Positions 1 through 64,000 of a DNA stretch of 64,000 nucleotides are shown here, piece by piece. The number at the start of each line of letters is the position of its first letter. The first letter of the stretch is position 1. The stretch is from Oryzomonas sagensis (GTDB lineage Bacteria > Desulfobacterota > Desulfuromonadia > Geobacterales > Pseudopelobacteraceae): contig NZ_VZRA01000002.1 in the NCBI RefSeq assembly GCF_008802355.1, positions 467,642-531,641 on the forward strand, in the 5' to 3' direction. The position numbers and the translations under genes were made by a program. The notes under the pieces are model-generated. The model made no database searches. It was not told the origin of the DNA and saw only the letters and a program-made list of their open reading frames with translations.

Positions 1-1
1 T

Positions 2-961
2 GCCTTTGCCGGTGTCGAACCGTATCCCATCCACTCCCGCGAGGCCGAAGAGGGGGGAAAATCCTGCAACGTCTGCCACTTCCCGGAACCGTTCGCCATA
101 CCGGCCATGGGTGTCGAGGAGATGACCAAGCCGAAAGCGCGGCCAAAAGGCAAAGAGGCCGGAGGGCTGACCTGCGCCAGTTGCCACCTGACGCCTGAAG
201 GCGTGATCCGCGGACCCCACGCCGTGAAGGCCCCCCACGCGACCGTTGCCGACCCCGCCATCCAGACCTCCGCCATGTGCGCCTATTGCCACAGCATGGG
301 CAAGCGGGTGCCCGGCAAGCAGACCCAGACCTTCCTGGAGTGGCGGGATGACTTCAATAAGCCCGGCCTCGGCAAACAGCACTGCCAGGATTGCCACATG
401 CCCCGTACCGTCCGCAAGGTGGCGGAAGATTTCGATAACCCGGCACGGGCCGTTGCCCGGCATCTCTGGACCGGCGGGCGTTCCCAGCAGCGGCTTGCCA
501 GCGCACTCAGTCTGGCCATCAGCCAGCAGGATAAAGGACGATCCGATCTGTCGTTCCATGTCATCAATGTGGGCGCCGGACATTCGGTGCCCACAGGCTC
601 CAACCGCCGGGCCATATACCTGAACGTGGAGATTATGGACAAAGACGGCAAAAATGTTGCCCGGAACGAGTGGATGTTTGCCCCGTGGTATGGTGCCCGC
701 CCCGATGACAAGAAATTCCTGGAAGAGGATAAAAAACGGCCGGACGCGAAAGCGGCCATGCAGGCCGATGCCCAGGGCCCCCATGAAGAGATCATCCGTG
801 CGGGTGAGGAGCGGATTCTTCCCTGGACGCCGAAGTTGCCGGCCGGCGAGTATACCGTACGGGCACGCCTCGTCTACGACCTCAACCGGTACAACGACGA
901 GTCGTTCACCGACGACCAGACCGAGATCAACAGCGCCATCCTTGCCTTCAGGGTGCGGTGA
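2..961 (+). CDS. Multihaem c-type cytochrome, C-terminal part (5' end outside window)
   Basis: The frame is open from base 2 and has no start in the window, so the gene is cut by the edge. Four CxxCH haem-attachment motifs are visible: CNVCH (just upstream of the first internal Met), CASCH, CAYCH and CQDCH. A haem-free C-terminal domain of about 150 residues follows, probably a beta-sandwich (GAGHSVPTGSNRR, then alternating strands). This suits a periplasmic or outer-surface electron carrier, as is common in metal-reducing Geobacter relatives. The electron partner cannot be told from this fragment. The class is sure; the particular family is not. Confidence 0.85.
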   Translation, partial: AFAGVEPYPIHSREAEEGGKSCNVCHFPEPFAIPAMGVEEMTKPKARPKGKEAGGLTCASCHLTPEGVIRGPHAVKAPHATVADPAIQTSAMCAYCHSMGKRVPGKQTQTFLEWRDDFNKPGLGKQHCQDCHMPRTVRKVAEDFDNPARAVARHLWTGGRSQQRLASALSLAISQQDKGRSDLSFHVINVGAGHSVPTGSNRRAIYLNVEIMDKDGKNVARNEWMFAPWYGARPDDKKFLEEDKKRPDAKAAMQADAQGPHEEIIRAGEERILPWTPKLPAGEYTVRARLVYDLNRYNDESFTDDQTEINSAILAFRVR

Positions 962-1060
962 GGCCGCTTATGGCCGTTACCATGCATGACAGGCCACATC
1001 AGCGTCTCTTTCCGACGGTGCACATGGGGCTGTGAAAACAGAACCATCGGGGAGATCGAA

Positions 1061-2227
1061 ATGCTGGAGAAACCGGCTGACATGATTGCAACGATACCGC
1101 TGAAACCAGCCGGACTGTGGGAGCTTGTCGGTTACTTTCTCCGCCTCGGCGCCTTCGGCTTTGGCGGGCCGATAGCCCTTGCCGGATACATGCAGCGCGA
1201 CTTGATTCCCCGCGGCTGGATTACCGAAGAAGAGTATCTCCAGGGTCTTGCCTTTGCGCAGATGATGCCCGGCCCCCTTGCCGCCCAGTTAGCCATGTGG
1301 ATAGGGTTTATCCGTCATGGGGCGGCAGGGGCCTCCCTGGTGGGAATCGCCTTCATTCTCCCCGCCTTCCTGATCGTTGTCGCCATCTCCTTCTTCTACG
1401 TGGCCTACCAGGGGCTTGCGGTCGTGCAGGCGCTTTTCTACGGCATTGGCCCGGTGGTGATCGCCATAGTCGCGCACTCCGCCGTCCGCCTCGCCAAAAG
1501 CACGGTCGGCGCAGAGCGCCGCATGTGGCTCATCTTTGGCATCGTTGCACTGATAACGATGGTGTCCCGCACCGAAATCGCCCTGCTGTTCGTTATTTCC
1601 GGTTTGATCGGCATTCTGCTCTATAGCCCGCCTGCAAGCTGGAAAAGGCGGGGAAATCTGATTCCTGCGGTTCTGGTCGCTTTTACCGGTTTATCGGCTA
1701 CGGCGCCGCTCCTCTGGAAGTTGGGAGGCTTTTTCGTCAAGGCGGGGGCGTTTACCTTCGGCAGCGGCCTTGCCATCGTCCCGTTTTTGCACCAGGGAGT
1801 CGTTCTCAATTACCACTGGCTTACCGAACGACAGTTCCTCGATGCCGTTGCGGTCGGGATCATAACACCGGGTCCGGTGGTCATAACCGCAACCTTCGTC
1901 GGCTATCTCGTGGCCGGATTATGGGGTGCGTTCATCGCGGCGGCCGGGGTGTTCCTGCCGGTTTATTTGTTTGTCCTGTTCATTGGCCGGTACATTATCC
2001 GTTACCGTGAACATCCCGCATTGAAAGGGTTCGTCAAAGGCGCCACAGCGGCGGCTTCGGGGGCAATCGCAGGCGCAGCCGTCATTCTCGGGCAAGGCTC
2101 GATTATCGACGTCCCCACGGCGGCCATCGGCATTGTCAGCCTCCTGCTCATCCGGCGCTGGAGGCTGCCGGAACCGGTACTCATACTTGGGGGCGCTGTT
2201 GTGGGCTTTGTGCTGTTTAAGGGCTGA
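1061..2227 (+). CDS. chrA: Chromate transporter, two-domain ChrA type
   Basis: This 388-residue polytopic membrane protein has the duplicated CHR fold: the first half carries FGFGGPIALAGYM and the second carries FTFGSGLAIVPFLHQG. This is the long two-domain form of the CHR family, whose studied members export chromate from the cytoplasm. The start is placed at ATG 1061 because GGGAG lies seven bases upstream; an open frame reaches back to 986 but that stretch (MTGHISVSFRRCTW) looks non-coding. It follows the cytochrome gene by about 100 bases. Substrate specificity is inferred from the family only; some members may carry other oxyanions. Confidence 0.85.
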   Translation: MLEKPADMIATIPLKPAGLWELVGYFLRLGAFGFGGPIALAGYMQRDLIPRGWITEEEYLQGLAFAQMMPGPLAAQLAMWIGFIRHGAAGASLVGIAFILPAFLIVVAISFFYVAYQGLAVVQALFYGIGPVVIAIVAHSAVRLAKSTVGAERRMWLIFGIVALITMVSRTEIALLFVISGLIGILLYSPPASWKRRGNLIPAVLVAFTGLSATAPLLWKLGGFFVKAGAFTFGSGLAIVPFLHQGVVLNYHWLTERQFLDAVAVGIITPGPVVITATFVGYLVAGLWGAFIAAAGVFLPVYLFVLFIGRYIIRYREHPALKGFVKGATAAASGAIAGAAVILGQGSIIDVPTAAIGIVSLLLIRRWRLPEPVLILGGAVVGFVLFKG

Positions 2228-2265
2228 AACCGAAAAAAAGGCCGATTGGCCCCTGAGGAGGATCC

Positions 2266-2910
2266 ATGAAAAGGAGAGCAGTCTGTGGGAGCATCTGCAT
2301 AATGGTTGCACTGACGGCGGGCGGTAGCACGTGTTGGGCCGCGGAGGCCGCCACGGCAAGCCAGTGGACCTTCGACAGGGAGCAGGCGGGGAAGCTTCCG
2401 GCCGGGGCGACGGTCTTTGCCGGAAAATGGGCCGTTCGAGGGGAGCCCGGCGCGCCGAGTGCGCCGAATGCCCTCTGCCAGACCGGCTACTCCGACTATC
2501 CCGCGCTCTCCCTGGGGGACAAGGTCTACGGCGACGTGACGATCGCCACCCAATTCAAGGCGATCTCGGGCAGCGGCGACCGGGCCGCAGGAATCATTTT
2601 TCGTATCAGGGACAAGGACAACTACTACATTCTGAGGGCCAACGCCCTGGAAGATAACGTCAACATTTATACGTATGCAGGTGGCAGGCGCAGATCCGTC
2701 CGTGAAGGTTCGGCCAAGGTGCCCTCCGGCACATGGCAGGAGTTGCGGGTGGAGGTCCGGGGAAACCGCATTCGCGGTTTCCTGAACAACAAACAGGTCG
2801 TTGAGGCTATTGACGATACCTTCAAGGCCGGGAAGGTAGGGTTATGGACCAAAGCGGATTCCGTCACCTGTTTCGACAACGTCCGGGTCAACCCGGCGAA
2901 ACCGGAATAG
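2266..2910 (+). CDS. Secreted LamG/DUF1080-like beta-sandwich protein
   Basis: The 214-residue product starts with a clear signal peptide (MKRRAVCGSICIMVALTAGG, cleavage probably after CWA). The rest resembles the concanavalin-like fold of family-16 or DUF1080 domains: GIIFRIRDKDNYYILRAN, then W-QELRVEVRGNRIRGFLNN and VGLWTKADSVTCFDNVRV. Such domains bind or cleave glycans, but no catalytic pair can be named here. A GAGGAGGATCC ribosome site precedes ATG 2266. It lies 38 bases after the chromate transporter on the same strand and may be cotranscribed. The exact role is unknown. Confidence 0.7.
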   Translation: MKRRAVCGSICIMVALTAGGSTCWAAEAATASQWTFDREQAGKLPAGATVFAGKWAVRGEPGAPSAPNALCQTGYSDYPALSLGDKVYGDVTIATQFKAISGSGDRAAGIIFRIRDKDNYYILRANALEDNVNIYTYAGGRRRSVREGSAKVPSGTWQELRVEVRGNRIRGFLNNKQVVEAIDDTFKAGKVGLWTKADSVTCFDNVRVNPAKPE

Positions 2911-3079
2911 GGGCCTTGCTGTCTGTTTTCCCTTTTTGGGGTGCGGATAGGGGGCAAGGGGAAGGACAGCAAGATTTGCGGCAGCGTCATAAAGATTTTC
3001 GGCCCTCCCGTGAAAAATAGTACTAAGATATTGAAACAGTGAGAAAATATGGCATGATTTATCCAACTAACCTCTCCGG

Positions 3080-3946
3080 GTGAACATGGTGCATAAACAG
3101 GAAACCGTCTCGTCCCGCTATTTCGACTACCTCTACCGGCTGGGGAGCACCGTCAATGCCGCCATCGGGCTGTTATGCTGCGTGCTCCTCGGGGCTGTGG
3201 ACGTTCTGACGCCGCCGGAATACATGTTTTCCTTTCTCTACCTCCTCCCCATCTCCTTTACCACCTGGTTTGCCGGCAAACGCGCGGGCCTGCTGGCTTC
3301 CATAACGTGCACCGCCATTCTGGCGCGGTACAACTTTCAGGCGGACATGCTCGCCGCTATATGGAACAACCTGTCGACGCTCGGCATCTTCTGCGTCGTC
3401 GCCGTCATGGTGTGCAAGATCCATCAGCTTCTGGACAACGAACGGATTCTGTCCCGCACCGATGCGCTGACCGGGGCAATGAACCTCCGAGCGTTCACCG
3501 AACTTGTGGAGTATGAAATATTGCGCTTGCGGCGCGACTATAGGCCCTTTTCCCTTGCCTATTTCGATATCGACAACTTTAAAAAGGTGAATGACAGGTA
3601 CGGGCACCGCCAGGGTGACGAACTGCTCAAGTCGGTGGTAAGCTGCCTGAGGGAAAAGATACGGAGGACGGATATCATCGCCAGGCTGGGCGGGGACGAA
3701 TTCACCATCTTTTTCCCCTCGACGGACCATGAGGCGGTGAAGACGGTAACGCTGGATCTGGTGAAGTCACTGGACCGGCTGGCGAAACTCAACAAGTGGC
3801 CCACCACCATCAGCATGGGGGTCGTAACCTGTTCGGACGGGGGATGCAAACTCGACGACCTCATATCGACGGCGGACAAGCTCATGTACGACGTGAAGCG
3901 TGCCGGGAAAAACGGCGTTGAATATGCCGTGTATCCGCGGGCGTAA
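3080..3946 (+). CDS. Membrane-anchored diguanylate cyclase (GGDEF)
   Basis: The product has 288 residues. Residues 25-115 hold several hydrophobic segments, probably a membrane sensor domain. A GGDEF domain fills residues 125-285 with an intact GGDEF active site at 204-208 (RLGGDEFTIFF). The product inhibition site RxxD (RRTD, 195-198) lies exactly five residues before it. It should therefore make c-di-GMP from two GTP and be feedback regulated. The start is GTG 3080 or ATG 3086, two codons apart; neither has a strong ribosome site. It converges with the minus-strand gene ending at 3965. Confidence 0.88.
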   Translation: MNMVHKQETVSSRYFDYLYRLGSTVNAAIGLLCCVLLGAVDVLTPPEYMFSFLYLLPISFTTWFAGKRAGLLASITCTAILARYNFQADMLAAIWNNLSTLGIFCVVAVMVCKIHQLLDNERILSRTDALTGAMNLRAFTELVEYEILRLRRDYRPFSLAYFDIDNFKKVNDRYGHRQGDELLKSVVSCLREKIRRTDIIARLGGDEFTIFFPSTDHEAVKTVTLDLVKSLDRLAKLNKWPTTISMGVVTCSDGGCKLDDLISTADKLMYDVKRAGKNGVEYAVYPRA

Positions 3947-3964
3947 CGGGACAAACCTGAAAGG

Positions 3965-5773
3965 CTATTCCTGATACCCCAGAGCATTCACCCCGGCCAG
4001 ATAGTGCGCAAATCTCTCAGCCGCCTTTATTTTCAGGAACGTTGTGGTCGTCAAATAACGCGTGGACAACGGGTCGCTCAGCACCTGTCTGCCATACGTC
4101 TCCATAATCTGATTGCTCTTGAGCTTCCTGTCATCCGGCAATATCGCACTCTCGCGTTTTTTGCCGCCTTTTACCCAGTGGTACAACTTTTTTGCCGGTT
4201 CGATGCATGCGGAAGGTAAAACCGCATGGGCAAGACGAGACAGAAACGTCTGCTTATAACCATCCAGGAATTCCAACTCGAAAGTCGTGCGATTAATTTT
4301 TGCCGGCCTATGTGTGGTGCATACGGGCAGGTCTAAGAGCTCCGGCATCAGGGTATGAATGAGCCGTATCTGGAATACATCGTTCGATCGATACTCGAAC
4401 GGCATCTCTAACAGTGAATCGTGCAGACACTTCAACGCCAATGGGTCAATATAGTGGCAAAACTCGTTGGCAAAGTTCAGGAACCTTGCATCGGTGCGGA
4501 TGTAAAGGAAAAGGGCCGCTCTTACGAAGGTTTCTAATGGCGCTCCATCATCAGGATATTCTATCCGGCCGCGGCGCAAGCCCTCTCTCGCATCCTGGAT
4601 GAATTCGGATCTATAGAGTTCCCGGCAAGGAAGATCAGGGCTCTTGCCTTCGGCAGACATATTGAAATCAATGAGGTCATCGATTGTATAGTTTCTCTGC
4701 GCTTGCGCCCATGGCCTCCTGCATGCCGTAATAACGCCGCGTCCGCCGAGCAGGAGATCGGGATAAGGTGAAATGCCGCCGCTCAATCCCGCTAACAACG
4801 ACCGGGAAGCTCCATAAACCTCATACTGGAAGCCGTAAGTCCGGAATAACTCCTGTAACATATTTTGATGGTATGGCTGTTCTCCGGACCAGTCCAGTAG
4901 CTGGAAAGGGAGGTTGAATGTTTTGGCGATTTTTGTTGCAATTTCAAGATCGATTGGGCGGTCGTCGGTCAGGTCGCTGTTTCCGACTCCATACATGATT
5001 TTAGGAGCCGCCCCCTGATCCAATAACGCCGCCAGGACGGTTCTTGAATCGCGTCCGCCTGTTCCGAAAAGCCCAACAGAGCCGACCGCCGTTATCTCGC
5101 GGAACACCGCCTGGACCTCGGATTTATACCCATCAACCGCATCGGAAATCGATGAATATTTTTGCCCGGCAGTAGGGGTATCCGGTAGATCAGTTACTTT
5201 GAACTCTCCATCGTTAAGGTCGACAGTTATCGCCTGGGTGCCGAAAAGTCGCCTCACTCCCCTGTAGAAAGTCTCTTCTCCCAGGGTGCAGCTCTCAAAT
5301 GCGGTCATGACCAGTTTTAGTGGATTTATTCTCCGCTCTGGCAACATCTGCGCACAGATATCGAGCGAATTCGAAATATTCCAGCACGAATCCATAGCGG
5401 AGTAATACAGAGAAATCGCACCCTGAGGATCGGTGAAGACGGTTATTTTATTTTGATGCCTGATCGCGACGGCGTAGTGGCCGATTGCCTTTGAGCGTAC
5501 CGCTTCAATGCCACTGTTGACGAAATCGGCATAGAAGTCCCGAAGCGCCGAAGGACCAAGCCTGGACCGGTAAATGATCGTGCCGGCTGAGCATATCCAA
5601 TCGTCTTCTCCACAGGTAACAAGGTTATCGGTGCCGACGGCGCGCTTTCTGTATGCCTGAACATGGCAGTTATGGGTGGAAAGATACCCTGATGAGCTCA
5701 GACCCGCTCTCTTGCATGCGTTTTCGGCTTGTCGATGCGAATTCTCGTTTGATGTCAGGTACCATCGAGCCAT
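3965..5773 (-). CDS. Asparagine-synthase-like ATP-pyrophosphatase protein lacking the Ntn cysteine
   Basis: The 602-residue protein has an N-terminal region like the glutaminase half of AsnB (GHYAVAIRHQNKITVFTDPQGAISLYYS) and a C-terminal synthetase half with a PP-loop (FGTGGRDSRTVLAAL, near residue 240). It starts MARW, so the catalytic Cys2 of a true glutamine amidotransferase is missing. The start at 5773 is chosen for the GGGGGAGGGG ribosome site; a longer frame begins at 5797. Relatives without Cys2 act as amide- or lactam-forming enzymes in peptide or glycan tailoring, but no precursor peptide or partner is adjacent. Its GC content is visibly lower than that of the neighbours, suggesting transfer. 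Confidence 0.7.
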   Translation of the reverse strand: MARWYLTSNENSHRQAENACKRAGLSSSGYLSTHNCHVQAYRKRAVGTDNLVTCGEDDWICSAGTIIYRSRLGPSALRDFYADFVNSGIEAVRSKAIGHYAVAIRHQNKITVFTDPQGAISLYYSAMDSCWNISNSLDICAQMLPERRINPLKLVMTAFESCTLGEETFYRGVRRLFGTQAITVDLNDGEFKVTDLPDTPTAGQKYSSISDAVDGYKSEVQAVFREITAVGSVGLFGTGGRDSRTVLAALLDQGAAPKIMYGVGNSDLTDDRPIDLEIATKIAKTFNLPFQLLDWSGEQPYHQNMLQELFRTYGFQYEVYGASRSLLAGLSGGISPYPDLLLGGRGVITACRRPWAQAQRNYTIDDLIDFNMSAEGKSPDLPCRELYRSEFIQDAREGLRRGRIEYPDDGAPLETFVRAALFLYIRTDARFLNFANEFCHYIDPLALKCLHDSLLEMPFEYRSNDVFQIRLIHTLMPELLDLPVCTTHRPAKINRTTFELEFLDGYKQTFLSRLAHAVLPSACIEPAKKLYHWVKGGKKRESAILPDDRKLKSNQIMETYGRQVLSDPLSTRYLTTTTFLKIKAAERFAHYLAGVNALGYQE

Positions 5774-6032
5774 TTTCCCCTCCCCCACGACGTGCAAACT
5801 TTTTGCCTGCTAAGGGTTTGTTCACTCCATAAGCACTTCTGTCGGGATAGCCGCCGCTGACGGACCATTTTCGAGTTGCCGCCCCATCAAACCCACAGTC
5901 ATAATTTTACCCCATACAAGTATAAATTCAAATGCAGTTTCAGCATGTTAGAAATGTCGCCACGATCCAGAAAATGTTGAAATAATTAACACCATGATGC
6001 CGGTTCCCCAACCATCCCCTCATCACACAAAG

Positions 6033-6066
6033 AAAGGCCCTCGGAACATCTCCACGGGCCTTTTTT
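6033..6066 (+). terminator. Rho-independent terminator-like hairpin upstream of cstA
   Basis: GGCCC (6036-6040) pairs with GGGCC (6056-6060), extended by GG/CC at 6043-6044/6052-6053, and six T follow directly. No gene ends just upstream on the plus strand. It may end a short transcript or insulate the cstA promoter that begins nine bases later. Confidence 0.6.
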
Positions 6067-6074
6067 GCATCAAT

Positions 6075-6103
6075 TTGACACATCCATACCACGGTTGTAT
6101 GCT
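6075..6103 (+). promoter_or_regulatory. Sigma-70-type promoter for cstA
   Basis: A perfect -35 box TTGACA (6075-6080) is followed by a 17-base spacer and TATGCT (6098-6103). The start of transcription would be near 6110, giving an untranslated leader of about 140 bases before cstA. The leader contains a GGGAGC/GCTCCC hairpin at 6205-6224, shortly before the ribosome site. Confidence 0.65.
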
Positions 6104-6250
6104 GCCACCTGCACGGAAGAACATCAGTTGACTGGGTTTCGGCGTTATTGACGTGCCGGCGTTACCAATTGTGCCTCAAGCCGCAAATGCAATCCCCCCA
6201 ATAAGGGAGCAGGGTAAAGCTCCCGAAACAGCGCAAGAAAGGCCTGACCG

Positions 6251-8095
6251 ATGAGTGTCCTCTATCTTCTCATATCCTCCCTCTGTATCCTTGCCCTGGC
6301 GTACCGCTACTATTCCGCCTTCATTGCCGCCAGGGTCCTGATGCTGGACGACCGCAACATTACGCCGGCGATTACCTGCAACGACGGCAAGGATTATGTC
6401 CCGACCAACAAGTGGGTGGTCTTCGGACATCACTTCGCCGCCATTGCTGGGGCGGGGCCGCTCATCGGGCCGACGCTGGCGGCACAGTACGGCTGGGGCC
6501 CCGGCTTCTTCTGGATTCTGCTGGGCTCGGTCTTCGCCGGCTGCGTCCACGACATGATCATCCTCTTTGCCTCGGTCCGCCACCAGGGGCAATCCCTGGC
6601 GGTCATCGCCCAAAAGGATGTGAGCAAGCTCACCGGCATTACCACCGCATTCGTTACCCTGTTCATCATCATCGTGGCCCTGGCCGGCCTGGCCGTGGCC
6701 GTGGCCAATGCGCTGTTCAACAACCCCTGGGGCGTCTTCATCATCGCCATGACCATCCCCATCGCCATGCTCACCGGGGTCTACATGTTCAGGATCAGGC
6801 CGGGCGCCATCCTGTCCGGGACGACCTTCGGCGTTATCGCCATACTGGCAGCCGTGTATTTCGGGGGACCGGTCGCCCAGTCATCCGTCGCCGGATGGTT
6901 CACCTTCAGCAAGCAGAATCTGTCGATCATCCTGCCGCTGTACGGATTTTGCGCGGCGGCGCTGCCGGTGTGGCTTTTGCTCGCGCCGCGCGACTATCTC
7001 AGCACCTACATGAAGATCGCCGTGATCGGGGGGCTGGCGATGGGGCTGTTCTTTGTGAATCCCACCGTGCAGATGCCCTTCGCGACCCGCTTCATTGCCG
7101 GCGGCGGCCCGATCATCCCCGGCCCGGTCTGGCCGTACGTCTTCATCACCATCGCCTGCGGCGCCATCTCCGGGTTCCACGCCCTGATCGGCTCCGGCAC
7201 GACCCCCAAGATGCTGGAACGGGAAGGGCAGATCCGTCTGATCGGGTACGGCGCCATGCTGACGGAAGCATTCATCGGCGTGATGGCGCTTCTGGCCGCC
7301 GTCACGCTGGTGCCCAACGACTACTTCGCCATCAACTCCTCGGCCGCGGCCTTTGCCAAGCTCAACATGCCGGTGCAGAACCTGCCGGAGCTGTGCCGCC
7401 TGGTGGGCCTGGACGTTGCCCACCGCCCCGGCGGCGCGATCTCGCTGGCGGTCGGCACGGCGTACATCTTCTCCCACGTCGGCGCGGGATTGCAGCATAC
7501 GATGAAGTACTGGTTCCAGTTCATCATCATGTTCGAGGCGCTGTTCATTCTGACCACGATAGACGCGGGGACCCGGGTGGCGCGCTACATCCTGCAGGAT
7601 ATCCTGGGAAAGGTCTATGCCCCGCTCAAGCAGACCGACTGGATACCGGGGGTGGTGCTGACCAGCGGCGGCGTTTCCTTTGCCTGGGGGTATATCCTCT
7701 ACACGGGCGATGTCTCCTCCATCTGGCCCCTGTTCGGCGTGACCAACCAGACGCTGGCGGCGCTGGCGCTGGCCATCGGGACCACGATCATCCTCAGGAT
7801 CTCGGCCAAGAAGCGGTACGCGCTGATCACGGCGGTGCCGTGCGCCTTTGTCACGGTGACCACCTTCGCGGCGGCCTTTATGAATATCCAGCTCTACCTG
7901 GCCCAGGGCATGATACTCAACACCGTGCTCAGCGTCGTGATCATCGTCCTGGTGACGGTCATCATCGTGGAAAACCTGCGCGTCTGGCTCACCCTCCTCA
8001 AAACGGAAAAACCGCTCGGCATGAACGATGAACGGGAACATATCTACTGCCCGGTGGTCCCTGCCCATGCGCCGGATGACCTGCCGCTGGCCTGA
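6251..8095 (+). CDS. cstA: Carbon starvation protein A family transporter
   Basis: This 614-residue, highly hydrophobic protein has CstA hallmarks: an early DYVPTNKWVVFGHHFAAIAG, then GPTLAAQYGWGPGF and many transmembrane helices. It is shorter than the roughly 700-residue E. coli CstA, matching the compact form found in many other bacteria. CstA proteins import pyruvate or peptides through the inner membrane, often when carbon is scarce. It has its own promoter (6075-6103) and a long leader, and stands alone. Its GC content is typical of the window, unlike the genes on either side. The substrate is inferred from the family. Confidence 0.92.
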   Translation: MSVLYLLISSLCILALAYRYYSAFIAARVLMLDDRNITPAITCNDGKDYVPTNKWVVFGHHFAAIAGAGPLIGPTLAAQYGWGPGFFWILLGSVFAGCVHDMIILFASVRHQGQSLAVIAQKDVSKLTGITTAFVTLFIIIVALAGLAVAVANALFNNPWGVFIIAMTIPIAMLTGVYMFRIRPGAILSGTTFGVIAILAAVYFGGPVAQSSVAGWFTFSKQNLSIILPLYGFCAAALPVWLLLAPRDYLSTYMKIAVIGGLAMGLFFVNPTVQMPFATRFIAGGGPIIPGPVWPYVFITIACGAISGFHALIGSGTTPKMLEREGQIRLIGYGAMLTEAFIGVMALLAAVTLVPNDYFAINSSAAAFAKLNMPVQNLPELCRLVGLDVAHRPGGAISLAVGTAYIFSHVGAGLQHTMKYWFQFIIMFEALFILTTIDAGTRVARYILQDILGKVYAPLKQTDWIPGVVLTSGGVSFAWGYILYTGDVSSIWPLFGVTNQTLAALALAIGTTIILRISAKKRYALITAVPCAFVTVTTFAAAFMNIQLYLAQGMILNTVLSVVIIVLVTVIIVENLRVWLTLLKTEKPLGMNDEREHIYCPVVPAHAPDDLPLA

Positions 8096-8288
8096 AAGGC
8101 CGGAGGAGGGGCAAAGGTGCAAGCCTGGCCTGGACTTCTCCCGGTCTGATGAGGGTGGGCAGGGGTAATACCTGCTCTCTACTCTCGCCTCTGGGGAGCA
8201 CTTTCAAACATTTCGTTTCGTTTGTCGTCAGCATCTGCAAAATGTTTAAATGTCAAACGAGACCCCTCGGGGCCTTCCAAGGAGGAGG

Positions 8289-8972
8289 TCAACGAAACAA
8301 ATTATATTTAAGAATACAGCGCAATGCCGAAATGCCATCCTTCCAGCCTATTTTTTTCCCTTCAGAATAATTCCTTCCTGAATAAGAAATACCGGTTTCA
8401 TAAATGCGTAAGTTTAATCGTGCAATCTTTGCTGTAAATTCAGGTTCAAAACCGAAACGGTTTTCTTCAATATAAATATTTCCCAAAATTTCTCGGCGGA
8501 AAGCCTTGTAACACGTCTCCATATCAGTCAGGTTTAGGTTTGTTAGTATATTTGAGAGCATGGTAAGGAATTTATTTCCGACCATATGCCAGAAGAAAAG
8601 TACTCGACGATATTCACCGGTTACAAAACGAGATCCATAGACAACATCCGCCTTGCCATCAAGAATAGGTTGGATGAGCTTCGAGTATTGTTGAGGGTCA
8701 TATTCTAGGTCGGCATCCTGTATGATTACAATATCGCCTGTCACATGATTAAACCCTGTCCTGAGAGCAGCCCCCTTGCCTTTATTAAAGTCATGGTATA
8801 GGACCTTTGCAATGCCATTGTCCAAAGTCCGAAGAATATCCCGGGTACCGTCAGTTGAATAGTCGTCTATTAATATGATTTCTTTTTCTAAAGTAACTGA
8901 GCTGACCAGATTGAGTAACTCCAGGATGGTGTTTTTTTCGTTATAAACAGGTATGACAACTGATAGCATCAC
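8289..8972 (-). CDS. Family 2 glycosyltransferase, DPM1-like
   Basis: The 227-residue protein is a short GT-A glycosyltransferase: [12 protein letters not shown] at the N terminus, [14 protein letters not shown], and the metal-binding DAD-type segment [11 protein letters not shown]. It lacks the C-terminal membrane helices of GtrB, so it resembles soluble dolichyl- or polyprenyl-phosphate mannose synthases, which make lipid-linked sugar donors. The gene upstream, 9070-10608, encodes a polytopic protein on the same strand, a usual partner that uses such donors. AT-rich codon use sets both genes apart from the surrounding DNA, pointing to horizontal gain. Confidence 0.85.
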
Positions 8973-9069
8973 AAATTACCCCTTAGATTATGCATGAGTA
9001 CAATATCAAAGTTATTATGAGCTAAATTAGTCGCGTAATGATGCCTCACTCGTGATGCTGAATTTTAAG

Positions 9070-10608
9070 TCAGCTATTTGAATGTATATAAATATTTTTA
9101 CCACAAGCACACAAAACAATTATCATTAAAAGTGGTACCAATATTCCTTTATAAGTGTGGTTGATATAATTTAAATAGAGCCATTTAAAATCAAAAATAT
9201 TCATGTATGGTTGAGAAAGTACATCATTATTGTTTGCTAGATATGTTTTTTCAACATAGTTGTAGTTTGATAATTTTTTAGCGGAATCATAAACGAATTT
9301 GACATGATACAAAATCGGCGATCTGCGCCAGTTAAAATAGGTCTCCGTTGGTGGTTCTTGAATGGGCTGCACTCCGTCACCTTGTGCGATGTCAAATTTT
9401 ATATTTTCGTTAAGTTTCAAATAATTAAAGTACCTGTAAGGGCTTATCGATATTGCTGTGATCTGAATTGCCGCCCCTAAAATTACACCCGCGACAATGA
9501 AGGTTTTGAGCTTTCCGGACGGGTTGGAAAGTATGGAGGCTATGGGAATTATGAAATAGGGAATAGTAGCCAGGAGAAATCGTGGCCCCCACGCCCAGTC
9601 CCCATGCCAAAACAAATATTTCGAGTAAAAAGCAAAGTAGGAAATGATGAGAGTGACAAAGCAGAGTGCTATTTTGAAATTTAATTTAAAAAAACAGTAA
9701 ACTGATATGAAAAAGAATAACGTAGGGGGTGAATAAAAGAAGAAGCCTTTTCCTGGGCTGAAGAGAAGCCCGGTTAAGCCAATAATAGTATTTGTGCCAG
9801 CAAAAATATTTAGCCCCCACTTTGTTGCCATGATTCCATAGCCGGTTTCAAATACTGAACCAAATCTATAATAATTATACCACATGTTCAAGGCTGCAAA
9901 TGGAGTCAGGCATATACAAAAAAGGCAAATACATGTTACTATTTGTTTTAGCTTGTCTTGATAAAACTCGCTAAAGATATATTCTAAGAGCAGTAATGTA
10001 AGTACTGCTGGAATAGCAATGACTGCATTTATTCGTGTTATGACAGCCATGCCGATAGAAAAGGCTGAATAAATTATATATGAAGTTTTTTGGGTAATTG
10101 TGTGCTTGTGCATGCAATAAACTGAAAAAAGTATAAAGAGTGTTTCAATGCTTTGATCACCTGGGTCTTTAGCATAGTAGCAGGCCATTGTAGTAAAACC
10201 ATAAATAAAAGATATTGTCAGGCTGATACGTTTTGAATATCCAATGGAAGATGTAAATACATACATTAAGCAGTTTGTAGATGCGCTGATGGTCACATTT
10301 ACCAATGGTATCAATGTCGCCGGTTCAATATGTAACAATTTACCTAAAAGGTAAAACGGAATACCCAGCAACACGGAACCTATTCCAAACCAAGAATAAT
10401 CTCGACCATCAACGCCTTTGACGCCGCTACCAGTTGGGACGTTGAAATCGAAGTGATTTGTTAGAGACGACAAAACATCAACTCTAGCCTGGCCGACATC
10501 AAAGATATTCAGACCCGATAAAATCAGTAAGTAAAAAGCTAACGAAAATAGAAAAATGTCGATAATTAGCAGGTTGCTACTTCTGTCACTACTGTTTGAG
10601 TTCATCAT
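9070..10608 (-). CDS. Polytopic membrane protein, probable lipid-linked glycosyltransferase (GT39/GT83-like)
   Basis: The 512-residue product has about ten or more hydrophobic segments and a short charged region near residue 400. The pattern (early DVGQARVDVLSSL with acidic residues in the first outer loop, then many helices) resembles GT-C enzymes that move sugars from polyprenyl phosphate donors on the outer side of the membrane. It precedes the DPM1-like gene by 97 bases on the same strand, which fits a donor synthase and user pair for surface glycan or protein modification. No family motif is decisive. Base composition is clearly AT-rich. Confidence 0.55.
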   Translation of the reverse strand: MMNSNSSDRSSNLLIIDIFLFSLAFYLLILSGLNIFDVGQARVDVLSSLTNHFDFNVPTGSGVKGVDGRDYSWFGIGSVLLGIPFYLLGKLLHIEPATLIPLVNVTISASTNCLMYVFTSSIGYSKRISLTISFIYGFTTMACYYAKDPGDQSIETLFILFSVYCMHKHTITQKTSYIIYSAFSIGMAVITRINAVIAIPAVLTLLLLEYIFSEFYQDKLKQIVTCICLFCICLTPFAALNMWYNYYRFGSVFETGYGIMATKWGLNIFAGTNTIIGLTGLLFSPGKGFFFYSPPTLFFFISVYCFFKLNFKIALCFVTLIISYFAFYSKYLFWHGDWAWGPRFLLATIPYFIIPIASILSNPSGKLKTFIVAGVILGAAIQITAISISPYRYFNYLKLNENIKFDIAQGDGVQPIQEPPTETYFNWRRSPILYHVKFVYDSAKKLSNYNYVEKTYLANNNDVLSQPYMNIFDFKWLYLNYINHTYKGILVPLLMIIVLCACGKNIYIHSNS

Positions 10609-11019
10609 ATTTTTATCCGCCGCCGAATAAAGCTATCCGAACTTGACTGCATGACAGTCGCAAAACCATTGTGATGGGCTTTTTAATGGTGCGCCTCCAA
10701 AATCGGAAGATGCTCCTTGCACAAAAAGAATCAGCATCACGCGACGTTGCCCCTGACACGTTTCAAAATTATTGCATAATTTTTTTGCTGCGCAAGCCGA
10801 CTCCCTAAATTACTGCTTAACAATATTTCTGGTAGGGCGCATGGTTAACGCAAATTCATGAAAATTCCTGAGGGAGTGTTGTGAGTTGGCGTAAGTGGAG
10901 ATAGGATGCCGATTATCCAGCAGGTGTGTGCGTTAAATATTGACTAGGCCACCTATGTGACCGGAATCACTATGTGTGGTGTGGTTGATCTTTTAGACCT
11001 TAAAAGCATTTAATAGAAA
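10609..11019. other. Intergenic region without recognised gene
   Basis: About 410 bases between the low-GC membrane gene and the tRNA-Arg terminator. Base composition falls between that of the island and that of the rest of the window. No open frame with a ribosome site, no repeat family seen elsewhere in the window, and no copy of the tRNA 3' end was noticed. Confidence 0.5.
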
Positions 11020-11049
11020 AGGCCCCTGCAAATATTTTTGCAGGGGCCT
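11020..11049 (-). terminator. Terminator of tRNA-Arg
   Basis: A perfect 11-bp stem AGGCCCCTGCA (11020-11030) with TGCAGGGGCCT (11039-11049) and an 8-base loop. It lies ten bases after the tRNA 3' end. Reading minus, TTTTC follows the stem; reading plus, GTTTTTT follows, so it could act in both directions. Confidence 0.85.
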
Positions 11050-11058
11050 GTTTTTTAT

Positions 11059-11135
11059 TGGCGTCCCCGAGACGATTCGAACGTCCGACCCCTTCCTTAG
11101 GAGGGAAGTGCTCTATCCTGCTGAGCTACGGGGAC
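11059..11135 (-). tRNA. tRNA-Arg (anticodon CCT)
   Basis: The minus strand folds as a full 77-nt tRNA. The acceptor stem is GTCCCCG/CGGGGAC with discriminator G and an encoded CCA. The D arm holds GCTCAGCAGGATAGAGC. The anticodon stem CTTCC/GGAAG frames the loop CTCCTAA, giving anticodon CCT, which reads AGG. The T arm contains the usual GTTCGAATC. It sits downstream of apt but has its own promoter and terminator. Confidence 0.96.
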
Positions 11136-11153
11136 AGATAGAAATGAGGGACT

Positions 11154-11182
11154 TTTATAGCAGAGTTGCGCCCCGGTTTCAA
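11154..11182 (-). promoter_or_regulatory. Promoter of tRNA-Arg
   Basis: On the minus strand TTGAAA (11182-11177) and TATAAA (11159-11154) are 17 bases apart. The predicted start lies about 12 bases before the tRNA 5' end. It falls between the end of apt and the tRNA. Confidence 0.65.
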
Positions 11183-11196
11183 GCGAAACGCTCGCC

Positions 11197-11712
11197 TCAG
11201 AACTTGAGCAGCGAGAAAACCTTACCCTCGGGCAGCCTTTTGCGCCCTTCCAGGAATTCCAACTCGGCCATGAAGCAGCAATCAACCAACTCACCCCCCA
11301 TGCTCTGCACCAGATCCACCACCGCAGACATGGTGCCGCCGGTGGCCAACAGGTCGTCGGCGATCAGGATGCGCTCGCCCGGCTTGATGGCGTCCTTGTG
11401 GATCTCCAGGGTGTCGGTGCCGTATTCCAGGGCATAGGTCTTGCTGAAGGTCTCCGAGGGGAGCTTGCCCGGTTTGCGCACCAGCACGATGCCGGCCCCC
11501 AGTTTGTAGGCCAGGGCCGAACCGATGATGAAACCGCGGGCCTCCACGCCGATCACCTTGTCCACGCGCTTGCCGATGTAGTGGTGGGACAGCAGGTCGA
11601 TCATACGGTGGTAGGATTTGGCGTCCTGCAGCAGGGTGGTGATATCCTTGAAGACGATCCCCTTCTTGGGAAAGTCGTGGATGTCGCGGATGATGCTCTT
11701 CAACTCGTCCAT
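11197..11712 (-). CDS. apt: Adenine phosphoribosyltransferase
   Basis: The 171-residue protein matches Apt over its full length: [15 protein letters not shown] near the start, [18 protein letters not shown], and the PRPP-binding loop [14 protein letters not shown]. It salvages adenine with PRPP to give AMP in the cytoplasm. AAGGAGC lies ten bases before ATG 11712. The gene follows rpoS by 224 bases on the same strand, with a dispersed repeat (11871-11909) between them, so its link to the rpoS operon is uncertain. Confidence 0.96.
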
Positions 11713-11870
11713 CAGGTTTGTGCTCCTTATCGGTAGGTAAATTCGCTACGTGTGCGTGGTGCCAAACGGTTTATCCGGGAAAAACCTCTTGCCACGGAGA
11801 GTGGGGCAAAATTCAAGAAACTCCAAAAACATCTGGTTGGAATGGTACTTTTATCCAAAAGTTTTTGCTT

Positions 11871-11909
11871 TCTCTGTGGACCTCTGTGTCTCCGTGTCTC
11901 TGTGGCGGA
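11871..11909. repeat. Dispersed repeat of the CTCTGTGTCTCCGTG type
   Basis: A short pyrimidine-purine alternating unit (CTCTGTGTCTCCGTGTCTC, then TGTGGCGGATG). Near-identical copies occur at 48987-49022 (opposite strand) and 55684-55715, and a weaker one near 34098-34128. All lie between genes. Confidence 0.75.
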
Positions 11910-11936
11910 TGTCAGCCTTTTTCTTTTCTCCAGGTC

Positions 11937-12920
11937 TCAGCTCTCCGAGAGCTTACGCAGTTTTTCCAGGCACTTGGCCTCGATCTGGCGGATGCGTTCC
12001 CGGGTGACGCCGAAGCTCTGGCCGATGGTGTCCAAGGTCTGGGGCTCCTTGTCGTCCAGGCCGAACCGCAGGGTCAGGATCTTCTGCTCGTTCTCGGTCA
12101 GGTCCTCGAAGAGGCGGGAGATCAGCTCGAAGCGGTTGACGTTCTCCAAAAGGTCGGACGGCGACACCAGAGAGTTGTCCTCGATGGTGTCGATGAGGAA
12201 GAAGTCGTTGCCGTCCCCGATGGGGGTCTCCATGGAACAGGTGCGCCGCAGCAGGGTCATGAGCCGGCGGGTGTAGGCCACCTTGGCCTTCATGGCGTCG
12301 GCCACCTCCTGGACGGACGGCTCCCGTTGCAGGGTCTGGGAGAGGGCGCGGGTGACCTTGAGCATGCGGTTGATGTCGTCGGAGACGTGGACCGGCAGGC
12401 GGATCGTCCGGGACTGGTTGACCAGGGAGCGTTCGATGGCCTGGCGGATCCACCAGGTGGCGTAGGTGGAGAAGCGGCACTCCTTGGCCAGGTTGAACCG
12501 TTCCACCGCCTTGATCAACCCGAGGTTTCCCTCCTCGATCAGGTCCAGGAAGGGGAGGCCGCGGTTGATGTAGCGTTTGGCGATCTTGACCACCAGCCGC
12601 AGGTTGGACTCGATCATCTTGTCCCGGGCGGCCTTGTCCCCCTTTTCGATGCTGCGGGCCAAGGCCTTCTCCGCCTCGGCGGTCAGCAGGGGGGTGCGCT
12701 GGATGTCCCGCAGGTAGATCTTGATGGCGTCGTCGAAGCTCTCCAGCTCTTCTGGGGGGAGCTTCTCTTCAACCGCCTCTTCCTCTTCTTCGGCGGCCGC
12801 TTCGTCGTCCGGGAATTCCAGCGGCTCGTCCACATCGTCCAGGGCCAGGGTCACGCCGACCGTGGGCTCTTTTTCCAGAAAGATGTTGTTTTCCGTATCC
12901 AGAAGGTGGTCACGCTGCAT
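11937..12920 (-). CDS. rpoS: RNA polymerase sigma factor RpoS
   Basis: The 327-residue group 2 sigma-70 factor has an acidic N terminus, region 1.2 (DAIKIYLRDIQRTPLLT), region 2 (NLRLVVKIAKRY, then FSTYATWWIRQAIERS), region 3 and region 4 with its helix-turn-helix (LDTIGQSFGVTRERIRQIE). It directs general stress and stationary-phase transcription. ATG 12920 is preferred since GAGGG lies seven bases before it and it falls 17 bases after the pcm stop; an upstream ATG at 12959 would overlap pcm. The surE-pcm-rpoS order supports rpoS over another group 2 factor; nlpD is absent between pcm and rpoS. Confidence 0.92.
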   Translation of the reverse strand: MQRDHLLDTENNIFLEKEPTVGVTLALDDVDEPLEFPDDEAAAEEEEEAVEEKLPPEELESFDDAIKIYLRDIQRTPLLTAEAEKALARSIEKGDKAARDKMIESNLRLVVKIAKRYINRGLPFLDLIEEGNLGLIKAVERFNLAKECRFSTYATWWIRQAIERSLVNQSRTIRLPVHVSDDINRMLKVTRALSQTLQREPSVQEVADAMKAKVAYTRRLMTLLRRTCSMETPIGDGNDFFLIDTIEDNSLVSPSDLLENVNRFELISRLFEDLTENEQKILTLRFGLDDKEPQTLDTIGQSFGVTRERIRQIEAKCLEKLRKLSES

Positions 12921-12937
12921 GGTCGGCCCTCGCTCTT

Positions 12938-13600
12938 TTACGTGCGCTCTATCTGCCATCCTTGTCGCCCGATCAGGGGGACGAAACGGCAGCCGACCGA
13001 TGCTTCGGTCACCAGGGTTCCGTCCGGTTCCTTCACGACCCTGAGCAGGCGTTGCTCGATCTCGTTCCCCACCGGGATCACCAACCTGCCCCCCACGGCC
13101 AATTGGTCGGTGAGCACGCTCGGCACGTCGGGAGCCCCGGCCGTCACCATGATGGCGTCGAAGGGGGCCTCTTCCTCCCAGCCGATGGGGCTGTCGTGAC
13201 TGTCGTTGATCTTCAGCTTAACATTGAAAAGCCCGAGGGAATCCAGGCATTTCCTGGCCCGCATAGCCAGGGGGCGGATGCGCTCGGCGGTGCAGACCCG
13301 GTCGGCCAGGGTCGCCAGGATGGCGGTCTGGTAGCCGGAGCCGGTGCCGATCTCCAGCACCTTCTCCGTGCCGGTCAGGCCCAAGAGTTCGGTCATCAGG
13401 GCCACCATGAAGGGCTGGGAGATGGTCTGCTTTTCGCCGATGGGAAGGGGGGTGTCGCTGTAGGCCTGGGCGGCGAAGGCCTCCTGGACGAAGATGTGAC
13501 GCGGGATCTTGAGCATGGCGTCGATGACCCGGCGGTCGTCGATGCCGCGCGCGATGATCTGCTCCTTGACCATCCGTTTTCTGGCGATATCGTAGTTCAT
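12938..13600 (-). CDS. pcm: Protein-L-isoaspartate O-methyltransferase
   Basis: The 220-residue enzyme shows the Pcm SAM site [13 protein letters not shown] and the N-terminal [18 protein letters not shown] and [15 protein letters not shown] segments. It methylates isoaspartyl residues in damaged cytoplasmic proteins to start their repair with SAM. It lies between surE and rpoS on the minus strand, an arrangement seen in many proteobacteria. This places protein repair and stationary-phase control in one transcription unit. Confidence 0.96.
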
Positions 13601-13661
13601 GGTTGTGCGCCCCGTAAGAAGGCGGCACTATACCAAAGGCGTGCGGGTATGTCCAGTCGCG

Positions 13662-14411
13662 TCACAGGGGCCATTGGGAAAGAACCTTCAGGGAGTCGTG
13701 GTTGGTCAGGTCCAGGTGGAGCGGCGTGACGGATACGTGCTTGCGGTTGATGGCATGGAAGTCGGTCCCCTCTTCGTCGTTGAATGCCGGCTCCACGCTG
13801 CCGATCCAGTAGTATTTGCGCCCCCGGGGGTCGGTCTTGTCGATGATCGTACCCACGAAGGAGCGTTTGCCCTGGCGGGTGATGAGCGTGGGCTGCATCT
13901 CTTCGGCCGGGCAGTTGGGGATGTTGACGTTGAGGAAGGTGTCGGCCGGCAGGCCGTTGGCCGTGACCTGGCGGGCGATGCCCAGGGCCACCCGGGCGGC
14001 TGCGTCGAAGTGCCCCTGGCGTTCGAAGGCAAGGGTGGCCAGGGAGACGGCGATGGCCGGGATGCCCATGAGATTGGCCTCCATGGCGGCCGCCACGGTG
14101 CCCGAATAGGTCACGTCGTCCCCCAGGTTGGCGCCGTGGTTGATGCCGGAGACCACCAGGTCGGGGCGATGGGGGAGCAGGCTGTGGATGGCCATGTTGA
14201 CGCAGTCGGTGGGGGTGCCGTCCACGGCGTAGAACCCCTTGCGCAGCTCGAAGACCCGCAGCGGCGCGTGCAGGGTGAGGGAGTGGCCGACGGCGCTCCG
14301 TTCCCGATCCGGTGCGACGACCGTCACGGTCCCCAGTTCGCCCAGGGCCGCAGCCAGGGCGATGATGCCGGGAGCGTTGATGCCGTCGTCGTTTGTGACC
14401 ATGATGTGCAT
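13662..14411 (-). CDS. surE: 5'/3'-nucleotidase SurE
   Basis: The 249-residue protein starts MHIMVTNDDGINAPG, carrying the metal-binding DD pair of SurE, and later has SGINHGANLGDDVTYSGTV. SurE dephosphorylates nucleoside monophosphates and short polyphosphates in the cytoplasm. The start at 14411 fits the conserved N terminus and an AGGAT site; an open frame runs 20 codons further upstream but is not conserved in character. First gene of the minus-strand surE-pcm-rpoS unit. Confidence 0.95.
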   Translation of the reverse strand: MHIMVTNDDGINAPGIIALAAALGELGTVTVVAPDRERSAVGHSLTLHAPLRVFELRKGFYAVDGTPTDCVNMAIHSLLPHRPDLVVSGINHGANLGDDVTYSGTVAAAMEANLMGIPAIAVSLATLAFERQGHFDAAARVALGIARQVTANGLPADTFLNVNIPNCPAEEMQPTLITRQGKRSFVGTIIDKTDPRGRKYYWIGSVEPAFNDEEGTDFHAINRKHVSVTPLHLDLTNHDSLKVLSQWPL

Positions 14412-14726
14412 GGAATAGATCCTGTGTGGCGTGTTGCGATACCAAACAGTTATCGCACAGAAACGGGGCATAAATCAAGGTGTGGATTGCCCCGTCCCGG
14501 AAGCCGCGCCTGAGCCCGTGACGCCCTCACGGCTTCGCTCGCTCCTCTGCCTCTGTCCTGGCGTGGCCGGTCGTGTTTCCATCAGGGCGGAGGACGAACG
14601 GCGCAGGCGGCATGGCGCACCCGGTTCATGTTTTGTGTTTACAAAATAATCCTAACTGGGTACATTCGGAAGCAAACATGGTTTTGAAGGATAGGACATC
14701 CATACGCATATCGGGAGGTTAGGACT
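14412..14726. other. Divergent intergenic region between surE and the quinone oxidoreductase
   Basis: These 315 bases separate two divergent genes. The right part becomes AT-rich and carries the promoter at 14638-14666. In the left part a palindromic stretch CCGTGACGCCCTCACGG is visible near 14516. No further gene or RNA could be supported. Confidence 0.5.
14638..14666 (+). promoter_or_regulatory. Likely promoter for the quinone oxidoreductase gene
   Basis: TTTACA (14638-14643) and TACATT (14661-14666) are separated by 17 bases in an AT-rich patch. The leader to ATG 14727 would be about 55 bases. Confidence 0.5.
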
Positions 14727-15713
14727 ATGAAAGCGGTTTTGATGGAAGGTTTCGGCGGCGTGGAGGTGCTCAAGGTGGGCGAGGTGGCACGCCCGGTCCC
14801 GGGCGAGGGGCAGGTGCTGATCAAGGTGCACGCCACCAGCGTCAACCGTCCCGATCTGGTGCAGCGCGAGGGTAAATACCCGCCGCCGCCGGGGGATTCG
14901 GAGATTCTGGGCCTGGAGGTCGCAGGCACGGTGGAGGAGGTGGGGACGGGGGTCACCGGCTGGCAGGTGGGGCAGCGGGTCGTGTCCCTGGTGGGCGGGG
15001 GGGGATATGCGGAATACGCCGTGGCCTATGCCTGCCACCTGATGCCCATCCCGGAGTCCATGTCCTTCGAGGAGGCGGCCTGTATCTGCGAGTCCTACAT
15101 CACCGCGTTTCTGAACGTCTTTATGATCGGCGAGTTCCAGGACCGGCAGACCGCCATCCTGCACGGCGGGGGGGGCGGCGTCAATACGGCGGCGATCCAG
15201 CTCTGCCGGGCCCTTGCCCCGTCCAGCAAGCTGATCGTGACCGCGTCGCCGGAGAAGATGGAGCGGGTGCGTCAGGTGGGCGCGGATTTCCTGATCAATT
15301 TCCGGGAGACCCCGGATTTTACCGAGGTGGTGAAGGAGTACACCAACAAGAAGGGGGTGGACCTGATCCTGGACCACGTGGGGGCCAAGTACCTGGCGCC
15401 CAACATGAACTCCCTGGCCTACAAGGGGCGGTTGGTGATCATCGGCGTGGTCAGCGGCATCAAGGCCGAGCTCAACCTGGCCCTGATGATGGTGAAGCGG
15501 CAGCAGATCATCGGCTCGGTGCTCCGGTCCCGGCCGGTCGCGGAAAAGGGGGAGATCGTGGCCGAGTTCACCCGCCGCGCCCTGCCCAAGTTCGCCGACC
15601 GCACCATTGTGCCGATCATCGAGAAGGTCTTCACCATCGACCAGGTGGTGGATGCCCACCGCATGATGGAAGAGGACAAGCACTTCGGCAAGATCGTCCT
15701 GAAGATCCAGTAG
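14727..15713 (+). CDS. NAD(P)H quinone oxidoreductase, zinc-free MDR family (PIG3-like)
   Basis: This 328-residue medium-chain dehydrogenase/reductase has SVNRPDLVQREGKYPPPPG at the substrate side, LGLEVAGTVEEVG, and a nucleotide-binding loop around AILHGGGGGVNTAAIQL. No structural zinc cysteines are present. The PPPPG segment is typical of the PIG3/TP53I3-type quinone reductases, which pass electrons from NADPH to quinones. GGGAGG precedes ATG 14727. It appears to be a single-gene unit followed by tandem palindromic repeats. Confidence 0.88.
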   Translation: MKAVLMEGFGGVEVLKVGEVARPVPGEGQVLIKVHATSVNRPDLVQREGKYPPPPGDSEILGLEVAGTVEEVGTGVTGWQVGQRVVSLVGGGGYAEYAVAYACHLMPIPESMSFEEAACICESYITAFLNVFMIGEFQDRQTAILHGGGGGVNTAAIQLCRALAPSSKLIVTASPEKMERVRQVGADFLINFRETPDFTEVVKEYTNKKGVDLILDHVGAKYLAPNMNSLAYKGRLVIIGVVSGIKAELNLALMMVKRQQIIGSVLRSRPVAEKGEIVAEFTRRALPKFADRTIVPIIEKVFTIDQVVDAHRMMEEDKHFGKIVLKIQ

Positions 15714-15721
15714 TATCTAAT

Positions 15722-15845
15722 TCCCTCCCTCAGCGTGGGAGGGGCAGACGGTGAACTGCGGATGGCTACCGCCCCCGGCCCCTCCTAAACTAGGAGGGGA
15801 GGAAAAACGCCCGGATATTTCCCCTCCTTGATAAGGAGGGGGAAG
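15722..15845. repeat. Tandem cluster of three CCCCTCCT palindromic repeats
   Basis: Three hairpins follow one another: CCCTCCC/GGGAGGG near 15723-15744, CCCCTCCTA/TAGGAGGGG at 15779-15799, and CCCCTCCTT/AAGGAGGGG at 15821-15841. The same unit occurs at 36317, 37546 and 54220. It lies between two plus-strand genes. Confidence 0.85.
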
Positions 15846-15926
15846 GGGGTGGTTGAGGATACTGTCCGTTGTTACGGCGTTTGCCCCCCTTTTTATTTCT
15901 CAAAGGATGTGGTAACTCAATTGCCT

Positions 15927-16460
15927 ATGGACGATCTCTTACACAACTACCGCCAATTGATCGCGCGCATCGACGCCCTCTGCCGCGGCATCGTGGATGC
16001 CCTGGGGGAGCAGATCACCTGCTCCGAGGGGTGCAGCGACTGCTGCACGGCCATCAATCTCTTTCCGGTGGAGGCGGCCTCGCTGGCCGCGGCCCTGGAA
16101 GCGCTGCCCGAGGAGGAGGCGGAGGAGATCCGGCGCTACGTGGCCGAACACGCGGAGGATGAGCGTTGCCCGCTGCTCCGCAATCACCGCTGCCTCTTGT
16201 ACGCCGCCCGTCCGGTGGTCTGCCGCACCCACGGTCTCCCCATCATCTACGGCACGGGGCAGGAGCGGCGCATCGACTACTGCCCCCTCAATCTGACCGA
16301 GAGCGAATCGCTCCCCGGTTCCGTGATCATCGATCTGGACAACCTCAACTCGCTCCTGGTGGCGGTCAATGCGCTCTTTCTGTCCCAGTCGGACGCCCAG
16401 GACATGCCCGAACGGTTCACCATCGTCGAGGCGCTCTTGAAACGCACCGATCCCCGTTGA
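15927..16460 (+). CDS. YkgJ-family cysteine cluster protein
   Basis: The 177-residue protein has a cysteine set typical of the YkgJ/CxxCxxCC family: CSEGCSDCC near residue 30, then CPLLRNHRCLLYAARPVVCRTH and a late YCPLN. These cysteines probably bind zinc or an iron-sulfur cluster; the function is unknown. ATG 15927 gives a natural start (MDDLLHNYRQ); the frame is open back to 15828 but that part runs through the repeat cluster. Ribosome site weak (AAGGAT, far upstream). Confidence 0.8.
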   Translation: MDDLLHNYRQLIARIDALCRGIVDALGEQITCSEGCSDCCTAINLFPVEAASLAAALEALPEEEAEEIRRYVAEHAEDERCPLLRNHRCLLYAARPVVCRTHGLPIIYGTGQERRIDYCPLNLTESESLPGSVIIDLDNLNSLLVAVNALFLSQSDAQDMPERFTIVEALLKRTDPR

Positions 16461-16466
16461 CCTGTT

Positions 16467-17099
16467 TTACCCCTTTGCCGGGTAATAGTAACTCATGCAT
16501 AGGTCGCACAGGCCGTGGCTGGTCCGCTCCGGCGGCTGGCTGACCCACGCGGGAATCCAGTCCCAGCGGCCTTCGAGTTGCTGGTGCCTGATGCGGCGGC
16601 AGGCGGCGCACTGGATGACCAACTCGTGTTCGTTGTGGTAGGGGGCCGAATTGGCGCTCGGTTCCACCGGCACGGTGCCCCGGACCGTGTGGGGCATCTC
16701 CACCACCAGGGAGTTGGCAATCAACAGGCCCTGGCCCCCCTTCAGCCGAAAGAGCAGCATGGCGAATTTCCGGTAGATTTCGGCGCTTGAACACTCGTAC
16801 TCGTGGCTGATGCTGTAGGGGCGGGCCGTTACGGTGGTAATGGCCCTGGTGAAAAGTTCGCGGTAGAAGGGGCGCAACTCCGGGGTGGTGACCTCCAACA
16901 CCGACCTGCCGAGGCATTCCGGGGACATGAGCCACGGGGCGCCGCCGTTTTCCCGGGCAAAGCGCACCCACCCCTCGTTGAAGTACGCCAGCCTGAAATC
17001 GGGCCAGACCCCGTAGATGATCTCGCTGCCGTTCCCCTGCCACCCTGTTTCCATGAAATCCAGCAGCCGGTCGAAACCGGGGACGCATACGCCGTTCAT
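16467..17099 (-). CDS. PAS-like sensor protein with C-terminal zinc-finger-like cysteines
   Basis: The 210-residue protein reads as one PAS-type domain (GVWPDFRLAYFNEGWVRFA, then ARPYSISHEYECSSAEIYRKF) followed by CAACRRIRHQQ and SHGLCDLC. That cysteine tail, C-x2-C then SHG-x-C-x2-C, often ends PAS-containing signalling proteins in this group, yet no kinase or GGDEF domain follows here. It could be a small stand-alone sensor or adaptor. The start at 17099 (MNGVCVPGF) has GGAAGG close upstream; the frame stays open much further but overlaps rlmI on the other strand. Confidence 0.65.
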   Translation of the reverse strand: MNGVCVPGFDRLLDFMETGWQGNGSEIIYGVWPDFRLAYFNEGWVRFARENGGAPWLMSPECLGRSVLEVTTPELRPFYRELFTRAITTVTARPYSISHEYECSSAEIYRKFAMLLFRLKGGQGLLIANSLVVEMPHTVRGTVPVEPSANSAPYHNEHELVIQCAACRRIRHQQLEGRWDWIPAWVSQPPERTSHGLCDLCMSYYYPAKG

Positions 17100-17228
17100 G
17101 CCTTCCTGCCTTTCCGGCGCATCGCCGATAAGTGCTGATTTATCATCAATAATGGTGTACAAACGACAGGCTGTCAAGCGGCCGCGCCCCTTTCGGCGGC
17201 AATTGCCAATATCAACCGAGGATACCTT

Positions 17229-18410
17229 ATGATTCGCATTGTTTTGCATAAGAACGAGGACAAACGCATCAAGTCCGGCCACCCCTGGGTGTTCAGCAAC
17301 GAAATCCGCGAGGTGTCCGACAAGGGCGCCGCTCCCGGTGCGGCGGCCGAACTGTACGACGCCGGCGGCGGTTTCATCGGCTGCGGCCATTACAACCCCC
17401 GTTCCCTCATCGCCTTCCGCCTCCTCTCGCGCCACCAGACGGACCTGGACCAGCCCGAATTCTACGAGCAGCGCGTGGCCTGCGCCCTGGCCCACCGCCG
17501 GGTTCTCTATCCCGGCATGGCCACCTTCCGGGCCGTGTACGGGGAGAGCGATTTCCTCCCCGGCCTGGTGGTGGACAAATACGGCGACCACCTGTCGGTG
17601 CAGTTCCTCTCCGCCGGTATGGACGTGCGCCGGGCGCTGGTGGTGGAGGCGCTGCAGCGGGTCTTTGCCCCGGCCGGGATCATCGCCAGAAACGACGTGG
17701 GGGTGCGGCAGCTTGAAGGGCTGGAGGAACGGGTGGAGGTGCTGGCGGGGGAAATCCCCGACCTGGTGGAAATGGAGGAGAACGGCCTCCGCTTCCAGGT
17801 GAACCTGCGGGAGGGGCAGAAGACCGGCGGCTTCCTGGACCAGAAGGAAAACCACCTGCTGCTCAAGGGCATCAGCGAGGGGAAAACAGTGCTGGACTGC
17901 TTCTGCTACACCGGAAGTTGGGCCGTGCACGCCGCCTCCTTCGGCGCGGCGTCGGCCTTGGGGATCGACATCTCGGCCCGGGCCGTGGCCCAGGCCGCCC
18001 GTAACGCGGAACTGAACGGCCTGGCCGGCCGGGCGACCTTTGAGGAGTGCGACGCCTTCGAGCGCCTCCGCTCCCTGCACCACGAGGGGCGGCGTTTCGG
18101 GGTGGTGGTCATGGACCCGCCCGCCTTTGTGAAAAGCCGCAAGAACATCGCCGAGGCCACCAAGGGGTATCTCACCGTCAACCGCCGCGCCCTGGAACTC
18201 CTGGAGCCGGGCGGCTACCTGATCACCTGCTCCTGCTCCTATCACATGGGGCGGGAGCCGTTCCGCGATCTGCTGACCCAGGCCGCCCGCCTGGCCAAAC
18301 GCGAGGTGCGCCTGGTTTCGGCCCGCGCCCAGGCTCCGGACCACCCGGTCCTGCTCTCCTTCCCGGAGTCGGAGTACCTCAAGTGCTTCGTGGTGCAGGC
18401 GGTGGAGTAG
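17229..18410 (+). CDS. rlmI: 23S rRNA m5C1962 methyltransferase, RlmI type
   Basis: The 393-residue protein has the RlmI layout: N-terminal PUA-like domain (HPWVFSNEIREV), a central part with GLVVDKYGDHLSVQ, then a Rossmann SAM domain with VLDCFCYTGSWAVHAA, the MDPPAFVKS motif and CSCSYHMG carrying the cysteines expected for m5C chemistry. It would methylate a cytosine of 23S rRNA with SAM. It is divergent from the PAS protein at 16467-17099. Confidence 0.9.
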   Translation: MIRIVLHKNEDKRIKSGHPWVFSNEIREVSDKGAAPGAAAELYDAGGGFIGCGHYNPRSLIAFRLLSRHQTDLDQPEFYEQRVACALAHRRVLYPGMATFRAVYGESDFLPGLVVDKYGDHLSVQFLSAGMDVRRALVVEALQRVFAPAGIIARNDVGVRQLEGLEERVEVLAGEIPDLVEMEENGLRFQVNLREGQKTGGFLDQKENHLLLKGISEGKTVLDCFCYTGSWAVHAASFGAASALGIDISARAVAQAARNAELNGLAGRATFEECDAFERLRSLHHEGRRFGVVVMDPPAFVKSRKNIAEATKGYLTVNRRALELLEPGGYLITCSCSYHMGREPFRDLLTQAARLAKREVRLVSARAQAPDHPVLLSFPESEYLKCFVVQAVE

Positions 18411-18424
18411 GGGACAGGGGTTGA

Positions 18425-18460
18425 TGGGACCTATGAGTTTTATGAGTCTTATAGGTCCCA
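18425..18460. repeat. TGGGACCTAT palindromic repeat
   Basis: TGGGACCTAT at 18425 and ATAGGTCCCA at 18451-18460 form inverted arms around a TATGAG-rich centre. Related elements occur at 31152-31183 and 32616-32669. It lies 15 bases after the rlmI stop. Confidence 0.8.
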
Positions 18461-18548
18461 GAGGGGGAGGAGCGAGGTGCCTCCTCCCCACATCCCGCCT
18501 TGCACTCCGGGCAATGGTCGTATAACCTTACCCATAAGGAGATCACCC

Positions 18549-19580
18549 ATGACCGGACATATCATCGACCTGCGCAGCGACACCGTGACCCGCCCCACGC
18601 CTGGGATGCGGGCCGCCATGATGGATGCGCAGGTGGGGGACGACGTGTGGGGGGACGACCCCACCGTCAACAGACTTCAAGACGTGGTGGCGGAGCGCAG
18701 CGGCAAGGAGGCGGCCCTGTTCCTGCCCAGCGGCACCCAGAGCAACCTGGCGGCGCTGATGGCCCACTGCGAACGTGGCGACGAGTATATCGTGGGCCAG
18801 GTGGCCCATACCTACAAGTACGAGGGGGGCGGCGCGGCGGTGCTCGGCTCCATCGTGCCCCAACCCATCGAGAACGCCGCCGACGGCACCCTGCCGCTCC
18901 CCAAGGTGGCGGCCGCCATCAAGCACTACGGCCCGGGCATGGGGGTGCACTTCGCCCGCACCCGGCTTCTGGCGCTGGAAGACACCTTCAACGGCCAGGT
19001 GCTTCCGGCCCGGTATATTGCCGAGGCCGCCGCCCTGGCCCGGGAGCGGGGCCTGGCCCTGCACCTGGACGGGGCGCGGGTCTGCAATGCCGCGGTGAGC
19101 CGGAATGAAACCCTGGCCCAGGCGTGCGCGCCCTTCGATTCCGTCTCCATCTGCTTTTCCAAGGGGCTGGGGGCGCCGGTGGGATCGGTGCTGGTCGGGT
19201 CGCAGGCATTTATCGAGCGCGCCCACCGCTGGCGCAAGGTGCTGGGGGGCGGCATGCGCCAGGCCGGTTTTCTGGCCGCGGCATGCCTGTACGCCCTGGA
19301 CAACCACTTCGACCGGCTGGCCCGGGACCACGCCAATGCCGAGCATCTGGCCAGGGGGCTCGGGGCCGTCGACCAGGTCACGGTCCAGGGGCAGGCCACC
19401 AACATGGTGTTCGCCCGGTTCCCGGAAGAGGCGTGCGCGCCGTTGCAGGCATACCTGGCCGAGCGGGGGATGCTGGTGCAGGTGACCCCCACGACCCGCC
19501 TGGTCACCCACCTGGATGTGACGGTAACGGACATGGACGCCTTTGTCCGTGCCGTGAAGCAGTACTTCAGCCGGGGGTGA
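18549..19580 (+). CDS. Low-specificity L-threonine aldolase
   Basis: The 343-residue PLP enzyme begins [20 protein letters not shown], a hallmark of threonine aldolases, and has the Schiff-base lysine in [14 protein letters not shown]. It splits L-threonine (and often allo-threonine) to glycine and acetaldehyde. AAGGAGATCACCC before ATG 18549 fixes the start. The next gene starts 136 bases on, on the same strand, and may share the transcript. Confidence 0.92.
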
Positions 19581-19627
19581 TCGCTTGTCTTGGCTGCTTT
19601 CCGCCAGCTGATAGAAAGGACATCGCC

Positions 19628-19720
19628 ATGATAAAGGGGAGTGGAAAACGCCGGGGGAAGACCCCCTGCGACCGGCGCAGGCTGGCCCAAACCGTGTGCA
19701 AAGGGTCGATCCGCCTGTGA
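19628..19720 (+). CDS. Possible 30-residue leader ORF coupled to the glycerate kinase
   Basis: A short frame MIKGSGKRRGKTPCDRRRL... has an AAAGGAC ribosome site seven bases before its ATG. Its TGA stop overlaps the GTG at 19717 of the kinase (GTGA). It is very basic and matches nothing known to me. It may be only a translational coupling device, or chance. Confidence 0.3.
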   Translation: MIKGSGKRRGKTPCDRRRLAQTVCKGSIRL

Positions 19721-21048
19721 CGGAAACGGCCAGACATACCCTGCACACCCTCTTCAAGGCCGCCCTGGGGGCGGTGGAGCCGGGGGCGGCCCTGGCCCCG
19801 CACCTGGATCGGGTTGGGGAGCGCCTGCGCAACGGGGGACTCCGACGCCTCGTGGTGGCCGGTTTCGGCAAGGCGGCCATCCCCATGGCCCTGGCCGCCC
19901 AGGAGCGGTTGGGCGACCGCATCTCCTCCGGGCTGGTGATCGCCCCCCATGGTACTCCGCCTCTTAAAAAAGGGGAACTGGAAACGCTAGAGTTGGCCTT
20001 TGCCGGCCATCCCCACCCGGACAGCACCGGGGAGGCGGCGGCCCGCCGCATCATGGGCTTGGCCCACACCTGCGGCGAGCGCGACCTGCTCCTCCTTTTG
20101 ATCTCCGGCGGCGGCTCGGCCCTGCTGGCGGCCCCGGCCGAGGGGATCACCCTGGAGGAGAAGCGGGTCACGGCCCACCTGCTCATGGCGGCCGGGGCCG
20201 ATATCCTTGAGTTGAACTGCGTGCGCAAGCACCTCTCCGCGGTCAAGGGGGGGCAGTTGGCCCGTCTGGCCTTCCCGGCGCGGGTCATGGCCCTCATGAT
20301 CTCGGACGTGCCGGGGGACCGGTCGGACGTGATCGCCTCCGGCCCGGCCGTGGCCGACCCGACCACCTTTGGCGATGCCCTGGGGGTTCTGGGGCGCTTC
20401 GGCCTTACGGACCGGGTGCCCTCTGCCGTTCGCCGGCGCCTGGAGCAGGGGGGCGCCGGGATGGTGGCCGAGACCCCCAAGCCGGGCGATCCACTCTTCG
20501 CAACGGTGGAGAGCGTTATCGCGGCGCGCAACCGGGACGCTCTTAACGCCGCCGCCGTAGCGGCCGAGGCCCTGGGGGTAGAGGTGAATATTTCGGAAGA
20601 GATCGTGACCGGTGAGGCGCGGGAGGCGGGCAGACGACTGGCCCAGGAGGCGCTGCGCTGCCGGGCGAACCTGTCGGCGGGGCAGCGGGTCTGCCTGGTG
20701 AGCGGCGGCGAGACCACGGTCACGGTGCGGGGAACGGGCAGGGGAGGACGCAACCAGGAGCTGGCTCTGGCCTTTGCCCTGGAGATCGCCGGTACACCGG
20801 GCATCGCCCTCCTGTCCGCCGGTACGGACGGCATCGACGGGCCGACCGATGCGGCCGGGGCGATCGTGGATGGGGAGACCATTCCCCTGGCCCGGCGGGC
20901 CGGGCTGGACCCCCTGTCCAGCCTTGCGGACAACGACGCCTACCCGCTGCTGGATGCCTGCGGCGCGCTGCTCAAATGCGGGCCGACCGGGACCAATGTG
21001 ATGGACCTGCAGATTTGCCTGATCACCGGTGGGAGCGTGACACCATGA
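19717..21048 (+). CDS. Glycerate 2-kinase, MOFRL family
   Basis: The protein (443 residues from GTG 19717, or 450 from GTG 19696) matches the GckA/TtuD family: LLLISGGGSALLAAPAEG, LNCVRKHLSAVKGGQLA, and a C-terminal MOFRL domain with GRGGRNQELALAFAL and TDGIDGPTDAAGA. It phosphorylates D-glycerate to 2-phosphoglycerate. GTG 19717 is favoured by AAGGG upstream and the stop overlap with the small ORF. Its own TGA overlaps the ATG of the next gene, so the two are translationally coupled. Confidence 0.9.
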   Translation: MTETARHTLHTLFKAALGAVEPGAALAPHLDRVGERLRNGGLRRLVVAGFGKAAIPMALAAQERLGDRISSGLVIAPHGTPPLKKGELETLELAFAGHPHPDSTGEAAARRIMGLAHTCGERDLLLLLISGGGSALLAAPAEGITLEEKRVTAHLLMAAGADILELNCVRKHLSAVKGGQLARLAFPARVMALMISDVPGDRSDVIASGPAVADPTTFGDALGVLGRFGLTDRVPSAVRRRLEQGGAGMVAETPKPGDPLFATVESVIAARNRDALNAAAVAAEALGVEVNISEEIVTGEAREAGRRLAQEALRCRANLSAGQRVCLVSGGETTVTVRGTGRGGRNQELALAFALEIAGTPGIALLSAGTDGIDGPTDAAGAIVDGETIPLARRAGLDPLSSLADNDAYPLLDACGALLKCGPTGTNVMDLQICLITGGSVTP

Positions 21049-21722
21049 GCCGCCGCGTTTTCGTCATCGGCGATGTGCACGGCTGCGCCCGCACCCTGCG
21101 GGAGTTGGTCACCAGGGGGATCCGCCTCACCCCCAGCGATACCCTCTACCTGCTGGGGGACCTGATCGACCGGGGACCGGACAGCAAAGGGGTGCTGGAC
21201 TTTATCTTCGAGCTGACTGCGGCCGGTTACAATGTGGCCTCGGTACAGGGGAACCACGAGGAGATGTGCCTGCGCGCCCCCTACAGCCGCTCGGCCATGG
21301 AGATGTGGACCGCCAACGGCGGCCTGGCCACCCTGGCCAGTTTTCAGGCCGACGGTCCGGGGGACATCCCCCGCCGCTACCTGGAGTACCTCAACTCCCT
21401 CCCCCCCTATATCCTGCTGGACAACTACGTCATCGTCCACGCCGGGCTCAACTTCGATCAGCCCCCCCCCCTCGACCCCTTCGACGATACCGAGGCCATG
21501 CTCTGGACCCGCTCGGATGTGGTGGACCGGCAACGCATCGGCGGCAGGCGGCTCATCTGCGGCCATACCATGGTCACGCGCCAACAGCTGGAAGCCTCCC
21601 TGAAGTCGGACAAGATCATGCTGGACAACGGCTGCGTCACCGCCTGTCGGCCCGAAATGGGATACCTGGCGGCCCTGGAGCTGAACAGCATGCGGGTGGT
21701 CTTTCAGAAAAATATCGATTGA
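21045..21722 (+). CDS. PPP-family metallophosphatase (serine/threonine or bis-nucleosyl type)
   Basis: The 225-residue enzyme has the three PPP metal motifs: GDVHGCARTL, GDLIDRGPDS and GNHEE, followed by the later IVHAGLNF and CGHTM histidines. Such proteins remove phosphate from phosphoserine/threonine or cut diadenosine polyphosphates; the sequence alone does not decide. ATG 21045 overlaps the kinase stop by ATGA. A GGGAG site lies in the end of the kinase gene. Confidence 0.88.
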   Translation: MSRRVFVIGDVHGCARTLRELVTRGIRLTPSDTLYLLGDLIDRGPDSKGVLDFIFELTAAGYNVASVQGNHEEMCLRAPYSRSAMEMWTANGGLATLASFQADGPGDIPRRYLEYLNSLPPYILLDNYVIVHAGLNFDQPPPLDPFDDTEAMLWTRSDVVDRQRIGGRRLICGHTMVTRQQLEASLKSDKIMLDNGCVTACRPEMGYLAALELNSMRVVFQKNID

Positions 21723-21783
21723 TAGGACATATCCTGTCGTACTTCTCCACCATACTCCTCCGCACAACGAATGCGGGGCCCCC

Positions 21784-23070
21784 ATGAACAATCGAACTTT
21801 CGAACAACGCCTGGAAATACTGGCCGACAGCGCCAAGTACGATGTCTCCTGCTCCTCCAGCGGCAGCAACCGCAGGGGCACGCCCGGCGGGGTGGGGAGC
21901 ACCGCCGTTGCCGGGATCTGCCACACCTGGACCGCCGACGGCCGTTGCATCTCCCTCCTCAAGATCCTGCTCACCAACGTCTGCATCTACGACTGCGCCT
22001 ACTGCGTCAACCGGCGCAGCAACGACATCCCCCGGGCCGCCTTCACCCCGGCGGAGGTGGTGCGGCTGACCATGGACTTCTACCGCCGCAACTACATCGA
22101 GGGGCTGTTCCTCAGCACCGGCGTCACCCGCTCCGCCGACCACACCATGGAGCAATTGATCGCGGTGGTGCGTACGCTGCGGGACGAGGAACGTTTCAAC
22201 GGCTATGTCCATCTCAAGATCGTGCCGGGGGCCGACCCGCTGCTGGTGGCCGAGGCGGGGCGCTACGCCGACCGGGTCAGCGTCAACATCGAGCTCCCCA
22301 CCCGCCAGAGCCTGGCGCTGCTGGCCCCGGACAAGCCGCGGGATGCGGTGATCGCCCCCATGCGCCAGGTGAGCGGCCTCATCGCCTCGGCCCGCGAAGA
22401 GCGGAAAAAATCCCGCACGGCGCCCCAGTTCGCCCCGGCCGGACAGAGCACCCAGTTGATCGTGGGGGCCACCCCCGAGAGCGACCGGGAGATCGTCACC
22501 CTGGCGGAGGGGCTCTACCGCCGCCTGGACATGCGGCGGGTCTACTATTCGGCCTTTGTGCCCGGCTCCAGCGACCGCCGCCTGCCGGCGCTCCCCACGC
22601 CGCCCCTCTTGCGGGAGCATCGCCTGTACCAGGCCGACTGGCTGCTGCGCTTCTACGGCTTCGCCGCCCACGAGCTGCTGGACGAGGATCGCCCCAACCT
22701 GGACATGCGCTTCGACCCCAAGAGCGACTGGGCCGTGCGTCACCTGGACCTGTTTCCGGTGGAGGTGAACAGCGTCGAGTACGAGGTACTGCTCCGGGTG
22801 CCGGGCATCGGCGTGCGCTCGGCCCAGCGCATCGTCGCGGCCCGCCGCCATGCCCGGCTGGGTGAGGCGGAGTTGAAGCGGCTCGGGGTGGTGCTCAAGC
22901 GGGCGCGCTATTTCCTCACCGCCGGCGGCCGCTACCTGGGCGGCATCCGCCTGGACGGGACCACCCTGGTGGCGCGGCTCCTGGCGCCGGAGCGGCGCCC
23001 CGCCCGGCTGGATCAACTGGAACTGTTTCCGGCGCCCCCCGACGCCTCGGCCCTGACGGGGGAGTTGTGA
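21784..23070 (+). CDS. Radical SAM protein of the DNA modification/repair-linked family (TIGR03916)
   Basis: The 428-residue protein has the radical SAM cysteines C-IYD-C-AY-C (CxxxCxxC) near residue 73, after a serine-rich start with CSSSGSNRRGTPGGVGST. The C-terminal part contains a helix-hairpin-helix (LLRVPGIGVRSAQRIVAARR) that suggests DNA binding. I recall this as the family named after its linkage with UdgX-type uracil-DNA glycosylases. Its stop overlaps the start of the DUF4130 gene by GTGA. The substrate is unknown. Confidence 0.85.
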   Translation: MNNRTFEQRLEILADSAKYDVSCSSSGSNRRGTPGGVGSTAVAGICHTWTADGRCISLLKILLTNVCIYDCAYCVNRRSNDIPRAAFTPAEVVRLTMDFYRRNYIEGLFLSTGVTRSADHTMEQLIAVVRTLRDEERFNGYVHLKIVPGADPLLVAEAGRYADRVSVNIELPTRQSLALLAPDKPRDAVIAPMRQVSGLIASAREERKKSRTAPQFAPAGQSTQLIVGATPESDREIVTLAEGLYRRLDMRRVYYSAFVPGSSDRRLPALPTPPLLREHRLYQADWLLRFYGFAAHELLDEDRPNLDMRFDPKSDWAVRHLDLFPVEVNSVEYEVLLRVPGIGVRSAQRIVAARRHARLGEAELKRLGVVLKRARYFLTAGGRYLGGIRLDGTTLVARLLAPERRPARLDQLELFPAPPDASALTGEL

Positions 23071-23873
23071 CCGCGTGCTACCGCTACGACGGGACCCTGG
23101 AGGGATTTCTCTGCGCCCTGGCGGCGTGCCTCGAATCCGGGGGCGGGGAGGCGGAGTTCCTGCGCCCCGGCGCCGAGAGCGGGGCGGGGCTGTTCGCGGG
23201 CGTCCCCCGCGAGGTGGCCACGGAGCGGGAAACGGCGCTCCGCTTTCGGGAGCGGTTCGTCACGGCGGTGTCGCGGGAGGCCTTTGCCACCCTGCGTTAC
23301 GCCTTTCACAGCGAGGCGGCCGGGGTGGAGGATTTGCTGTGGCGCTACGTGCTGGTGGGATTGAAACAGGGAAAGCTGCTGGAGGGCATGCTGGCCCGGG
23401 AGCCGGTCTGCACGGTGAACCGGCTGGCCCGCCAGGTCTCCCACGAGGCCCACAGGTTCACCGGGTTCGTTCGTTTCCGGGAGGTGGCGTGGCCTGTAGG
23501 GGATTCGCGGCACGGGGGAGAGGGACAGGAGGGGGGCTCGTTCCTCTACGCCCGGATCGAGCCGGCGGTCGACATCCTCACCTTCATCGCCCCCTTCTTC
23601 ACGGAACGGCTCAACGACCGCGACTGGATGATCCACGACCTGCGCCGCTCGCAGGCGGCGATCTATAACCGCAGGACGTGGCGGCTGGTCAGGGAGGTGG
23701 CATTGAACAGCCCGCCCGGTTACACCGCCGACGAGGAGGTGTGCAGCCGCCTCTGGCGCAGCTACTTCCAGCGCATGGCCATACCGGAGCGTCACAACCC
23801 CCGGCTCCAGCAGCAACTCGTGCCGTTGCGCTTCCGCGCCCACCTGGTGGAGTTCGGCGGAGATGATGCCTGA
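23067..23873 (+). CDS. DUF4130 / TIGR03915 putative DNA-metabolism protein
   Basis: The 268-residue product starts at GTG 23067, overlapping the stop of the radical SAM gene, so the two are made together. It begins YRYDGTLEGFLCALAACLE, as expected of DUF4130, and ends with RHNPRLQQQLVPLRF. In other bacteria this domain is fused to a UdgX uracil-DNA glycosylase; here no glycosylase part follows. The partner is thus either encoded elsewhere or absent. No catalytic residues can be named. Confidence 0.8.
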   Translation: MTACYRYDGTLEGFLCALAACLESGGGEAEFLRPGAESGAGLFAGVPREVATERETALRFRERFVTAVSREAFATLRYAFHSEAAGVEDLLWRYVLVGLKQGKLLEGMLAREPVCTVNRLARQVSHEAHRFTGFVRFREVAWPVGDSRHGGEGQEGGSFLYARIEPAVDILTFIAPFFTERLNDRDWMIHDLRRSQAAIYNRRTWRLVREVALNSPPGYTADEEVCSRLWRSYFQRMAIPERHNPRLQQQLVPLRFRAHLVEFGGDDA

Positions 23874-23936
23874 AAGGGAATGCGGACCTTTCCTTCTGGG
23901 TTACGGCCCGAGGCCTGGGTCGGGGGACGGTTTCGG

Positions 23937-25022
23937 TCAGCCCCTGAACTGGAGCAGGAACAGGGCCGTGCGGTAGGCAGGCAGGAGGGCGCGGCAGGCG
24001 GGGGAGAGGGCGTCCCACGGTTTTGGGCTGCGTAGGCCCCGCAGCAGGGCGCGTTCCGGGCGGGTCAGCACCGGGGTGGCGCCCCCCAGGCGCGGGGCGA
24101 TATGCACCGCACCCAGGCTAAACGGGGTGACGGCCCGGGAGAGGCAGGGGTTGAGCATGACGAAGGAGCCGCGGTCGTCGGGGCAGGGGCCGGAAACGTT
24201 GCGGCCCGCGTAGAGGATGAAGTTGCCGGGGGAGCGCCGGGAGGCCTCCAGGGCCGTGAGCCGTTCCACCTCGTTCCCCACGTCCTCCAGGGCGTCGTGG
24301 TGGGCGAACAGGAGCGGCTCCAGGCCGCTTTGGCGGACCAGGTCCAGCAACTCGCCGACCCGGAAGGTATGGACCCGGGGGTGGAGCAGGGCATCGGCCA
24401 GCCCGTTGTCGAAGGCGGCCTCGTCGGACGCCTCCACGAACCGGCGCAGGCGCGACCCCGGTTTGGCCCGGGCGATGAGCCGCCGCGCCGCGGCCGGGTC
24501 GGTAATCCCCAACAGGCGGAAGGCGCGGCGGATGGACTCCTCTTCCCGGCGGGCGTAGCGGCTGTAGATCATCAGCCGCAGCACCCCTCCCGGTGCGAGG
24601 CGTCCCGCCAGGGCCTTGAGCCCGGCCAGGGGGTCGTCCAGGTGGTGGAGCACGCCGTAGGCGTCGATCAGGCCGAAGGGGCCGCCGGTCAGGGGGGCGT
24701 CCAGCAGGTCGCCCCGGCAGAAGGTGACGTTGGTGCGGCCGTGGAGCAGGCAGTGCAGCCGGGCGCGGCGGAGGCTGCGCTCCGACAGGTCGAGGGCGGT
24801 GATGGCGGCATGGGGGTTGGCCAGGCTGAAGGGATAGGGGGAAAAGCTGCCGCAACCCGCTATCAGGATGCGCTGGGCCTCGGGGGGCGGCAGGGCGCCG
24901 TTGAAGCGGGTCCATACGGCGGTCAGGTTAAGGGCGTAGGTATCGCACCGGCGCACCGAAGCCAGCAAGGGGTAGTGGGGATAGGGGTAGAGCTCGTAAT
25001 GGGTGCGTACGTCGTCGGCCAT
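23937..25022 (-). CDS. Class I SAM-dependent methyltransferase
   Basis: The 361-residue protein has an N-terminal YELYPYPHYPLLASV segment and a SAM site with ILIAGCGSFSPYPFSL, then DLSERSLRRA, and DAYGVLHHLDDPLAGL. The C-terminal 150 residues are less clear and may bind substrate. The target (small molecule, lipid or protein) cannot be told. ATG 25022 (MADDVRTHYELYPYP) is chosen over the upstream ATG at 25037. It converges with the DUF4130 gene. Confidence 0.8.
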   Translation of the reverse strand: MADDVRTHYELYPYPHYPLLASVRRCDTYALNLTAVWTRFNGALPPPEAQRILIAGCGSFSPYPFSLANPHAAITALDLSERSLRRARLHCLLHGRTNVTFCRGDLLDAPLTGGPFGLIDAYGVLHHLDDPLAGLKALAGRLAPGGVLRLMIYSRYARREEESIRRAFRLLGITDPAAARRLIARAKPGSRLRRFVEASDEAAFDNGLADALLHPRVHTFRVGELLDLVRQSGLEPLLFAHHDALEDVGNEVERLTALEASRRSPGNFILYAGRNVSGPCPDDRGSFVMLNPCLSRAVTPFSLGAVHIAPRLGGATPVLTRPERALLRGLRSPKPWDALSPACRALLPAYRTALFLLQFRG

Positions 25023-25098
25023 GCCCCACTGTAGCAAGTCCCGCGGTTCCTGACAAGCGCGTGCTGCCGGGGGGGGGCGAGTCAGGACGGCGCGGGGG

Positions 25099-25539
25099 TC
25101 ACCCCCGGAGGCTCGCTTCCTCCTGCTCCACCAAGGCGACGAGTTCCTCGTACATGGCGATCATCACGCCGGACTTGAGCCATTTGCGGGCGATGTGCCG
25201 CATCAGGGCGAAGCCGTGGACGATGGTGCCGGCAAAGACGCAGATGCCGCACAGGCGGGTGGCCTCGTCCTGCATCAGCCAGCAAGCGACCACCGCGACC
25301 ACCAGCATGGTGGATAAAAAGGCCATCTCGATACCGCGGAAGGGATTTTCGAACACCTTGGTCACGTCTATGTAGTAGCGGGTCAGTCCGGTCACGTGGC
25401 GCATGAATTCGCCGATCTCGCCGCCGGTGCATTTGAGATGGGCGTAGCTGAGAAAGCGCGAACTGGCGTGTTCCCGTCCTGCGGTCATGCGTTCACTCAC
25501 ATATCGGTCAATGGCTTCGTCGATAAGATCGGTATTCAT
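25099..25539 (-). CDS. Hypothetical membrane protein, two transmembrane segments
   Basis: The 146-residue product from ATG 25539 (AGGGAG seven bases upstream) has a charged N-terminal half and two adjoining hydrophobic segments (MAFLSTMLVVAVVACWLM and GICVFAGTIVHGF). A longer frame to 25623 lacks support. I do not recognise the family. The gene is single, with a long, possibly structured leader region upstream. Confidence 0.6.
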   Translation of the reverse strand: MNTDLIDEAIDRYVSERMTAGREHASSRFLSYAHLKCTGGEIGEFMRHVTGLTRYYIDVTKVFENPFRGIEMAFLSTMLVVAVVACWLMQDEATRLCGICVFAGTIVHGFALMRHIARKWLKSGVMIAMYEELVALVEQEEASLRG

Positions 25540-25824
25540 GGTAATGCTCCCTGGTGCAACGGTGTTGAACATGACTCTTGTCGCTTGCCTATCATTTTGA
25601 ATCAAAGTCGCCATGATACACAAGGATAATTAACGGATATACATAATGCGTGCCGGGATAGGGTAAATTGTTAAACCTAATGATGCCGAATGGTTGAGGG
25701 GATGCGGTAGGATGTGGGGAGGTGGGACGATGCAAAAATGATGCAGGGGTGCATCATTCTGACAGGTGGTGCCCTTTTTCTCGGCACCAGGTTTAACATC
25801 GGCGTTTTGTGGCAGAACAGAAGT
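25540..25824. other. Intergenic region with strong potential RNA or DNA secondary structure
   Basis: About 285 bases without a gene. TGTTAAACCT (25669-25678) is the exact inverse of AGGTTTAACA (25789-25798). Inside lie AATGATGCA/TGCATCATT (25737-25758, loop GGGG) and GGTGCC/GGCACC (25768-25788). On the plus strand the middle is G-rich. On the minus strand it would lie in the leader of the gene starting at 25539. Confidence 0.5.
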
Positions 25825-25852
25825 AAAAAGCCCCTCCGGTGAGGGAGGGGCT
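25825..25852 (-). terminator. Terminator of the OB-fold protein gene
   Basis: AGCCCCTCC and GGAGGGGCT (25829-25852) form a 9-bp stem, followed on the minus strand by TTTTT. It lies about 30 bases after the stop of the gene at 25881. Confidence 0.85.
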
Positions 25853-25880
25853 GGTATGACCGGCTGCGTTGAGCGGGCGG

Positions 25881-26696
25881 CTATTTGCCGATGGCGGCGT
25901 TTTCGATGATCACGCTGTAGCGGTAGCCGTACCCGAAGTCCCGGTCCTTGGCCAGGGTTCCCTTCACCGTGATCACGTCGCCCACCTGGGCCGTTGCCGT
26001 GGTGGTGCAGACCAGATTATGGGTTCCCTTGGCCTGGGAGCCGCTGCCGTCCTGGATATGTATCCAGTTCTTCTTCATGATCTTGGGGGTGACCTTGACC
26101 ACCTTGCCCCTGATGGAAACCTGCTTTTTGTTGAGCTTGGCGCTGTTGCGGTACGCCTCGGCAATGGTATAGGCATTGGGGCCGGTCGCCTTTTTGACCG
26201 AGATTTTCACCTCCTTGGCCTTTACGGCAACCTTGCTGCCGAGGGGGGCCGTCTGCGCCTTTAGCGGAACCGCCGGTGCCGCCGGCACTTTTGCCGGCGC
26301 TGCCGGTGCGACGGCTTTCGCCTGGGGGATGACGCCGTTGGAGAAGATGATGGAAGCAAAGGTGCGTTTGAGGGTCTTGCTCTCGAAGTCCTTCATGACA
26401 AGGCCTTCCTTGAAGCTCATGCGGTCGCCCACACTCACCCTGGTCTCGGCCACGGCCAGCCAGACCTTCTCGCCGTTGTTCTTTTGGAGGTAGATATAGC
26501 TGTAGCCGCCGCTGTTCATGGCCTGCAGCACCTTGCCCGAGATTGGGGCCGATTGCTGGTGGGTCGTGGATTGGGCGGGATAGTCGATCTTCGGGTGGCC
26601 GGCCGGCACGTTGGGGGTGGACGTTGCGGCCAGGGCGGCGGAGGAGGCGCAGCAAAAAACGATGAGCGCAAGAGACAGAAAATGATTCTTTTTCAT
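25881..26696 (-). CDS. Secreted two-domain OB-fold protein, NrfJ-like
   Basis: The 271-residue protein has a signal peptide (MKKNHFLSLALIVFCCASSA, cleavage near ALA-A). One domain follows at 50-125 (GKVLQAMNSGGYSYIYLQKN, then EKVWLAVAE), then an Ala/Pro/Lys-rich linker, and an OB-fold-like domain at 190-271 (VSIRGKVVKVTPKIMKKNW, IHIQDGSG). This pattern occurs in small periplasmic proteins near nitrite or metal-reductase cytochromes (NrfJ-like). No cytochrome is adjacent here. The function is unknown. Confidence 0.65.
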   Translation of the reverse strand: MKKNHFLSLALIVFCCASSAALAATSTPNVPAGHPKIDYPAQSTTHQQSAPISGKVLQAMNSGGYSYIYLQKNNGEKVWLAVAETRVSVGDRMSFKEGLVMKDFESKTLKRTFASIIFSNGVIPQAKAVAPAAPAKVPAAPAVPLKAQTAPLGSKVAVKAKEVKISVKKATGPNAYTIAEAYRNSAKLNKKQVSIRGKVVKVTPKIMKKNWIHIQDGSGSQAKGTHNLVCTTTATAQVGDVITVKGTLAKDRDFGYGYRYSVIIENAAIGK

Positions 26697-26791
26697 GTGG
26701 TCCTCATTTTTGAATTTACCAACTCGAATTTTTTGATACTATCACGAAAGCATGATAACTGGCAGTTCAAAAATAGAGGGGACGGAATACT

Positions 26792-27472
26792 ATGCAACGC
26801 AAAGCGGTCGTTCTTTATAGCAGCGGTCTTGATTCAACCACCTGTCTTGCCATGGCCCAGGCCGAGGGTTTCACCCCGTACGCCATCAGTTTTTCCTACG
26901 GTCAGCGGCACAGGCACGAATTGGAGGTGGCCAAGGCCAATGCGGTGCGCCTGGGGGCGGCCGAACACCTGGTGGTGGATTTCGACCTGCGCCTGATGGG
27001 GGGGAGCGCCCTGACGGCGGATATCGCCGTGCCCAAGGCGGGGGTGGGGGACGAGATCCCGGTCACCTACGTGCCGGCCCGCAACACCATCTTTCTCTCC
27101 TTTGCCCTGGGATGGGCCGAGGTACTGGGGGCCTTCGACATCTACATCGGGGTGAACGCCCTGGATTATTCCGGCTACCCGGACTGCCGCCCCGCCTATA
27201 TCGAAGCCTACGAGACCATGGCCAACCTGGCCACCAAGGCGGGCGTGGAGGGAACGGGGCATTTTCGCATCCATACGCCGCTCATCGACCTGACCAAGGC
27301 CCAGATCATCAAAAAGGGGATGGCGTTGGGGGTGGATTACGGCCTGACCCATTCCTGCTACGACCCGACGCCGGAAGGGCTCTCCTGCGGGGAGTGCGAT
27401 TCCTGCAGGCTGCGCTTGAAGGGGTTTGCCGAGGCGGGGCTGAAGGACCCTCTCAGGTATGTGAACCGGTAG
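26792..27472 (+). CDS. queC: 7-cyano-7-deazaguanine synthase
   Basis: The 226-residue QueC has the PP-loop [15 protein letters not shown] at the N terminus and the zinc-binding cysteines in the C-terminal [14 protein letters not shown] region with the preceding [12 protein letters not shown]. It converts 7-carboxy-7-deazaguanine to preQ0 with ATP and ammonia, in queuosine synthesis. The gene is solitary and diverges from the OB-fold gene. No preQ1 riboswitch-like leader is visible in its short upstream region. Confidence 0.96.
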
Positions 27473-27506
27473 GATCGGCCCCGCCACAGGGCGGCACGAC
27501 AAAAAC

Positions 27507-27539
27507 AAAAGGCGCATCCCATCCCGGGGTGCGCCTTTT
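27507..27539. terminator. Bidirectional terminator between queC and the 11-mer repeat protein
   Basis: AAAAGGCGCA (27507-27516) pairs with TGCGCCTTTT (27530-27539), with further C/G pairs inside. T-runs follow in both directions, fitting two convergent genes. Confidence 0.8.
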
Positions 27540-27567
27540 GTACTATTCGAGACTGTGAAGCGGCGGA

Positions 27568-27933
27568 CTACTTCGTGGTGGTGAAGCGGTCGTGGAAGAA
27601 GCCCTTGATGGAGTGCCCCGTATCCCTGAACCACTCACCCATGGAGCGGCCGGTCTTCCTGGCGGCTTGGCCCGATTCCCTGCCACCTTCCTTGAAAGCC
27701 CGTCCGGTGTCCGTGCCGAGCTTCTTGAACCCCTGGCCGACCTCCGTGCCCCCTTTCCTGAAGGCGTGGCCCACCTCTTTGCCCCCCTCTTTCATGGCCT
27801 TTCCCGCGTCCTTGCCCATTTTCTTGAACCCTTGGCCGACCTCCCTGCCCTTCTCCCGGATGGGGGTGTCAGCGCGGCAGGGAACGGCAGGCAGCGCCAG
27901 GAGCAGTAGGGCAATAATTCCTCTTTTTACCAT
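27568..27933 (-). CDS. Secreted protein made of eight tandem 11-residue repeats
   Basis: The 121-residue product has a signal peptide (about residues 1-25, MVKRGIIALLLLALPAVPC). Residues 26-113 are exactly eight 11-residue units of the form K/R-x2-G-x3-G-x2-F, for example KEGGKEVGHAF and RKGGTEVGQGF, followed by HDRFTTTK. An 11-residue period suits a long amphipathic helix, as in LEA or apolipoprotein-like proteins. It would act in the periplasm or on membranes. I know no named family for it. Confidence 0.75.
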   Translation of the reverse strand: MVKRGIIALLLLALPAVPCRADTPIREKGREVGQGFKKMGKDAGKAMKEGGKEVGHAFRKGGTEVGQGFKKLGTDTGRAFKEGGRESGQAARKTGRSMGEWFRDTGHSIKGFFHDRFTTTK

Positions 27934-28044
27934 GGCCGTCTCCTTCTCACTGAAATTCTATCAGGGATGGGAGAGCAGGTCAAAGCATCATCACACCCTC
28001 TTTAGGACCTAGGGGGCCGGTCCATAGGAGCCCCGCCTGACAAT

Positions 28045-29049
28045 TTACCCCTGGGCCGCCTGGACGGCGGTGATGGCGGCGACGTTGACGATATCGTCCA
28101 CGGAGCAGCCGCGGGACAGGTCGTTGACCGGCTTGGCCAGCCCCTGGATGATCGGGCCGACCGCCTCGGCGCCGGCCACCCGTTCCACCAGCTTGTAGGC
28201 GATATTGCCGGCGTCCAGGTCCGGGAAGACCAGTACGTTGGCTTTGCCGGCCACGGCGCTGCCGGGGGCCTTTTTCTCGCCCACCTTGGGGAGCAGGGCG
28301 GCGTCGGCCTGGAGTTCGCCGTCGATCTGCATATCCGGCTTGAGCTGCCGGGCGATTTCCAGGGCTTTGGTCACCTTGTCGCAGTCGGGGTGGGTGGCGC
28401 TCCCCTTGGTGGAGAAGGAGAGCAGGGCCACCCGGGCGTCCACGTCCAGGAAGGCCTTGCAGTTGCCGGCCGTGGCTACGGCGATCTCGGCCAGGGCCTG
28501 GGCGTCCGGGTTGGGGTTGACGGCGCAGTCGGCGAACAGGATGATGCCGTTTTCACCGAAGTTCTCGCTCTTGGTAATCATGAGGAAGAAGGAGGAGACG
28601 GTCTTGATCCCCTTGGCCGGGCCGACGGTCTGGAAGGCCGCCTTGAGCACGTTGCCGGTGGTGCCGGTAGCCCCGGCCACTTCCCCCCCCGCGTCGCCGC
28701 TCTTCACCATCATGCCGGCATAGTACAGGTTGTCCGGCGCGGTCAGGAGGGCGCGGGCCTCCTCGGAGGTCATGCCCTTGGCCTTGCGCAGTTCGACGAA
28801 ATCGGCCACGTACTGCTCCAGCTTAGGGGAGGCGGCCGGGTTGAGCAGTTCCACCCCCGTCAGGTTGACTCCCTTGGCGGCGGCATCGGCCAGGATCCTG
28901 GCCGGGTCCCCCAGGATGACGATCCGCGCCAGCCCCTCCCTGGTCACCTTCTCGGCGGCGAACAGCATCCGCTCGTCGTAGCTCTCCGGCAGCACCACGG
29001 TCTGCAGGTTTTTCCGGGCCTTTTCCTTGATCTGGTCAACAAGATGCAT
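28045..29049 (-). CDS. pta: Phosphate acetyltransferase
   Basis: The 334-residue enzyme matches the short Pta form: [35 protein letters not shown], and [18 protein letters not shown] near the C terminus. It interconverts acetyl-CoA and acetyl phosphate, a key step in acetate metabolism of Geobacter-like cells. The N-terminal regulatory domain of long Pta is absent. No ackA lies next to it. A 123-bp inverted-repeat element lies directly upstream. Confidence 0.95.
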
Positions 29050-29066
29050 GGCTTACCTCCTCGTGG

Positions 29067-29189
29067 AGGTTGTTGAAAAACAGCCATCTCGCCGCCGTCC
29101 TCGAAGGCCCTTTCGTGCGGCGTAGCGCTGCTACGCCTCCTTAGGGCTTGTCTAGCGGGTGCGACGATCTGACTATTTTTGAACAACCT
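29067..29189. repeat. GAGGTTGTTG inverted-repeat element, copy 1 (123 bp)
   Basis: The ends AGGTTGTTGAAAAACAG and TTTTTGAACAACCT are imperfect inverted repeats; the centre GGCGTAGC/GCTACGCC is a perfect palindrome. Three more copies lie at 36361, 43314 and 47841. This copy lies between pta and the trpB terminator, not at a stop codon. Confidence 0.9.
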
Positions 29190-29270
29190 TTGTTGTTTTT
29201 CAAGAGCCTGCTTGGCTTTAAATAAAACAGGGGTATATGTATATTCGAAACAGGTGCGCCGGTCAAACAA

Positions 29271-29294
29271 AAAAGCCTGACCAGTCAGGCTTTT
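29271..29294 (-). terminator. Terminator of the trpF-trpB unit
   Basis: GCCTGAC (29275-29281) pairs with GTCAGGC (29284-29290), extended by A/T pairs; TTTTTT follows on the minus strand. It lies 30 bases after the trpB stop, so trpA is not part of this unit. Confidence 0.88.
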
Positions 29295-29323
29295 CAGTAC
29301 GATTGAAATGTTTAAAACAGGAT

Positions 29324-30514
29324 TTAAAATTTGACCCCCATGGCGTCGGCTACCGTATGAATATCCTTGTCCCCCCGGCCCGACAGGCAGACCACGATGG
29401 TCTTGTCCTTGGACAGGGTGGGGGCCAGCTTCAGGACGTGGGCGATGGCATGGGACGACTCCAGGGCCGGCATGATCCCCTCCTCCCGGGTCAGCACGTT
29501 GAACCCCTCCAGGGCCTCGTCGTCGGTGATGGAGACGTACTCGGCGCGCAGGGTGTCCTTCAGCCAGGCGTGCTCCGGCCCCACGCCGGGATAGTCCAGG
29601 CCGGCGGAGATGGAATGGGCCGGCGTGATCTGGCCGTGCCCGTCCTGGAGCAGGTAGGTCTTGTTGCCGTGCAGGATGCCGGGGGAACCGGCGCTGAGCG
29701 AGGCCGCGTGCTTGCCGCTCTCGATGCCGAAGCCGGCCGCCTCCACCCCGATCATCTTGACCTTGTGGTTTTTCAGGAAGGGGTGGAACAGGCCCATGGC
29801 GTTGCTGCCGCCGCCGACGCAGGCCACCAGGTAGTCGGGCAGGCGCCCCTCGATCTTCTGGTGCTGCTTCTTGACCTCGAGGCCTATGACCGACTGGAAG
29901 TCGCGCACCATCTGGGGATAAGGGTGGGGTCCGGCCACGGTGCCGATGACGTAGAAGGTGGTGGTGATGGTGGTCACCCAGTTGCGCATGGCCTCGTTCA
30001 TGGCGTCCTTGAGGGTCGCCGTGCCGGCGGTGACCGGCGTGACCGTGGCCCCCAAAAGCCGCATGCGGAAGACGTTGAGGGCCTGGCGGCGGGTATCCTC
30101 CTCGCCCATGAATACCTCACACTCCATCCCGAACAGGGCGGCGATGGTGGCGGTGGCCACGCCGTGCTGGCCCGCCCCGGTCTCGGCGATGACCCGTTTC
30201 TTGCCCATGCGTTTGGCCAGCAGCCCCTGGCCGATGGTGTTGTTCACCTTGTGGGCGCCGGTGTGGTTCAGGTCTTCCCGCTTGAGGTAGATCTTGGCGC
30301 CTCCCAGTTTTTGGGTCAGTTTTTCGGCATAGTAGAGTGGGTTGGGGCGACCCACGTACTGACGCAGGTAGTACTGGAACTCTTCCTTGAATTCCTTGTC
30401 GTGACGGTAGTGTTCGTAGGCCTTTTCCAGTTCCAAAAGCGCCGGCATGAGGGTCTCGGGGACGTAGCGTCCGCCGAATTCGCCAAAGTGTCCATATTTA
30501 TCGGGGAGTTTCAA
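29324..30514 (-). CDS. trpB: Tryptophan synthase beta chain (TrpB1 type)
   Basis: The 396-residue enzyme has [15 protein letters not shown], the PLP lysine motif [14 protein letters not shown] and the glycine loop [12 protein letters not shown]. It joins indole and L-serine with PLP. The start is TTG 30514: AAGGAGG lies seven bases before it and the TTG overlaps the trpF stop (TTGA), so the two are coupled; no in-frame ATG fits the conserved [15 protein letters not shown] start. trpA, its usual partner, is not downstream; a terminator follows. Confidence 0.95.
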
Positions 30515-31128
30515 GGAACAGCCTCCTTCGCCAATCTGATGAATTCTCGTATCTTGTCCGCATCCTTTTTGCCCGGCCCGCACTCCACGCCGCTGGAAAC
30601 GTCCACGGCATAGGGGCGCACCCGGCGGGCCGCCTCCGCCACATTCAGGGGCGTCAGCCCGCCGGCCAGGATGATGCGGTTGGACTGGGCCACGCAGGCG
30701 GCGATCTCCCAATTGAAGGTCTGCCCGGTGCCGCCGTGGGCGGCCGGGGACCAGGCGTCCAGCAGAAACGCCGCAACCCGGTAATCCCGCATCGGTTCCA
30801 GGGAGGTGATGTCCTTCACCCGGAAGGACTTGATGACCCGGCGCCTGACCGAGTCGCAGTACCCCGGCTTTTCCTCGCCGTGCAGCTGGATCAGGTCCAG
30901 GCCGCACAGATCCACGGTGGTATTCACCTGTTCCTGGGGGGCGTTGACGAACAGGCCCACGGTCTGCACAAAGGAGGGCAGATGGCGGATGATGGCGGCG
31001 GCCTGTTCGGGAAACACGTGCCGGGGGGATTGGGGGTGAAAGACAAAACCCAAGGCGTCGGCCCCGGCGTCGATGGCCGTCAGGGCGTCCTCCAGATTGG
31101 TTATGCCGCAGATCTTGACTTTTATCAT
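30511..31128 (-). CDS. trpF: Phosphoribosylanthranilate isomerase
   Basis: The 205-residue TIM-barrel enzyme begins [21 protein letters not shown] and ends with the phosphate-binding region [15 protein letters not shown]. It converts phosphoribosylanthranilate to CdRP in tryptophan synthesis. It is the first gene of a two-gene unit with trpB, joined by a TTGA overlap. A perfect 12-bp-arm palindrome (31152-31183) lies just upstream. Confidence 0.95.
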
Positions 31129-31151
31129 GGTGGCCTTTTCGAAAATTCGTA

Positions 31152-31183
31152 GGACCTATAGGATGTATAAGTCCTATAGGTCC
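31152..31183. repeat. GGACCTATAGGA palindromic repeat
   Basis: GGACCTATAGGA and TCCTATAGGTCC form perfect 12-bp arms around TGTATAAG. Same family as 18425-18460 and 32616-32669. It lies between trpB2 and trpF. Confidence 0.85.
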
Positions 31184-31210
31184 AAAGGCGTGCAGACGCC
31201 TGCTCTTGAT

Positions 31211-32566
31211 TTACAAATCCACCTTGGGCAGCCGCTCCAGCGCTTCGCGAATCTTCCGCTCCGGGTACTCGTAGTCCTCCAGGTTGCCCGAGAGGTAGGC
31301 ATCGTAGGCGCCCATGTCCAGTTGGCCGTGGCCCGAGAGGCCGAACAGGATGGTCCGCTCCTTCCCCTCTTCCTTGGCCATTACCGCCTCGTCGATGGCG
31401 GCGCGCACGGCGTGGGACGACTCGGGGGCCGGGACGATCCCCTCGCTGCGGGCGAAGAGCAGGGCGCCCTCGAAGCAGGAGTTCTGCTTGTAGGCCTTGG
31501 CCTCGATCTGCCCGGCGTGGTGCAGTTGGGAAACCAGCGGAGACTCGCCGTGGTAGCGCAACCCGCCGGCATGGATGCCGGGGGGCATGAAATCGTGACC
31601 CAGGGTGTACATCATGGAGATGGGCGCCATCTTGGCGGTATCGCCGTAATCGAAGGCGTAGACTCCCTTGGTCAGGGTCGGGCAGGAGGCCGGTTCCACG
31701 GCCAGGCAGCGCACGTTTTTGCCGGCGGCCCGGTCGGCGATGAAGGGAAAGGCCAGCCCGGCGAAGTTGGAGCCGCCGCCGCAGCAGGCGATGACCACAT
31801 CCGGGTAGTCGCCGGCGATCTTCATCTGCTCCCGCGCCTCCTGGCCGATCACGGTCTGGTGCAGGCAGACGTGGTTGAGCACGCTCCCCAGAGCGTAGTT
31901 GGTGTCGGCGTGGGTGGCGGCATCCTCCACCGCCTCGGAGATGGCGATCCCCAGAGAGCCGAGGCATTCCGGGTCGTGGGCCAGGATGGCGCGCCCCGCG
32001 TTGGTGAACTCCGAGGGGGAGGGGATGACCTGGGCGCCCCACAACTGCATCATGCTCCTGCGGTAGGGCTTCTGGGTGCAGGAAATCTTGACCATATACA
32101 CCGTGCACTCAAGCCCGAACAGGGAACAGGCCAGGGCCAGGGAACTGCCCCATTGGCCGGCGCCGGTCTCGGTGGCCAGGCGCCGGATGCCGGCCTGCTT
32201 GTTGTACCATGCCTGGGGGATGGCCGAGTTGGGCTTGTGGGAGCCTGCCGGGGAGACCCCTTCGTACTTGTAATAGATCTTGGCCGGGGTGCCGAGCGCC
32301 TTTTCCAGGCGATGGGCGCGGAAGAGCGGCGCCGGTCTCCACAGTTTGTAGATCTCCCTGACCTCGTCCGGGATATCGATCCAGCGGGTGGGGGACATCT
32401 CCTGCTCGATCAGCGCCATGGGGAATATGGCCTGCATGTCGTCCGGGGTGATCGGCTTGAGGGTCTGGGGGTTGATGACCGGGGCCAGGGGGCCGGGCAT
32501 GTCGGGGATGATGTTGTACCACTGACGGGGGATCTGGTCTTCGCTGAGGAGAATCTTGGTGTTCAT
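31211..32566 (-). CDS. trpB2: TrpB2-type tryptophan synthase beta-like protein
   Basis: The 451-residue PLP protein has [18 protein letters not shown], where the lysine binds PLP, and [16 protein letters not shown]. The SPAGSHKPN form and the longer N terminus ([14 protein letters not shown]) are features of the TrpB2 subgroup, which does not pair with TrpA in the usual way and may make tryptophan from indole or phosphoserine. It lies 30 bases downstream of a palindromic repeat and between hom and trpF. It is the second trpB gene in this window. Confidence 0.92.
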
Positions 32567-32615
32567 GTGGTCGCTCCCGAAATGAAGTCAAACCAGGGAG
32601 AGGGGGGAGGTTCTA

Positions 32616-32669
32616 TGGGACTTATGGGTCTCATGGAACTTATAGGACTCATAAGTCCCATGAGACCCA
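32616..32669. repeat. TGGGACTTAT palindromic repeat
   Basis: TGGGACTTAT at the left and ATAAGTCCCA at the right are inverted, with GGGTCTCATGG and CCATGAGACCC also matched across the element. Third copy of the family at 18425 and 31152, between hom and trpB2. Confidence 0.75.
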
Positions 32670-32704
32670 TCCCCTCCAATCTCTCCCCGGCAAGGTTGAA
32701 GCTG

Positions 32705-34021
32705 TTACTCCAAGTTGTCCTCGATCCTGATGAAGCCTGTCTGCTGGCTGATGACGTCGAAACGGTCGATCTCCGCCAGGGCGGCCTGCACGGCCCCTTC
32801 CCGGGCTTCGTGGGTCATGATCACGATGGGCACCGGCGCCGTGTCGTCGGCCTGGTGCGAGGTCTGGACCATGGATTCGATGCTGATGCCGTGCCTGCCG
32901 AGGGCCCCGGAGATGGCGGACAACACGCCCGGCTGGTCCAGGGCGCTGAAACGGAGCATGTACTTGCTGACGATCTCTGCCATGGGTTTGAGCGGCAGGG
33001 TGGCTACCTGGTCGTCCATGAAGCCGAGCGGCGCCATCCTGCGCCCCGCGCCGGCCATCATGCTGCGGGAGAGCCCGATCAGGTCGCCCACAATGGCGCT
33101 GGCGGTGGGGTTCTGCCCGGCGCCCCGGCCGTAGAACATCACCGGACCGACGAAATCGCCGTGCAGACGGATGGCGTTGAACACGCCGTTCACCTCGGCC
33201 AGCGGGTTGTGCAGCGGGATCATGGTGGGGTGGACCCGGGCCTCCACCTGGCCGTTGTTCAGCTTGCCGATGGCCAACAGCTTGATGCGGTAGCCGAACT
33301 CGCTGGCGAACTTGACGTCCAGGGCGCTAATGCGGGAGATCCCCTCGGTATAGATGCTGTTGAAATCGATGCGCGTGCCGAAGCAGAGGGAAACCAGGAT
33401 GGCCAGCTTGTGGGCCGTATCCACTCCCTCGATGTCGAAGGTAGGGTTGGGCTCGGCGTAGCCCAGCTTCTGGGCCGCCGCCAGCATGTCGGCGAAATCC
33501 GCCCCCTCCTGGGTCATGCGAGTCAGGATGTAGTTGCAGGTGCCGTTCATGATGCCGAACACGGAGCCGATGCGGTTGGCGGCCAGGTTCCCCTTGATGG
33601 AGGTGAGCACCGGGATGCCGCCGCCCACCGAGGCCTCGAACTGTACCTCGACCCCTTTGCGGGCCGCGGCGGCGAAGATCTCGTCGCCGTGCAAGGCCAG
33701 GAGCGCCTTGTTGGCGGTGACGATGTGCTTGCCCTTTTCGATGGCCTTGAGCACAAAGGTCTTGGCCGGCTCGTACCCTCCCATCAGTTCGATCACCACC
33801 GAGATCTCGGGGTCGTCGAAGATGGCATTCACGTCGGTGGTCAGGCAGGCGGGGTCCACCGTGACGCCGCGGTCGCTGGTGATGTCCAGGTCCGCGATCC
33901 TCTTCAGCACGATGCTGGCTCCGACCTTGCTGCGGATGACGTCCGCGTTCTGCTGGAGCAGCTTGACCACCCCGGCCCCGATATTGCCGTATCCTATCAG
34001 ACCTACCTTGATGTCGCTCAT
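32705..34021 (-). CDS. hom: Homoserine dehydrogenase
   Basis: The 438-residue enzyme has the NAD(P) site VGLIGYGNIGAGVVKLL, the catalytic-domain segments VQFEASVGGGIPVLTS and EGVDTAHKLAIL, and a C-terminal ACT domain (QPGVLSAISGALGRHGISI) for feedback control by threonine. It reduces aspartate semialdehyde to homoserine. AGAGGTCAGCA precedes ATG 34021. Its neighbour nusB lies 109 bases upstream on the same strand. Confidence 0.96.
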   Translation of the reverse strand: MSDIKVGLIGYGNIGAGVVKLLQQNADVIRSKVGASIVLKRIADLDITSDRGVTVDPACLTTDVNAIFDDPEISVVIELMGGYEPAKTFVLKAIEKGKHIVTANKALLALHGDEIFAAAARKGVEVQFEASVGGGIPVLTSIKGNLAANRIGSVFGIMNGTCNYILTRMTQEGADFADMLAAAQKLGYAEPNPTFDIEGVDTAHKLAILVSLCFGTRIDFNSIYTEGISRISALDVKFASEFGYRIKLLAIGKLNNGQVEARVHPTMIPLHNPLAEVNGVFNAIRLHGDFVGPVMFYGRGAGQNPTASAIVGDLIGLSRSMMAGAGRRMAPLGFMDDQVATLPLKPMAEIVSKYMLRFSALDQPGVLSAISGALGRHGISIESMVQTSHQADDTAPVPIVIMTHEAREGAVQAALAEIDRFDVISQQTGFIRIEDNLE

Positions 34022-34130
34022 TGCTGACCTCTTTTAGGAAACATCAAATTCCGCCACAGCGTCACGGGCAGGAAACCAAAATCAGGTTCCGCCTTTGATG
34101 CTCTCCGTGTCGCTGTGGCTGATGTTGGAT

Positions 34131-34568
34131 TCAGATGTGTTCTTCCGCCGGCCCCTCGGTCTTGGCGCACGCCTCGATCTCGTCCAGGATGCCGTTCACG
34201 AAGGCCGGCGAGTCCTTGTCGCCGAAACGGCGGGCGATCTCGATGGCTTCGTTGATGGTGACCTTCTTGGGGATGTCGCTTCTGAACATCAGTTCAAAGA
34301 CGGCCAGACGCATGACGTTCAGGTCCACCCGCGGCATGCGGCTCAGTGCCCAGTTCTTGGAGCGGGCCTTGATGGCCGTGTCGATGGTCTCGCGATGCTG
34401 CTGCACCCCGGTTACCAGCCCCTCGGCAAACTCCCTGGTCCTGGCCGGGGTCTCATCCCGCTCCTCGCGGAAGGTCTGCAAGGTTTCGCGTAGCCCCATG
34501 GCCGGATTGGCATCCAGGGCGTACAGCATCTGCAATGCCAGTTCGCGCGCTTCCCGTCGGATGCCCAT
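34131..34568 (-). CDS. nusB: Transcription antitermination factor NusB
   Basis: The 145-residue helical protein has [15 protein letters not shown] at the N terminus and [25 protein letters not shown] near the C terminus, as in NusB. With NusE it binds boxA RNA in rRNA antitermination. Its ATG overlaps the ribH stop (TAATG), so the two are coupled, an arrangement common in bacteria. Confidence 0.96.
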
Positions 34569-35035
34569 TAGTTGAGGGCCTTCAGCAGGTTGGCGGTTTC
34601 AATGGCCCCGGCGGCGGCCTCGAAGCCCTTGTTGCCGGCCTTGGTGCCTGCACGCTCAACGGCCTGCTCGATGGTGTCGGTGGTCAGAACGCCGAAGATG
34701 ACCGGCACGCCGCTCTCCAGGGAGACCATGGCCACGCCTTTGGATACCTCGGCCGAGACGAAATCGAAATGGGGTGTGGAGCCGCGGATCACCGCACCCA
34801 GGCAGATGATGGCGTCGTACTTGCGGGATTCGGCCAGCTTCTTGGCGGCCAGGGGAATCTCGAAGGCGCCCGGCACGCGGGCCACGTGGATGTCCTTGTC
34901 GCTGGCGCCGTGGCGGATCAGGGAATCCAGGGCCCCTTCCAGCAGACGGTCGGAGATGAAGCTGTTGAAACGGGCGACGACGATACCGACCTTCAGGCCT
35001 TTGGCATCGAGGTTACCTTCAAAGAATTGTGGCAT
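34568..35035 (-). CDS. ribH: 6,7-dimethyl-8-ribityllumazine synthase
   Basis: The 155-residue enzyme shows [35 protein letters not shown] and [17 protein letters not shown], the lumazine synthase signature. It makes the riboflavin precursor and normally forms 60-mers or pentamers. AAGGAGATCGTC before ATG 35035 sets the start; the longer open frame to 35185 is not supported. No other rib gene or FMN riboswitch is beside it, only nusB. Confidence 0.96.
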
Positions 35036-35162
35036 GACGATCTCCTTGTGCGGGGTGCCGAAAAACCGCTCCGTTTGGGTGATTTTCAACAGCCGGGATG
35101 TATGGTGTAAAGAAACACAAATATTATCATAATTTTTTGCGACAAGGGAGAAAAAAGTGCAC

Positions 35163-36278
35163 TCAAAGCCCTGCGCTACGGCCATGGAAGGCGATGGCCC
35201 CGCCGTAGTCGGCCACCAGGAACCGGGGGCTCAACTCCGGCACATGGCGTCGGGCGGCGGCGCTGGCGTGGCTGCAGACCAGCTCCAGCAGGCTCGGGTC
35301 GAAGTTTGCGGCGATGACGATCTCCCGGGCAGTGTTGGCCGGGGCGATGGTGGCGGTGATGGCCTCGGGCAAGCCCCCCTCCCTTGCCCATCCCAGGAGG
35401 GCGGACAGGTCCAGCTCCGACGCGGCGGCGTGGGTGTTCTCGTAGCCGCAGGCGATCTTGAGGAGCTTGGCGAACTGGCAGGCCACGAACGGCTGGAGAA
35501 AACCGCGCCGGGCGCAGGATTGCAGGGCATAGGCCACGTGGTCCCCCATCATGACGAAGGTCTCCTCCGGGAGGGCTGTCGCGGGATCGGCGGCGCGGTT
35601 CAGGTGGTGCTGGGCCGCCAGTTCGCTGCTGCGGCCGGTGGAGAGGACCACGTTTGGGCAGCCGCAGGCGCGGGCCACGTCCAGGGCCGCGTCGATGGTA
35701 TCGGTCCACGCCTTGGCCGACAGAGGACGGACGATGCCGGTGGTGCCCAGGATGGAGAGCCCCCCCATGATGCCGAGGCGGGCGTTCAAAGTCTTCTGCG
35801 CCCGGAGTTCGCCGTCCGGGATACTGATAGTTACGCGAACCGGGGTGGGGGAATCGGCGAGGGCGTCGCGCACCGCCTGCTCGATCATGCGGCGGGGCAC
35901 CGGGTTGATGGCCCATTCTCCCGGCCCCACGGCCAGGCCCGGTTTGGTGGCCTTGCCGACGCCGGTGCCACCTTCTATGACGATTCCGTTTTCTCCGGTG
36001 GAGGAGTGGGGCGGGGTGGGGACGAACGTCACCCTGGCGTGCAGTTCGGCCCCGTTGGTCACGTCCGGGTCGTCCCCCGCATCCTTCACCACGAAGCAGG
36101 CGGCTTCATGGTCGCTGAACCGCTGGTCGTGCAGCGGGAATGTGGCGGAGACCCCGGCGGGCAGGTCGATGGCAACCTCCCCGACCTCCGCCTGGCGCAT
36201 GAGCATCAGGGCCGCGCCCTTGGCCGCGGCAGCGGCGCAGGCGCCGGTGGTGTAGCCGTGTCGCAGCGTTTTTTTCAT
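35163..36278 (-). CDS. cbiD: Cobalt-precorrin-5B C1-methyltransferase
   Basis: The 371-residue protein begins with the CbiD hallmark [19 protein letters not shown] and has [13 protein letters not shown] and [18 protein letters not shown]. It methylates C1 of cobalt-precorrin-5B in anaerobic B12 synthesis. AAGG lies seven bases before ATG 36278; a longer frame to 36371 crosses a dispersed repeat and is not used. It follows cbiC on the same strand, but the two are separated by two repeat elements. Confidence 0.94.
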
Positions 36279-36316
36279 CTGGTACCTTGTAGGTTTAAAT
36301 ATTTCGGAGATTTTCT

Positions 36317-36337
36317 GCCCTCCTCGTTTAGGAGGGC
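36317..36337. repeat. GCCCTCCT palindromic repeat
   Basis: GCCCTCCT and AGGAGGGC arms around CGTTT. Same family as the cluster at 15722-15845. It lies between cbiC and cbiD. Confidence 0.8.
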
Positions 36338-36360
36338 TCTCTGGGCGCTTTGTACCAGCC

Positions 36361-36481
36361 AGGTTGTTCAAAAATAGTCAGATCGTCGCACCCGCAGAAG
36401 GCCCTGAGGAGGCGTAGCAGCGCTACGCCGCACGAAAGGGCCTTCGAGGATGAAGGCCTGATGGCTGTTTTTCAACAACCT
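36361..36481. repeat. GAGGTTGTTG inverted-repeat element, copy 2 (121 bp)
   Basis: Starts AGGTTGTTCAAAAATAG on the plus strand and ends TTTTTCAACAACCT, with the GGCGTAGC/GCTACGCC centre. On the minus strand it begins one base after the cbiC stop codon (TAG-G-AGGTTG). Confidence 0.92.
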
Positions 36482-36482
36482 C

Positions 36483-37127
36483 CTACGCCTCTGCGGCCAT
36501 GATCGCCAGGGCGTTCACCACCGCCGCCGCCACGTTGGACCCCCCCTTGCGCCCCATGTTGGTGATGAAGGGGATGGCGCCGTCCGTGGCCGCCAGGGCG
36601 TTCTTGCTCTCCTCGGCCCCCACGAAACCGACCGGCAGGCCGATGATCAGGGCCGGATGGGCTTTACCTTCCCCGACGAGGCGCAGCAGTTCGAACAGGG
36701 CCGTGGGGGCGTTGCCGATGACGAAGATGCGGTTGTCCGGGTTTGCCGTTGCCTTGCGCATGGCCGCGATGGAGCGGGTGACCCCTTCGTGCCGTGCCGC
36801 CTCGGCCACGTCCGGGTCGGCCACGTGACAGGAGACCCGGCAACCGAAGGGGGCCAGGCGGGCCTTGCTCATGCCGGACAGGGCCATGTTCGTGTCGGTG
36901 ACGATGCCACAGCCGCTCTTGATGGCCGCCACCGCCTTCTCCACCGCCCCGTCGGAGAACACCATGGAACCGGCATACTCGAAATCGGCGCTGGTGTGGA
37001 TGCTGCGGCGCACCACCTGCCACTCGGCCTCGGGCCAGCCGTGCTCCCCGGCCTCCTTGTCGATGATGCGGAACGATTCGGCCTCGATCTCCTCGGGCTT
37101 CATGGTCAGGGAGTCCATCAGCGCCAC
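36483..37127 (-). CDS. cbiC: Precorrin-8X (cobalt) methylmutase
   Basis: The 214-residue enzyme has the CbiC/CobH features SIHTSADFEYAGSMVFSDGA, with the catalytic histidine in its first half, and GLPVGFVGAEESKNAL. It moves a methyl group from C11 to C12 to form cobyrinic acid precursors. Its start overlaps the cbiX stop region by ten bases. The stop is followed at once by an inverted-repeat element. Confidence 0.94.
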   Translation of the reverse strand: MALMDSLTMKPEEIEAESFRIIDKEAGEHGWPEAEWQVVRRSIHTSADFEYAGSMVFSDGAVEKAVAAIKSGCGIVTDTNMALSGMSKARLAPFGCRVSCHVADPDVAEAARHEGVTRSIAAMRKATANPDNRIFVIGNAPTALFELLRLVGEGKAHPALIIGLPVGFVGAEESKNALAATDGAIPFITNMGRKGGSNVAAAVVNALAIMAAEA

Positions 37128-37501
37128 CCCAAAAAGTCCAGCGCCTCGCCGATCCGCTCGCTCTCCACCTCGGCCAGCTTGCGGTGCACTCCCAGGTGCG
37201 GACCCATCTCCATGACCAGGCCGGGGTGGCGTTTCTGGGCCGCCTCGATCTCCTCGGGCAGGTCGTGGACCACATGGGCGCCCATGAAGAGGAAATAGGG
37301 CATGAGCAGGATGCGCTCGGCCCCGCGGTTCACGCAGGCGTCGATACCGTGCTGGATGTTCGGTTCATGCATCTCGCGGAACGAGACCTCCACGATCTCG
37401 AAGCCGGTCATTTCCTGTACCATCTTCGCCACCTCGCGGGCGGCGTCGTTTGCCTGGGGGATGCGGCTGCCGTGAGCCATCATCAGGATTGCGGTTTTCA
37501 T
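37118..37501 (-). CDS. cbiX: Sirohydrochlorin cobaltochelatase, small CbiX
   Basis: At 127 residues this is the short CbiX form, which works as a homodimer. It begins ILMMAHGSRIPQAND, with the metal-binding histidine, and has LLMPYFLFMGAHVVHDLP with two more histidines. It inserts cobalt into sirohydrochlorin for anaerobic B12 synthesis. It overlaps cbiC by ten bases, so the two are cotranscribed. No long His-rich tail is present. Confidence 0.92.
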   Translation of the reverse strand: MKTAILMMAHGSRIPQANDAAREVAKMVQEMTGFEIVEVSFREMHEPNIQHGIDACVNRGAERILLMPYFLFMGAHVVHDLPEEIEAAQKRHPGLVMEMGPHLGVHRKLAEVESERIGEALDFLGWR

Positions 37502-37545
37502 TGTACCTCGCTTTTGATGTGAGTGGTGATGCCGGGCGGTTTTCT

Positions 37546-37565
37546 CCCCTCCTAGTTTAGGAGGA
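37546..37565. repeat. CCCCTCCTA palindromic repeat supplying the nuoG stop codon
   Basis: CCCCTCCTAG and TTTAGGAGGA arms. The nuoG stop (TAA, 37559-37557) lies inside this element. Same family as 15722-15845, 36317 and 54220. Confidence 0.8.
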
Positions 37566-39548
37566 CCCTCTGGGGCCTAAAGGGCTGGGGGTGGTAGTCT
37601 GTAATTTTTTCCCATCCCCCTGCGCATCCAACCCCCGCAACCCTTCCCAATGCCCGCTCAGCGGCTCCTCCACCTCTGCCTCCCCCAGGCGCTGCATGAG
37701 GGTGGCAATGAGCCGTTCCGCCGGGGCCACGTCGCCGCCGGGGGCGGCCTTGCCGTGGGTCCTGGGCGGGTGCAGTTCGGGGGTGAGGCCCTTGATGGGG
37801 AGGCCGGGGTTCATCACCTTGTTGAAGCGCTGGGCGCGCCCCTCGTTATTGATGTAGATCCCCTCCTGCTCCACCCAGGCGGTGGTGGGGAGAAACACCC
37901 CGGCCCGGGCCGTGAGCCGGGTGGGCCGCCAGTCGGCGGCGGCCAGCACTGCGATCCCTGGAGGCAGGTCGCAGGGGAGGTCGGCCTCGAAGGAGATGAT
38001 TCCCCTGATCCGGCCGTCGGCCAGGGCCGTGGAGAGCGCCACGCCGTTGTGTTGCCGGGTCAGTTCGGCGCAGCCGAAAGCGTTGGGGCCGTCCAGGATA
38101 AAGGCCAGTTTGGCGGTGCGGGGGACTGACTGCACCGCCTCCACTCCTTCCGTGGTGGCGCCGCAGATGACGACCGGGCGCTTGGCCTCTGCCAGGGGGA
38201 TGTCTGAAATAGCGGCGAAGTGCTCGAATGGGAAGGGAAGGGGCCCCCTCACCCGGCCTTCGGCCACCCTCTCCCCTGGGGCGAGGGTATGATTTGTGCC
38301 TTCTCCCTCGGGGAGAAGGTCGGGATGAGGGGCAATAACGTACACCTTTGCCCCGTTCCGCCACGCCTGGCGCACGGCCAGGGCCATCATGGGGGCATCC
38401 GCCAGCAGGTCGCACCCCACGAGGGCGATCAGGTCGGCCTGGCGCACGTCCTCCAGGGAGGCGCTGTCGTCCTCCGTCAGCAGCGCCACCGCCGCGCCGG
38501 TCAGTTGGGCCCGGTCCGGGTCGTCGAAGTAGCAGAGCGTCCCGGCGGCGAGCAGTTCCGCGAGGCGCGCCGCCATGATGTTCCCTGCCAGGTCCATGCG
38601 GGGCGAGCCCACGATGGCCAGGGCCTGGGGGCCGTGCAGTTCCAGAAAATCGTCGATGCGGGTCGCCAGGGCATCCAACGCCTCGTCCAGGGTGACCGGC
38701 CTGCCGTCCACCAATGCCTGGCGGGGGCGGTCGGGGGCGTTGACGACTGCGTTGGCAAAGCGCCCCTTATCGCAGATGAACCAGCCGTTGACCTGATCGT
38801 TCCTGCGGGCCGTGGTTTTGAGCAGTTCCCGGTAGCGGGCCATGGGGACGGTGTTGCACCCCAGGGAGCAGTGGGGACAGATGGAGGGGGCCATGTCGTA
38901 GTCCCAGTAGCGGGCGCGGAAGCGGGCGGTCTTGTCGGTGAAGACCCCGGTGGGGCAGATGTCCACCAGGTTGCCGGAAAAGGGGGACTCAAGCGATCCC
39001 TCCTCCTGGCGGCCGAAGTAGATCGTGGCGGCCCGCCCCATGACGCCGAAGTCGGTGCCCCCGGCGTATTCCTGATAGAAGCGGGCGCAGCGGTAGCACT
39101 GGATGCAGCGGTTCATCTCGTGTTCGATGTATTCGCCCAGGTACTGGTTAACGTGGGTGCGTTTTTTGCCGTCGTAGCGCCGGATGCCGTGGCCGCCGGC
39201 GATGGTGTAGTCCTGCAACTGGCACTCGCCCCCCTCGTCGCACACCGGGCAGTCGTGGGGGTGGTTGATCATCAACCACTCGATGACGCTCCTGCGCATG
39301 GCCACCGCCTCGTCGTCGGTGGTGGAGACCACCATGCCGTCCTGGGCGGGGAGCATGCAGGACATCTGCACCCCCTTGATCGGGCCGTCCAGCATCTTCA
39401 CGGCGCAGACCCGGCACGCGCCGGCCTTGCCCAGGGCGGGATGCCAGCAGAAATGGGGGATGGGGATATCCACCGACTGGGCGGCTTCCAGCACCGTGGT
39501 GCCCTCGGGGACTTCAACCGGTATGTCGTCGATGATGAGTTTGATCAT
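37557..39548 (-). CDS. nuoG: NuoG-like NADH dehydrogenase/hydrogenase large iron-sulfur subunit
   Basis: The 663-residue protein has a 2Fe-2S domain (HFCWHPALGKAGACRVC, MSCMLPAQ), the His-Cys cluster region (HPHDCPVCDEGGECQLQDY), a 4Fe-4S region (RCIQCYRC, NLVDICPTGVF), then a molybdopterin-type fold (ICPHCSLGCNT). It resembles the NuoG of complex I or of bifurcating dehydrogenases. Residues about 406-434 come from an 87-bp dispersed repeat inserted in frame, and the last dozen residues (TTTPSPLGPRGSS) come from a second repeat. It follows nuoF by ten bases. Confidence 0.85.
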   Translation of the reverse strand: MIKLIIDDIPVEVPEGTTVLEAAQSVDIPIPHFCWHPALGKAGACRVCAVKMLDGPIKGVQMSCMLPAQDGMVVSTTDDEAVAMRRSVIEWLMINHPHDCPVCDEGGECQLQDYTIAGGHGIRRYDGKKRTHVNQYLGEYIEHEMNRCIQCYRCARFYQEYAGGTDFGVMGRAATIYFGRQEEGSLESPFSGNLVDICPTGVFTDKTARFRARYWDYDMAPSICPHCSLGCNTVPMARYRELLKTTARRNDQVNGWFICDKGRFANAVVNAPDRPRQALVDGRPVTLDEALDALATRIDDFLELHGPQALAIVGSPRMDLAGNIMAARLAELLAAGTLCYFDDPDRAQLTGAAVALLTEDDSASLEDVRQADLIALVGCDLLADAPMMALAVRQAWRNGAKVYVIAPHPDLLPEGEGTNHTLAPGERVAEGRVRGPLPFPFEHFAAISDIPLAEAKRPVVICGATTEGVEAVQSVPRTAKLAFILDGPNAFGCAELTRQHNGVALSTALADGRIRGIISFEADLPCDLPPGIAVLAAADWRPTRLTARAGVFLPTTAWVEQEGIYINNEGRAQRFNKVMNPGLPIKGLTPELHPPRTHGKAAPGGDVAPAERLIATLMQRLGEAEVEEPLSGHWEGLRGLDAQGDGKKLQTTTPSPLGPRGSS
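38245..38331. repeat. 87-bp repeat inserted in frame within nuoG
   Basis: It reads CCCTCACCCGGCCTTCGG at one end and GGGATGAGGGG at the other, with GAGAAGG/CCTTCTC and GGGAG/CTCCC stems inside. An inverted copy lies at 47903-47989. 87 bases are 29 codons, so the frame is kept; the encoded stretch begins PHPDLLPEGEG. Confidence 0.88.
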
Positions 39549-39557
39549 TTTAAATGT

Positions 39558-40823
39558 TCAATTCCCCAGAGGGCATTTCCCCCCGGTGATATGCTCCCGT
39601 ACCTCATCCTCGAACAACCTCAGCAACCCTTCCACCGGGCCCATGGCGCCGGGGGCCAGGGCGCAGAAGGCGTAGTTCAGCTTATGCACGTGCTCCCGCA
39701 GGATGTCGATGTCGGCCAGGTCGCCGCGACCCGCCTCGATCCGTTCCAGGGTGTGCTGCACAAAGGGGAGCCCTTCCCGGCAGGGGGTGCACCAGCCGCA
39801 GGACTCGCGGGCGAAGAAGCGGACCAGGTTGAGGGTGGCGGCCACCATGCAGGTGTTCTGGTCGAAGACCACGATCCCGCCGGTGCCCAGGCGCGAACCG
39901 GCCTTGGCCACCGGGTCGAAGTCCAGGGGCACGGTCCAGTGGTCCTTGGTGAAATAGGGGGTGGACGCGCCGCCGGGGATACAGGCCTTGAACGTGCTGC
40001 CGGCCCGCATGCCGCCGCAGTGGGTGTCGATGATCTCCCCCAGGGTGGTGCCGATGGGGAGTTCCAGGCAGAGGGGGCTCTGCACATGGCCGCTGACGCA
40101 GAAGAGCTTGGTGCCGGCCCCTTCCGGGGTGGCGGCCAGGGCCTTGAACCATGCCGGGCCGTGGGTGACGATGGCCGGGATGTTGGAGAGGGTCTCCACG
40201 TTGTTGACCACCGTGGGCTGGCCCCACAACCCCTTGACGGCGGGGAAGGGGGGCTTGGAGCGGGGATTGGCCCGGATGCCCTCCAGGGCGTTCATGAGGG
40301 CGGTTTCCTCGCCGCAGATGTAGCGGCCGGCCGACTGGTGCACGTCCAGCTCCAGGTTGAAGCCGCTGCCGCAGATGGCGCTGCCCAGGAATCCGGCCTT
40401 GTGGGCACTGGCGATGGCGCCCTTCAGGTTCTGGGCGGCCAGTTCGTAGCCGCGGCGGATGAAGATGAAGGCGCGCTCCACCCCGAGGGCGTAGCAGGCC
40501 AGGGCCATCCCCTCCACCAGCAGATAGGGGTTGCGCTCCAGAAGCACCCGGTCCTTGTAAGTGCCCGGCTCCATCTCGTCGCAGTTGCAGATCAGGTAGC
40601 GCGGCCCCGGCAGGTTGCGGGGGACGAAGGACCATTTCTTGCCGGTGGGGAACCCGGCCCCGCCGCGCCCCCGCAGGCCCGAGTCGATCACCGTCTGCTG
40701 CACGGCGTCGGGAGACAGGTCGGCCAGAGCCATTTTCAGTGCCCGGAAGCCCCCCTCGGCCCGGTATTCGTCGAAGGTCACGGCCCGGTCGGGGCGGTTA
40801 TGCCTGAAGAGGATATCGTTCAT
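39558..40823 (-). CDS. nuoF: NuoF-like NADH-binding flavoprotein subunit
   Basis: The 421-residue protein has the glycine-rich FMN/NADH site (GLRGRGGAGFPTGKKWSF, then YLICNCDEMEPGTYKD), ICGEETALMNALEG, and the 4Fe-4S motif ESCGWCTPCREG near residue 340 with the fourth cysteine in YAFCALAPGA. It would oxidise NADH and feed NuoE and NuoG. ATG 40823 is chosen over an upstream ATG at 40877. It precedes nuoG by ten bases but is split from nuoE by a chemoreceptor gene on the other strand. Confidence 0.92.
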   Translation of the reverse strand: MNDILFRHNRPDRAVTFDEYRAEGGFRALKMALADLSPDAVQQTVIDSGLRGRGGAGFPTGKKWSFVPRNLPGPRYLICNCDEMEPGTYKDRVLLERNPYLLVEGMALACYALGVERAFIFIRRGYELAAQNLKGAIASAHKAGFLGSAICGSGFNLELDVHQSAGRYICGEETALMNALEGIRANPRSKPPFPAVKGLWGQPTVVNNVETLSNIPAIVTHGPAWFKALAATPEGAGTKLFCVSGHVQSPLCLELPIGTTLGEIIDTHCGGMRAGSTFKACIPGGASTPYFTKDHWTVPLDFDPVAKAGSRLGTGGIVVFDQNTCMVAATLNLVRFFARESCGWCTPCREGLPFVQHTLERIEAGRGDLADIDILREHVHKLNYAFCALAPGAMGPVEGLLRLFEDEVREHITGGKCPLGN

Positions 40824-41091
40824 GGTTTGCTCGTGCTTTAAATTACCATCATAGTCCCGGCATGGCAAGCGCGGCACACCGAATTCACCTCCCGTGTTAC
40901 CGGCGCCCCGTAACCGGTCATGTCATAGCGTCTCCAGGTACTGAAATGTACCGCTAAATGACGTATATTCTGCAAGTAACGTGGTAAGAGGTCTGTTGCT
41001 ATTTAATAGAAATTTAATGTAAATTTTGCTAAATGAATTGGAATGATGTACGTTTAATAACATAAAATTTACGTGCCGTGAGGGGGGCGCC
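40824..41091. other. Divergent intergenic region between nuoF and the chemoreceptor gene
   Basis: The right 170 bases are strongly AT-rich and probably hold the promoters of both genes. Nothing exact enough to name was found; a GTACxxxxxxGTAC-like pair near 40934 is weak. Confidence 0.35.
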
Positions 41092-42723
41092 ATGACGTTG
41101 TTCAGGAATATCAATCTGGTTTGGAAATTCACGATCTTTGCCGGACTTGCCACGCTGTTGCTTCTGATTGCCATGGTGGTTTCCTACCGGGGCATGCGGG
41201 GGACGAACGAACGTTTCGAACTCTATGCCGACAAGTACCAGACCCTCGGCTCCACCGTGGGCGAGATGCAGGCCCAGGGGCTCCAGGCAGAACAGGCTAT
41301 CCGCAACGTGATCCTCAATCCCGGCGATGACAAGGCCCTGGCCAACTACAAGAAAGCCTCAGCGGAGTTTCTCAAATTACACAAGGAGGCGACCGCAACC
41401 GCCGCAGGGATCAAGGATTATGCCAAGAGACTGGAGCAGGTGCCGCCCCTCTGGCAGGAGGCGGCGGTCATCAAGGATGAGATTATCCGTCTGGCCAGGG
41501 ACGGCAAGCAACCGGAGGCGATAGAGCTTTTGGTGCAGAAGGAAACCCCCCAGTGGCGCCGGATAAAAGACCGGATCATCGAGACCCAGAACGACATAAA
41601 GAAGGATATGAAGGCCGAGCGGGCATCCCTTGATGCATTCACGGTGAAAACTTTTACCATGACCGTTGCCACCCTGGTGTTGACCGTCGTGCTGGTCAAT
41701 GTGCTGCTGCTCGTTTTCTGGCGGGTCATGCAGGGCTCGTTCAACGAATTGACTGGCCGTCTGCGGGATATCGCCTCCGGCGAGGGGGACCTGAGCAAAC
41801 GCATCGAGATCAAGGGAAAGGATGAGATGGCCCAAGCGGCCCATTGGCTGAACCAGTTCATGAACAAGCTGTCCCAGACCATATCCGGAGTGGCTGGCAC
41901 CACCTCCACCCTGGCCTCGGCCACCTTTGAACTGAACAGCACCGCCGAGCAGATGGCCGCCAGTACTGAGGCGGTTGCGGCCCAGGCGGGCACCGTGGCG
42001 ACGGCCAGTGAGGAGATGGCTGCCACGGGCCAGGATATCGCCAGTAATTGCAATATGGCCGCCGAGAGTGCCAACCGCGCGGTGGCAACGACCCAGAGAG
42101 GGTTCGAGGTGGTCAGGAACACCGTTAACGGCATCCGCGAGCGGGGTGCGCGGACCAAGGCCAACGCCCGGGCAATCGCCTCCCTGGGCGAACGTTCCGA
42201 TCAAATCGGCCAGATCGTGGGCACTATCGAGGACATTGCCGACCAGACCAACCTACTGGCGCTGAACGCCGCCATCGAGGCGGCCCGGGCCGGCGAACAG
42301 GGGCGGGGGTTTGCCGTCGTGGCCGACGAGGTGAGGGCTCTGGCTGAACGTACCACGCGAGCCACCAAGGAAATCGGCGAGATGATCCGGGCGATCCAGC
42401 AGGAGACCAGGAGTGCCATTGTCTCCATGGAGGAAGGGGTTATCGGCACGGAGAAGGGCGCCCAGGAGGCGGCTCAACTGGAGACATCGTTGCAGGAGAT
42501 CCTGGAGCAGGTGAACGCCGTGACCATGCAGGTAAGTCAGATCGCCACGGCAACGGAGGAACAAACCGCCACGACCAACGAGATCACCAATAACATTCAG
42601 AAGATCTCTGAGGTGATCATGGACGCGTCCCGGGGTGCCCAGAACACGGCTGCCGCATCGTCCGGCCTTTCCCGCCTGGGAGAGGACTTACGTAGTCTGG
42701 TGGGCCACTTCAGGCTGGCCTAG
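41092..42723 (+). CDS. Methyl-accepting chemotaxis protein
   Basis: The 543-residue receptor has a transmembrane helix at about 10-32, a periplasmic four-helix-type sensor region to about 190, a second helix ([20 protein letters not shown]), a HAMP domain ([20 protein letters not shown]) and the signalling tip [20 protein letters not shown]. It would pass signals to CheA/CheW in the cytoplasm. GAGGGGGGC precedes the ATG. It lies between nuoE and nuoF on the opposite strand. The ligand is unknown. Confidence 0.93.
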
Positions 42724-42761
42724 TTGTGCAAGTTGTAAACCCCCTTATGCGGGGTGTGCCG

Positions 42762-43247
42762 TCATGGGTCAGCGGGGCGGGGAGTGCGGTGGTCGGCGAT
42801 GATGGCTGCGGCCTGTTCCGGTGAGACCGGGCCGAAAAGCCGGTCCCCGATCATCAGGGCCGGGGCGTTGCCGCAGTTGCCCAGGCAGCAGCAGGGGAGC
42901 AGGGTGACGGCGTTGTCGGCGGTGGTGGCGCCGGCCTCGATCCCCAGGTGGCGTTCCAGGTGGCGCAGGAGGGTTTCGCCCCCCATGGCCCAGCAGGAGA
43001 TGGAGTCGCACACGTGGACTACCGTTCGTCCCACGGGGCGGCGATAGATCATCTCGTAGAAGGTGGCCAACTCCTCCACCTGGAGGGGGGAAAGCCCCAG
43101 GAGGACGGCGGCCTCGGCCACCGCCTCGTCGGTCAGCCAGCCGTAGTGGCGCTGCAACTCCTTCATCACGTCCACCGCGGCCTCGCGGGGGGTGATGGCC
43201 TGGGCCACGCGCTGTTCCAGTTCCTGTTTGAGCTGTGCCGGGATCAT
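42762..43247 (-). CDS. nuoE: NuoE-like 2Fe-2S subunit
   Basis: The 161-residue thioredoxin-fold protein has the four cluster cysteines in CDSISC and CCLGNC, after the helical start ITPREAAVDVMKELQRHYGWL typical of NuoE/HoxE. It would carry electrons with NuoF. It lies upstream of nuoF on the same strand, but with a whole chemoreceptor gene of opposite direction between them (about 1.9 kb), so it needs its own promoter or a readthrough transcript antisense to the receptor gene. Confidence 0.92.
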   Translation of the reverse strand: MIPAQLKQELEQRVAQAITPREAAVDVMKELQRHYGWLTDEAVAEAAVLLGLSPLQVEELATFYEMIYRRPVGRTVVHVCDSISCWAMGGETLLRHLERHLGIEAGATTADNAVTLLPCCCLGNCGNAPALMIGDRLFGPVSPEQAAAIIADHRTPRPADP

Positions 43248-43313
43248 GGGAGTAGATTATAGATGGTTTGCCGGGAGTGGCAAGGGGAAATGCTAACAGT
43301 TTGTTGAAGAATC

Positions 43314-43434
43314 AGGTTGTTCAAAAATAGTCAGATCGTCGCACCCGCAGAAAGCCCTGAGGAGGCGTAGCAGCGCTACGCCGCACGAAAGGGTTTTCGA
43401 GGACGGCGGCGAGATGGCTGTTTTTCAACAACCT
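43314..43434. repeat. GAGGTTGTTG inverted-repeat element, copy 3 (121 bp)
   Basis: Nearly identical to copy 2 (36361-36481) in length, ends and the GGCGTAGC/GCTACGCC centre. On the minus strand it begins one base after the hemW stop codon (TAG-G-AGGTTG). Confidence 0.92.
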
Positions 43435-43435
43435 C

Positions 43436-44578
43436 CTAAAGAAAGTGCGCGAAGACCTGGTTGGAGAGGAGCATGCCGCGCCGGGTGAGGCGGACCCTGT
43501 TGCCGGCAGGTTCCAGCAGCCCCATGGCGGTCAGTTTGGCCAGGGCTGCCTCGAAGGTTTCATCCAGACCGATCCCGAATTCCTGCCGGAACCCGTCCGC
43601 CCCGATGCCGTCCGCCATGCGCAGCCCCAGGAACATGAACTCGGCCATGGCGTCCTGCCGGGTGAGGCTCAACTCCGCCCCATGGGGAAGGCGGCCCTGG
43701 GCGATTGTCCCGGCATAGGCGTCCAGGTCGGCCGGATTGCCGAAGCGGACGCCGTATCCCTCCCGCAGGAAGGAGTGGGCCCCGCACCCCAGTCCCAGGT
43801 AGCCGTCCCGGTGCCAGTAGCCGCTGTTGTGGGCCGAACGGCGGCCGGGGAGGGCGTAGTTGGCGATCTCGTAATGCTCGTAGCCTGCGGCCGTCAGGAC
43901 ATCGTCCGCCTCCTCGAACATGGCCACCGCCAGATCCTCGTCGGGGAGGAACGGGCTCTCTGCGCCGTAGCGCAGGGCAAAGGGGGTCCCCTCCTCCACG
44001 GTCAGGCCGTAGACGGAGATATGCTCCGGTCCCAGGGCCAGGGCTTGTTCCAGTTCGCTGCGCCACATGCCGATGGTCTGTCCCGGCAGGGCGTGGATCA
44101 GGTCGATGCCGATATTGGTAAAACCGGCCGCGCGGGCGGCCAGGAAGGCCTCCCTGGCCGCGACTGCGCTATGGATGCGTCCCAGGGCCTTCAACAGGGG
44201 ATCGTGGAAGGACTGCACCCCCAGGGAGAGGCGGTTGACCCCGGCGCTGCGGAAGGCGGCCAGCCGCTCCCGGTCCACGGTGCCCGGATTGGCCTCCAGG
44301 GTGATCTCGGCCTCCCGATCCAGGCCGAACAGTTCGCCCGCCCGTTTCAGGATTCGGTCGATCAGGGGGGGGGCGATCAGGGAGGGGGTGCCGCCGCCGA
44401 AGTACACCGACTCCAGCGGCCTCTCCGCTCTGAAAGCGTGGGCTGCCAGGCCCATCTCCGCCAGCAGGGTATGGGCGTAACCATCCAGGTCGGCGGTGGT
44501 GGACTCTTGGGAGACAAAGGCGCAGTAGGGGCATTTGCGGCGGCAGAAGGGAATGTGGAGATACAGGCGTGTGAACAT
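43436..44578 (-). CDS. hemW: Radical SAM haem chaperone HemW
   Basis: The 380-residue protein starts LYLHIPFCRRKCPYCAF with the CxxxCxxC radical SAM motif and continues with SVYFGGGTPSLI and LEANPGTVDRERL. It belongs to the HemW group, once annotated as oxygen-independent coproporphyrinogen oxidase but shown in other bacteria to deliver haem to target enzymes. The extra cysteine of true HemN in CxxxCxxCxC is absent here (CPYCAF), which supports HemW. Its stop abuts a repeat element. Confidence 0.92.
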   Translation of the reverse strand: MFTRLYLHIPFCRRKCPYCAFVSQESTTADLDGYAHTLLAEMGLAAHAFRAERPLESVYFGGGTPSLIAPPLIDRILKRAGELFGLDREAEITLEANPGTVDRERLAAFRSAGVNRLSLGVQSFHDPLLKALGRIHSAVAAREAFLAARAAGFTNIGIDLIHALPGQTIGMWRSELEQALALGPEHISVYGLTVEEGTPFALRYGAESPFLPDEDLAVAMFEEADDVLTAAGYEHYEIANYALPGRRSAHNSGYWHRDGYLGLGCGAHSFLREGYGVRFGNPADLDAYAGTIAQGRLPHGAELSLTRQDAMAEFMFLGLRMADGIGADGFRQEFGIGLDETFEAALAKLTAMGLLEPAGNRVRLTRRGMLLSNQVFAHFL

Positions 44579-44768
44579 AAATGACGTGCAGTGCCGTTTT
44601 CCGCCCTGTTGACGCGAGGGCTCTTGGGGAATGATTGATTACTGCCGTTGGTTTCCGACGTGCAACATTATTCCGACCATCTGGCTATAGCACAAAAATG
44701 GGGGAATTTAACAAAAAATGTCAAGATCCCGGTTGGGCCGGGGAGGCGGAGAGCCACAAACCCACAAT

Positions 44769-45233
44769 TTACGCCCCATGGCCTGCTCCCTCTCCGCTAT
44801 GGAAAACGCCGATCTGGCGATACGCGATCATGAACCAGAGTAAAAACGGCAGCAGCCAGTGCCCGAGCATGTCCCAAAGATTGGTGGCGATGATGTGAGG
44901 GAGGGTCGGGTTCGGTATCTGGATAAACGGTACCCCCCGCCAGAGCAGGATCATGCAGAAATCCATGAAGAGGTAGAGCAGTATGGCTCCTGCGATGCCG
45001 ATCAGCCGCTTCCCGATGGCCAGTCCCGGTGTGGCAAGGACCAGAGCGAAGAAGGGGTATAGCTTGACTGAGCTGACATACGGTATGGCCCTCATGGCCT
45101 CGGTGGTCGGCATTATCCGGGAGGTGATGAGGACCAGTACGAACCGGCAGGCAAGGTCAAAGCGGGGCAGCAGGGGAACCAACAGTAGGGAAAAGATGAT
45201 AAGCCTAGCGAGGAAGAACAGGATTTTCTTCAC
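44769..45233 (-). CDS. Exosortase H-associated membrane protein
   Basis: The 154-residue product has about four hydrophobic segments (LIIFSLLLVPLLPRF, YPFFALVLATPGLAI, LIGIAGAILLYLFM, LLPFLLWFMIAYR). It overlaps the exosortase gene by 29 bases and must be coexpressed. Its position next to XrtH suits the small membrane proteins that accompany this exosortase class. No enzymatic motif is visible; it may help substrate handling or assembly. Confidence 0.65.
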   Translation of the reverse strand: MKKILFFLARLIIFSLLLVPLLPRFDLACRFVLVLITSRIMPTTEAMRAIPYVSSVKLYPFFALVLATPGLAIGKRLIGIAGAILLYLFMDFCMILLWRGVPFIQIPNPTLPHIIATNLWDMLGHWLLPFLLWFMIAYRQIGVFHSGEGAGHGA

Positions 45234-45780
45234 GGTTCACCACCAGTTCAATCCAGGCAAGCCACATGGCAACGACCAGAATGAGGAAGAGCGCCTGCCA
45301 TGCGTAGTCGTGGGTGAAACGGGCATAGTGCGGAGCATGTTCCGTCACCCAGCCGAGAAAAACGAGCCGGGCTATGTTGGCGGCAAAGATGAACGGCATG
45401 CCGACGGCGAGGGCAACGAGCTTTGCCCGGGCGGAAGAGGTATAGGACAGCACAAACGAGACGAAGAGTATGAAGACGTTGATGGCGGTGCATTCCGGCG
45501 TGATGATCCACGTCTTGTTTTTGAGCATGATATACGTCGCATCGACGCTGTTTTCGACATTGATGCGCTTCAGGAGGCCGGATACGATCCTGATGGTGCT
45601 TTCCCGCAACGGGTCGGTGTCGGCCGGCATCGCGAACCAGAGGGTGAGGTGAAAGATTCCCATGAAAAGGCCGAAGAGCAGGCAGGTCTTCACCAAAGAA
45701 GCGGCGGGGCGTTGAACCGCCCCCCTTGGCTCATGGGGCATGTCCCGTTTCCCCGTCGTTTCGTATTCGGCGCTTTTCAT
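45205..45780 (-). CDS. xrtH: Exosortase H (XrtH), putative IPTL-CTERM sorting transpeptidase
   Basis: The 191-residue polytopic protein carries the exosortase triad: Cys97 in TPECTAINVF, Arg138 in ANIARLVFLGWV and His157 in FTHDYAW. Its short length fits XrtH-type enzymes, which act on IPTLxxWG-CTERM tails in the inner membrane. A GAGGG site precedes ATG 45780. The gene just upstream (45807-46688) encodes a protein with a matching tail, 27 bases away, and a membrane partner overlaps downstream. Confidence 0.85.
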   Translation of the reverse strand: MKSAEYETTGKRDMPHEPRGAVQRPAASLVKTCLLFGLFMGIFHLTLWFAMPADTDPLRESTIRIVSGLLKRINVENSVDATYIMLKNKTWIITPECTAINVFILFVSFVLSYTSSARAKLVALAVGMPFIFAANIARLVFLGWVTEHAPHYARFTHDYAWQALFLILVVAMWLAWIELVVNREENPVLPR

Positions 45781-45806
45781 TCATCCCTCGGGACTGCTGC
45801 GGCGAA

Positions 45807-46688
45807 CTAACCGCGCGAACCCTGGTTTTGTTGTCTCTTTCGCCGGAAGATAATTCCCACGCCCCCCATGATTCCCGGCAAAAGCCACCAGCTCTCCATG
45901 ACCGGGACAGAGGTTAGAGGTGGGGAGGGGGCAGGGGCGGCGCTCACGGAAACCACGACCGTATCGGAGGCCGTCGCACTGCCATCCGTTACCGACAGGG
46001 TAAAGGTGTGGGCTCCTGGGGATAGGGGCGGAAGGCCCGCGAGGTTCAGAGGGGCATTGCCCGAGCCGTCCACCGGCTGGGAATCCTGAAGAACCGTACT
46101 CCCCTCCAGCCAGCGGTAGGTCAGGCCGCTTCCCGCAACGCGGCCCTGAAGAATCGTCGAGCTTTGCTGGCTGGCCGAAATGGTAATGTCCGCGCCGGCA
46201 TCGACGAAAAACGGGTCTACCGTTATATCACCGATGGTCCGGCTCCCATAGGAATGGCCGCCGGTGCCATAGCCCAGGTCATTGGCGTAGAATTCGATCC
46301 TGTGATCGTACGGAGTGCCGGAATATGTCAGGGGGACCGTCCTCTGCCATTGGCCGTTGACCGTTGTAATCCAGGCGTCGGCGCCTCCTGCCGCGCCCCC
46401 CGCAATGGTGCCCTTGATCTTTTTGCTGCTGGTGCTGTAGGTGTCGTAAATGGCCCAGGGGTAGGCGACGTCGCTATTGGGGTTCACGCTGTCGGTGGCC
46501 GTTGCCGTAACCGTGAAGGGGATGCCGATATAGACCTTGCACGGCGCCTCAAGGGTATAGGTCGTCTGATTGCCGCTATCCGTCCATGATGTCGTCCATG
46601 TTGAACCCGCCGGACATGTGGCCAGGGCGTAGCCGGCAAAAAACAGGATGAGAAAAAGGACGGAGATGATGGGAACGGCATTTTTCAT
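45807..46688 (-). CDS. Secreted protein with IPTL-CTERM-like sorting tail (probable XrtH substrate)
   Basis: The 293-residue protein has a signal peptide (IISVLFLILFFAGYALA), a beta-rich body with an Ig/PKD-like segment (LTYRWLEGSTVLQD, then HTFTLSVTDGSATASDTV), a proline-rich spacer, and a tail VPVMESWWLLPG + hydrophobic stretch + RRKRQQ. That tail follows the IPTLxxWG-CTERM plan (V-P-V-M-x2-W in place of I-P-T-L-x2-W), so it is the likely substrate of the exosortase encoded just downstream. The biological role of the body is unknown. Confidence 0.75.
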   Translation of the reverse strand: MKNAVPIISVLFLILFFAGYALATCPAGSTWTTSWTDSGNQTTYTLEAPCKVYIGIPFTVTATATDSVNPNSDVAYPWAIYDTYSTSSKKIKGTIAGGAAGGADAWITTVNGQWQRTVPLTYSGTPYDHRIEFYANDLGYGTGGHSYGSRTIGDITVDPFFVDAGADITISASQQSSTILQGRVAGSGLTYRWLEGSTVLQDSQPVDGSGNAPLNLAGLPPLSPGAHTFTLSVTDGSATASDTVVVSVSAAPAPSPPLTSVPVMESWWLLPGIMGGVGIIFRRKRQQNQGSRG

Positions 46689-46867
46689 GACGCGATTCTC
46701 CCCGATGAGTGCGGTCCTGCATGAATTTCAGGCGGTAGGTGGTGCAACGAGCTGGAAAATAACAGGTTCATAGCCTGAAGTCACTGCCGTTATTTATACA
46801 CATTTTTTAGGATTACGGGGGAAAAAATCGATAAATCGGTTTGATATACTTTCATGCCTCTTATGGA

Positions 46868-46895
46868 TTGCAATTTTAGCCGGATTGGGTACAAT
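46868..46895 (+). promoter_or_regulatory. Promoter of the small cytochrome c gene
   Basis: TTGCAA (46868-46873) and TACAAT (46890-46895) with a 16-base spacer. The start would lie about 30 bases before ATG 46934. Confidence 0.55.
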
Positions 46896-46933
46896 GTTCC
46901 CTCATCTATAAAACAACGCCAAGGAGATTCGTC

Positions 46934-47242
46934 ATGAAACGTGCAGTTGCCATCCTGGTCGCCTTTGTCGCCGTAGCGTTCGTAACGGTTGCGGCCCAGG
47001 CTGAGAGCAAGGGCGAGCAGATCTTCAAGCAGAAGTGCGCCATGTGCCACATCGTCAAGGGCAAGGGCGGCTCCATCGGCCCGGACCTGACCAAGATCGC
47101 CGCCAGGCTGAAAGAAGGCGACCTCAAGGTCCAGTTGGAGAACCCCAAGAAGAAGAACCCCTCCACCTCCATGCCCTCTTTCAAAACTCTGCCCAAGGCC
47201 GATATGGTCGCCCTGCTGGGGTATTTGAAGACATTGAAATAA
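46934..47242 (+). CDS. Small monohaem cytochrome c
   Basis: The 102-residue precursor has a signal peptide (MKRAVAILVAFVAVAFVTVA, cleavage after AQA), one haem motif CAMCH near residue 35, and the distal methionine in STSMPSFKTL. This is a class I periplasmic cytochrome c that would carry electrons between membrane and periplasmic partners. AAGGAG lies before the ATG, and a strong terminator follows, so it is a single-gene unit. Confidence 0.93.
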   Translation: MKRAVAILVAFVAVAFVTVAAQAESKGEQIFKQKCAMCHIVKGKGGSIGPDLTKIAARLKEGDLKVQLENPKKKNPSTSMPSFKTLPKADMVALLGYLKTLK

Positions 47243-47253
47243 CCGGCGCATCG

Positions 47254-47284
47254 AAAGGCCTGCCGCGAGGCGGGCCTTTTTTCT
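47254..47284 (+). terminator. Terminator after the cytochrome c gene
   Basis: GGCCTGCC (47257-47264) pairs with GGCGGGCC (47269-47276) around GCGA, followed by seven T. It ends 11 bases before the first DUF507 start. Confidence 0.9.
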
Positions 47285-47294
47285 TTGGAGGCTT

Positions 47295-47582
47295 ATGCGA
47301 CTGAGGGAAGATCAGATACACCGCCTGGCGGAAAAGGTGTACAGCGACCTGGCCGCCGAAGGGCTCATCACGCCCAAGGGCGAGCGGGGCGCCGTGGTGG
47401 CCGGGATCGCCAAGGCCATCAGCCAGGATTTCAGCCGCGAGCAGCTGCTGGAGCGTGATGCCGAACGGCTGCTGGACGAAACCGTTGCCGCCATGGGGCG
47501 GGGCGCCGCAGAGATCGACCGGCGCAAGATGCTCAGGATGATCAAGGAAAAACTGGCAAAAGAACGGAAAATCGTACTATGA
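47295..47582 (+). CDS. DUF507 family protein, first of a tandem pair
   Basis: The 95-residue protein begins MRLREDQIHRLAEKVYSDL and ends with IDRRKMLRMIKEKLAKER, the DUF507 pattern of a short helical protein. GGAGG lies just before the ATG. Its stop overlaps the ATG of the second DUF507 gene (ATGA), so the pair is coupled. The function of this family is unknown; it is widespread in Geobacter relatives and Aquificae. Confidence 0.85.
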   Translation: MRLREDQIHRLAEKVYSDLAAEGLITPKGERGAVVAGIAKAISQDFSREQLLERDAERLLDETVAAMGRGAAEIDRRKMLRMIKEKLAKERKIVL

Positions 47583-47839
47583 GCCTCTCCGAAGACCGCG
47601 TATCCAATATGGCCCACGAGGTCATCAACTGCATCTGGCGCGACGACCTGGCCGATGTGATCGACGAAAGCCGGGCTCTGGCACGGGTCAAACAATCCCT
47701 GGGCGCCTTCTTCGGCGCCGTCGAGGAAATCGACGGGACGGTGCGCGCCAAGCTGCGGAACCATGCCCAGGGGAGCCGGGACTGGGAACTCCTCTACCAG
47801 AAGTTCTACCAGGAAGAGTTGGCCAAGCGGCACCTTTAA
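47579..47839 (+). CDS. DUF507 family protein, second of a tandem pair
   Basis: The 86-residue product (MSLSEDRVSNMAHEVINCIW at the start) is a diverged relative of the upstream DUF507 protein, with YQKFYQEELAKRHL at its end. The two likely arose by duplication and may form a heteromer. Its TAA stop is followed after one base by an inverted-repeat element. Confidence 0.83.
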   Translation: MSLSEDRVSNMAHEVINCIWRDDLADVIDESRALARVKQSLGAFFGAVEEIDGTVRAKLRNHAQGSRDWELLYQKFYQEELAKRHL

Positions 47840-47840
47840 G

Positions 47841-48041
47841 AGGTTGTTGAAAAACAGCCATCAGGCCTTCGTCCTCAAAAGCCCTTTCGTGCGGCGTAGC
47901 GCCCCTCATCCTATCCTTCTCCCAAAGGGAGAAGGGATACCGTTACCCTCTCCCTCCGGGAGAGGGTGGCCAAAGGCCGGGTGAGGGACTCCTCATGGCT
48001 TGTCTCGCGGGTGCGACGATCTGACTGTTTTTGAACAACCT
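47841..48041. repeat. GAGGTTGTTG inverted-repeat element, copy 4, interrupted by an 87-bp repeat
   Basis: The outer parts match copies 1-3 (AGGTTGTTGAAAAACAG at the left, TTTTTGAACAACCT at the right). The central GGCGTAGC/GCTACGCC palindrome is broken by a second repeat at about 47903-47989. It begins one base after the DUF507 stop (TAA-G-AGGTTG). Confidence 0.9.
47903..47989. repeat. 87-bp repeat nested in copy 4
   Basis: It reads CCCCTCATCC at the left and GGCCGGGTGAGGG at the right, with CTTCTCCC/GGGAGAAGG and CCCTCTCCC/GGGAGAGGG stems. It is the inverse of the element inside nuoG at 38245-38331. Boundaries are good to a few bases. Confidence 0.85.
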
Positions 48042-48079
48042 GAGTTTTCGACAACGTGCTAAACGGAAAGACCAACGAT

Positions 48080-48961
48080 ATGCTTGACCCCGAACTGACC
48101 GCCCAGCTCAAGCGGGTGCTGACCTCGATTGAACAACTCCTGCCCCGACCGATTCCACGCATCGACTGGTCCGTCACCACCGCCGCCAACTGGCACCGCC
48201 ATTCCTTTGCCGGATACCTGGAACCGCTGGACGTGGTGGCGAGCATCCGCCTGGACGACCTGCTGGGCATCGACGAGCAGAAGAGCGTGGTCGAGGAGAA
48301 TACCCGCCAGTTCCTGGCCGGGCTGCCGGCCAACAACTGCCTGCTGTGGGGGACCCGGGGGACCGGCAAGTCGTCCCTGGTGCGGGCCATCCTCAACAGC
48401 TACGCACCCCGGGGGTTGCGGGTGATCCAGGTGGACAAGGACGATCTGGTGCACCTGCCGGATATCGTGGACGCCATCAAGGCGGAGCCGTACCGGTTCC
48501 TGGTGTTCTCCGACGATGTCTCCTTCGAAACCGGGGAGTCCAGCTACAAGATGCTGAAGAGCGCCTTGGACGGCTCGGTGTACGCGCCCCCGGAGAATGT
48601 GCTGATCTACGTCACCTCCAACCGCCGCCACCTGCTGCCCGAGTACGAGAGCGACAATCGCGGGGCCATGCTCTATAATAATGAAGTCCACCACGGCGAG
48701 GCGGTGGAGGAGAAGATCTCCCTGTCCGGCAGATTCGGGCTCTGGGTGGGCTTCCATCCCTTCAGCCAGGACCAGTACGTCGAGGTCGTCCGCCAGTGGG
48801 TCGGCAAGCTCTGCGCCAAGCGGGACACGGCGTCCATCTGGGATGACGAGGCCCGGCAGGCGGCCATCCTCTGGTCCCAGCAAAAAGGGGACCGCAGCGG
48901 CCGCATCGCCTACCAGTTCGCCAGCCATTGGGTGGGAAAGCGGCTTTTGGCCCGGGGTTAG
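48080..48961 (+). CDS. DUF815 family AAA ATPase
   Basis: The 293-residue protein has a Walker A GTRGTGKSSLVRAIL near residue 105, a Walker B-like YRFLVFSDDVSFE, and NVLIYVTSNRRHLLPE as sensor 1, the DUF815 layout. It is a cytoplasmic ATPase of unknown target. ATG 48080 has GGAAAG eight bases upstream; a GTG at 48056 is less likely. It lies just after the nested repeat element. Confidence 0.87.
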   Translation: MLDPELTAQLKRVLTSIEQLLPRPIPRIDWSVTTAANWHRHSFAGYLEPLDVVASIRLDDLLGIDEQKSVVEENTRQFLAGLPANNCLLWGTRGTGKSSLVRAILNSYAPRGLRVIQVDKDDLVHLPDIVDAIKAEPYRFLVFSDDVSFETGESSYKMLKSALDGSVYAPPENVLIYVTSNRRHLLPEYESDNRGAMLYNNEVHHGEAVEEKISLSGRFGLWVGFHPFSQDQYVEVVRQWVGKLCAKRDTASIWDDEARQAAILWSQQKGDRSGRIAYQFASHWVGKRLLARG

Positions 48962-48986
48962 AGGAAAAAAACGGAACGACCGACTT

Positions 48987-49022
48987 CCGCCACAGGGACG
49001 CAGAGACACAGAGGTCCACAGA
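48987..49022. repeat. CCACAGGGACGCAGAG dispersed repeat
   Basis: Inverse copy of the repeat at 11871-11909 (CCACAGGGACGCAGAGACAC, then AGAGGTCCACAGA). It lies between the DUF815 and lytic transglycosylase genes. Confidence 0.75.
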
Positions 49023-49120
49023 AAAAAGCAAGGCAGAGTTAAACCGCAGGGTTACATCGAATCTATTACCGCAGGGCCATGGGCACTCGCCCGCGGCCTT
49101 TTTTCACGAAAGGCAGGTAC

Positions 49121-51217
49121 ATGCAGTTCCCGTATAAATCGTTCCTTATCACCATCACCGGTGTTTCCCTTTTTTCGCTGTCCGTAGTCCCATCCCGCGC
49201 CGACGACCTCCTGTCCCAGGCTGCCGCCCAGTTTCGGGAAAAGGATTACAATGACGCCTACTCCCTGGCCAAGAGAAGCGCCGAATCGCCCCAGCGCACC
49301 TTTCTGCTCGGCGTGACCGCTCTGCGTCTGGGCAAGGCCGACGAGGCCTTGCCCCTGTTGGCCGGGGCCGAACAGAAGCTCCCCCTGGCAGGGGACTATG
49401 CGGCCCTGTACCAGGCCGAGGCGCTGCTGAAGCAGAAACGGTACGCCGAGGCCGCTGCCAAGGCGCAGGCCATTGCCAGGGCTTACCCCGGTTCCCAACT
49501 GACCCGCCGGGCCGACAAACTGGCCGCTGACAGCCTGTTCGGGGCCGCCGATTACCGGAGGGCGTTCAAGGCGTACCAGGCTTTTGTGGAACGGTACGCG
49601 GCCGGTAGCGACTCGGTGGACGCCCTGTTCCAGGCGGCCCGCAGCCGGGAGGAAAACGGCGACAAGAGCGGCGCGGCCCAGAACTATCGCAGCATCTGGC
49701 TGAACAATCCGACCGCGCCCCAGGCGAACCAGGCCCGCGACCGGCTCGCGGACCTGGAGAAAAACGGCGTCAAGACCGCCCTGTTCACCCCCGAGGAACT
49801 TCTGCGCCGGGCCTCCAGTCTGTACACCCAGAACGACTTCAGCACCGCCCTGAAGGCGTTGGCGGTGATTCAGACCGATGGCCAGCCCGAGGGTTTTGCC
49901 AGCCGGGTGGATTTCCGGACCGGCATGGCCCAGTATCGCCTGCGGAACTTCAAGCTGGCCGAGAAGTCTTTTCTGCGGGCAACCGCTTCCTCCCTGCCGA
50001 GCATACGCTCCGAGGCGCGCTTCTGGCGGGCCAAGTCGTTGGAGCGCCAGGGGCAGGATCAGAACGAGCAGGCTTTTGCCCTCTACATGGAGTTGGCGGG
50101 CGAAGGGAAACGGCAGGAGTTTGCCGACGACGCCCTGATGGAGGCGGCCGGCCTGCGCAAGAACATGGGGCGTTTTGCCGAGGCGGCGCGCCTGTATGAG
50201 CAGCTTGCCAAGAACTTCCCCGGCTCCAGGTTCCTGCCCCGCTCCACCTGGGAGGCCGCCTGGTGCCACTATCTGGCCGGCGAGTACGCCGTGGCCGCCG
50301 AAGCGTTCAAGGCGCAGCTCAAGGATAACAACGTGCGGGAAAAGGCGCTGTACTGGCTGGCGCGGACCCTGGAAAACACCGCCTCGGCCGATGCCGCTCT
50401 CTACTACCGCACGCTCCTGGACGAATGCCCGGCCGGTTTCTACGCCACCTGGTACCGGGACCGGAAGGGGATCGCCGATCTGCGCGAGCCGTTGGGCAAG
50501 CGCAACGCCCTGACGGAACTGCCCCTGCCTGCCGGCTTCGAGAAGCCGCGCCTCCTGGCCGCACTGGGGATGCAGGACGAGGCCCGGGTCGAGATGGCGG
50601 CCGCCCGCAAAAAAAACGGCGACAGGAAAGTTGCCTTTCCCGGCCTGGCCCGCATCTATGTGGAGATGGGGGAGTACGGTTCCGCCATCGCCCTGTTCCT
50701 GCAAAACCGGCCGATAAAGTGGGAGAAGACCAGCTTGCCGCTCTGGACGGTCGGGTATCCGGTGGCCTTTGCGGATCACATCGGCCAGCAGGCCGCCGCC
50801 AACGCCCTCTCGGAAGGGCTGGTCTACGCCCTGGTCCGGGCCGAGAGCGGTTTCTCGCCGACCATCAGATCCGGGGCCGGGGCCATCGGCCTGATGCAAC
50901 TCATGCCGGCCACGGCCAAGCAGACAGCGCGGGAAAAGGGTAATTTCAACCCACAGCGGCTGGTTGCGGCGGATTACAACATAAAGCTGGGAACGAAGCA
51001 TCTCCGGGAACTGCTCAAGGGGTTTGACGGGGATGTGGTCTACTCCATCGCCGCCTACAACGCCGGGGCGGCGGCGGTCGAACGGTGGAGGAAGAACTTC
51101 AAGGGGCTGAAGAAGGACGAATTCATCGAAAGCATCCCCTACCAGGAGACCCGGGACTACGTGAAGAAGGTCTACGCCGCGGCCGCCACCTACCGGCAGT
51201 TGTACGGCATCAAGTAG
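49121..51217 (+). CDS. Soluble lytic murein transglycosylase
   Basis: The 698-residue protein has a signal peptide (about 1-27), a long helical TPR-like region (many AARLYEQLAKNFPGSRF-type units) and a C-terminal SLT domain. The catalytic glutamate lies in ALVRAESGFSPTI, followed by GAIGLMQLMPATA and YSIAAYNAGAAAVERW. It would cleave the glycan strands of peptidoglycan in the periplasm, forming anhydromuropeptides. ATG 49121 follows AGGCAGG; the 14-codon extension upstream lacks support. A large terminator palindrome follows. Confidence 0.93.
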   Translation: MQFPYKSFLITITGVSLFSLSVVPSRADDLLSQAAAQFREKDYNDAYSLAKRSAESPQRTFLLGVTALRLGKADEALPLLAGAEQKLPLAGDYAALYQAEALLKQKRYAEAAAKAQAIARAYPGSQLTRRADKLAADSLFGAADYRRAFKAYQAFVERYAAGSDSVDALFQAARSREENGDKSGAAQNYRSIWLNNPTAPQANQARDRLADLEKNGVKTALFTPEELLRRASSLYTQNDFSTALKALAVIQTDGQPEGFASRVDFRTGMAQYRLRNFKLAEKSFLRATASSLPSIRSEARFWRAKSLERQGQDQNEQAFALYMELAGEGKRQEFADDALMEAAGLRKNMGRFAEAARLYEQLAKNFPGSRFLPRSTWEAAWCHYLAGEYAVAAEAFKAQLKDNNVREKALYWLARTLENTASADAALYYRTLLDECPAGFYATWYRDRKGIADLREPLGKRNALTELPLPAGFEKPRLLAALGMQDEARVEMAAARKKNGDRKVAFPGLARIYVEMGEYGSAIALFLQNRPIKWEKTSLPLWTVGYPVAFADHIGQQAAANALSEGLVYALVRAESGFSPTIRSGAGAIGLMQLMPATAKQTAREKGNFNPQRLVAADYNIKLGTKHLRELLKGFDGDVVYSIAAYNAGAAAVERWRKNFKGLKKDEFIESIPYQETRDYVKKVYAAAATYRQLYGIK

Positions 51218-51241
51218 GCCCGCCCGGCATAGTCTGTATAT

Positions 51242-51276
51242 GAGAAAGGCCTTCCCGGTGGGGGAAGGCCTTTCTC
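51242..51276. terminator. Bidirectional terminator between convergent genes
   Basis: GAGAAAGGCCTTCCC (51242-51256) pairs perfectly with GGGAAGGCCTTTCTC (51262-51276) around GGTGG, with TATA-rich edges extending it. It serves the transglycosylase gene and the HD-GYP gene that ends at 51288. Confidence 0.88.
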
Positions 51277-51287
51277 GTATATCCTTG

Positions 51288-52271
51288 CTAGAGAGGGGGG
51301 GGAAGGGGATGATCGCCCTCCTCGTCCCGGTACTCTTCGAGCCCCTCGAAGAGGGTCTCCAGGATGGCCGGGTCCAGTTGATTACCCGACATGGATGCCA
51401 TGATGCCGCGGGTGTCGCTGTAGGAGAATCCGGGGCGGTAGGGGCGCGAGGAACGCAGGGCGTCATACACGTCCGCCGCCGCCACGATCCGGGCTTCCAG
51501 GGGGATGGCGTCTGTCGCGAGCCCCATGGGATACCCCCTGCCGTTATAGTGTTCGTGGTGGTGCAGGATGATGTTTACCACGACCGCCGGCATGTTGGCG
51601 GCCTCGGCCACGGTCGCCCCCCAGAGGGGATGCTTGCGGATCACCTCCATCTCCCCGTCGGTCAGGCCCCGCTCGGCATTCAGAATGGCCTCCGGGACGC
51701 CGATCTTGCCGCAGTCGTGGAGCCAGCTCCCCACCTTGAGGTCGTGCTTTGCTTCCATATCGAGGCCCATCCGCCGGGCGATAATCTCCGCATAGGTCGC
51801 GACCCGCTCGCAATGCCCCTTGGTGAGCGGGTCCTTCAGTTCGATGGTTTGCCCCAGGGCATGGAGAAGGAACTCCATGTCCTCGCTGGAAGCCAGCATC
51901 ATCCGGTAACGACGTATCCCGTCGCGCACGGCGGCAACCATCTCCGCATCCTGCCACGGTTTGGACAGGAAGCGGAACACCTCGCCGCTGTTGATGGCGC
52001 CCACCGCCATGGCGAGGTCCGCCTTGGAGGTCATGAGGATCTTGACGATGCTGTGGGAAAACTCCCGCATGCGGCTGAAGAGTTCAAGCCCGGTCATCCC
52101 GGGCATGTAGTAGTCCGAAACCACGATGGCGATCGGCTTTTCCCTGATGATCGCCAGGGCCTCGTCGGGAGAGTTGCAGGAGAGGACATTGGCGCCTATG
52201 CCGGTCAATAGTTCGGCCGTATAGCCCAAAATGGCTTTATCGTCATCCACGACAAGAACAACTTCCTGCAT
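51288..52271 (-). CDS. Response regulator with HD-GYP c-di-GMP phosphodiesterase domain
   Basis: The 327-residue protein has a REC domain (VVLVVDDDKAIL, phospho-acceptor in VVSDYYMPGMTGLEL, FRFLSKPW) and an HD-GYP domain with HDCGKIGVP, HHHEHYNGRGYPMGL and AADVYDALRSSRPYR. It would degrade c-di-GMP when phosphorylated. GGAGGG lies seven bases before ATG 52271; the frame open to 52334 is not used. Its partner kinase is not adjacent. Confidence 0.92.
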   Translation of the reverse strand: MQEVVLVVDDDKAILGYTAELLTGIGANVLSCNSPDEALAIIREKPIAIVVSDYYMPGMTGLELFSRMREFSHSIVKILMTSKADLAMAVGAINSGEVFRFLSKPWQDAEMVAAVRDGIRRYRMMLASSEDMEFLLHALGQTIELKDPLTKGHCERVATYAEIIARRMGLDMEAKHDLKVGSWLHDCGKIGVPEAILNAERGLTDGEMEVIRKHPLWGATVAEAANMPAVVVNIILHHHEHYNGRGYPMGLATDAIPLEARIVAAADVYDALRSSRPYRPGFSYSDTRGIMASMSGNQLDPAILETLFEGLEEYRDEEGDHPLPPPL

Positions 52272-52376
52272 GCACTGCCCTCCGCCGGCTTGGATTTGGG
52301 TCACCAAAATAGGGCTCCGGCGGGCGGCAGTCAATAATAATTAACTTAATGATTGCCGGCTAATGTCTCTTGCCAA

Positions 52377-52405
52377 TTGCATTCGGCGAGGTATTTTCGT
52401 ATACT
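52377..52405 (+). promoter_or_regulatory. Promoter of hisI
   Basis: TTGCAT (52377-52382) and TATACT (52400-52405), spacer 17. The start would lie about 23 bases before ATG 52435. Confidence 0.6.
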
Positions 52406-52434
52406 TCAGCACTTCAAAAATTGTGGGGGGACAG

Positions 52435-52815
52435 ATGATTCAGATCGATTTCGACAAGATGGGCGGCCTGATCCCGGCCATTATCCAGGACCACGTCTCC
52501 GGCGAGGTGCTGATGGTGGCTTTCATGGACAAAAAGACCCTGGACCTGACCCTGGAGAGCGGCAAGACCTGGTTTTTCAGCCGCACCCGCAACAAGTACT
52601 GGATGAAGGGCGAGGAGTCGGGCAACACCCAGGAGGTGGTGGAGGTCCTGACCGACTGCGACGCCGACAGCGTGGTGATCAAGGTGAAACAGAACGGTCT
52701 GGCCGCCTGCCATACGGGCAACCGCAGCTGCTTCTATGTCAAATGGGAGAACGGTCAGTGGGTAGAACATTCGAATCCTTTGTTTAACCCCGATGAGGTC
52801 TATAAGAAGGGATGA
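52435..52815 (+). CDS. hisI: Phosphoribosyl-AMP cyclohydrolase
   Basis: The 126-residue enzyme has the HisI core: FMDKKTLDLTLESGKTWFFS, SRTRNKYWMKGEESGN, the metal-binding DCDADSVVIKVKQ, and the cysteine motif ACHTGNRSCFY. It opens the purine ring of phosphoribosyl-AMP in histidine synthesis. It is the mono-functional form without a fused HisE. hisG follows after a repeat-filled gap of about 150 bases on the same strand. Confidence 0.96.
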   Translation: MIQIDFDKMGGLIPAIIQDHVSGEVLMVAFMDKKTLDLTLESGKTWFFSRTRNKYWMKGEESGNTQEVVEVLTDCDADSVVIKVKQNGLAACHTGNRSCFYVKWENGQWVEHSNPLFNPDEVYKKG

Positions 52816-52826
52816 ATGCGCCTTTT

Positions 52827-52928
52827 CCGCAATCCCGGCGTTGACCTTCGGGATGCTGTCGTGCGGCGTAGCGCTGCTACGCCTCCTCGGCATCCCTCGG
52901 TCGCCTTGGCCTTGCGAAAAAATCGCAT
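52827..52928. repeat. Direct repeat upstream of hisG
   Basis: It contains CCGCAATCCCGGCGTTGACC, GTCGTGCGGCGTAGCGCTGC and, near the end, AAAAAATCGC. A second copy lies at 53864-53970 after hisG. The core GTGCGGCGTAGCGC is shared with the GAGGTTGTTG element. Confidence 0.8.
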
Positions 52929-52967
52929 CCACCAGGAAAATCAAAATCGACATCATGCGAGGTTGAT

Positions 52968-53843
52968 ATGAGCAATGTTCTGAACTTCGGCATTCCCAAA
53001 GGGAGTCTTGAGAATGCCACCGTCGAGCTGTTCAAAAAGGCCGGCTGGCAGATCAGCATCTCCTCCCGCAGCTACTTCCCCGGCGTTGACGATAACGAGA
53101 TGCACTGCAAGCTGATCCGCCCCCAGGAGATGGGCAAGTATGTGGAGCGGGGCACCATCGACGCCGGGATCGCCGGCCGCGACTGGGTGCGGGAGAACGA
53201 GGCGGACGTGGTCGAGGTCTGCGAGATGGTCTACTCCAAGGTGTCGCGCCGCCCGGCCCGCTGGGTGCTGGTGGTGGGCAGCGACTCCACGGTTCAGGGA
53301 CCGGAAGACCTGCACGGCGCCACCATCTCCACCGAACTGGTCGGTTTCACCAAGCGTTACTTTGCCGAACGCAACATCCCGGTGAACGTGGAGTTTTCCT
53401 GGGGCGCCACCGAGGCAAAGGTGGTGGACGGCCTGTGCGACGCCATCGTGGAGGTGACCGAAACCGGCTCCACCATCAAGGCCAACGGCCTGCGCATCGT
53501 CTGCGACCTGATGGAGTCCGTGCCGGTCCTGCTCGCCAGCACGTCGGCCTGGGCCGACCCCTGGAAACGGGAGAAAATCGAGCAGATCGCCACCCTCCTG
53601 AAATCGTCCCTGGCCGCCGAAGGGATGGTGGGGCTCAAGATGAACGCCCCGGCCAGCCGGATCGAGGCCATCACCAAGGTCCTGCCCAGCTTGAAAAATC
53701 CGACCATCTCGCACCTGTACAACTCCGACTGGCTCTCCGTGGAGAGCATCATGTCCGAGAAGGAAGTGCGCCGCGTGGTGCCGGAGTTGCTGAAGCTGGG
53801 CGCGGAGGGGATTATCGAATATCCCCTCAATAAAATCATCTAG
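52968..53843 (+). CDS. hisG: ATP phosphoribosyltransferase, long form
   Basis: The 291-residue enzyme has the N-terminal catalytic part ([52 protein letters not shown]) and an additional C-terminal regulatory part of about 75 residues ([18 protein letters not shown]). That makes it the long, self-contained HisG that needs no HisZ and is inhibited by histidine. It begins the pathway with PRPP and ATP. It is flanked by direct copies of a repeat. Confidence 0.96.
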
Positions 53844-53863
53844 CGTAGTGGAACGCGCCCGTG

Positions 53864-53970
53864 CCGCAATCCCGGCGTTGACCTCCCAACTGTCGTGCGG
53901 CGTAGCGCTGCTACCTCCTCGGCACCCCTCTGTCGCAAGGCGGTCCGAAGGCTGCGCCAAAAAATCGCGT
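53864..53970. repeat. Direct repeat downstream of hisG
   Basis: Same order of blocks as 52827-52928: CCGCAATCCCGGCGTTGACC, GTCGTGCGGCGTAGCGCTGC, then AAAAAATCGC. Blocks between them differ, so the two copies have diverged. Confidence 0.8.
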
Positions 53971-54001
53971 TGCGTAGGAAAAACCTAAGGAGAAACAATC
54001 A

Positions 54002-54199
54002 ATGTCTTGTACCAGAACCGGCGACGATTGCCGCTGCACCTACACCCCGGCCTGCCCGCGACGCGGCAACTGCTGCCAGTGCGTGGCCTTTCACCGCGAA
54101 CGGGGCCAGGTGAGCGCCTGCATGTTCACCCCGGAAGGCGAGAGAACCTATGACCGCTCCCTGACCAACCTGATGCGGGACCGCAAGATCTCCCTGTAA
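54002..54199 (+). CDS. Small cysteine-rich protein, DUF6485-like
   Basis: The 65-residue product has nine cysteines in its first 40 residues (SCTRTGDDCRCTYTPACPRR, GNCCQCVAFH, SACMFTPE) and ends with ERTYDRSLTNLMRDRK. This cysteine pattern suits metal or iron-sulfur binding and resembles the small DUF6485 proteins. AAGGAG lies before the ATG. It may be cotranscribed with the pseudouridine synthase gene. Confidence 0.7.
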   Translation: MSCTRTGDDCRCTYTPACPRRGNCCQCVAFHRERGQVSACMFTPEGERTYDRSLTNLMRDRKISL

Positions 54200-54218
54200 A
54201 AGGGGGCTGCCCAGTTTT

Positions 54219-54240
54219 CCCCCTCCTAAACCAGGAGGGG
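54219..54240. repeat. CCCCTCCT palindromic repeat overlapping the rluA-like ribosome site
   Basis: CCCCTCCT and AGGAGGGG arms around AAACC. The following GGAGG serves as the ribosome site of the gene starting at 54253. Same family as 15722-15845. Confidence 0.8.
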
Positions 54241-54252
54241 AGGACACATACT

Positions 54253-55152
54253 ATGCTCACCTTTGCTATCACCCATATCGACCATTGCCGCAGGCTGGAA
54301 AGCTTCCTGCGCACCCTCATGCCCAGCGCCTCCCCCGGCTATTGCCGCAAGCTGATCAAAAACGGCGCGGCCAAGCTCAACGCCATCGCCGCAACGCCCG
54401 ATACCCTGCTGGCCGTGAACGACCGGGTGACCCTCAAGGAGAGCGCCGCCACCGCCTCCCTCATCAGTTCGACCCGTCCGGCGCTGGACCTGCTCTACGA
54501 GGACGATCTGGTGGCCATGGTCAACAAACCGGCCGGCCTCCCCATGCACCGCACCGCGGAGCAGGAGGCCAACCTGGTGGACGAGGGGACGGCCTATATG
54601 GCCTGGCGCGGCACCCCGTGCAAGCTGTACCCGGTGAACCGCCTGGACCGGGGGACCTCGGGGGCCGTGATCCTGGCCAAGAGTTCCTCGGCAGCCGGCA
54701 TGTACGGCCGCCACGTCAAGGAAACCGGCCTGGACAAGCTCTACCTGGCCCTGGTGGTGGGAATTCCCGACGAGAGCGGCGTCATTGCCGAGCCCTTGGA
54801 CGACAAGGAATCCGAGACCCGCTACACGGTCCTGCTGCACGGGGAGGGGAACGCCCTGTTGGCCCTGACCCCCATCAGCGGACGCATGCACCAGATCAGG
54901 CGACACCTGGAGATGATCGGCCACCCGGTGCTGGGGGACAAGCGCTACGGCATGGGTGAATTATCGGATTACGACGGGTTTGCCCTCCATTCGTTCCGCA
55001 CAGTCGTGGTCAGGCCGGAGGCGGGGCCGCTGACGGTCTGCGCGCCGCTGCCCGATGGTTTTTGGGGGCTGGCGCAGCGGTATCTCGGACAGGGGCCTGA
55101 GGCGGTTATTGCGCGGCTGGGGGCGTGTTTGGCTGGCGGGGCAGGTGCGTAG
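54253..55152 (+). CDS. RluA-family RNA pseudouridine synthase
   Basis: The 299-residue enzyme has an S4-like N-terminal part (GYCRKLIKNGAAKLN) and the RluA active site VNRLDRGTSGAVILAK with the catalytic aspartate in RLD, then KLYLALVVG and GRMHQIRRHLEMIGHPVLGD. It isomerises specific uridines in rRNA or tRNA; which one cannot be told. Its ribosome site lies within a dispersed repeat. Confidence 0.9.
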   Translation: MLTFAITHIDHCRRLESFLRTLMPSASPGYCRKLIKNGAAKLNAIAATPDTLLAVNDRVTLKESAATASLISSTRPALDLLYEDDLVAMVNKPAGLPMHRTAEQEANLVDEGTAYMAWRGTPCKLYPVNRLDRGTSGAVILAKSSSAAGMYGRHVKETGLDKLYLALVVGIPDESGVIAEPLDDKESETRYTVLLHGEGNALLALTPISGRMHQIRRHLEMIGHPVLGDKRYGMGELSDYDGFALHSFRTVVVRPEAGPLTVCAPLPDGFWGLAQRYLGQGPEAVIARLGACLAGGAGA

Positions 55153-55261
55153 GGGCCGCCGCTGGACTCTTTGTTGGCCTATGAGCTGAACTAAGGCGGT
55201 CGGGGCGAATAGACGAGACTGCTTTCGCTACGACTTAAACCGCCCCACCCGAAAGAAACCA

Positions 55262-55588
55262 ATGAAAAAGTGCCCCTTCTGTGCCGAAGAGATTCAGGAT
55301 GCGGCGATCAAGTGCAAACACTGCGGCGAGTTCCTCGACCCGTCCGCCCGGCTGCTCTCCAGAGATGCCGGGACCAAGTGGTATTTCCGCACAGGCTTTA
55401 TCGTCGTCGCGCTCTTGAGCGTGGGGCCGTTCGCCTTGCCGCTCATCTGGTTCCGCCCCAATCTGTCGCGCCCCTGGAAGATCGGGCTCACCATTGTCAC
55501 CTTGGTGTTCAGTTGGTACCTGTGCCGGGCAACCATGGAATCCATGAAGAACCTGGCCGAGTATTACCGGCTGCTCAAGGGGCTGTAG
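55262..55588 (+). CDS. Zinc-ribbon membrane protein
   Basis: The 108-residue protein starts with a zinc ribbon (CPFCAEEIQDAAIKCKHCGE, C-x2-C and C-x2-C) and has two hydrophobic segments (FIVVALLSVGPFALPLIWF and IGLTIVTLVFSWYL). Such proteins occur widely with no known role. It lies downstream of the pseudouridine synthase with 109 bases between them. Confidence 0.75.
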   Translation: MKKCPFCAEEIQDAAIKCKHCGEFLDPSARLLSRDAGTKWYFRTGFIVVALLSVGPFALPLIWFRPNLSRPWKIGLTIVTLVFSWYLCRATMESMKNLAEYYRLLKGL

Positions 55589-55683
55589 ACCGGACGGGCC
55601 GATCGGGGCGCAGGTTGCAGTTCATGGTGTATTGTGTTGGTTCCGGTGCCGTCGAATTTTCAATTTTTTTATGGTTAATGCTT

Positions 55684-55715
55684 CCCTCTGTGTCTCCGTG
55701 TCTCTGTGGCAGATG
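55684..55715. repeat. CTCTGTGTCTCCGTG dispersed repeat
   Basis: Same sequence as 11871-11909, with TGTGGCAGATG at the end. It lies between the zinc-ribbon gene and the LEA-like gene. Confidence 0.75.
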
Positions 55716-55876
55716 TTTGATTTCTAGTTTTTAATGTCGCGTAAATCATTCAATTTGTGTATAAAATGTGCAGATCAAGGAATTCTACACCGGCTTATGG
55801 GTATTTTCCGGTTGATCGATGGGGCATATTGGATTATAAATATTAAATTTTAACCTATTCCAAAGGAGGAATAACG

Positions 55877-56308
55877 ATGAAAAGGAACATTGCCGTCTGT
55901 GCCGTAATTTTTGCCAACCTGATGTTTGCCGCCGGTGTCATGGCTGCCGATCCGCTGCAGAAGACCGACGACGTGCTGAACAAGTCCGCCGCAACCCTGG
56001 ACAAGGCCGCCAAGAAAAAGGCCGATGCCAAAGCCAAGGCAACCGATGTGAAAGCCAAGGCCGGCCAGAAGGAAGCCGATGTGAAAGCAAAGGCCGCCCA
56101 GAAAGAGGCCGACGTGAAAGCCAAGGCTGCCAAGAAAGAGGCCGACGTCAAGGATAAGGCAAAGGCCAAAACCGATGCCGTGAAGGCCAAGAAGCAAAAG
56201 GTCGAAGGCAAGGTTGACGCCGCCAAGAAAAAGAAAGACGCCGTGACCAAGGATGCCAAGGATCTCAAGGAAGGCGCCATGAAAGATATGCAGGACATGA
56301 AAAAATAA
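55877..56308 (+). CDS. Secreted Lys/Ala-rich protein with 11-residue LEA-like repeats
   Basis: The 143-residue precursor has a signal peptide (VCAVIFANLMFAAGVMA, then AD). The mature part is almost only K, A, D, E, V and shows tandem 11-residue units such as KEADVKAKAAQ, KEADVKAKAAK and KEADVKDKAKA. This matches the period of LEA group 3 proteins, which fold into helices on drying or against membranes. AAAGGAGG lies before the ATG, and a strong terminator follows. Confidence 0.75.
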   Translation: MKRNIAVCAVIFANLMFAAGVMAADPLQKTDDVLNKSAATLDKAAKKKADAKAKATDVKAKAGQKEADVKAKAAQKEADVKAKAAKKEADVKDKAKAKTDAVKAKKQKVEGKVDAAKKKKDAVTKDAKDLKEGAMKDMQDMKK

Positions 56309-56339
56309 GCGTTCAGTATCGGCACTGATCGCTGTAGGG

Positions 56340-56369
56340 AAAAGCCGCACATCTTTTGTGCGGCTTTTT
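56340..56369 (+). terminator. Terminator after the LEA-like gene
   Basis: AAAAGCCGCACA (56340-56351) and TGTGCGGCTTTT (56357-56368) form a 12-bp stem with five T at the end. Confidence 0.92.
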
Positions 56370-56432
56370 CTGTTTTATCCCTGCCCGTTATGTAGTACAA
56401 AACAGACAGCATACACCGAAGGAGGGGCAATC

Positions 56433-57197
56433 ATGAGTGGACAGACCATCTTCATTACCGGGGCATCGGCAGGTTTCGGCGCCGCCTGCGCCCGCATTTT
56501 CGCCCAACCGGGCAATCGCCTGATCCTGACGGCCCGGCGCATCGATCCGTTGCTGGCCTTGCAGAAGGAACTGGCCGGCATGGCCGATATCCACATCATC
56601 CCCTTGGACGTGCGCGACCGGGAGGCGGTGAAGGGGGCGGTCGATTCTCTGCCGCCGGCCTTCCGCGAGATCGATGTCCTGATCAACAACGCGGGCCTGG
56701 CCCTGGGGCTGGAACCGGCCCACCAGGTCAATCTGGACGATTGGGATACCATGGTGGACACCAACATCAAGGGATTGATGTACTGCACCCGCCTGATCCT
56801 GCCCGGCATGGTGGCCCGCAACCGGGGGCACATCGTCAATATCAGCTCTACCGCCAGTTCGTGGCCCTATCCGGGGGGCAATGTGTACGGCGGCACCAAG
56901 GCGTTCGTGACCCAGTTCTCCCGCAACCTGCGCTGCGACCTGCTGGGGACCAAGGTGCGGGTGACCTGCATCCAGCCCGGCATGGCCGAGACCGAGTTTT
57001 CCAAGGTCCGCTTCAAGGGGGACGATGCCAAGGCGGCCCAGGTGTACGAAGGGGTCGAGGCCCTGACGGCCGTGGATATCGCCGAGACGGTGCTGTGGGC
57101 GGTCAACCGCCCCCCCCATGTGAACGTCAACACCCTGGAGGTAATGTCCATCGACCAGACCTGGGCGCCGTTCGCGGTCCACCGGGAAAAACAGTAG
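56433..57197 (+). CDS. Short-chain dehydrogenase/reductase, YdfG-like
   Basis: The 254-residue SDR has the NADP site FITGASAGFGAACARIF, NNAGLALG, and the catalytic Ser-Tyr-Lys in NISSTASSWPYPGG and YGGTKAFV. The closest remembered group is YdfG, which oxidises 3-hydroxy acids such as serine. GAAGGAGGGGCAATC precedes ATG 56433, so the upstream frame to 56358 is not used. It is a single gene. Confidence 0.9.
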   Translation: MSGQTIFITGASAGFGAACARIFAQPGNRLILTARRIDPLLALQKELAGMADIHIIPLDVRDREAVKGAVDSLPPAFREIDVLINNAGLALGLEPAHQVNLDDWDTMVDTNIKGLMYCTRLILPGMVARNRGHIVNISSTASSWPYPGGNVYGGTKAFVTQFSRNLRCDLLGTKVRVTCIQPGMAETEFSKVRFKGDDAKAAQVYEGVEALTAVDIAETVLWAVNRPPHVNVNTLEVMSIDQTWAPFAVHREKQ

Positions 57198-57283
57198 AGG
57201 CGTATTGTCTGCGCCCCGGATTGGGCGAACACCGGTTTGCTCCTTGATTCGCATATTCAACCGCAGGATGAAGAGGATAGAGC

Positions 57284-57904
57284 ATGGCTAAGGAATTATA
57301 CGTTGGACACCTGCCGGAAGAGGTGACGGAAGAGGACCTGTACAAGCTGTTCTCGGTGATGGGGGTTGTGACCTCCGTGCACCTGATCATCGATCCCGAG
57401 ACCAAGGAGTTCAAACGCTGCGGCTATGTGCGCATGGCGGCGAGTGTGGACCCCAAGGAGGTGGCCGAGACCCTGGACGGCGCGTATCTGATCGACCGGG
57501 TCATCACGGTGAGCATCGCCCGCGAGCAGAAACCGGACAAGCCGGGCACAGCGGGCAAGCCGGGCACAGCCGGAAGACGGGGACCCGGTGCCGGTGTCAA
57601 GTTCGGCGCTAAACCGAAGCCGGCAGCGGGCGCGAAGCCGGGTGTCGGAACACGGTTTGCCGCCGGGCCTAAGCCTGCTACGGAGGCCAGATCCGGGGCG
57701 CGGTCAGAGGCGGGAGCGAGGGGGGGCGCCGGAACAAGGTCCGACGCCGGCACACGGTCCGGTTCTGGGGCACGGTCCGGTACGGGAACGAGGTCTGAGG
57801 CCGGCGCACGGTCCAGCGCAGGGGCAAGGCCGGGCAGCGGCGACCGCGGCGGCAGACCGTCCCGTCCGGGCGGCGACAGGAAAGGGCCGCGCAAGGGGCG
57901 TTGA
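57284..57904 (+). CDS. RRM RNA-binding protein with Gly/Arg/Ala/Ser-rich tail
   Basis: Residues 1-85 form one RRM with RNP2 LYVGHL and RNP1 KRCGYVRM. The following 120 residues are low complexity, with a period near six in the last part (GARSxA and GTRSxA units) and a basic end. Short bacterial RRM proteins bind RNA in cold or stress response; the tail is unusually long and suggests RNA binding or phase behaviour. The gene stands alone. Confidence 0.85.
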   Translation: MAKELYVGHLPEEVTEEDLYKLFSVMGVVTSVHLIIDPETKEFKRCGYVRMAASVDPKEVAETLDGAYLIDRVITVSIAREQKPDKPGTAGKPGTAGRRGPGAGVKFGAKPKPAAGAKPGVGTRFAAGPKPATEARSGARSEAGARGGAGTRSDAGTRSGSGARSGTGTRSEAGARSSAGARPGSGDRGGRPSRPGGDRKGPRKGR

Positions 57905-57958
57905 GCAAGACCGGTTCCATTTTGCCACCGTGGCTCTGCGGCAAAAATCTGATCCTAT

Positions 57959-58942
57959 CTACGGCACCAGCACCCCGGCCCCTCTGATCCTCCCCCCTCG
58001 CAGGGCCGCCAACGCTTCGTTGGCCTGTTCCAGGGGGAACAGGTGCACCTCGGTCCGTACCGGCACCCGGGGGGCCAGCTTCAGGAATTCTTCCCCGTCG
58101 CGGCGGGTCAGGTTGGCCACGGAGACGATGCTCCGCTCCCCCCACAGGATGTCGTAGGAAAAGGCCGGTATGTCGCTCATGTGGATGCCGCCGCAGACCA
58201 CGATCCCCCCCTTGCCCACCGCCCGGAGCGCCGCCGGCACCAACTCGCCCGCCGGGGCGAAGATAATGGCCGCGTCCAGGGGCAGCGGCGGTGCATCAAA
58301 GGAACCGCCCGCCCAGCAGGCCCCCATTGCCCTTGCAAATGCCTGTCCCGCCGTGTCCCCCGGCCGGGTGAAGCCGTAGACCTCCCGTCCCTGCCAGGTT
58401 GCCACCTGGGTCACGATGTGGGCCGCGGCCCCGAAGCCGTAGATGCCGAGCCGTTTTCCCTGCCCGGCCATGCGCAGGGAGCGGTAGCCGATCAGGCCGG
58501 CGCAGAGGAGCGGCGCGGCCTGGGTGTCGGGATACCCCTCCGGCAGCGGGAAGCAGAAGCGGCTGTCGGCGGTGCAGTAGTCGGCAAAACCGCCGTTTTT
58601 CTGGTAGCCGGTGAACAGCGCCCGGTCGCAGAGATTTTCCCGCCCCGATGTGCAGTAGTCGCATTCCCCGCAGGTGCCGCCCAGCCAGGGGACCCCGACC
58701 CGGTCGCCGGGCCGGAATCCGGCCACGCCCTCCCCAAGGGCCTCCACGACCCCCACGATTTGGTGCCCCGGTATCAACGGTAGCTTCGGCTCGGTCAGTT
58801 CCCCATCCACCACGTGCAGGTCGGTACGGCAGATGCCGCACGCCGCAACCTTCAAGAGCAGTTCTCCGGCCGACGGCTGGGGAATCGGCACCTCCCGCAG
58901 TTCCAGCGCACCTCCCTGACGTTCCATGACCATTGCTCGCAT
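57959..58942 (-). CDS. Zinc-dependent alcohol dehydrogenase
   Basis: The 327-residue MDR enzyme has the catalytic zinc site in CGICRTDLHVVDGEL and GHQIVGVVEALGEGV, and the structural zinc site C-GE-C-DY-C-TSGREN-LC. It also has the nucleotide loop GIYGFGAAAHIVTQVA. It would oxidise an alcohol or reduce an aldehyde with NAD(P). ATG 58942 has GAGG eight bases upstream. It lies downstream of the MocR gene, separated by an inverted-repeat element. Confidence 0.9.
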   Translation of the reverse strand: MRAMVMERQGGALELREVPIPQPSAGELLLKVAACGICRTDLHVVDGELTEPKLPLIPGHQIVGVVEALGEGVAGFRPGDRVGVPWLGGTCGECDYCTSGRENLCDRALFTGYQKNGGFADYCTADSRFCFPLPEGYPDTQAAPLLCAGLIGYRSLRMAGQGKRLGIYGFGAAAHIVTQVATWQGREVYGFTRPGDTAGQAFARAMGACWAGGSFDAPPLPLDAAIIFAPAGELVPAALRAVGKGGIVVCGGIHMSDIPAFSYDILWGERSIVSVANLTRRDGEEFLKLAPRVPVRTEVHLFPLEQANEALAALRGGRIRGAGVLVP

Positions 58943-58967
58943 AGTTTTATCCTCAAAACGGCGATTA

Positions 58968-59098
58968 TTCACCACAAAGACACAAAGAGCACAAAGGATT
59001 CAAAGTTGTTAGCGGCGAAAAGGTGCTCTGAAATTGTCATATAACTAATTGAAATCATTATTTGTGTAGCTTTGTGTCCTTTGTGCCTTTGTGGTGAA
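58968..59098. repeat. CACCACAAAGACACAAAG inverted-repeat element (131 bp)
   Basis: TTCACCACAAAGACACAAAG at the left and CTTTGTGCCTTTGTGGTGAA at the right form terminal inverted repeats around an AT-rich centre. It fills most of the gap between the alcohol dehydrogenase and MocR genes. No transposase is nearby. Confidence 0.8.
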
Positions 59099-59113
59099 TC
59101 GCTTTTTCCAGGT

Positions 59114-60565
59114 TTATTCCCTCAGCAGTTGGTGGGCCAATTCGCCCAGTTTTTTCACGCCCTGTTCGATCCCGTCGTCCCAGGTGGCGGTGGAGAGGCG
59201 GATGAAGTTGCGGTACTTGTTCTCCGTAAGGGTGAAGAGCGAGCCGGGGGCGATGCCGATCCCCTGTTCCAGTGCCCGGTGGTACAGGGTGATGGAGTCG
59301 ATTTGCTCCGGCATCTCCACCCAGAGGATAAAACTCCCCGCCGGGTGGGTCATGCGGGTCCCCTCGGGGAAGAAGCGGACCACGGCGTCCCGCATGAGGG
59401 ACATATTGCGGCTGTAGAGGCGGCGCACCGTCCGCAGGTGATGGTCGTAGCCGCCGGTGGCCAGGAATTCGGCGACGGCGAGCTGGGTGGGGGAGGAACA
59501 GGCGAGGTTCATCATCATCTTGAGCCGTTCCATGCGCTCCTGATAGCGCCCGGCAATGGCCCATCCCACCCGGTAGCCGGGGGAGAGGGTCTTGGAGAAG
59601 GAGGAACAGTAGATGACGAGCCCCTTGCGGTCGAAGGACTTGGCGGCCACCGGGCGCTCGTTGCCGAACACCAGGTCGCCGTAGATGTCGTCCTCGATCA
59701 GGGGGATCTCGTGGCTGGCCAGGAGTTCCACCAGTTCGCGCTTGCGTTCGACCGGCATGAGGCTCCCCAACGGGTTGCCGAAGTTGGGGATCACCAGGCA
59801 GGCGCTCACCCGGTTGTGTTCGATGGCGTAGCGCAGCGCCTCGATGCTGATCCCCTCCCGCGGGGTGGCGGGGATCTCCAGGGCCTTCAGCCCCAACTCG
59901 GCGATCATCTGGAGGAAGTTGAAATAGAAGGGGGATTCCACCGCAATGGTGTCGCCGCTGCGGCAGGTCGCCCGCAGGGCCAGAATGACCGCTTCGACGC
60001 AGCCTGCGGTGACCAGCACCCCGTCCGGGGTGACGCTGATTCCGGTCTCCAGGGAACGCCGGGCGATCTGCACCCTGAGCCGCTCCCAACCGGGGGGCAT
60101 GAGGTAGGATACGCTCAGGTCGCCGAACCGGCGCGTCTCGCTGGCCAGCATCCGGTTCAGCTTGTCCACCGGCAGGTGGCGCGGGTTGGGGATCGCACCC
60201 CCCAAGGGCAGGAGGTCCCGGTTCATCATGTTGCGGATCACCTGATGGCAGAGCTCGCTGATGGTGACCGTGGCCGGCCTGATCCGTGCCGAGGGGGAGT
60301 GGGGGAGGGAGGCGATCTCCGGGGCGCGGGCACGCACGTAATAGCCGGACTGGGGGCGGGCCTCGATCAGTCGCTGGTCTTCCAGCAGGGCATAGGCCTG
60401 CATGGCCGTATTGATGCTGACGTCGAAGCGCCGGCTGAGTTGCCGGATCGACGGCACCCGGTCGCCGGCCCGGAAGGTGCCCTGCCCGATCAGGCCCGCC
60501 ATCTCTACGGCGACCCGCTCGTAGAGCGGCGCCATGCTGTCCGAAATCGTGGTCGCGTTTATCAT
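59114..60565 (-). CDS. MocR/PdxR-type GntR regulator with aminotransferase domain
   Basis: The 483-residue protein has a GntR winged helix (LIGQGTFRAGDRVPSIRQLS, SINTAMQAYALLEDQRLIE) and a type I aminotransferase-like domain with the PLP lysine in SSFSKTLSPGYRVGW. MocR proteins sense PLP or an amine and control amino-acid or vitamin genes. ATG 60565 fits the MINATTISDSMAPLYERV start; a longer frame is open to 60649. A near-perfect palindrome upstream (60627-60643) is the likely operator. Confidence 0.9.
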   Translation of the reverse strand: MINATTISDSMAPLYERVAVEMAGLIGQGTFRAGDRVPSIRQLSRRFDVSINTAMQAYALLEDQRLIEARPQSGYYVRARAPEIASLPHSPSARIRPATVTISELCHQVIRNMMNRDLLPLGGAIPNPRHLPVDKLNRMLASETRRFGDLSVSYLMPPGWERLRVQIARRSLETGISVTPDGVLVTAGCVEAVILALRATCRSGDTIAVESPFYFNFLQMIAELGLKALEIPATPREGISIEALRYAIEHNRVSACLVIPNFGNPLGSLMPVERKRELVELLASHEIPLIEDDIYGDLVFGNERPVAAKSFDRKGLVIYCSSFSKTLSPGYRVGWAIAGRYQERMERLKMMMNLACSSPTQLAVAEFLATGGYDHHLRTVRRLYSRNMSLMRDAVVRFFPEGTRMTHPAGSFILWVEMPEQIDSITLYHRALEQGIGIAPGSLFTLTENKYRNFIRLSTATWDDGIEQGVKKLGELAHQLLRE

Positions 60566-60572
60566 GGTGCCA

Positions 60573-60643
60573 GGATACCTTACTGTATTGGTAAGAGAAT
60601 AGGTACAGTTGAGCCGGTTTTGTTTGGATACAGATACTGTATC
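60573..60643. promoter_or_regulatory. Likely MocR operator: two GATAC..CTGTAT sites
   Basis: GATACAG (60627-60633) and CTGTATC (60637-60643) form a perfect palindrome. A related half-pair GGATACCTTACTGTAT lies at 60573-60588, near the MocR start. They lie between MocR and the divergent DUF2917 gene and may control both. Confidence 0.65.
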
Positions 60644-60737
60644 ATGCAACTGTTATGGTTACAAATTAGAATTGCTGTGTCTGTTTTTTTGGCGTGGGTA
60701 GGGGTAAGGTCGTAGCATCAGAAGAGGAGGTGGGGTC

Positions 60738-61001
60738 ATGGAGTGTTGTCTGGCAGAGGGAGAATTGCTGCGTCTCAACGGTGGGCCGGCGGGATTGCGG
60801 GTACGCTGTTCGTCGGGAACGGTGTGGCTGACCCGGGGCGATGCCGCGGATTACCTCATCGCTGTGGGGGATTGTTTCGACGTGGCTGCGGGGCAGGCCG
60901 CGCTGGTGGAGGCCCTGAAGCCGGCCGAGATCCGTCTGGGCGAGTTGCCCGTGGCTGGCGGTGTGCCCCATAAGGCCCCCATCGGCTTGGCGGCGTGCTG
61001 A
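60738..61001 (+). CDS. DUF2917 family protein
   Basis: The 87-residue product matches the DUF2917 pattern: CLAEGELLRLNGGPAGLRVR, then SGTVWLTRGDAADYLIAVGD and FDVAAGQAALVEA, a single cupin-like beta domain. Function unknown. GAGGAGG precedes the ATG. It is divergent from MocR and may be under its control, but no product links the two yet. Confidence 0.75.
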   Translation: MECCLAEGELLRLNGGPAGLRVRCSSGTVWLTRGDAADYLIAVGDCFDVAAGQAALVEALKPAEIRLGELPVAGGVPHKAPIGLAAC

Positions 61002-61075
61002 CCCCGGTCGCATTACGGGGAACACCCTGCCGTAACGTGGATGGGGCACAGGCGATTTGGGGTGTCTGAGTAACA

Positions 61076-63778
61076 TCATGGGTACGAACGATCCAATATC
61101 TCCCGTATCTTCCGGAGCAGTTCCATCGGCTGGACCGGTTTCATGATCAACTCGATATCTTCCCCGGTTACCCCGCGATTCAGAATGAAGTCAGCGGTAT
61201 AGCCGCTGGAATACAGCACCTTGACATCGGGCTTGAGCAGAACTATCTCTTCATACGCTTCCTTGCCGTTTTTCTTCGGCATGATCATGTCCATCAGGAT
61301 CATGGCCACCCTGTCCCGGTGCTCGGTAAATTTATCGACCACATCCTGCCCATCCACCGCCTGGATCACGTCATAACCGAACCTTGTCAGCAGAGACACC
61401 ACGAGATTGCGTACATCCACATCATCCTCGGCCACCAGGATGGTTTCGGTGCCCCCCCTGGGCGGGGCGACCGGCGCAATCGTTCCCTCCTGCCCGGACT
61501 GCTCAATCCCATGGATCGGCAGGTATATCCTGAAGGTCGTGCCGTGACCCGGTTCGCTGTAGACATCGATAAATCCGTTATGCTGCTTGATTATCCCATA
61601 CACGATCGCCATGCCGAGGCCGGTGCCTTTCCCGATCTCCTTGGTGGTATAGAACGGCTCGAAGATCCTTTTACAGGTTTCCTTGTCCATGCCGATGCCG
61701 GTGTCGGACACGGTCATCACCGCATAACTGCCCGGCTCGGCACGACCGGATTCATGGTCGGTTGAAGCCTCGACCGTCTGGAATCCGGTTTCTATGGTCA
61801 ACAGGCCGCCTTTTCGCATGGCATCGCGGGCATTGGTCGCCAGGTTGATCAGGACTTGCTCTATCTGCCCCCAGTCGGCGTAAATTTTGAGCCTGTTTTC
61901 ACTGATTATGGTCTTGAGCTGTATGTCCTCTCCAATGATTCGTGTGAGGAATTTTTTGACATTTTCTATGATGTCGTTGAGATTGACCGGTGCGAGGGTC
62001 ATGACCTGCTTGCGGCTGAAAGCCAGGAGGCCTTTCGTCAACTGCGCCGCCTTCTCCGAAGCGGAAAGAATATGATCTATCTCGCCTTGCTGCCGGTCAT
62101 CCAGCTTGCCGTCCATCTTCAGCATGTTCCCGTAGCCGCTGATCACCTGCAGGATGTTGTTGAAGTCGTGGGCGATCCCGCCTGCAAGCTGCCCCACCGC
62201 CTCCATTTTCTGCGATTGCCGGAGTTGCTCTTCCAGGTGGATACGCTCGTTGAGCATTCTGGATACCTTGATCGAACTGAAGCTCAGGGATGAAACCATG
62301 CTGGTAAGTTTGGCGTAGAACTTCATGCCCGCATCGGCTGCTTCCCGGCTGAAACGCGGCACCCGCTCGAGCGCCGCAAGGTATTCCGCCTCATCGAAGC
62401 CGTAATGCCGGGCCTGCTCCCGGAACAGTTCCACATCGGGTACTTCATCCTCATAGAAGAATTGGCCGATGAATACGTTTCCCATGTGCTTCCCCCCGAC
62501 CACAAGAGGGGTTACCATGTCCCACAAGTTGTTCTTGCAGCGATAATGCTTGAATGCCCCCACCGGTACGCCACTGGTGAGATTGGTGTCGCTTTCGATG
62601 CAATTCTTGAGCGTGTCGGGATGGCACCGGTGAAACTTGGTACAGATATCCTGCCAGCCGACAGCAACCAGGACCTTTCCCGAAACATCGAGCACGGCAC
62701 CCAGCATGCCGGTAATCCGGTAAAAATCTTCCAGCATGGATTGCAACATTTCACAATCGATAATTTCGGAGAGTTCCAGGGCGCCGATATCGCCTTCCGG
62801 CTCCAGGATGGCGCGGAGTTTATTTTTAATCGTGTCCTCACTCCTCTGGAGGGCCTCCTCCGTCTTCCTGCGCTCCTCAACCTCCTCCTCGAGCATGGCC
62901 GCCTGTTCCTGCAGGGATTCCTGGACCATCTGGCGTTCCGCCAATTCCTCTTCGAGCTGGAGTGTCTGCTTGTGCAGATTTTCTTCCAGTGACTTGTGCT
63001 CGGTGATATCCCGCAATACGGCGAGCAGCTTCTCCGGATTCCCGCCCTCGCCTTTAACCGGTGTCACGATGACCTCCCACCATTTCGGTGTGCCGTCCTG
63101 GGTTGGGCAATACCCCTCAAAACTCCTTTGATGGCCCTGCCGGGCGTCGGCGACGGCAGCCCGTGCCGCGTCGCGGTCTTCTCCGTGCCAAAAGTTTTCG
63201 TAGGGCATGTTCAAAAACTCATCGAGATTTTTGATGCCGAGTCGGCGCTGCCCTTCGGGATTCATGTACTGCAGGCGTCCCTCCGGGTCCAGGAGTTTGA
63301 TGCAATCGGTGCTGCTGTCGATGATGCTTTGATTCAGGGCGTTGCTTTCCTGTAATGCCTGCACCGTCCTGGTCAGTTGGGCGTTCAGTTCCCGGTTCTC
63401 GGCCAGGGATTTTGCAAGGCTGGGCATGGTGAGGATTTTAGGGATCTGGGGGATGAAGTAGATGGCGGAAGCGATGGATATCACGGCGGTAAATGCTTTG
63501 ACATATCCTTCTTGCCAATAGGCGGGGTCATAGACCGTATAGGCAGCGAAAAAGTGGGTCGTGCCACAAGCCAGAATGAATGCCGCAAAGCTTATCAGCA
63601 TTCCGTAGTAGGTGATGCCACGCCGCTTGCAGGCGTAATAAAGCATTGCGAACGCGATGACATAGTAGGCGATTCCGGTTGCCATGTCGGAAACGACATG
63701 GAGCCGGACCAATCCCGGTTCCCATGAGAAGCAGAAACCGTGGGCCATATAATCATTGGTTACCTGGTGGTGGGCCAC
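61076..63778 (-). CDS. Hybrid histidine kinase with ethylene-receptor-like membrane domain, PAS, PocR, kinase and receiver
   Basis: The 900-residue protein has a three-helix membrane domain (1-125) whose D31, Y38, I68, C71 and H75 match D25, Y32, I62, C65 and H69 of the plant receptor ETR1 at the same spacing. There follow a PAS (about 150-265), a coiled coil, a PocR sensor (about 340-500), HisKA ([16 protein letters not shown]), HATPase ([18 protein letters not shown]) and a receiver ([21 protein letters not shown]). Start is GTG 63778 with AGAGG seven bases upstream. It may sense ethylene or copper; this is inference. Confidence 0.85.
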
Positions 63779-64000
63779 GCGGCACCTCTCTGTATGAGAA
63801 CAGCGTTTCTGGGTGATCTATGCCATTATATTGTTGTTTACTAGAAATTGTTGGTTTGTAAAGCCTTTTCAATTTTTAGCCGCATGTTCCTTTGAAAAAT
63901 CGCGGTGGTCTGAGGCACGGTCGCTGTACGGTATCTGGCCAAATCGGTTCGGTCCTCCAGCAGGTATGTTCATCAATGCCAGAGAGCACATCTTGAATGT
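63779..64000. other. Right edge, upstream of the hybrid kinase
   Basis: 222 bases with no gene, repeat or RNA recognised. It is AT-rich next to the kinase start, where its promoter should be. Confidence 0.4.

Follow-up and report, generated by a model that had tools for sequence, protein, structure and literature searches.

Within the window, by which we mean the whole 64,000-nucleotide stretch analysed here, three closely spaced genes on the minus strand encode a candidate sorting substrate, a short exosortase and a small membrane protein, referred to below as the partner. The features of this cassette and its flanks are the following:

45807-46688, minus strand: putative substrate gene, an open reading frame of 293 aa with a signal-like N-terminus, an uncharacterised N-terminal domain, a PKD-type domain and a predicted C-terminal sorting tail
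45885-45908, minus strand: predicted sorting motif VPVMESWW, starting at residue 261 of 293 and conserved in nine aligned tails
45205-45780, minus strand: short exosortase gene, 191 aa, above the TIGR04178 and PF09721 cut-offs
45490-45492, minus strand: exosortase Cys97, unchanged in all ten aligned relatives
45367-45369, minus strand: exosortase Arg138, unchanged in all ten aligned relatives
45310-45312, minus strand: exosortase His157, unchanged in all ten aligned relatives
44769-45233, minus strand: partner membrane protein gene, an open reading frame of 154 aa with a GTG start inside the exosortase gene
45205-45233, minus strand: overlap of the exosortase and partner genes, 29 bases
43436-44578: HemW-like gene flanking the cassette (named by eye)
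46934-47242: c-type cytochrome gene flanking the cassette on the other side (named by eye)

The sequence-only reading had described three minus-strand genes in this order, a secreted-type protein ending in VPVMESWW, a helix and a basic tail, an exosortase with the three residues listed, and a small membrane protein whose gene shares 29 bases with that of the enzyme, and our analysis bears out each of these observations. All three open reading frames were confirmed at their coordinates. The substrate begins with a hydrophobic segment (the best 19-residue hydropathy windows start at residues 4-7), carries the PKD-type domain at residues 164-248 (PF22352, 29.9 bits, cut-off 27) and ends with VPVMESWW, a brief hydrophobic segment and a basic terminus; its gene is separated from the exosortase gene by 26 bases. 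Cys97, Arg138 and His157, which we take to be the catalytic residues of the exosortase family, are all present. This gene anatomy and these conserved residues are directly observed.

The window enzyme belongs to the exosortase/archaeosortase superfamily (TIGR04178, 58.6 bits, cut-off 23; PF09721, 46.6 bits, cut-off 25.7). Its best subfamily model is exosortase X (NF046081), at 75.1 bits and below the cut-off of 170, and the second-best is archaeosortase B (TIGR04144), at 73.7 bits and below the cut-off of 150; its XrtH (TIGR04177) and XrtA scores of 63.5 and 22.7 bits likewise fall below the respective cut-offs of 86 and 208. Among 141 genomes of the order there were 25 exosortase matches at E up to 1e-8, from which ten genes in nine genomes are set apart at E < 1e-30, the next match lying at 5e-14. 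None of these ten close relatives, the window enzyme included, reaches the XrtH cut-off, and the other nine reach no cut-off among the subfamilies listed; archaeosortase B is the best model for seven of the nine and XrtH for one (G090, with 74.1 bits the best XrtH score of the nine), whereas the XrtH positive controls from G051 and G053 lie above the cut-off at 244.8 and 113.9 bits. In a tree that includes ten XrtH-like enzymes of the wider group, the ten close exosortases form one clade (100/100). The label exosortase H, attached to the locus by the earlier reading, is therefore not supported, given the sub-threshold scores, the separate clade and the failure of all nine tails to match IPTL-CTERM. 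We favour placing the enzyme in a subfamily without a name, beside XrtH, as part of an overall explanation that we judge likely as a whole.

Beyond this collection, an alignment-based scan of named genomes confirmed seven loci, six of them in records of Geomonas, Geobacteraceae or Desulfuromonadales and the seventh a distant match from an archaeon; named carriers include Geomonas anaerohicana and G. propionica, members of a genus of the order Geobacterales, together with Geobacteraceae or Desulfuromonadales assemblies. With the window protein as query, named genomes yielded no confirmed locus, and a plasmid search gave no match. One genome, G066, carries two copies of the exosortase cassette (C114 and C69; L061 and L062), and each copy comes with a separate large protein that bears the tail.

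The nine tails encoded next to close exosortases share the consensus V-P-V-[MLF]-x-[GS]-x-W, and three glycines and one arginine are invariant among them. The tail model recovered 12 tails at E < 1e-10 from the 141 genomes, with one or two in each carrier, and these are confined to the nine genomes with a close exosortase, so that enzyme and tail occur in the same 9 of 141. The co-occurrence (Fisher 2e-14) is blind to kinship and partly circular, as nine of the 12 tails trained the model; the chance that the three untrained tails (the second gene of G112, the second gene of G089, on another contig, and the only tail of G046) would land in the nine exosortase genomes is about 3e-4. A same-strand tail gene lies 0-26 bases upstream of the exosortase in nine of ten cases. 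Co-occurrence and linkage are thus direct observations, and with the partner, present at all ten exosortase loci, the trio is found together repeatedly in relatives, beyond chance. The sole tail of G046 reads V-H-V-M, with histidine replacing proline, and lies much closer to an EpsH-type exosortase (about 9 kb) than to the short exosortase (about 0.9 Mb), so which enzyme acts on it is uncertain. In G089 the linked tail is encoded by an open frame of 76 codons, which may be a broken gene. Weaker matches to the tail model (E between 9e-4 and 0.009) were set aside: those in G021, G099 and G130 do not look like C-terminal tails, and the one in G112 is a PEP-CTERM protein.

The sequence-only reading had also noted that the motif departs from IPTLxxWG, had proposed a genome-wide search for IPTL-CTERM-like tails and had regarded enzyme and substrate as a self-contained pair. 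The departure is upheld, as none of the nine tails matches IPTL-CTERM (TIGR04174) at E up to 10, and the search of the host genome gave no IPTL-CTERM match over the cut-off, the sub-threshold ones not being C-terminal. The pairing stands as well: the host has a single tail of the cassette type (the only other match, at E 0.08, contains a stop), and its gene adjoins the exosortase gene. Six of the nine tails weakly match VPLPA-CTERM (best E 7e-4), so the signal resembles several known types.

We then considered what the tails are attached to. The N-terminal domain of the window protein is shared by 5 of the 12 tail proteins, the others being different repeat or Ig-like proteins by eye; since the substrates otherwise differ, the tail is their common signal. 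The same domain was found in 7 of 141 genomes. In two of these, G118 and G047, it occurs without a close exosortase on proteins that end without the tail, but the G118 protein is encoded beside a different exosortase, of the fused kind, so that the comparison is no more than suggestive. In the G118 locus (L085, G118:C42, 2638-6509), the gene for the tail-less protein with the domain is followed by genes for a small exported protein, for a mini-protein that ends in APLGGDGILIVTTVAIAGYGYWKSRK and for the fused exosortase of another class, and here the sorting-like tail seems to reside on a separate small protein. The small exported protein (~171 aa, 49-62% identity to the G112 copy) is conserved in exosortase loci of different classes (L063 in G112, 10577-11089; L057 in G029, 5879-6391; L085 in G118, 3835-4353; also L016, L017, L018, L019 and L023); it is present in 2 of 10 cassette loci and absent from the window, and is possibly a further part of the system.

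The third gene of the cassette encodes a protein without a match at E up to 1 to any Pfam or NCBIfam model. Partner genes begin with GTG in nine cases and ATG in one, and the overlap with the exosortase gene is 29 bases in all ten, which suggests coupled translation; the sequence GGTGGT before the partner start, which falls within the codons of two invariant valines, may serve as a ribosome site. None of the ten partners matches NF041730 (exosortase H-associated membrane protein) at E up to 1. The XrtH-like enzymes of the order bear a partner-like domain after the catalytic unit, and 6 of 16 such fused domains do match NF041730 by E value (best E 1.5e-4; the family cut-off is 35 bits). Compared directly, the ten partners match ten fused domains at E 1.3e-9 (probability 96%), against 0.23 for the reversed control; one of 200 shuffles of 20-column blocks scored as high, so that this observed similarity is concentrated in one motif. 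The fused proteins were divided where the alignment indicated, which left the first helix of the accessory domain on the catalytic side, outside the compared core. In G071, the XrtH and partner models match a single 364-codon frame one after the other. From these comparisons, our preferred reading of the partner is that it corresponds to the accessory domain at the C-terminus of fused XrtH-like enzymes, split off as a separate protein. Among 395 genomes sampled from the phylum, the partner model gave four matches, namely the host, the fused G071 frame, G263 (E 9e-10, with an in-frame stop) and G489 (E 9.5e-4); the last two were set aside, as neither place shows a partner-like frame by eye.

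The partner also resembles the exosortase itself. Ten-row alignments gave a weak match (E 0.0019, probability 14%, against 0.16 and 0.22 for the reversed controls), and 1 of 100 shuffles of 10-column blocks but 0 of 100 column shuffles did as well; wider alignments of the partner and the catalytic unit gave E 1.7e-6 and 5.1e-7, with 3 of 200 and 0 of 200 shuffles of 20-column blocks reaching the real score. Most of the signal comes from a single motif block, so that full-length homology is unproven. A pacearchaeosortase model weakly matches 4 of 10 partners (best E 0.0095), five of the 11 NCBIfam families weakly matched by the 16 fused domains are exosortase families, and PF09721 matches one of the 16 (E 0.0071) and, in G118, matches one frame twice (E 2.8e-10 and 0.018). 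On the strength of the resemblance in wide alignments, we tentatively entertain the idea, while holding it to be wrong somewhat more readily than right, that the partner is a pseudo-exosortase, a duplicated helix unit minus the catalytic cysteine that pairs with the active copy, split here and fused in XrtH-like enzymes.

Structure searches were also carried out. The model of the exosortase is of moderate quality (mean pLDDT 76.1) and that of the partner (mean pLDDT 84.2) has four longer helices; Foldseek returned no match for either at E up to 0.001, and the best VIA-align results (exosortase, Z 6.6, rmsd 9.8, 119 aligned; partner, Z 6.6, rmsd 2.9, 75 aligned) are common for helical bundles and were given no weight. 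Profile matches of the exosortase to solved structures were confined to designed proteins (six distinct sequences, with a best E of 1.4e-5 across 34 residues), read as composition, and the substrate gave one weak match, to a KIAA0319-like protein (E 0.036).

The host's wider complement of sorting systems was surveyed with the same models. PF09721 finds two exosortases, the window enzyme and an EpsH-type one (228 bits) on contig 7 (G000:C7:32893-33648), which overturns the impression of a single exosortase gained from a protein search. Three PEP-CTERM matches exceed the cut-off in the host; two end in VPEP tails (L157, L158), and the third, on contig 1, is covered by a longer reading frame, is not tail-like in the translated frame and was judged a chance match. 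Among the nine cassette genomes, G066, G089 and G090 gave no match to an EpsH-type exosortase, and G066 and G089 none to PEP-CTERM, so the cassette is independent of the EpsH/PEP-CTERM system. IPTL-CTERM exceeds the cut-off in 4 of 18 genomes tested, once each in G051 (37.9 bits), G112, G082 and G053, and in G051, G112 and G082 it lies about 6-7 kb from an XrtH-like enzyme; given these single tails near XrtH-like enzymes, small one-to-one pairings look common in the order. In G112 three types of exosortase are represented by four matches, of which two are EpsH-type, one is XrtH-like and lies in a 680-codon frame, and one belongs to the close subfamily, with matching tail types.

With respect to the origin of the cassette, five congeners have no cassette gene at the same junction, the conserved neighbours being kept in order; the gap from the HemW-like gene to the next conserved gene measures 130 to about 490 bases there, and G115 has no cytochrome match. 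The host enzyme groups with four members of another family (98/97), the partner tree leaves the host's placement unresolved, and the G+C fraction is 0.588 at the cassette compared with 0.612 in the window. The empty junctions, the grouping of the enzyme and the difference in G+C together suggest that the cassette was acquired horizontally.

We conclude that this is likely a dedicated exosortase cassette with its own motif, whose membrane enzyme probably removes the tail from essentially a single exported protein, the substrate encoded next door. In the scheme that we propose, the N-terminal signal would direct export of the substrate, and its C-terminal helix would then stop it in the inner membrane, with the basic end inside. 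The short exosortase and its partner subunit would attack the chain near V-P-V-M-x-x-x-W through Cys97, aided by Arg138 and His157, the partner contributing the accessory membrane domain that is fused C-terminally in XrtH-like enzymes. The helix would be discarded, and the ectodomain either released or handed to a new carrier, as acceptor, toward a presumed location at the cell surface. We base the proposed cleavage at the motif before the membrane helix, and the possible transfer to a carrier, on what PMC11980579 and PMC3237569 say about systems of this type.

The locus might instead be an ordinary exosortase H/IPTL-CTERM system whose motif has drifted. XrtH is indeed among the best models for the window enzyme, and for the G090 relative the best one, the spacing of proline and tryptophan equals that of IPTL-type tails near XrtH-like enzymes, and 6 of 16 fused domains match the XrtH-associated model; but the models do score over their cut-offs elsewhere (G051 and G053 for the enzyme, G051 for the tail), while they do so for no enzyme, tail or partner of the cassette type, and the 100/100 clade keeps the enzymes separate. 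We therefore consider a drifted system unlikely. Less probable still is that the host EpsH-type exosortase processes the substrate and the window enzyme has another job: such an enzyme exists, and the G046 tail gene lies near one, yet G066, G089 and G090 have the tail without an EpsH-type match, and the tail gene adjoins the short exosortase in nine of ten loci. The helix and basic end would suffice to anchor the protein, so the tail could act as a membrane anchor alone and never be cut. This we find the hardest of all to credit, since the pre-helix motif is conserved across otherwise different proteins, tails at E < 1e-10 are restricted, among 141 genomes, to those with a close exosortase, and proteins with the same N-terminal domain end tail-less in G118 and G047, which have no close exosortase, albeit with the G118 copy beside a different one.

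The dedicated cassette that we favour can be set against several described systems. Exosortase H/IPTL-CTERM (TIGR04177, TIGR04174, NF041730) is similar in its short exosortase, its Pro...Trp motif before the helix and its accessory protein or fused domain, whereas the cassette scores below both cut-offs, forms its own clade, uses V-P-V-[MLF]-x-[GS]-x-W and has a partner without an NF041730 match. The archaeosortase B/VPXXXP-CTERM model (TIGR04144) ranks high, but the family is archaeal by name and the cassette motif lacks the second proline at the VPXXXP spacing; exosortase X (NF046081), the best model for the window enzyme, stays at 75.1 bits against 170. With exosortase A (EpsH)/PEP-CTERM the cassette has the superfamily and tail layout in common, EpsH being a larger enzyme with a VPEP motif and separate genes. 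A literature search found no paper with 'exosortase H' or 'IPTLxxWG' and none with exosortase together with 'associated membrane protein'; IPTL-CTERM is mentioned in one paper, PMC8671808. Dedicated sorting systems with a single target have already been described, as far as the available excerpt of PMC3237569 goes, so that the pairing is not unusual in itself; the rhombosortase/GlyGly-CTERM system covered there also joins one enzyme to one neighbouring target, the enzyme being of an unrelated protease family. Both features of a dedicated system are found in the cassette, which has one target in the genome and a target gene that adjoins the enzyme gene.

Exosortases with many targets are hard to study, and an enzyme, its partner and essentially one target within 1.9 kb offer a minimal test case. 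Here the accessory domain has a gene to itself, so deleting that one gene would be enough to probe what it does. The cassette adds to the exosortases a subfamily that probably has its own sorting motif and, if the pseudo-exosortase reading of the partner were true, this enzyme class would work as a pair of an active and a dead copy.
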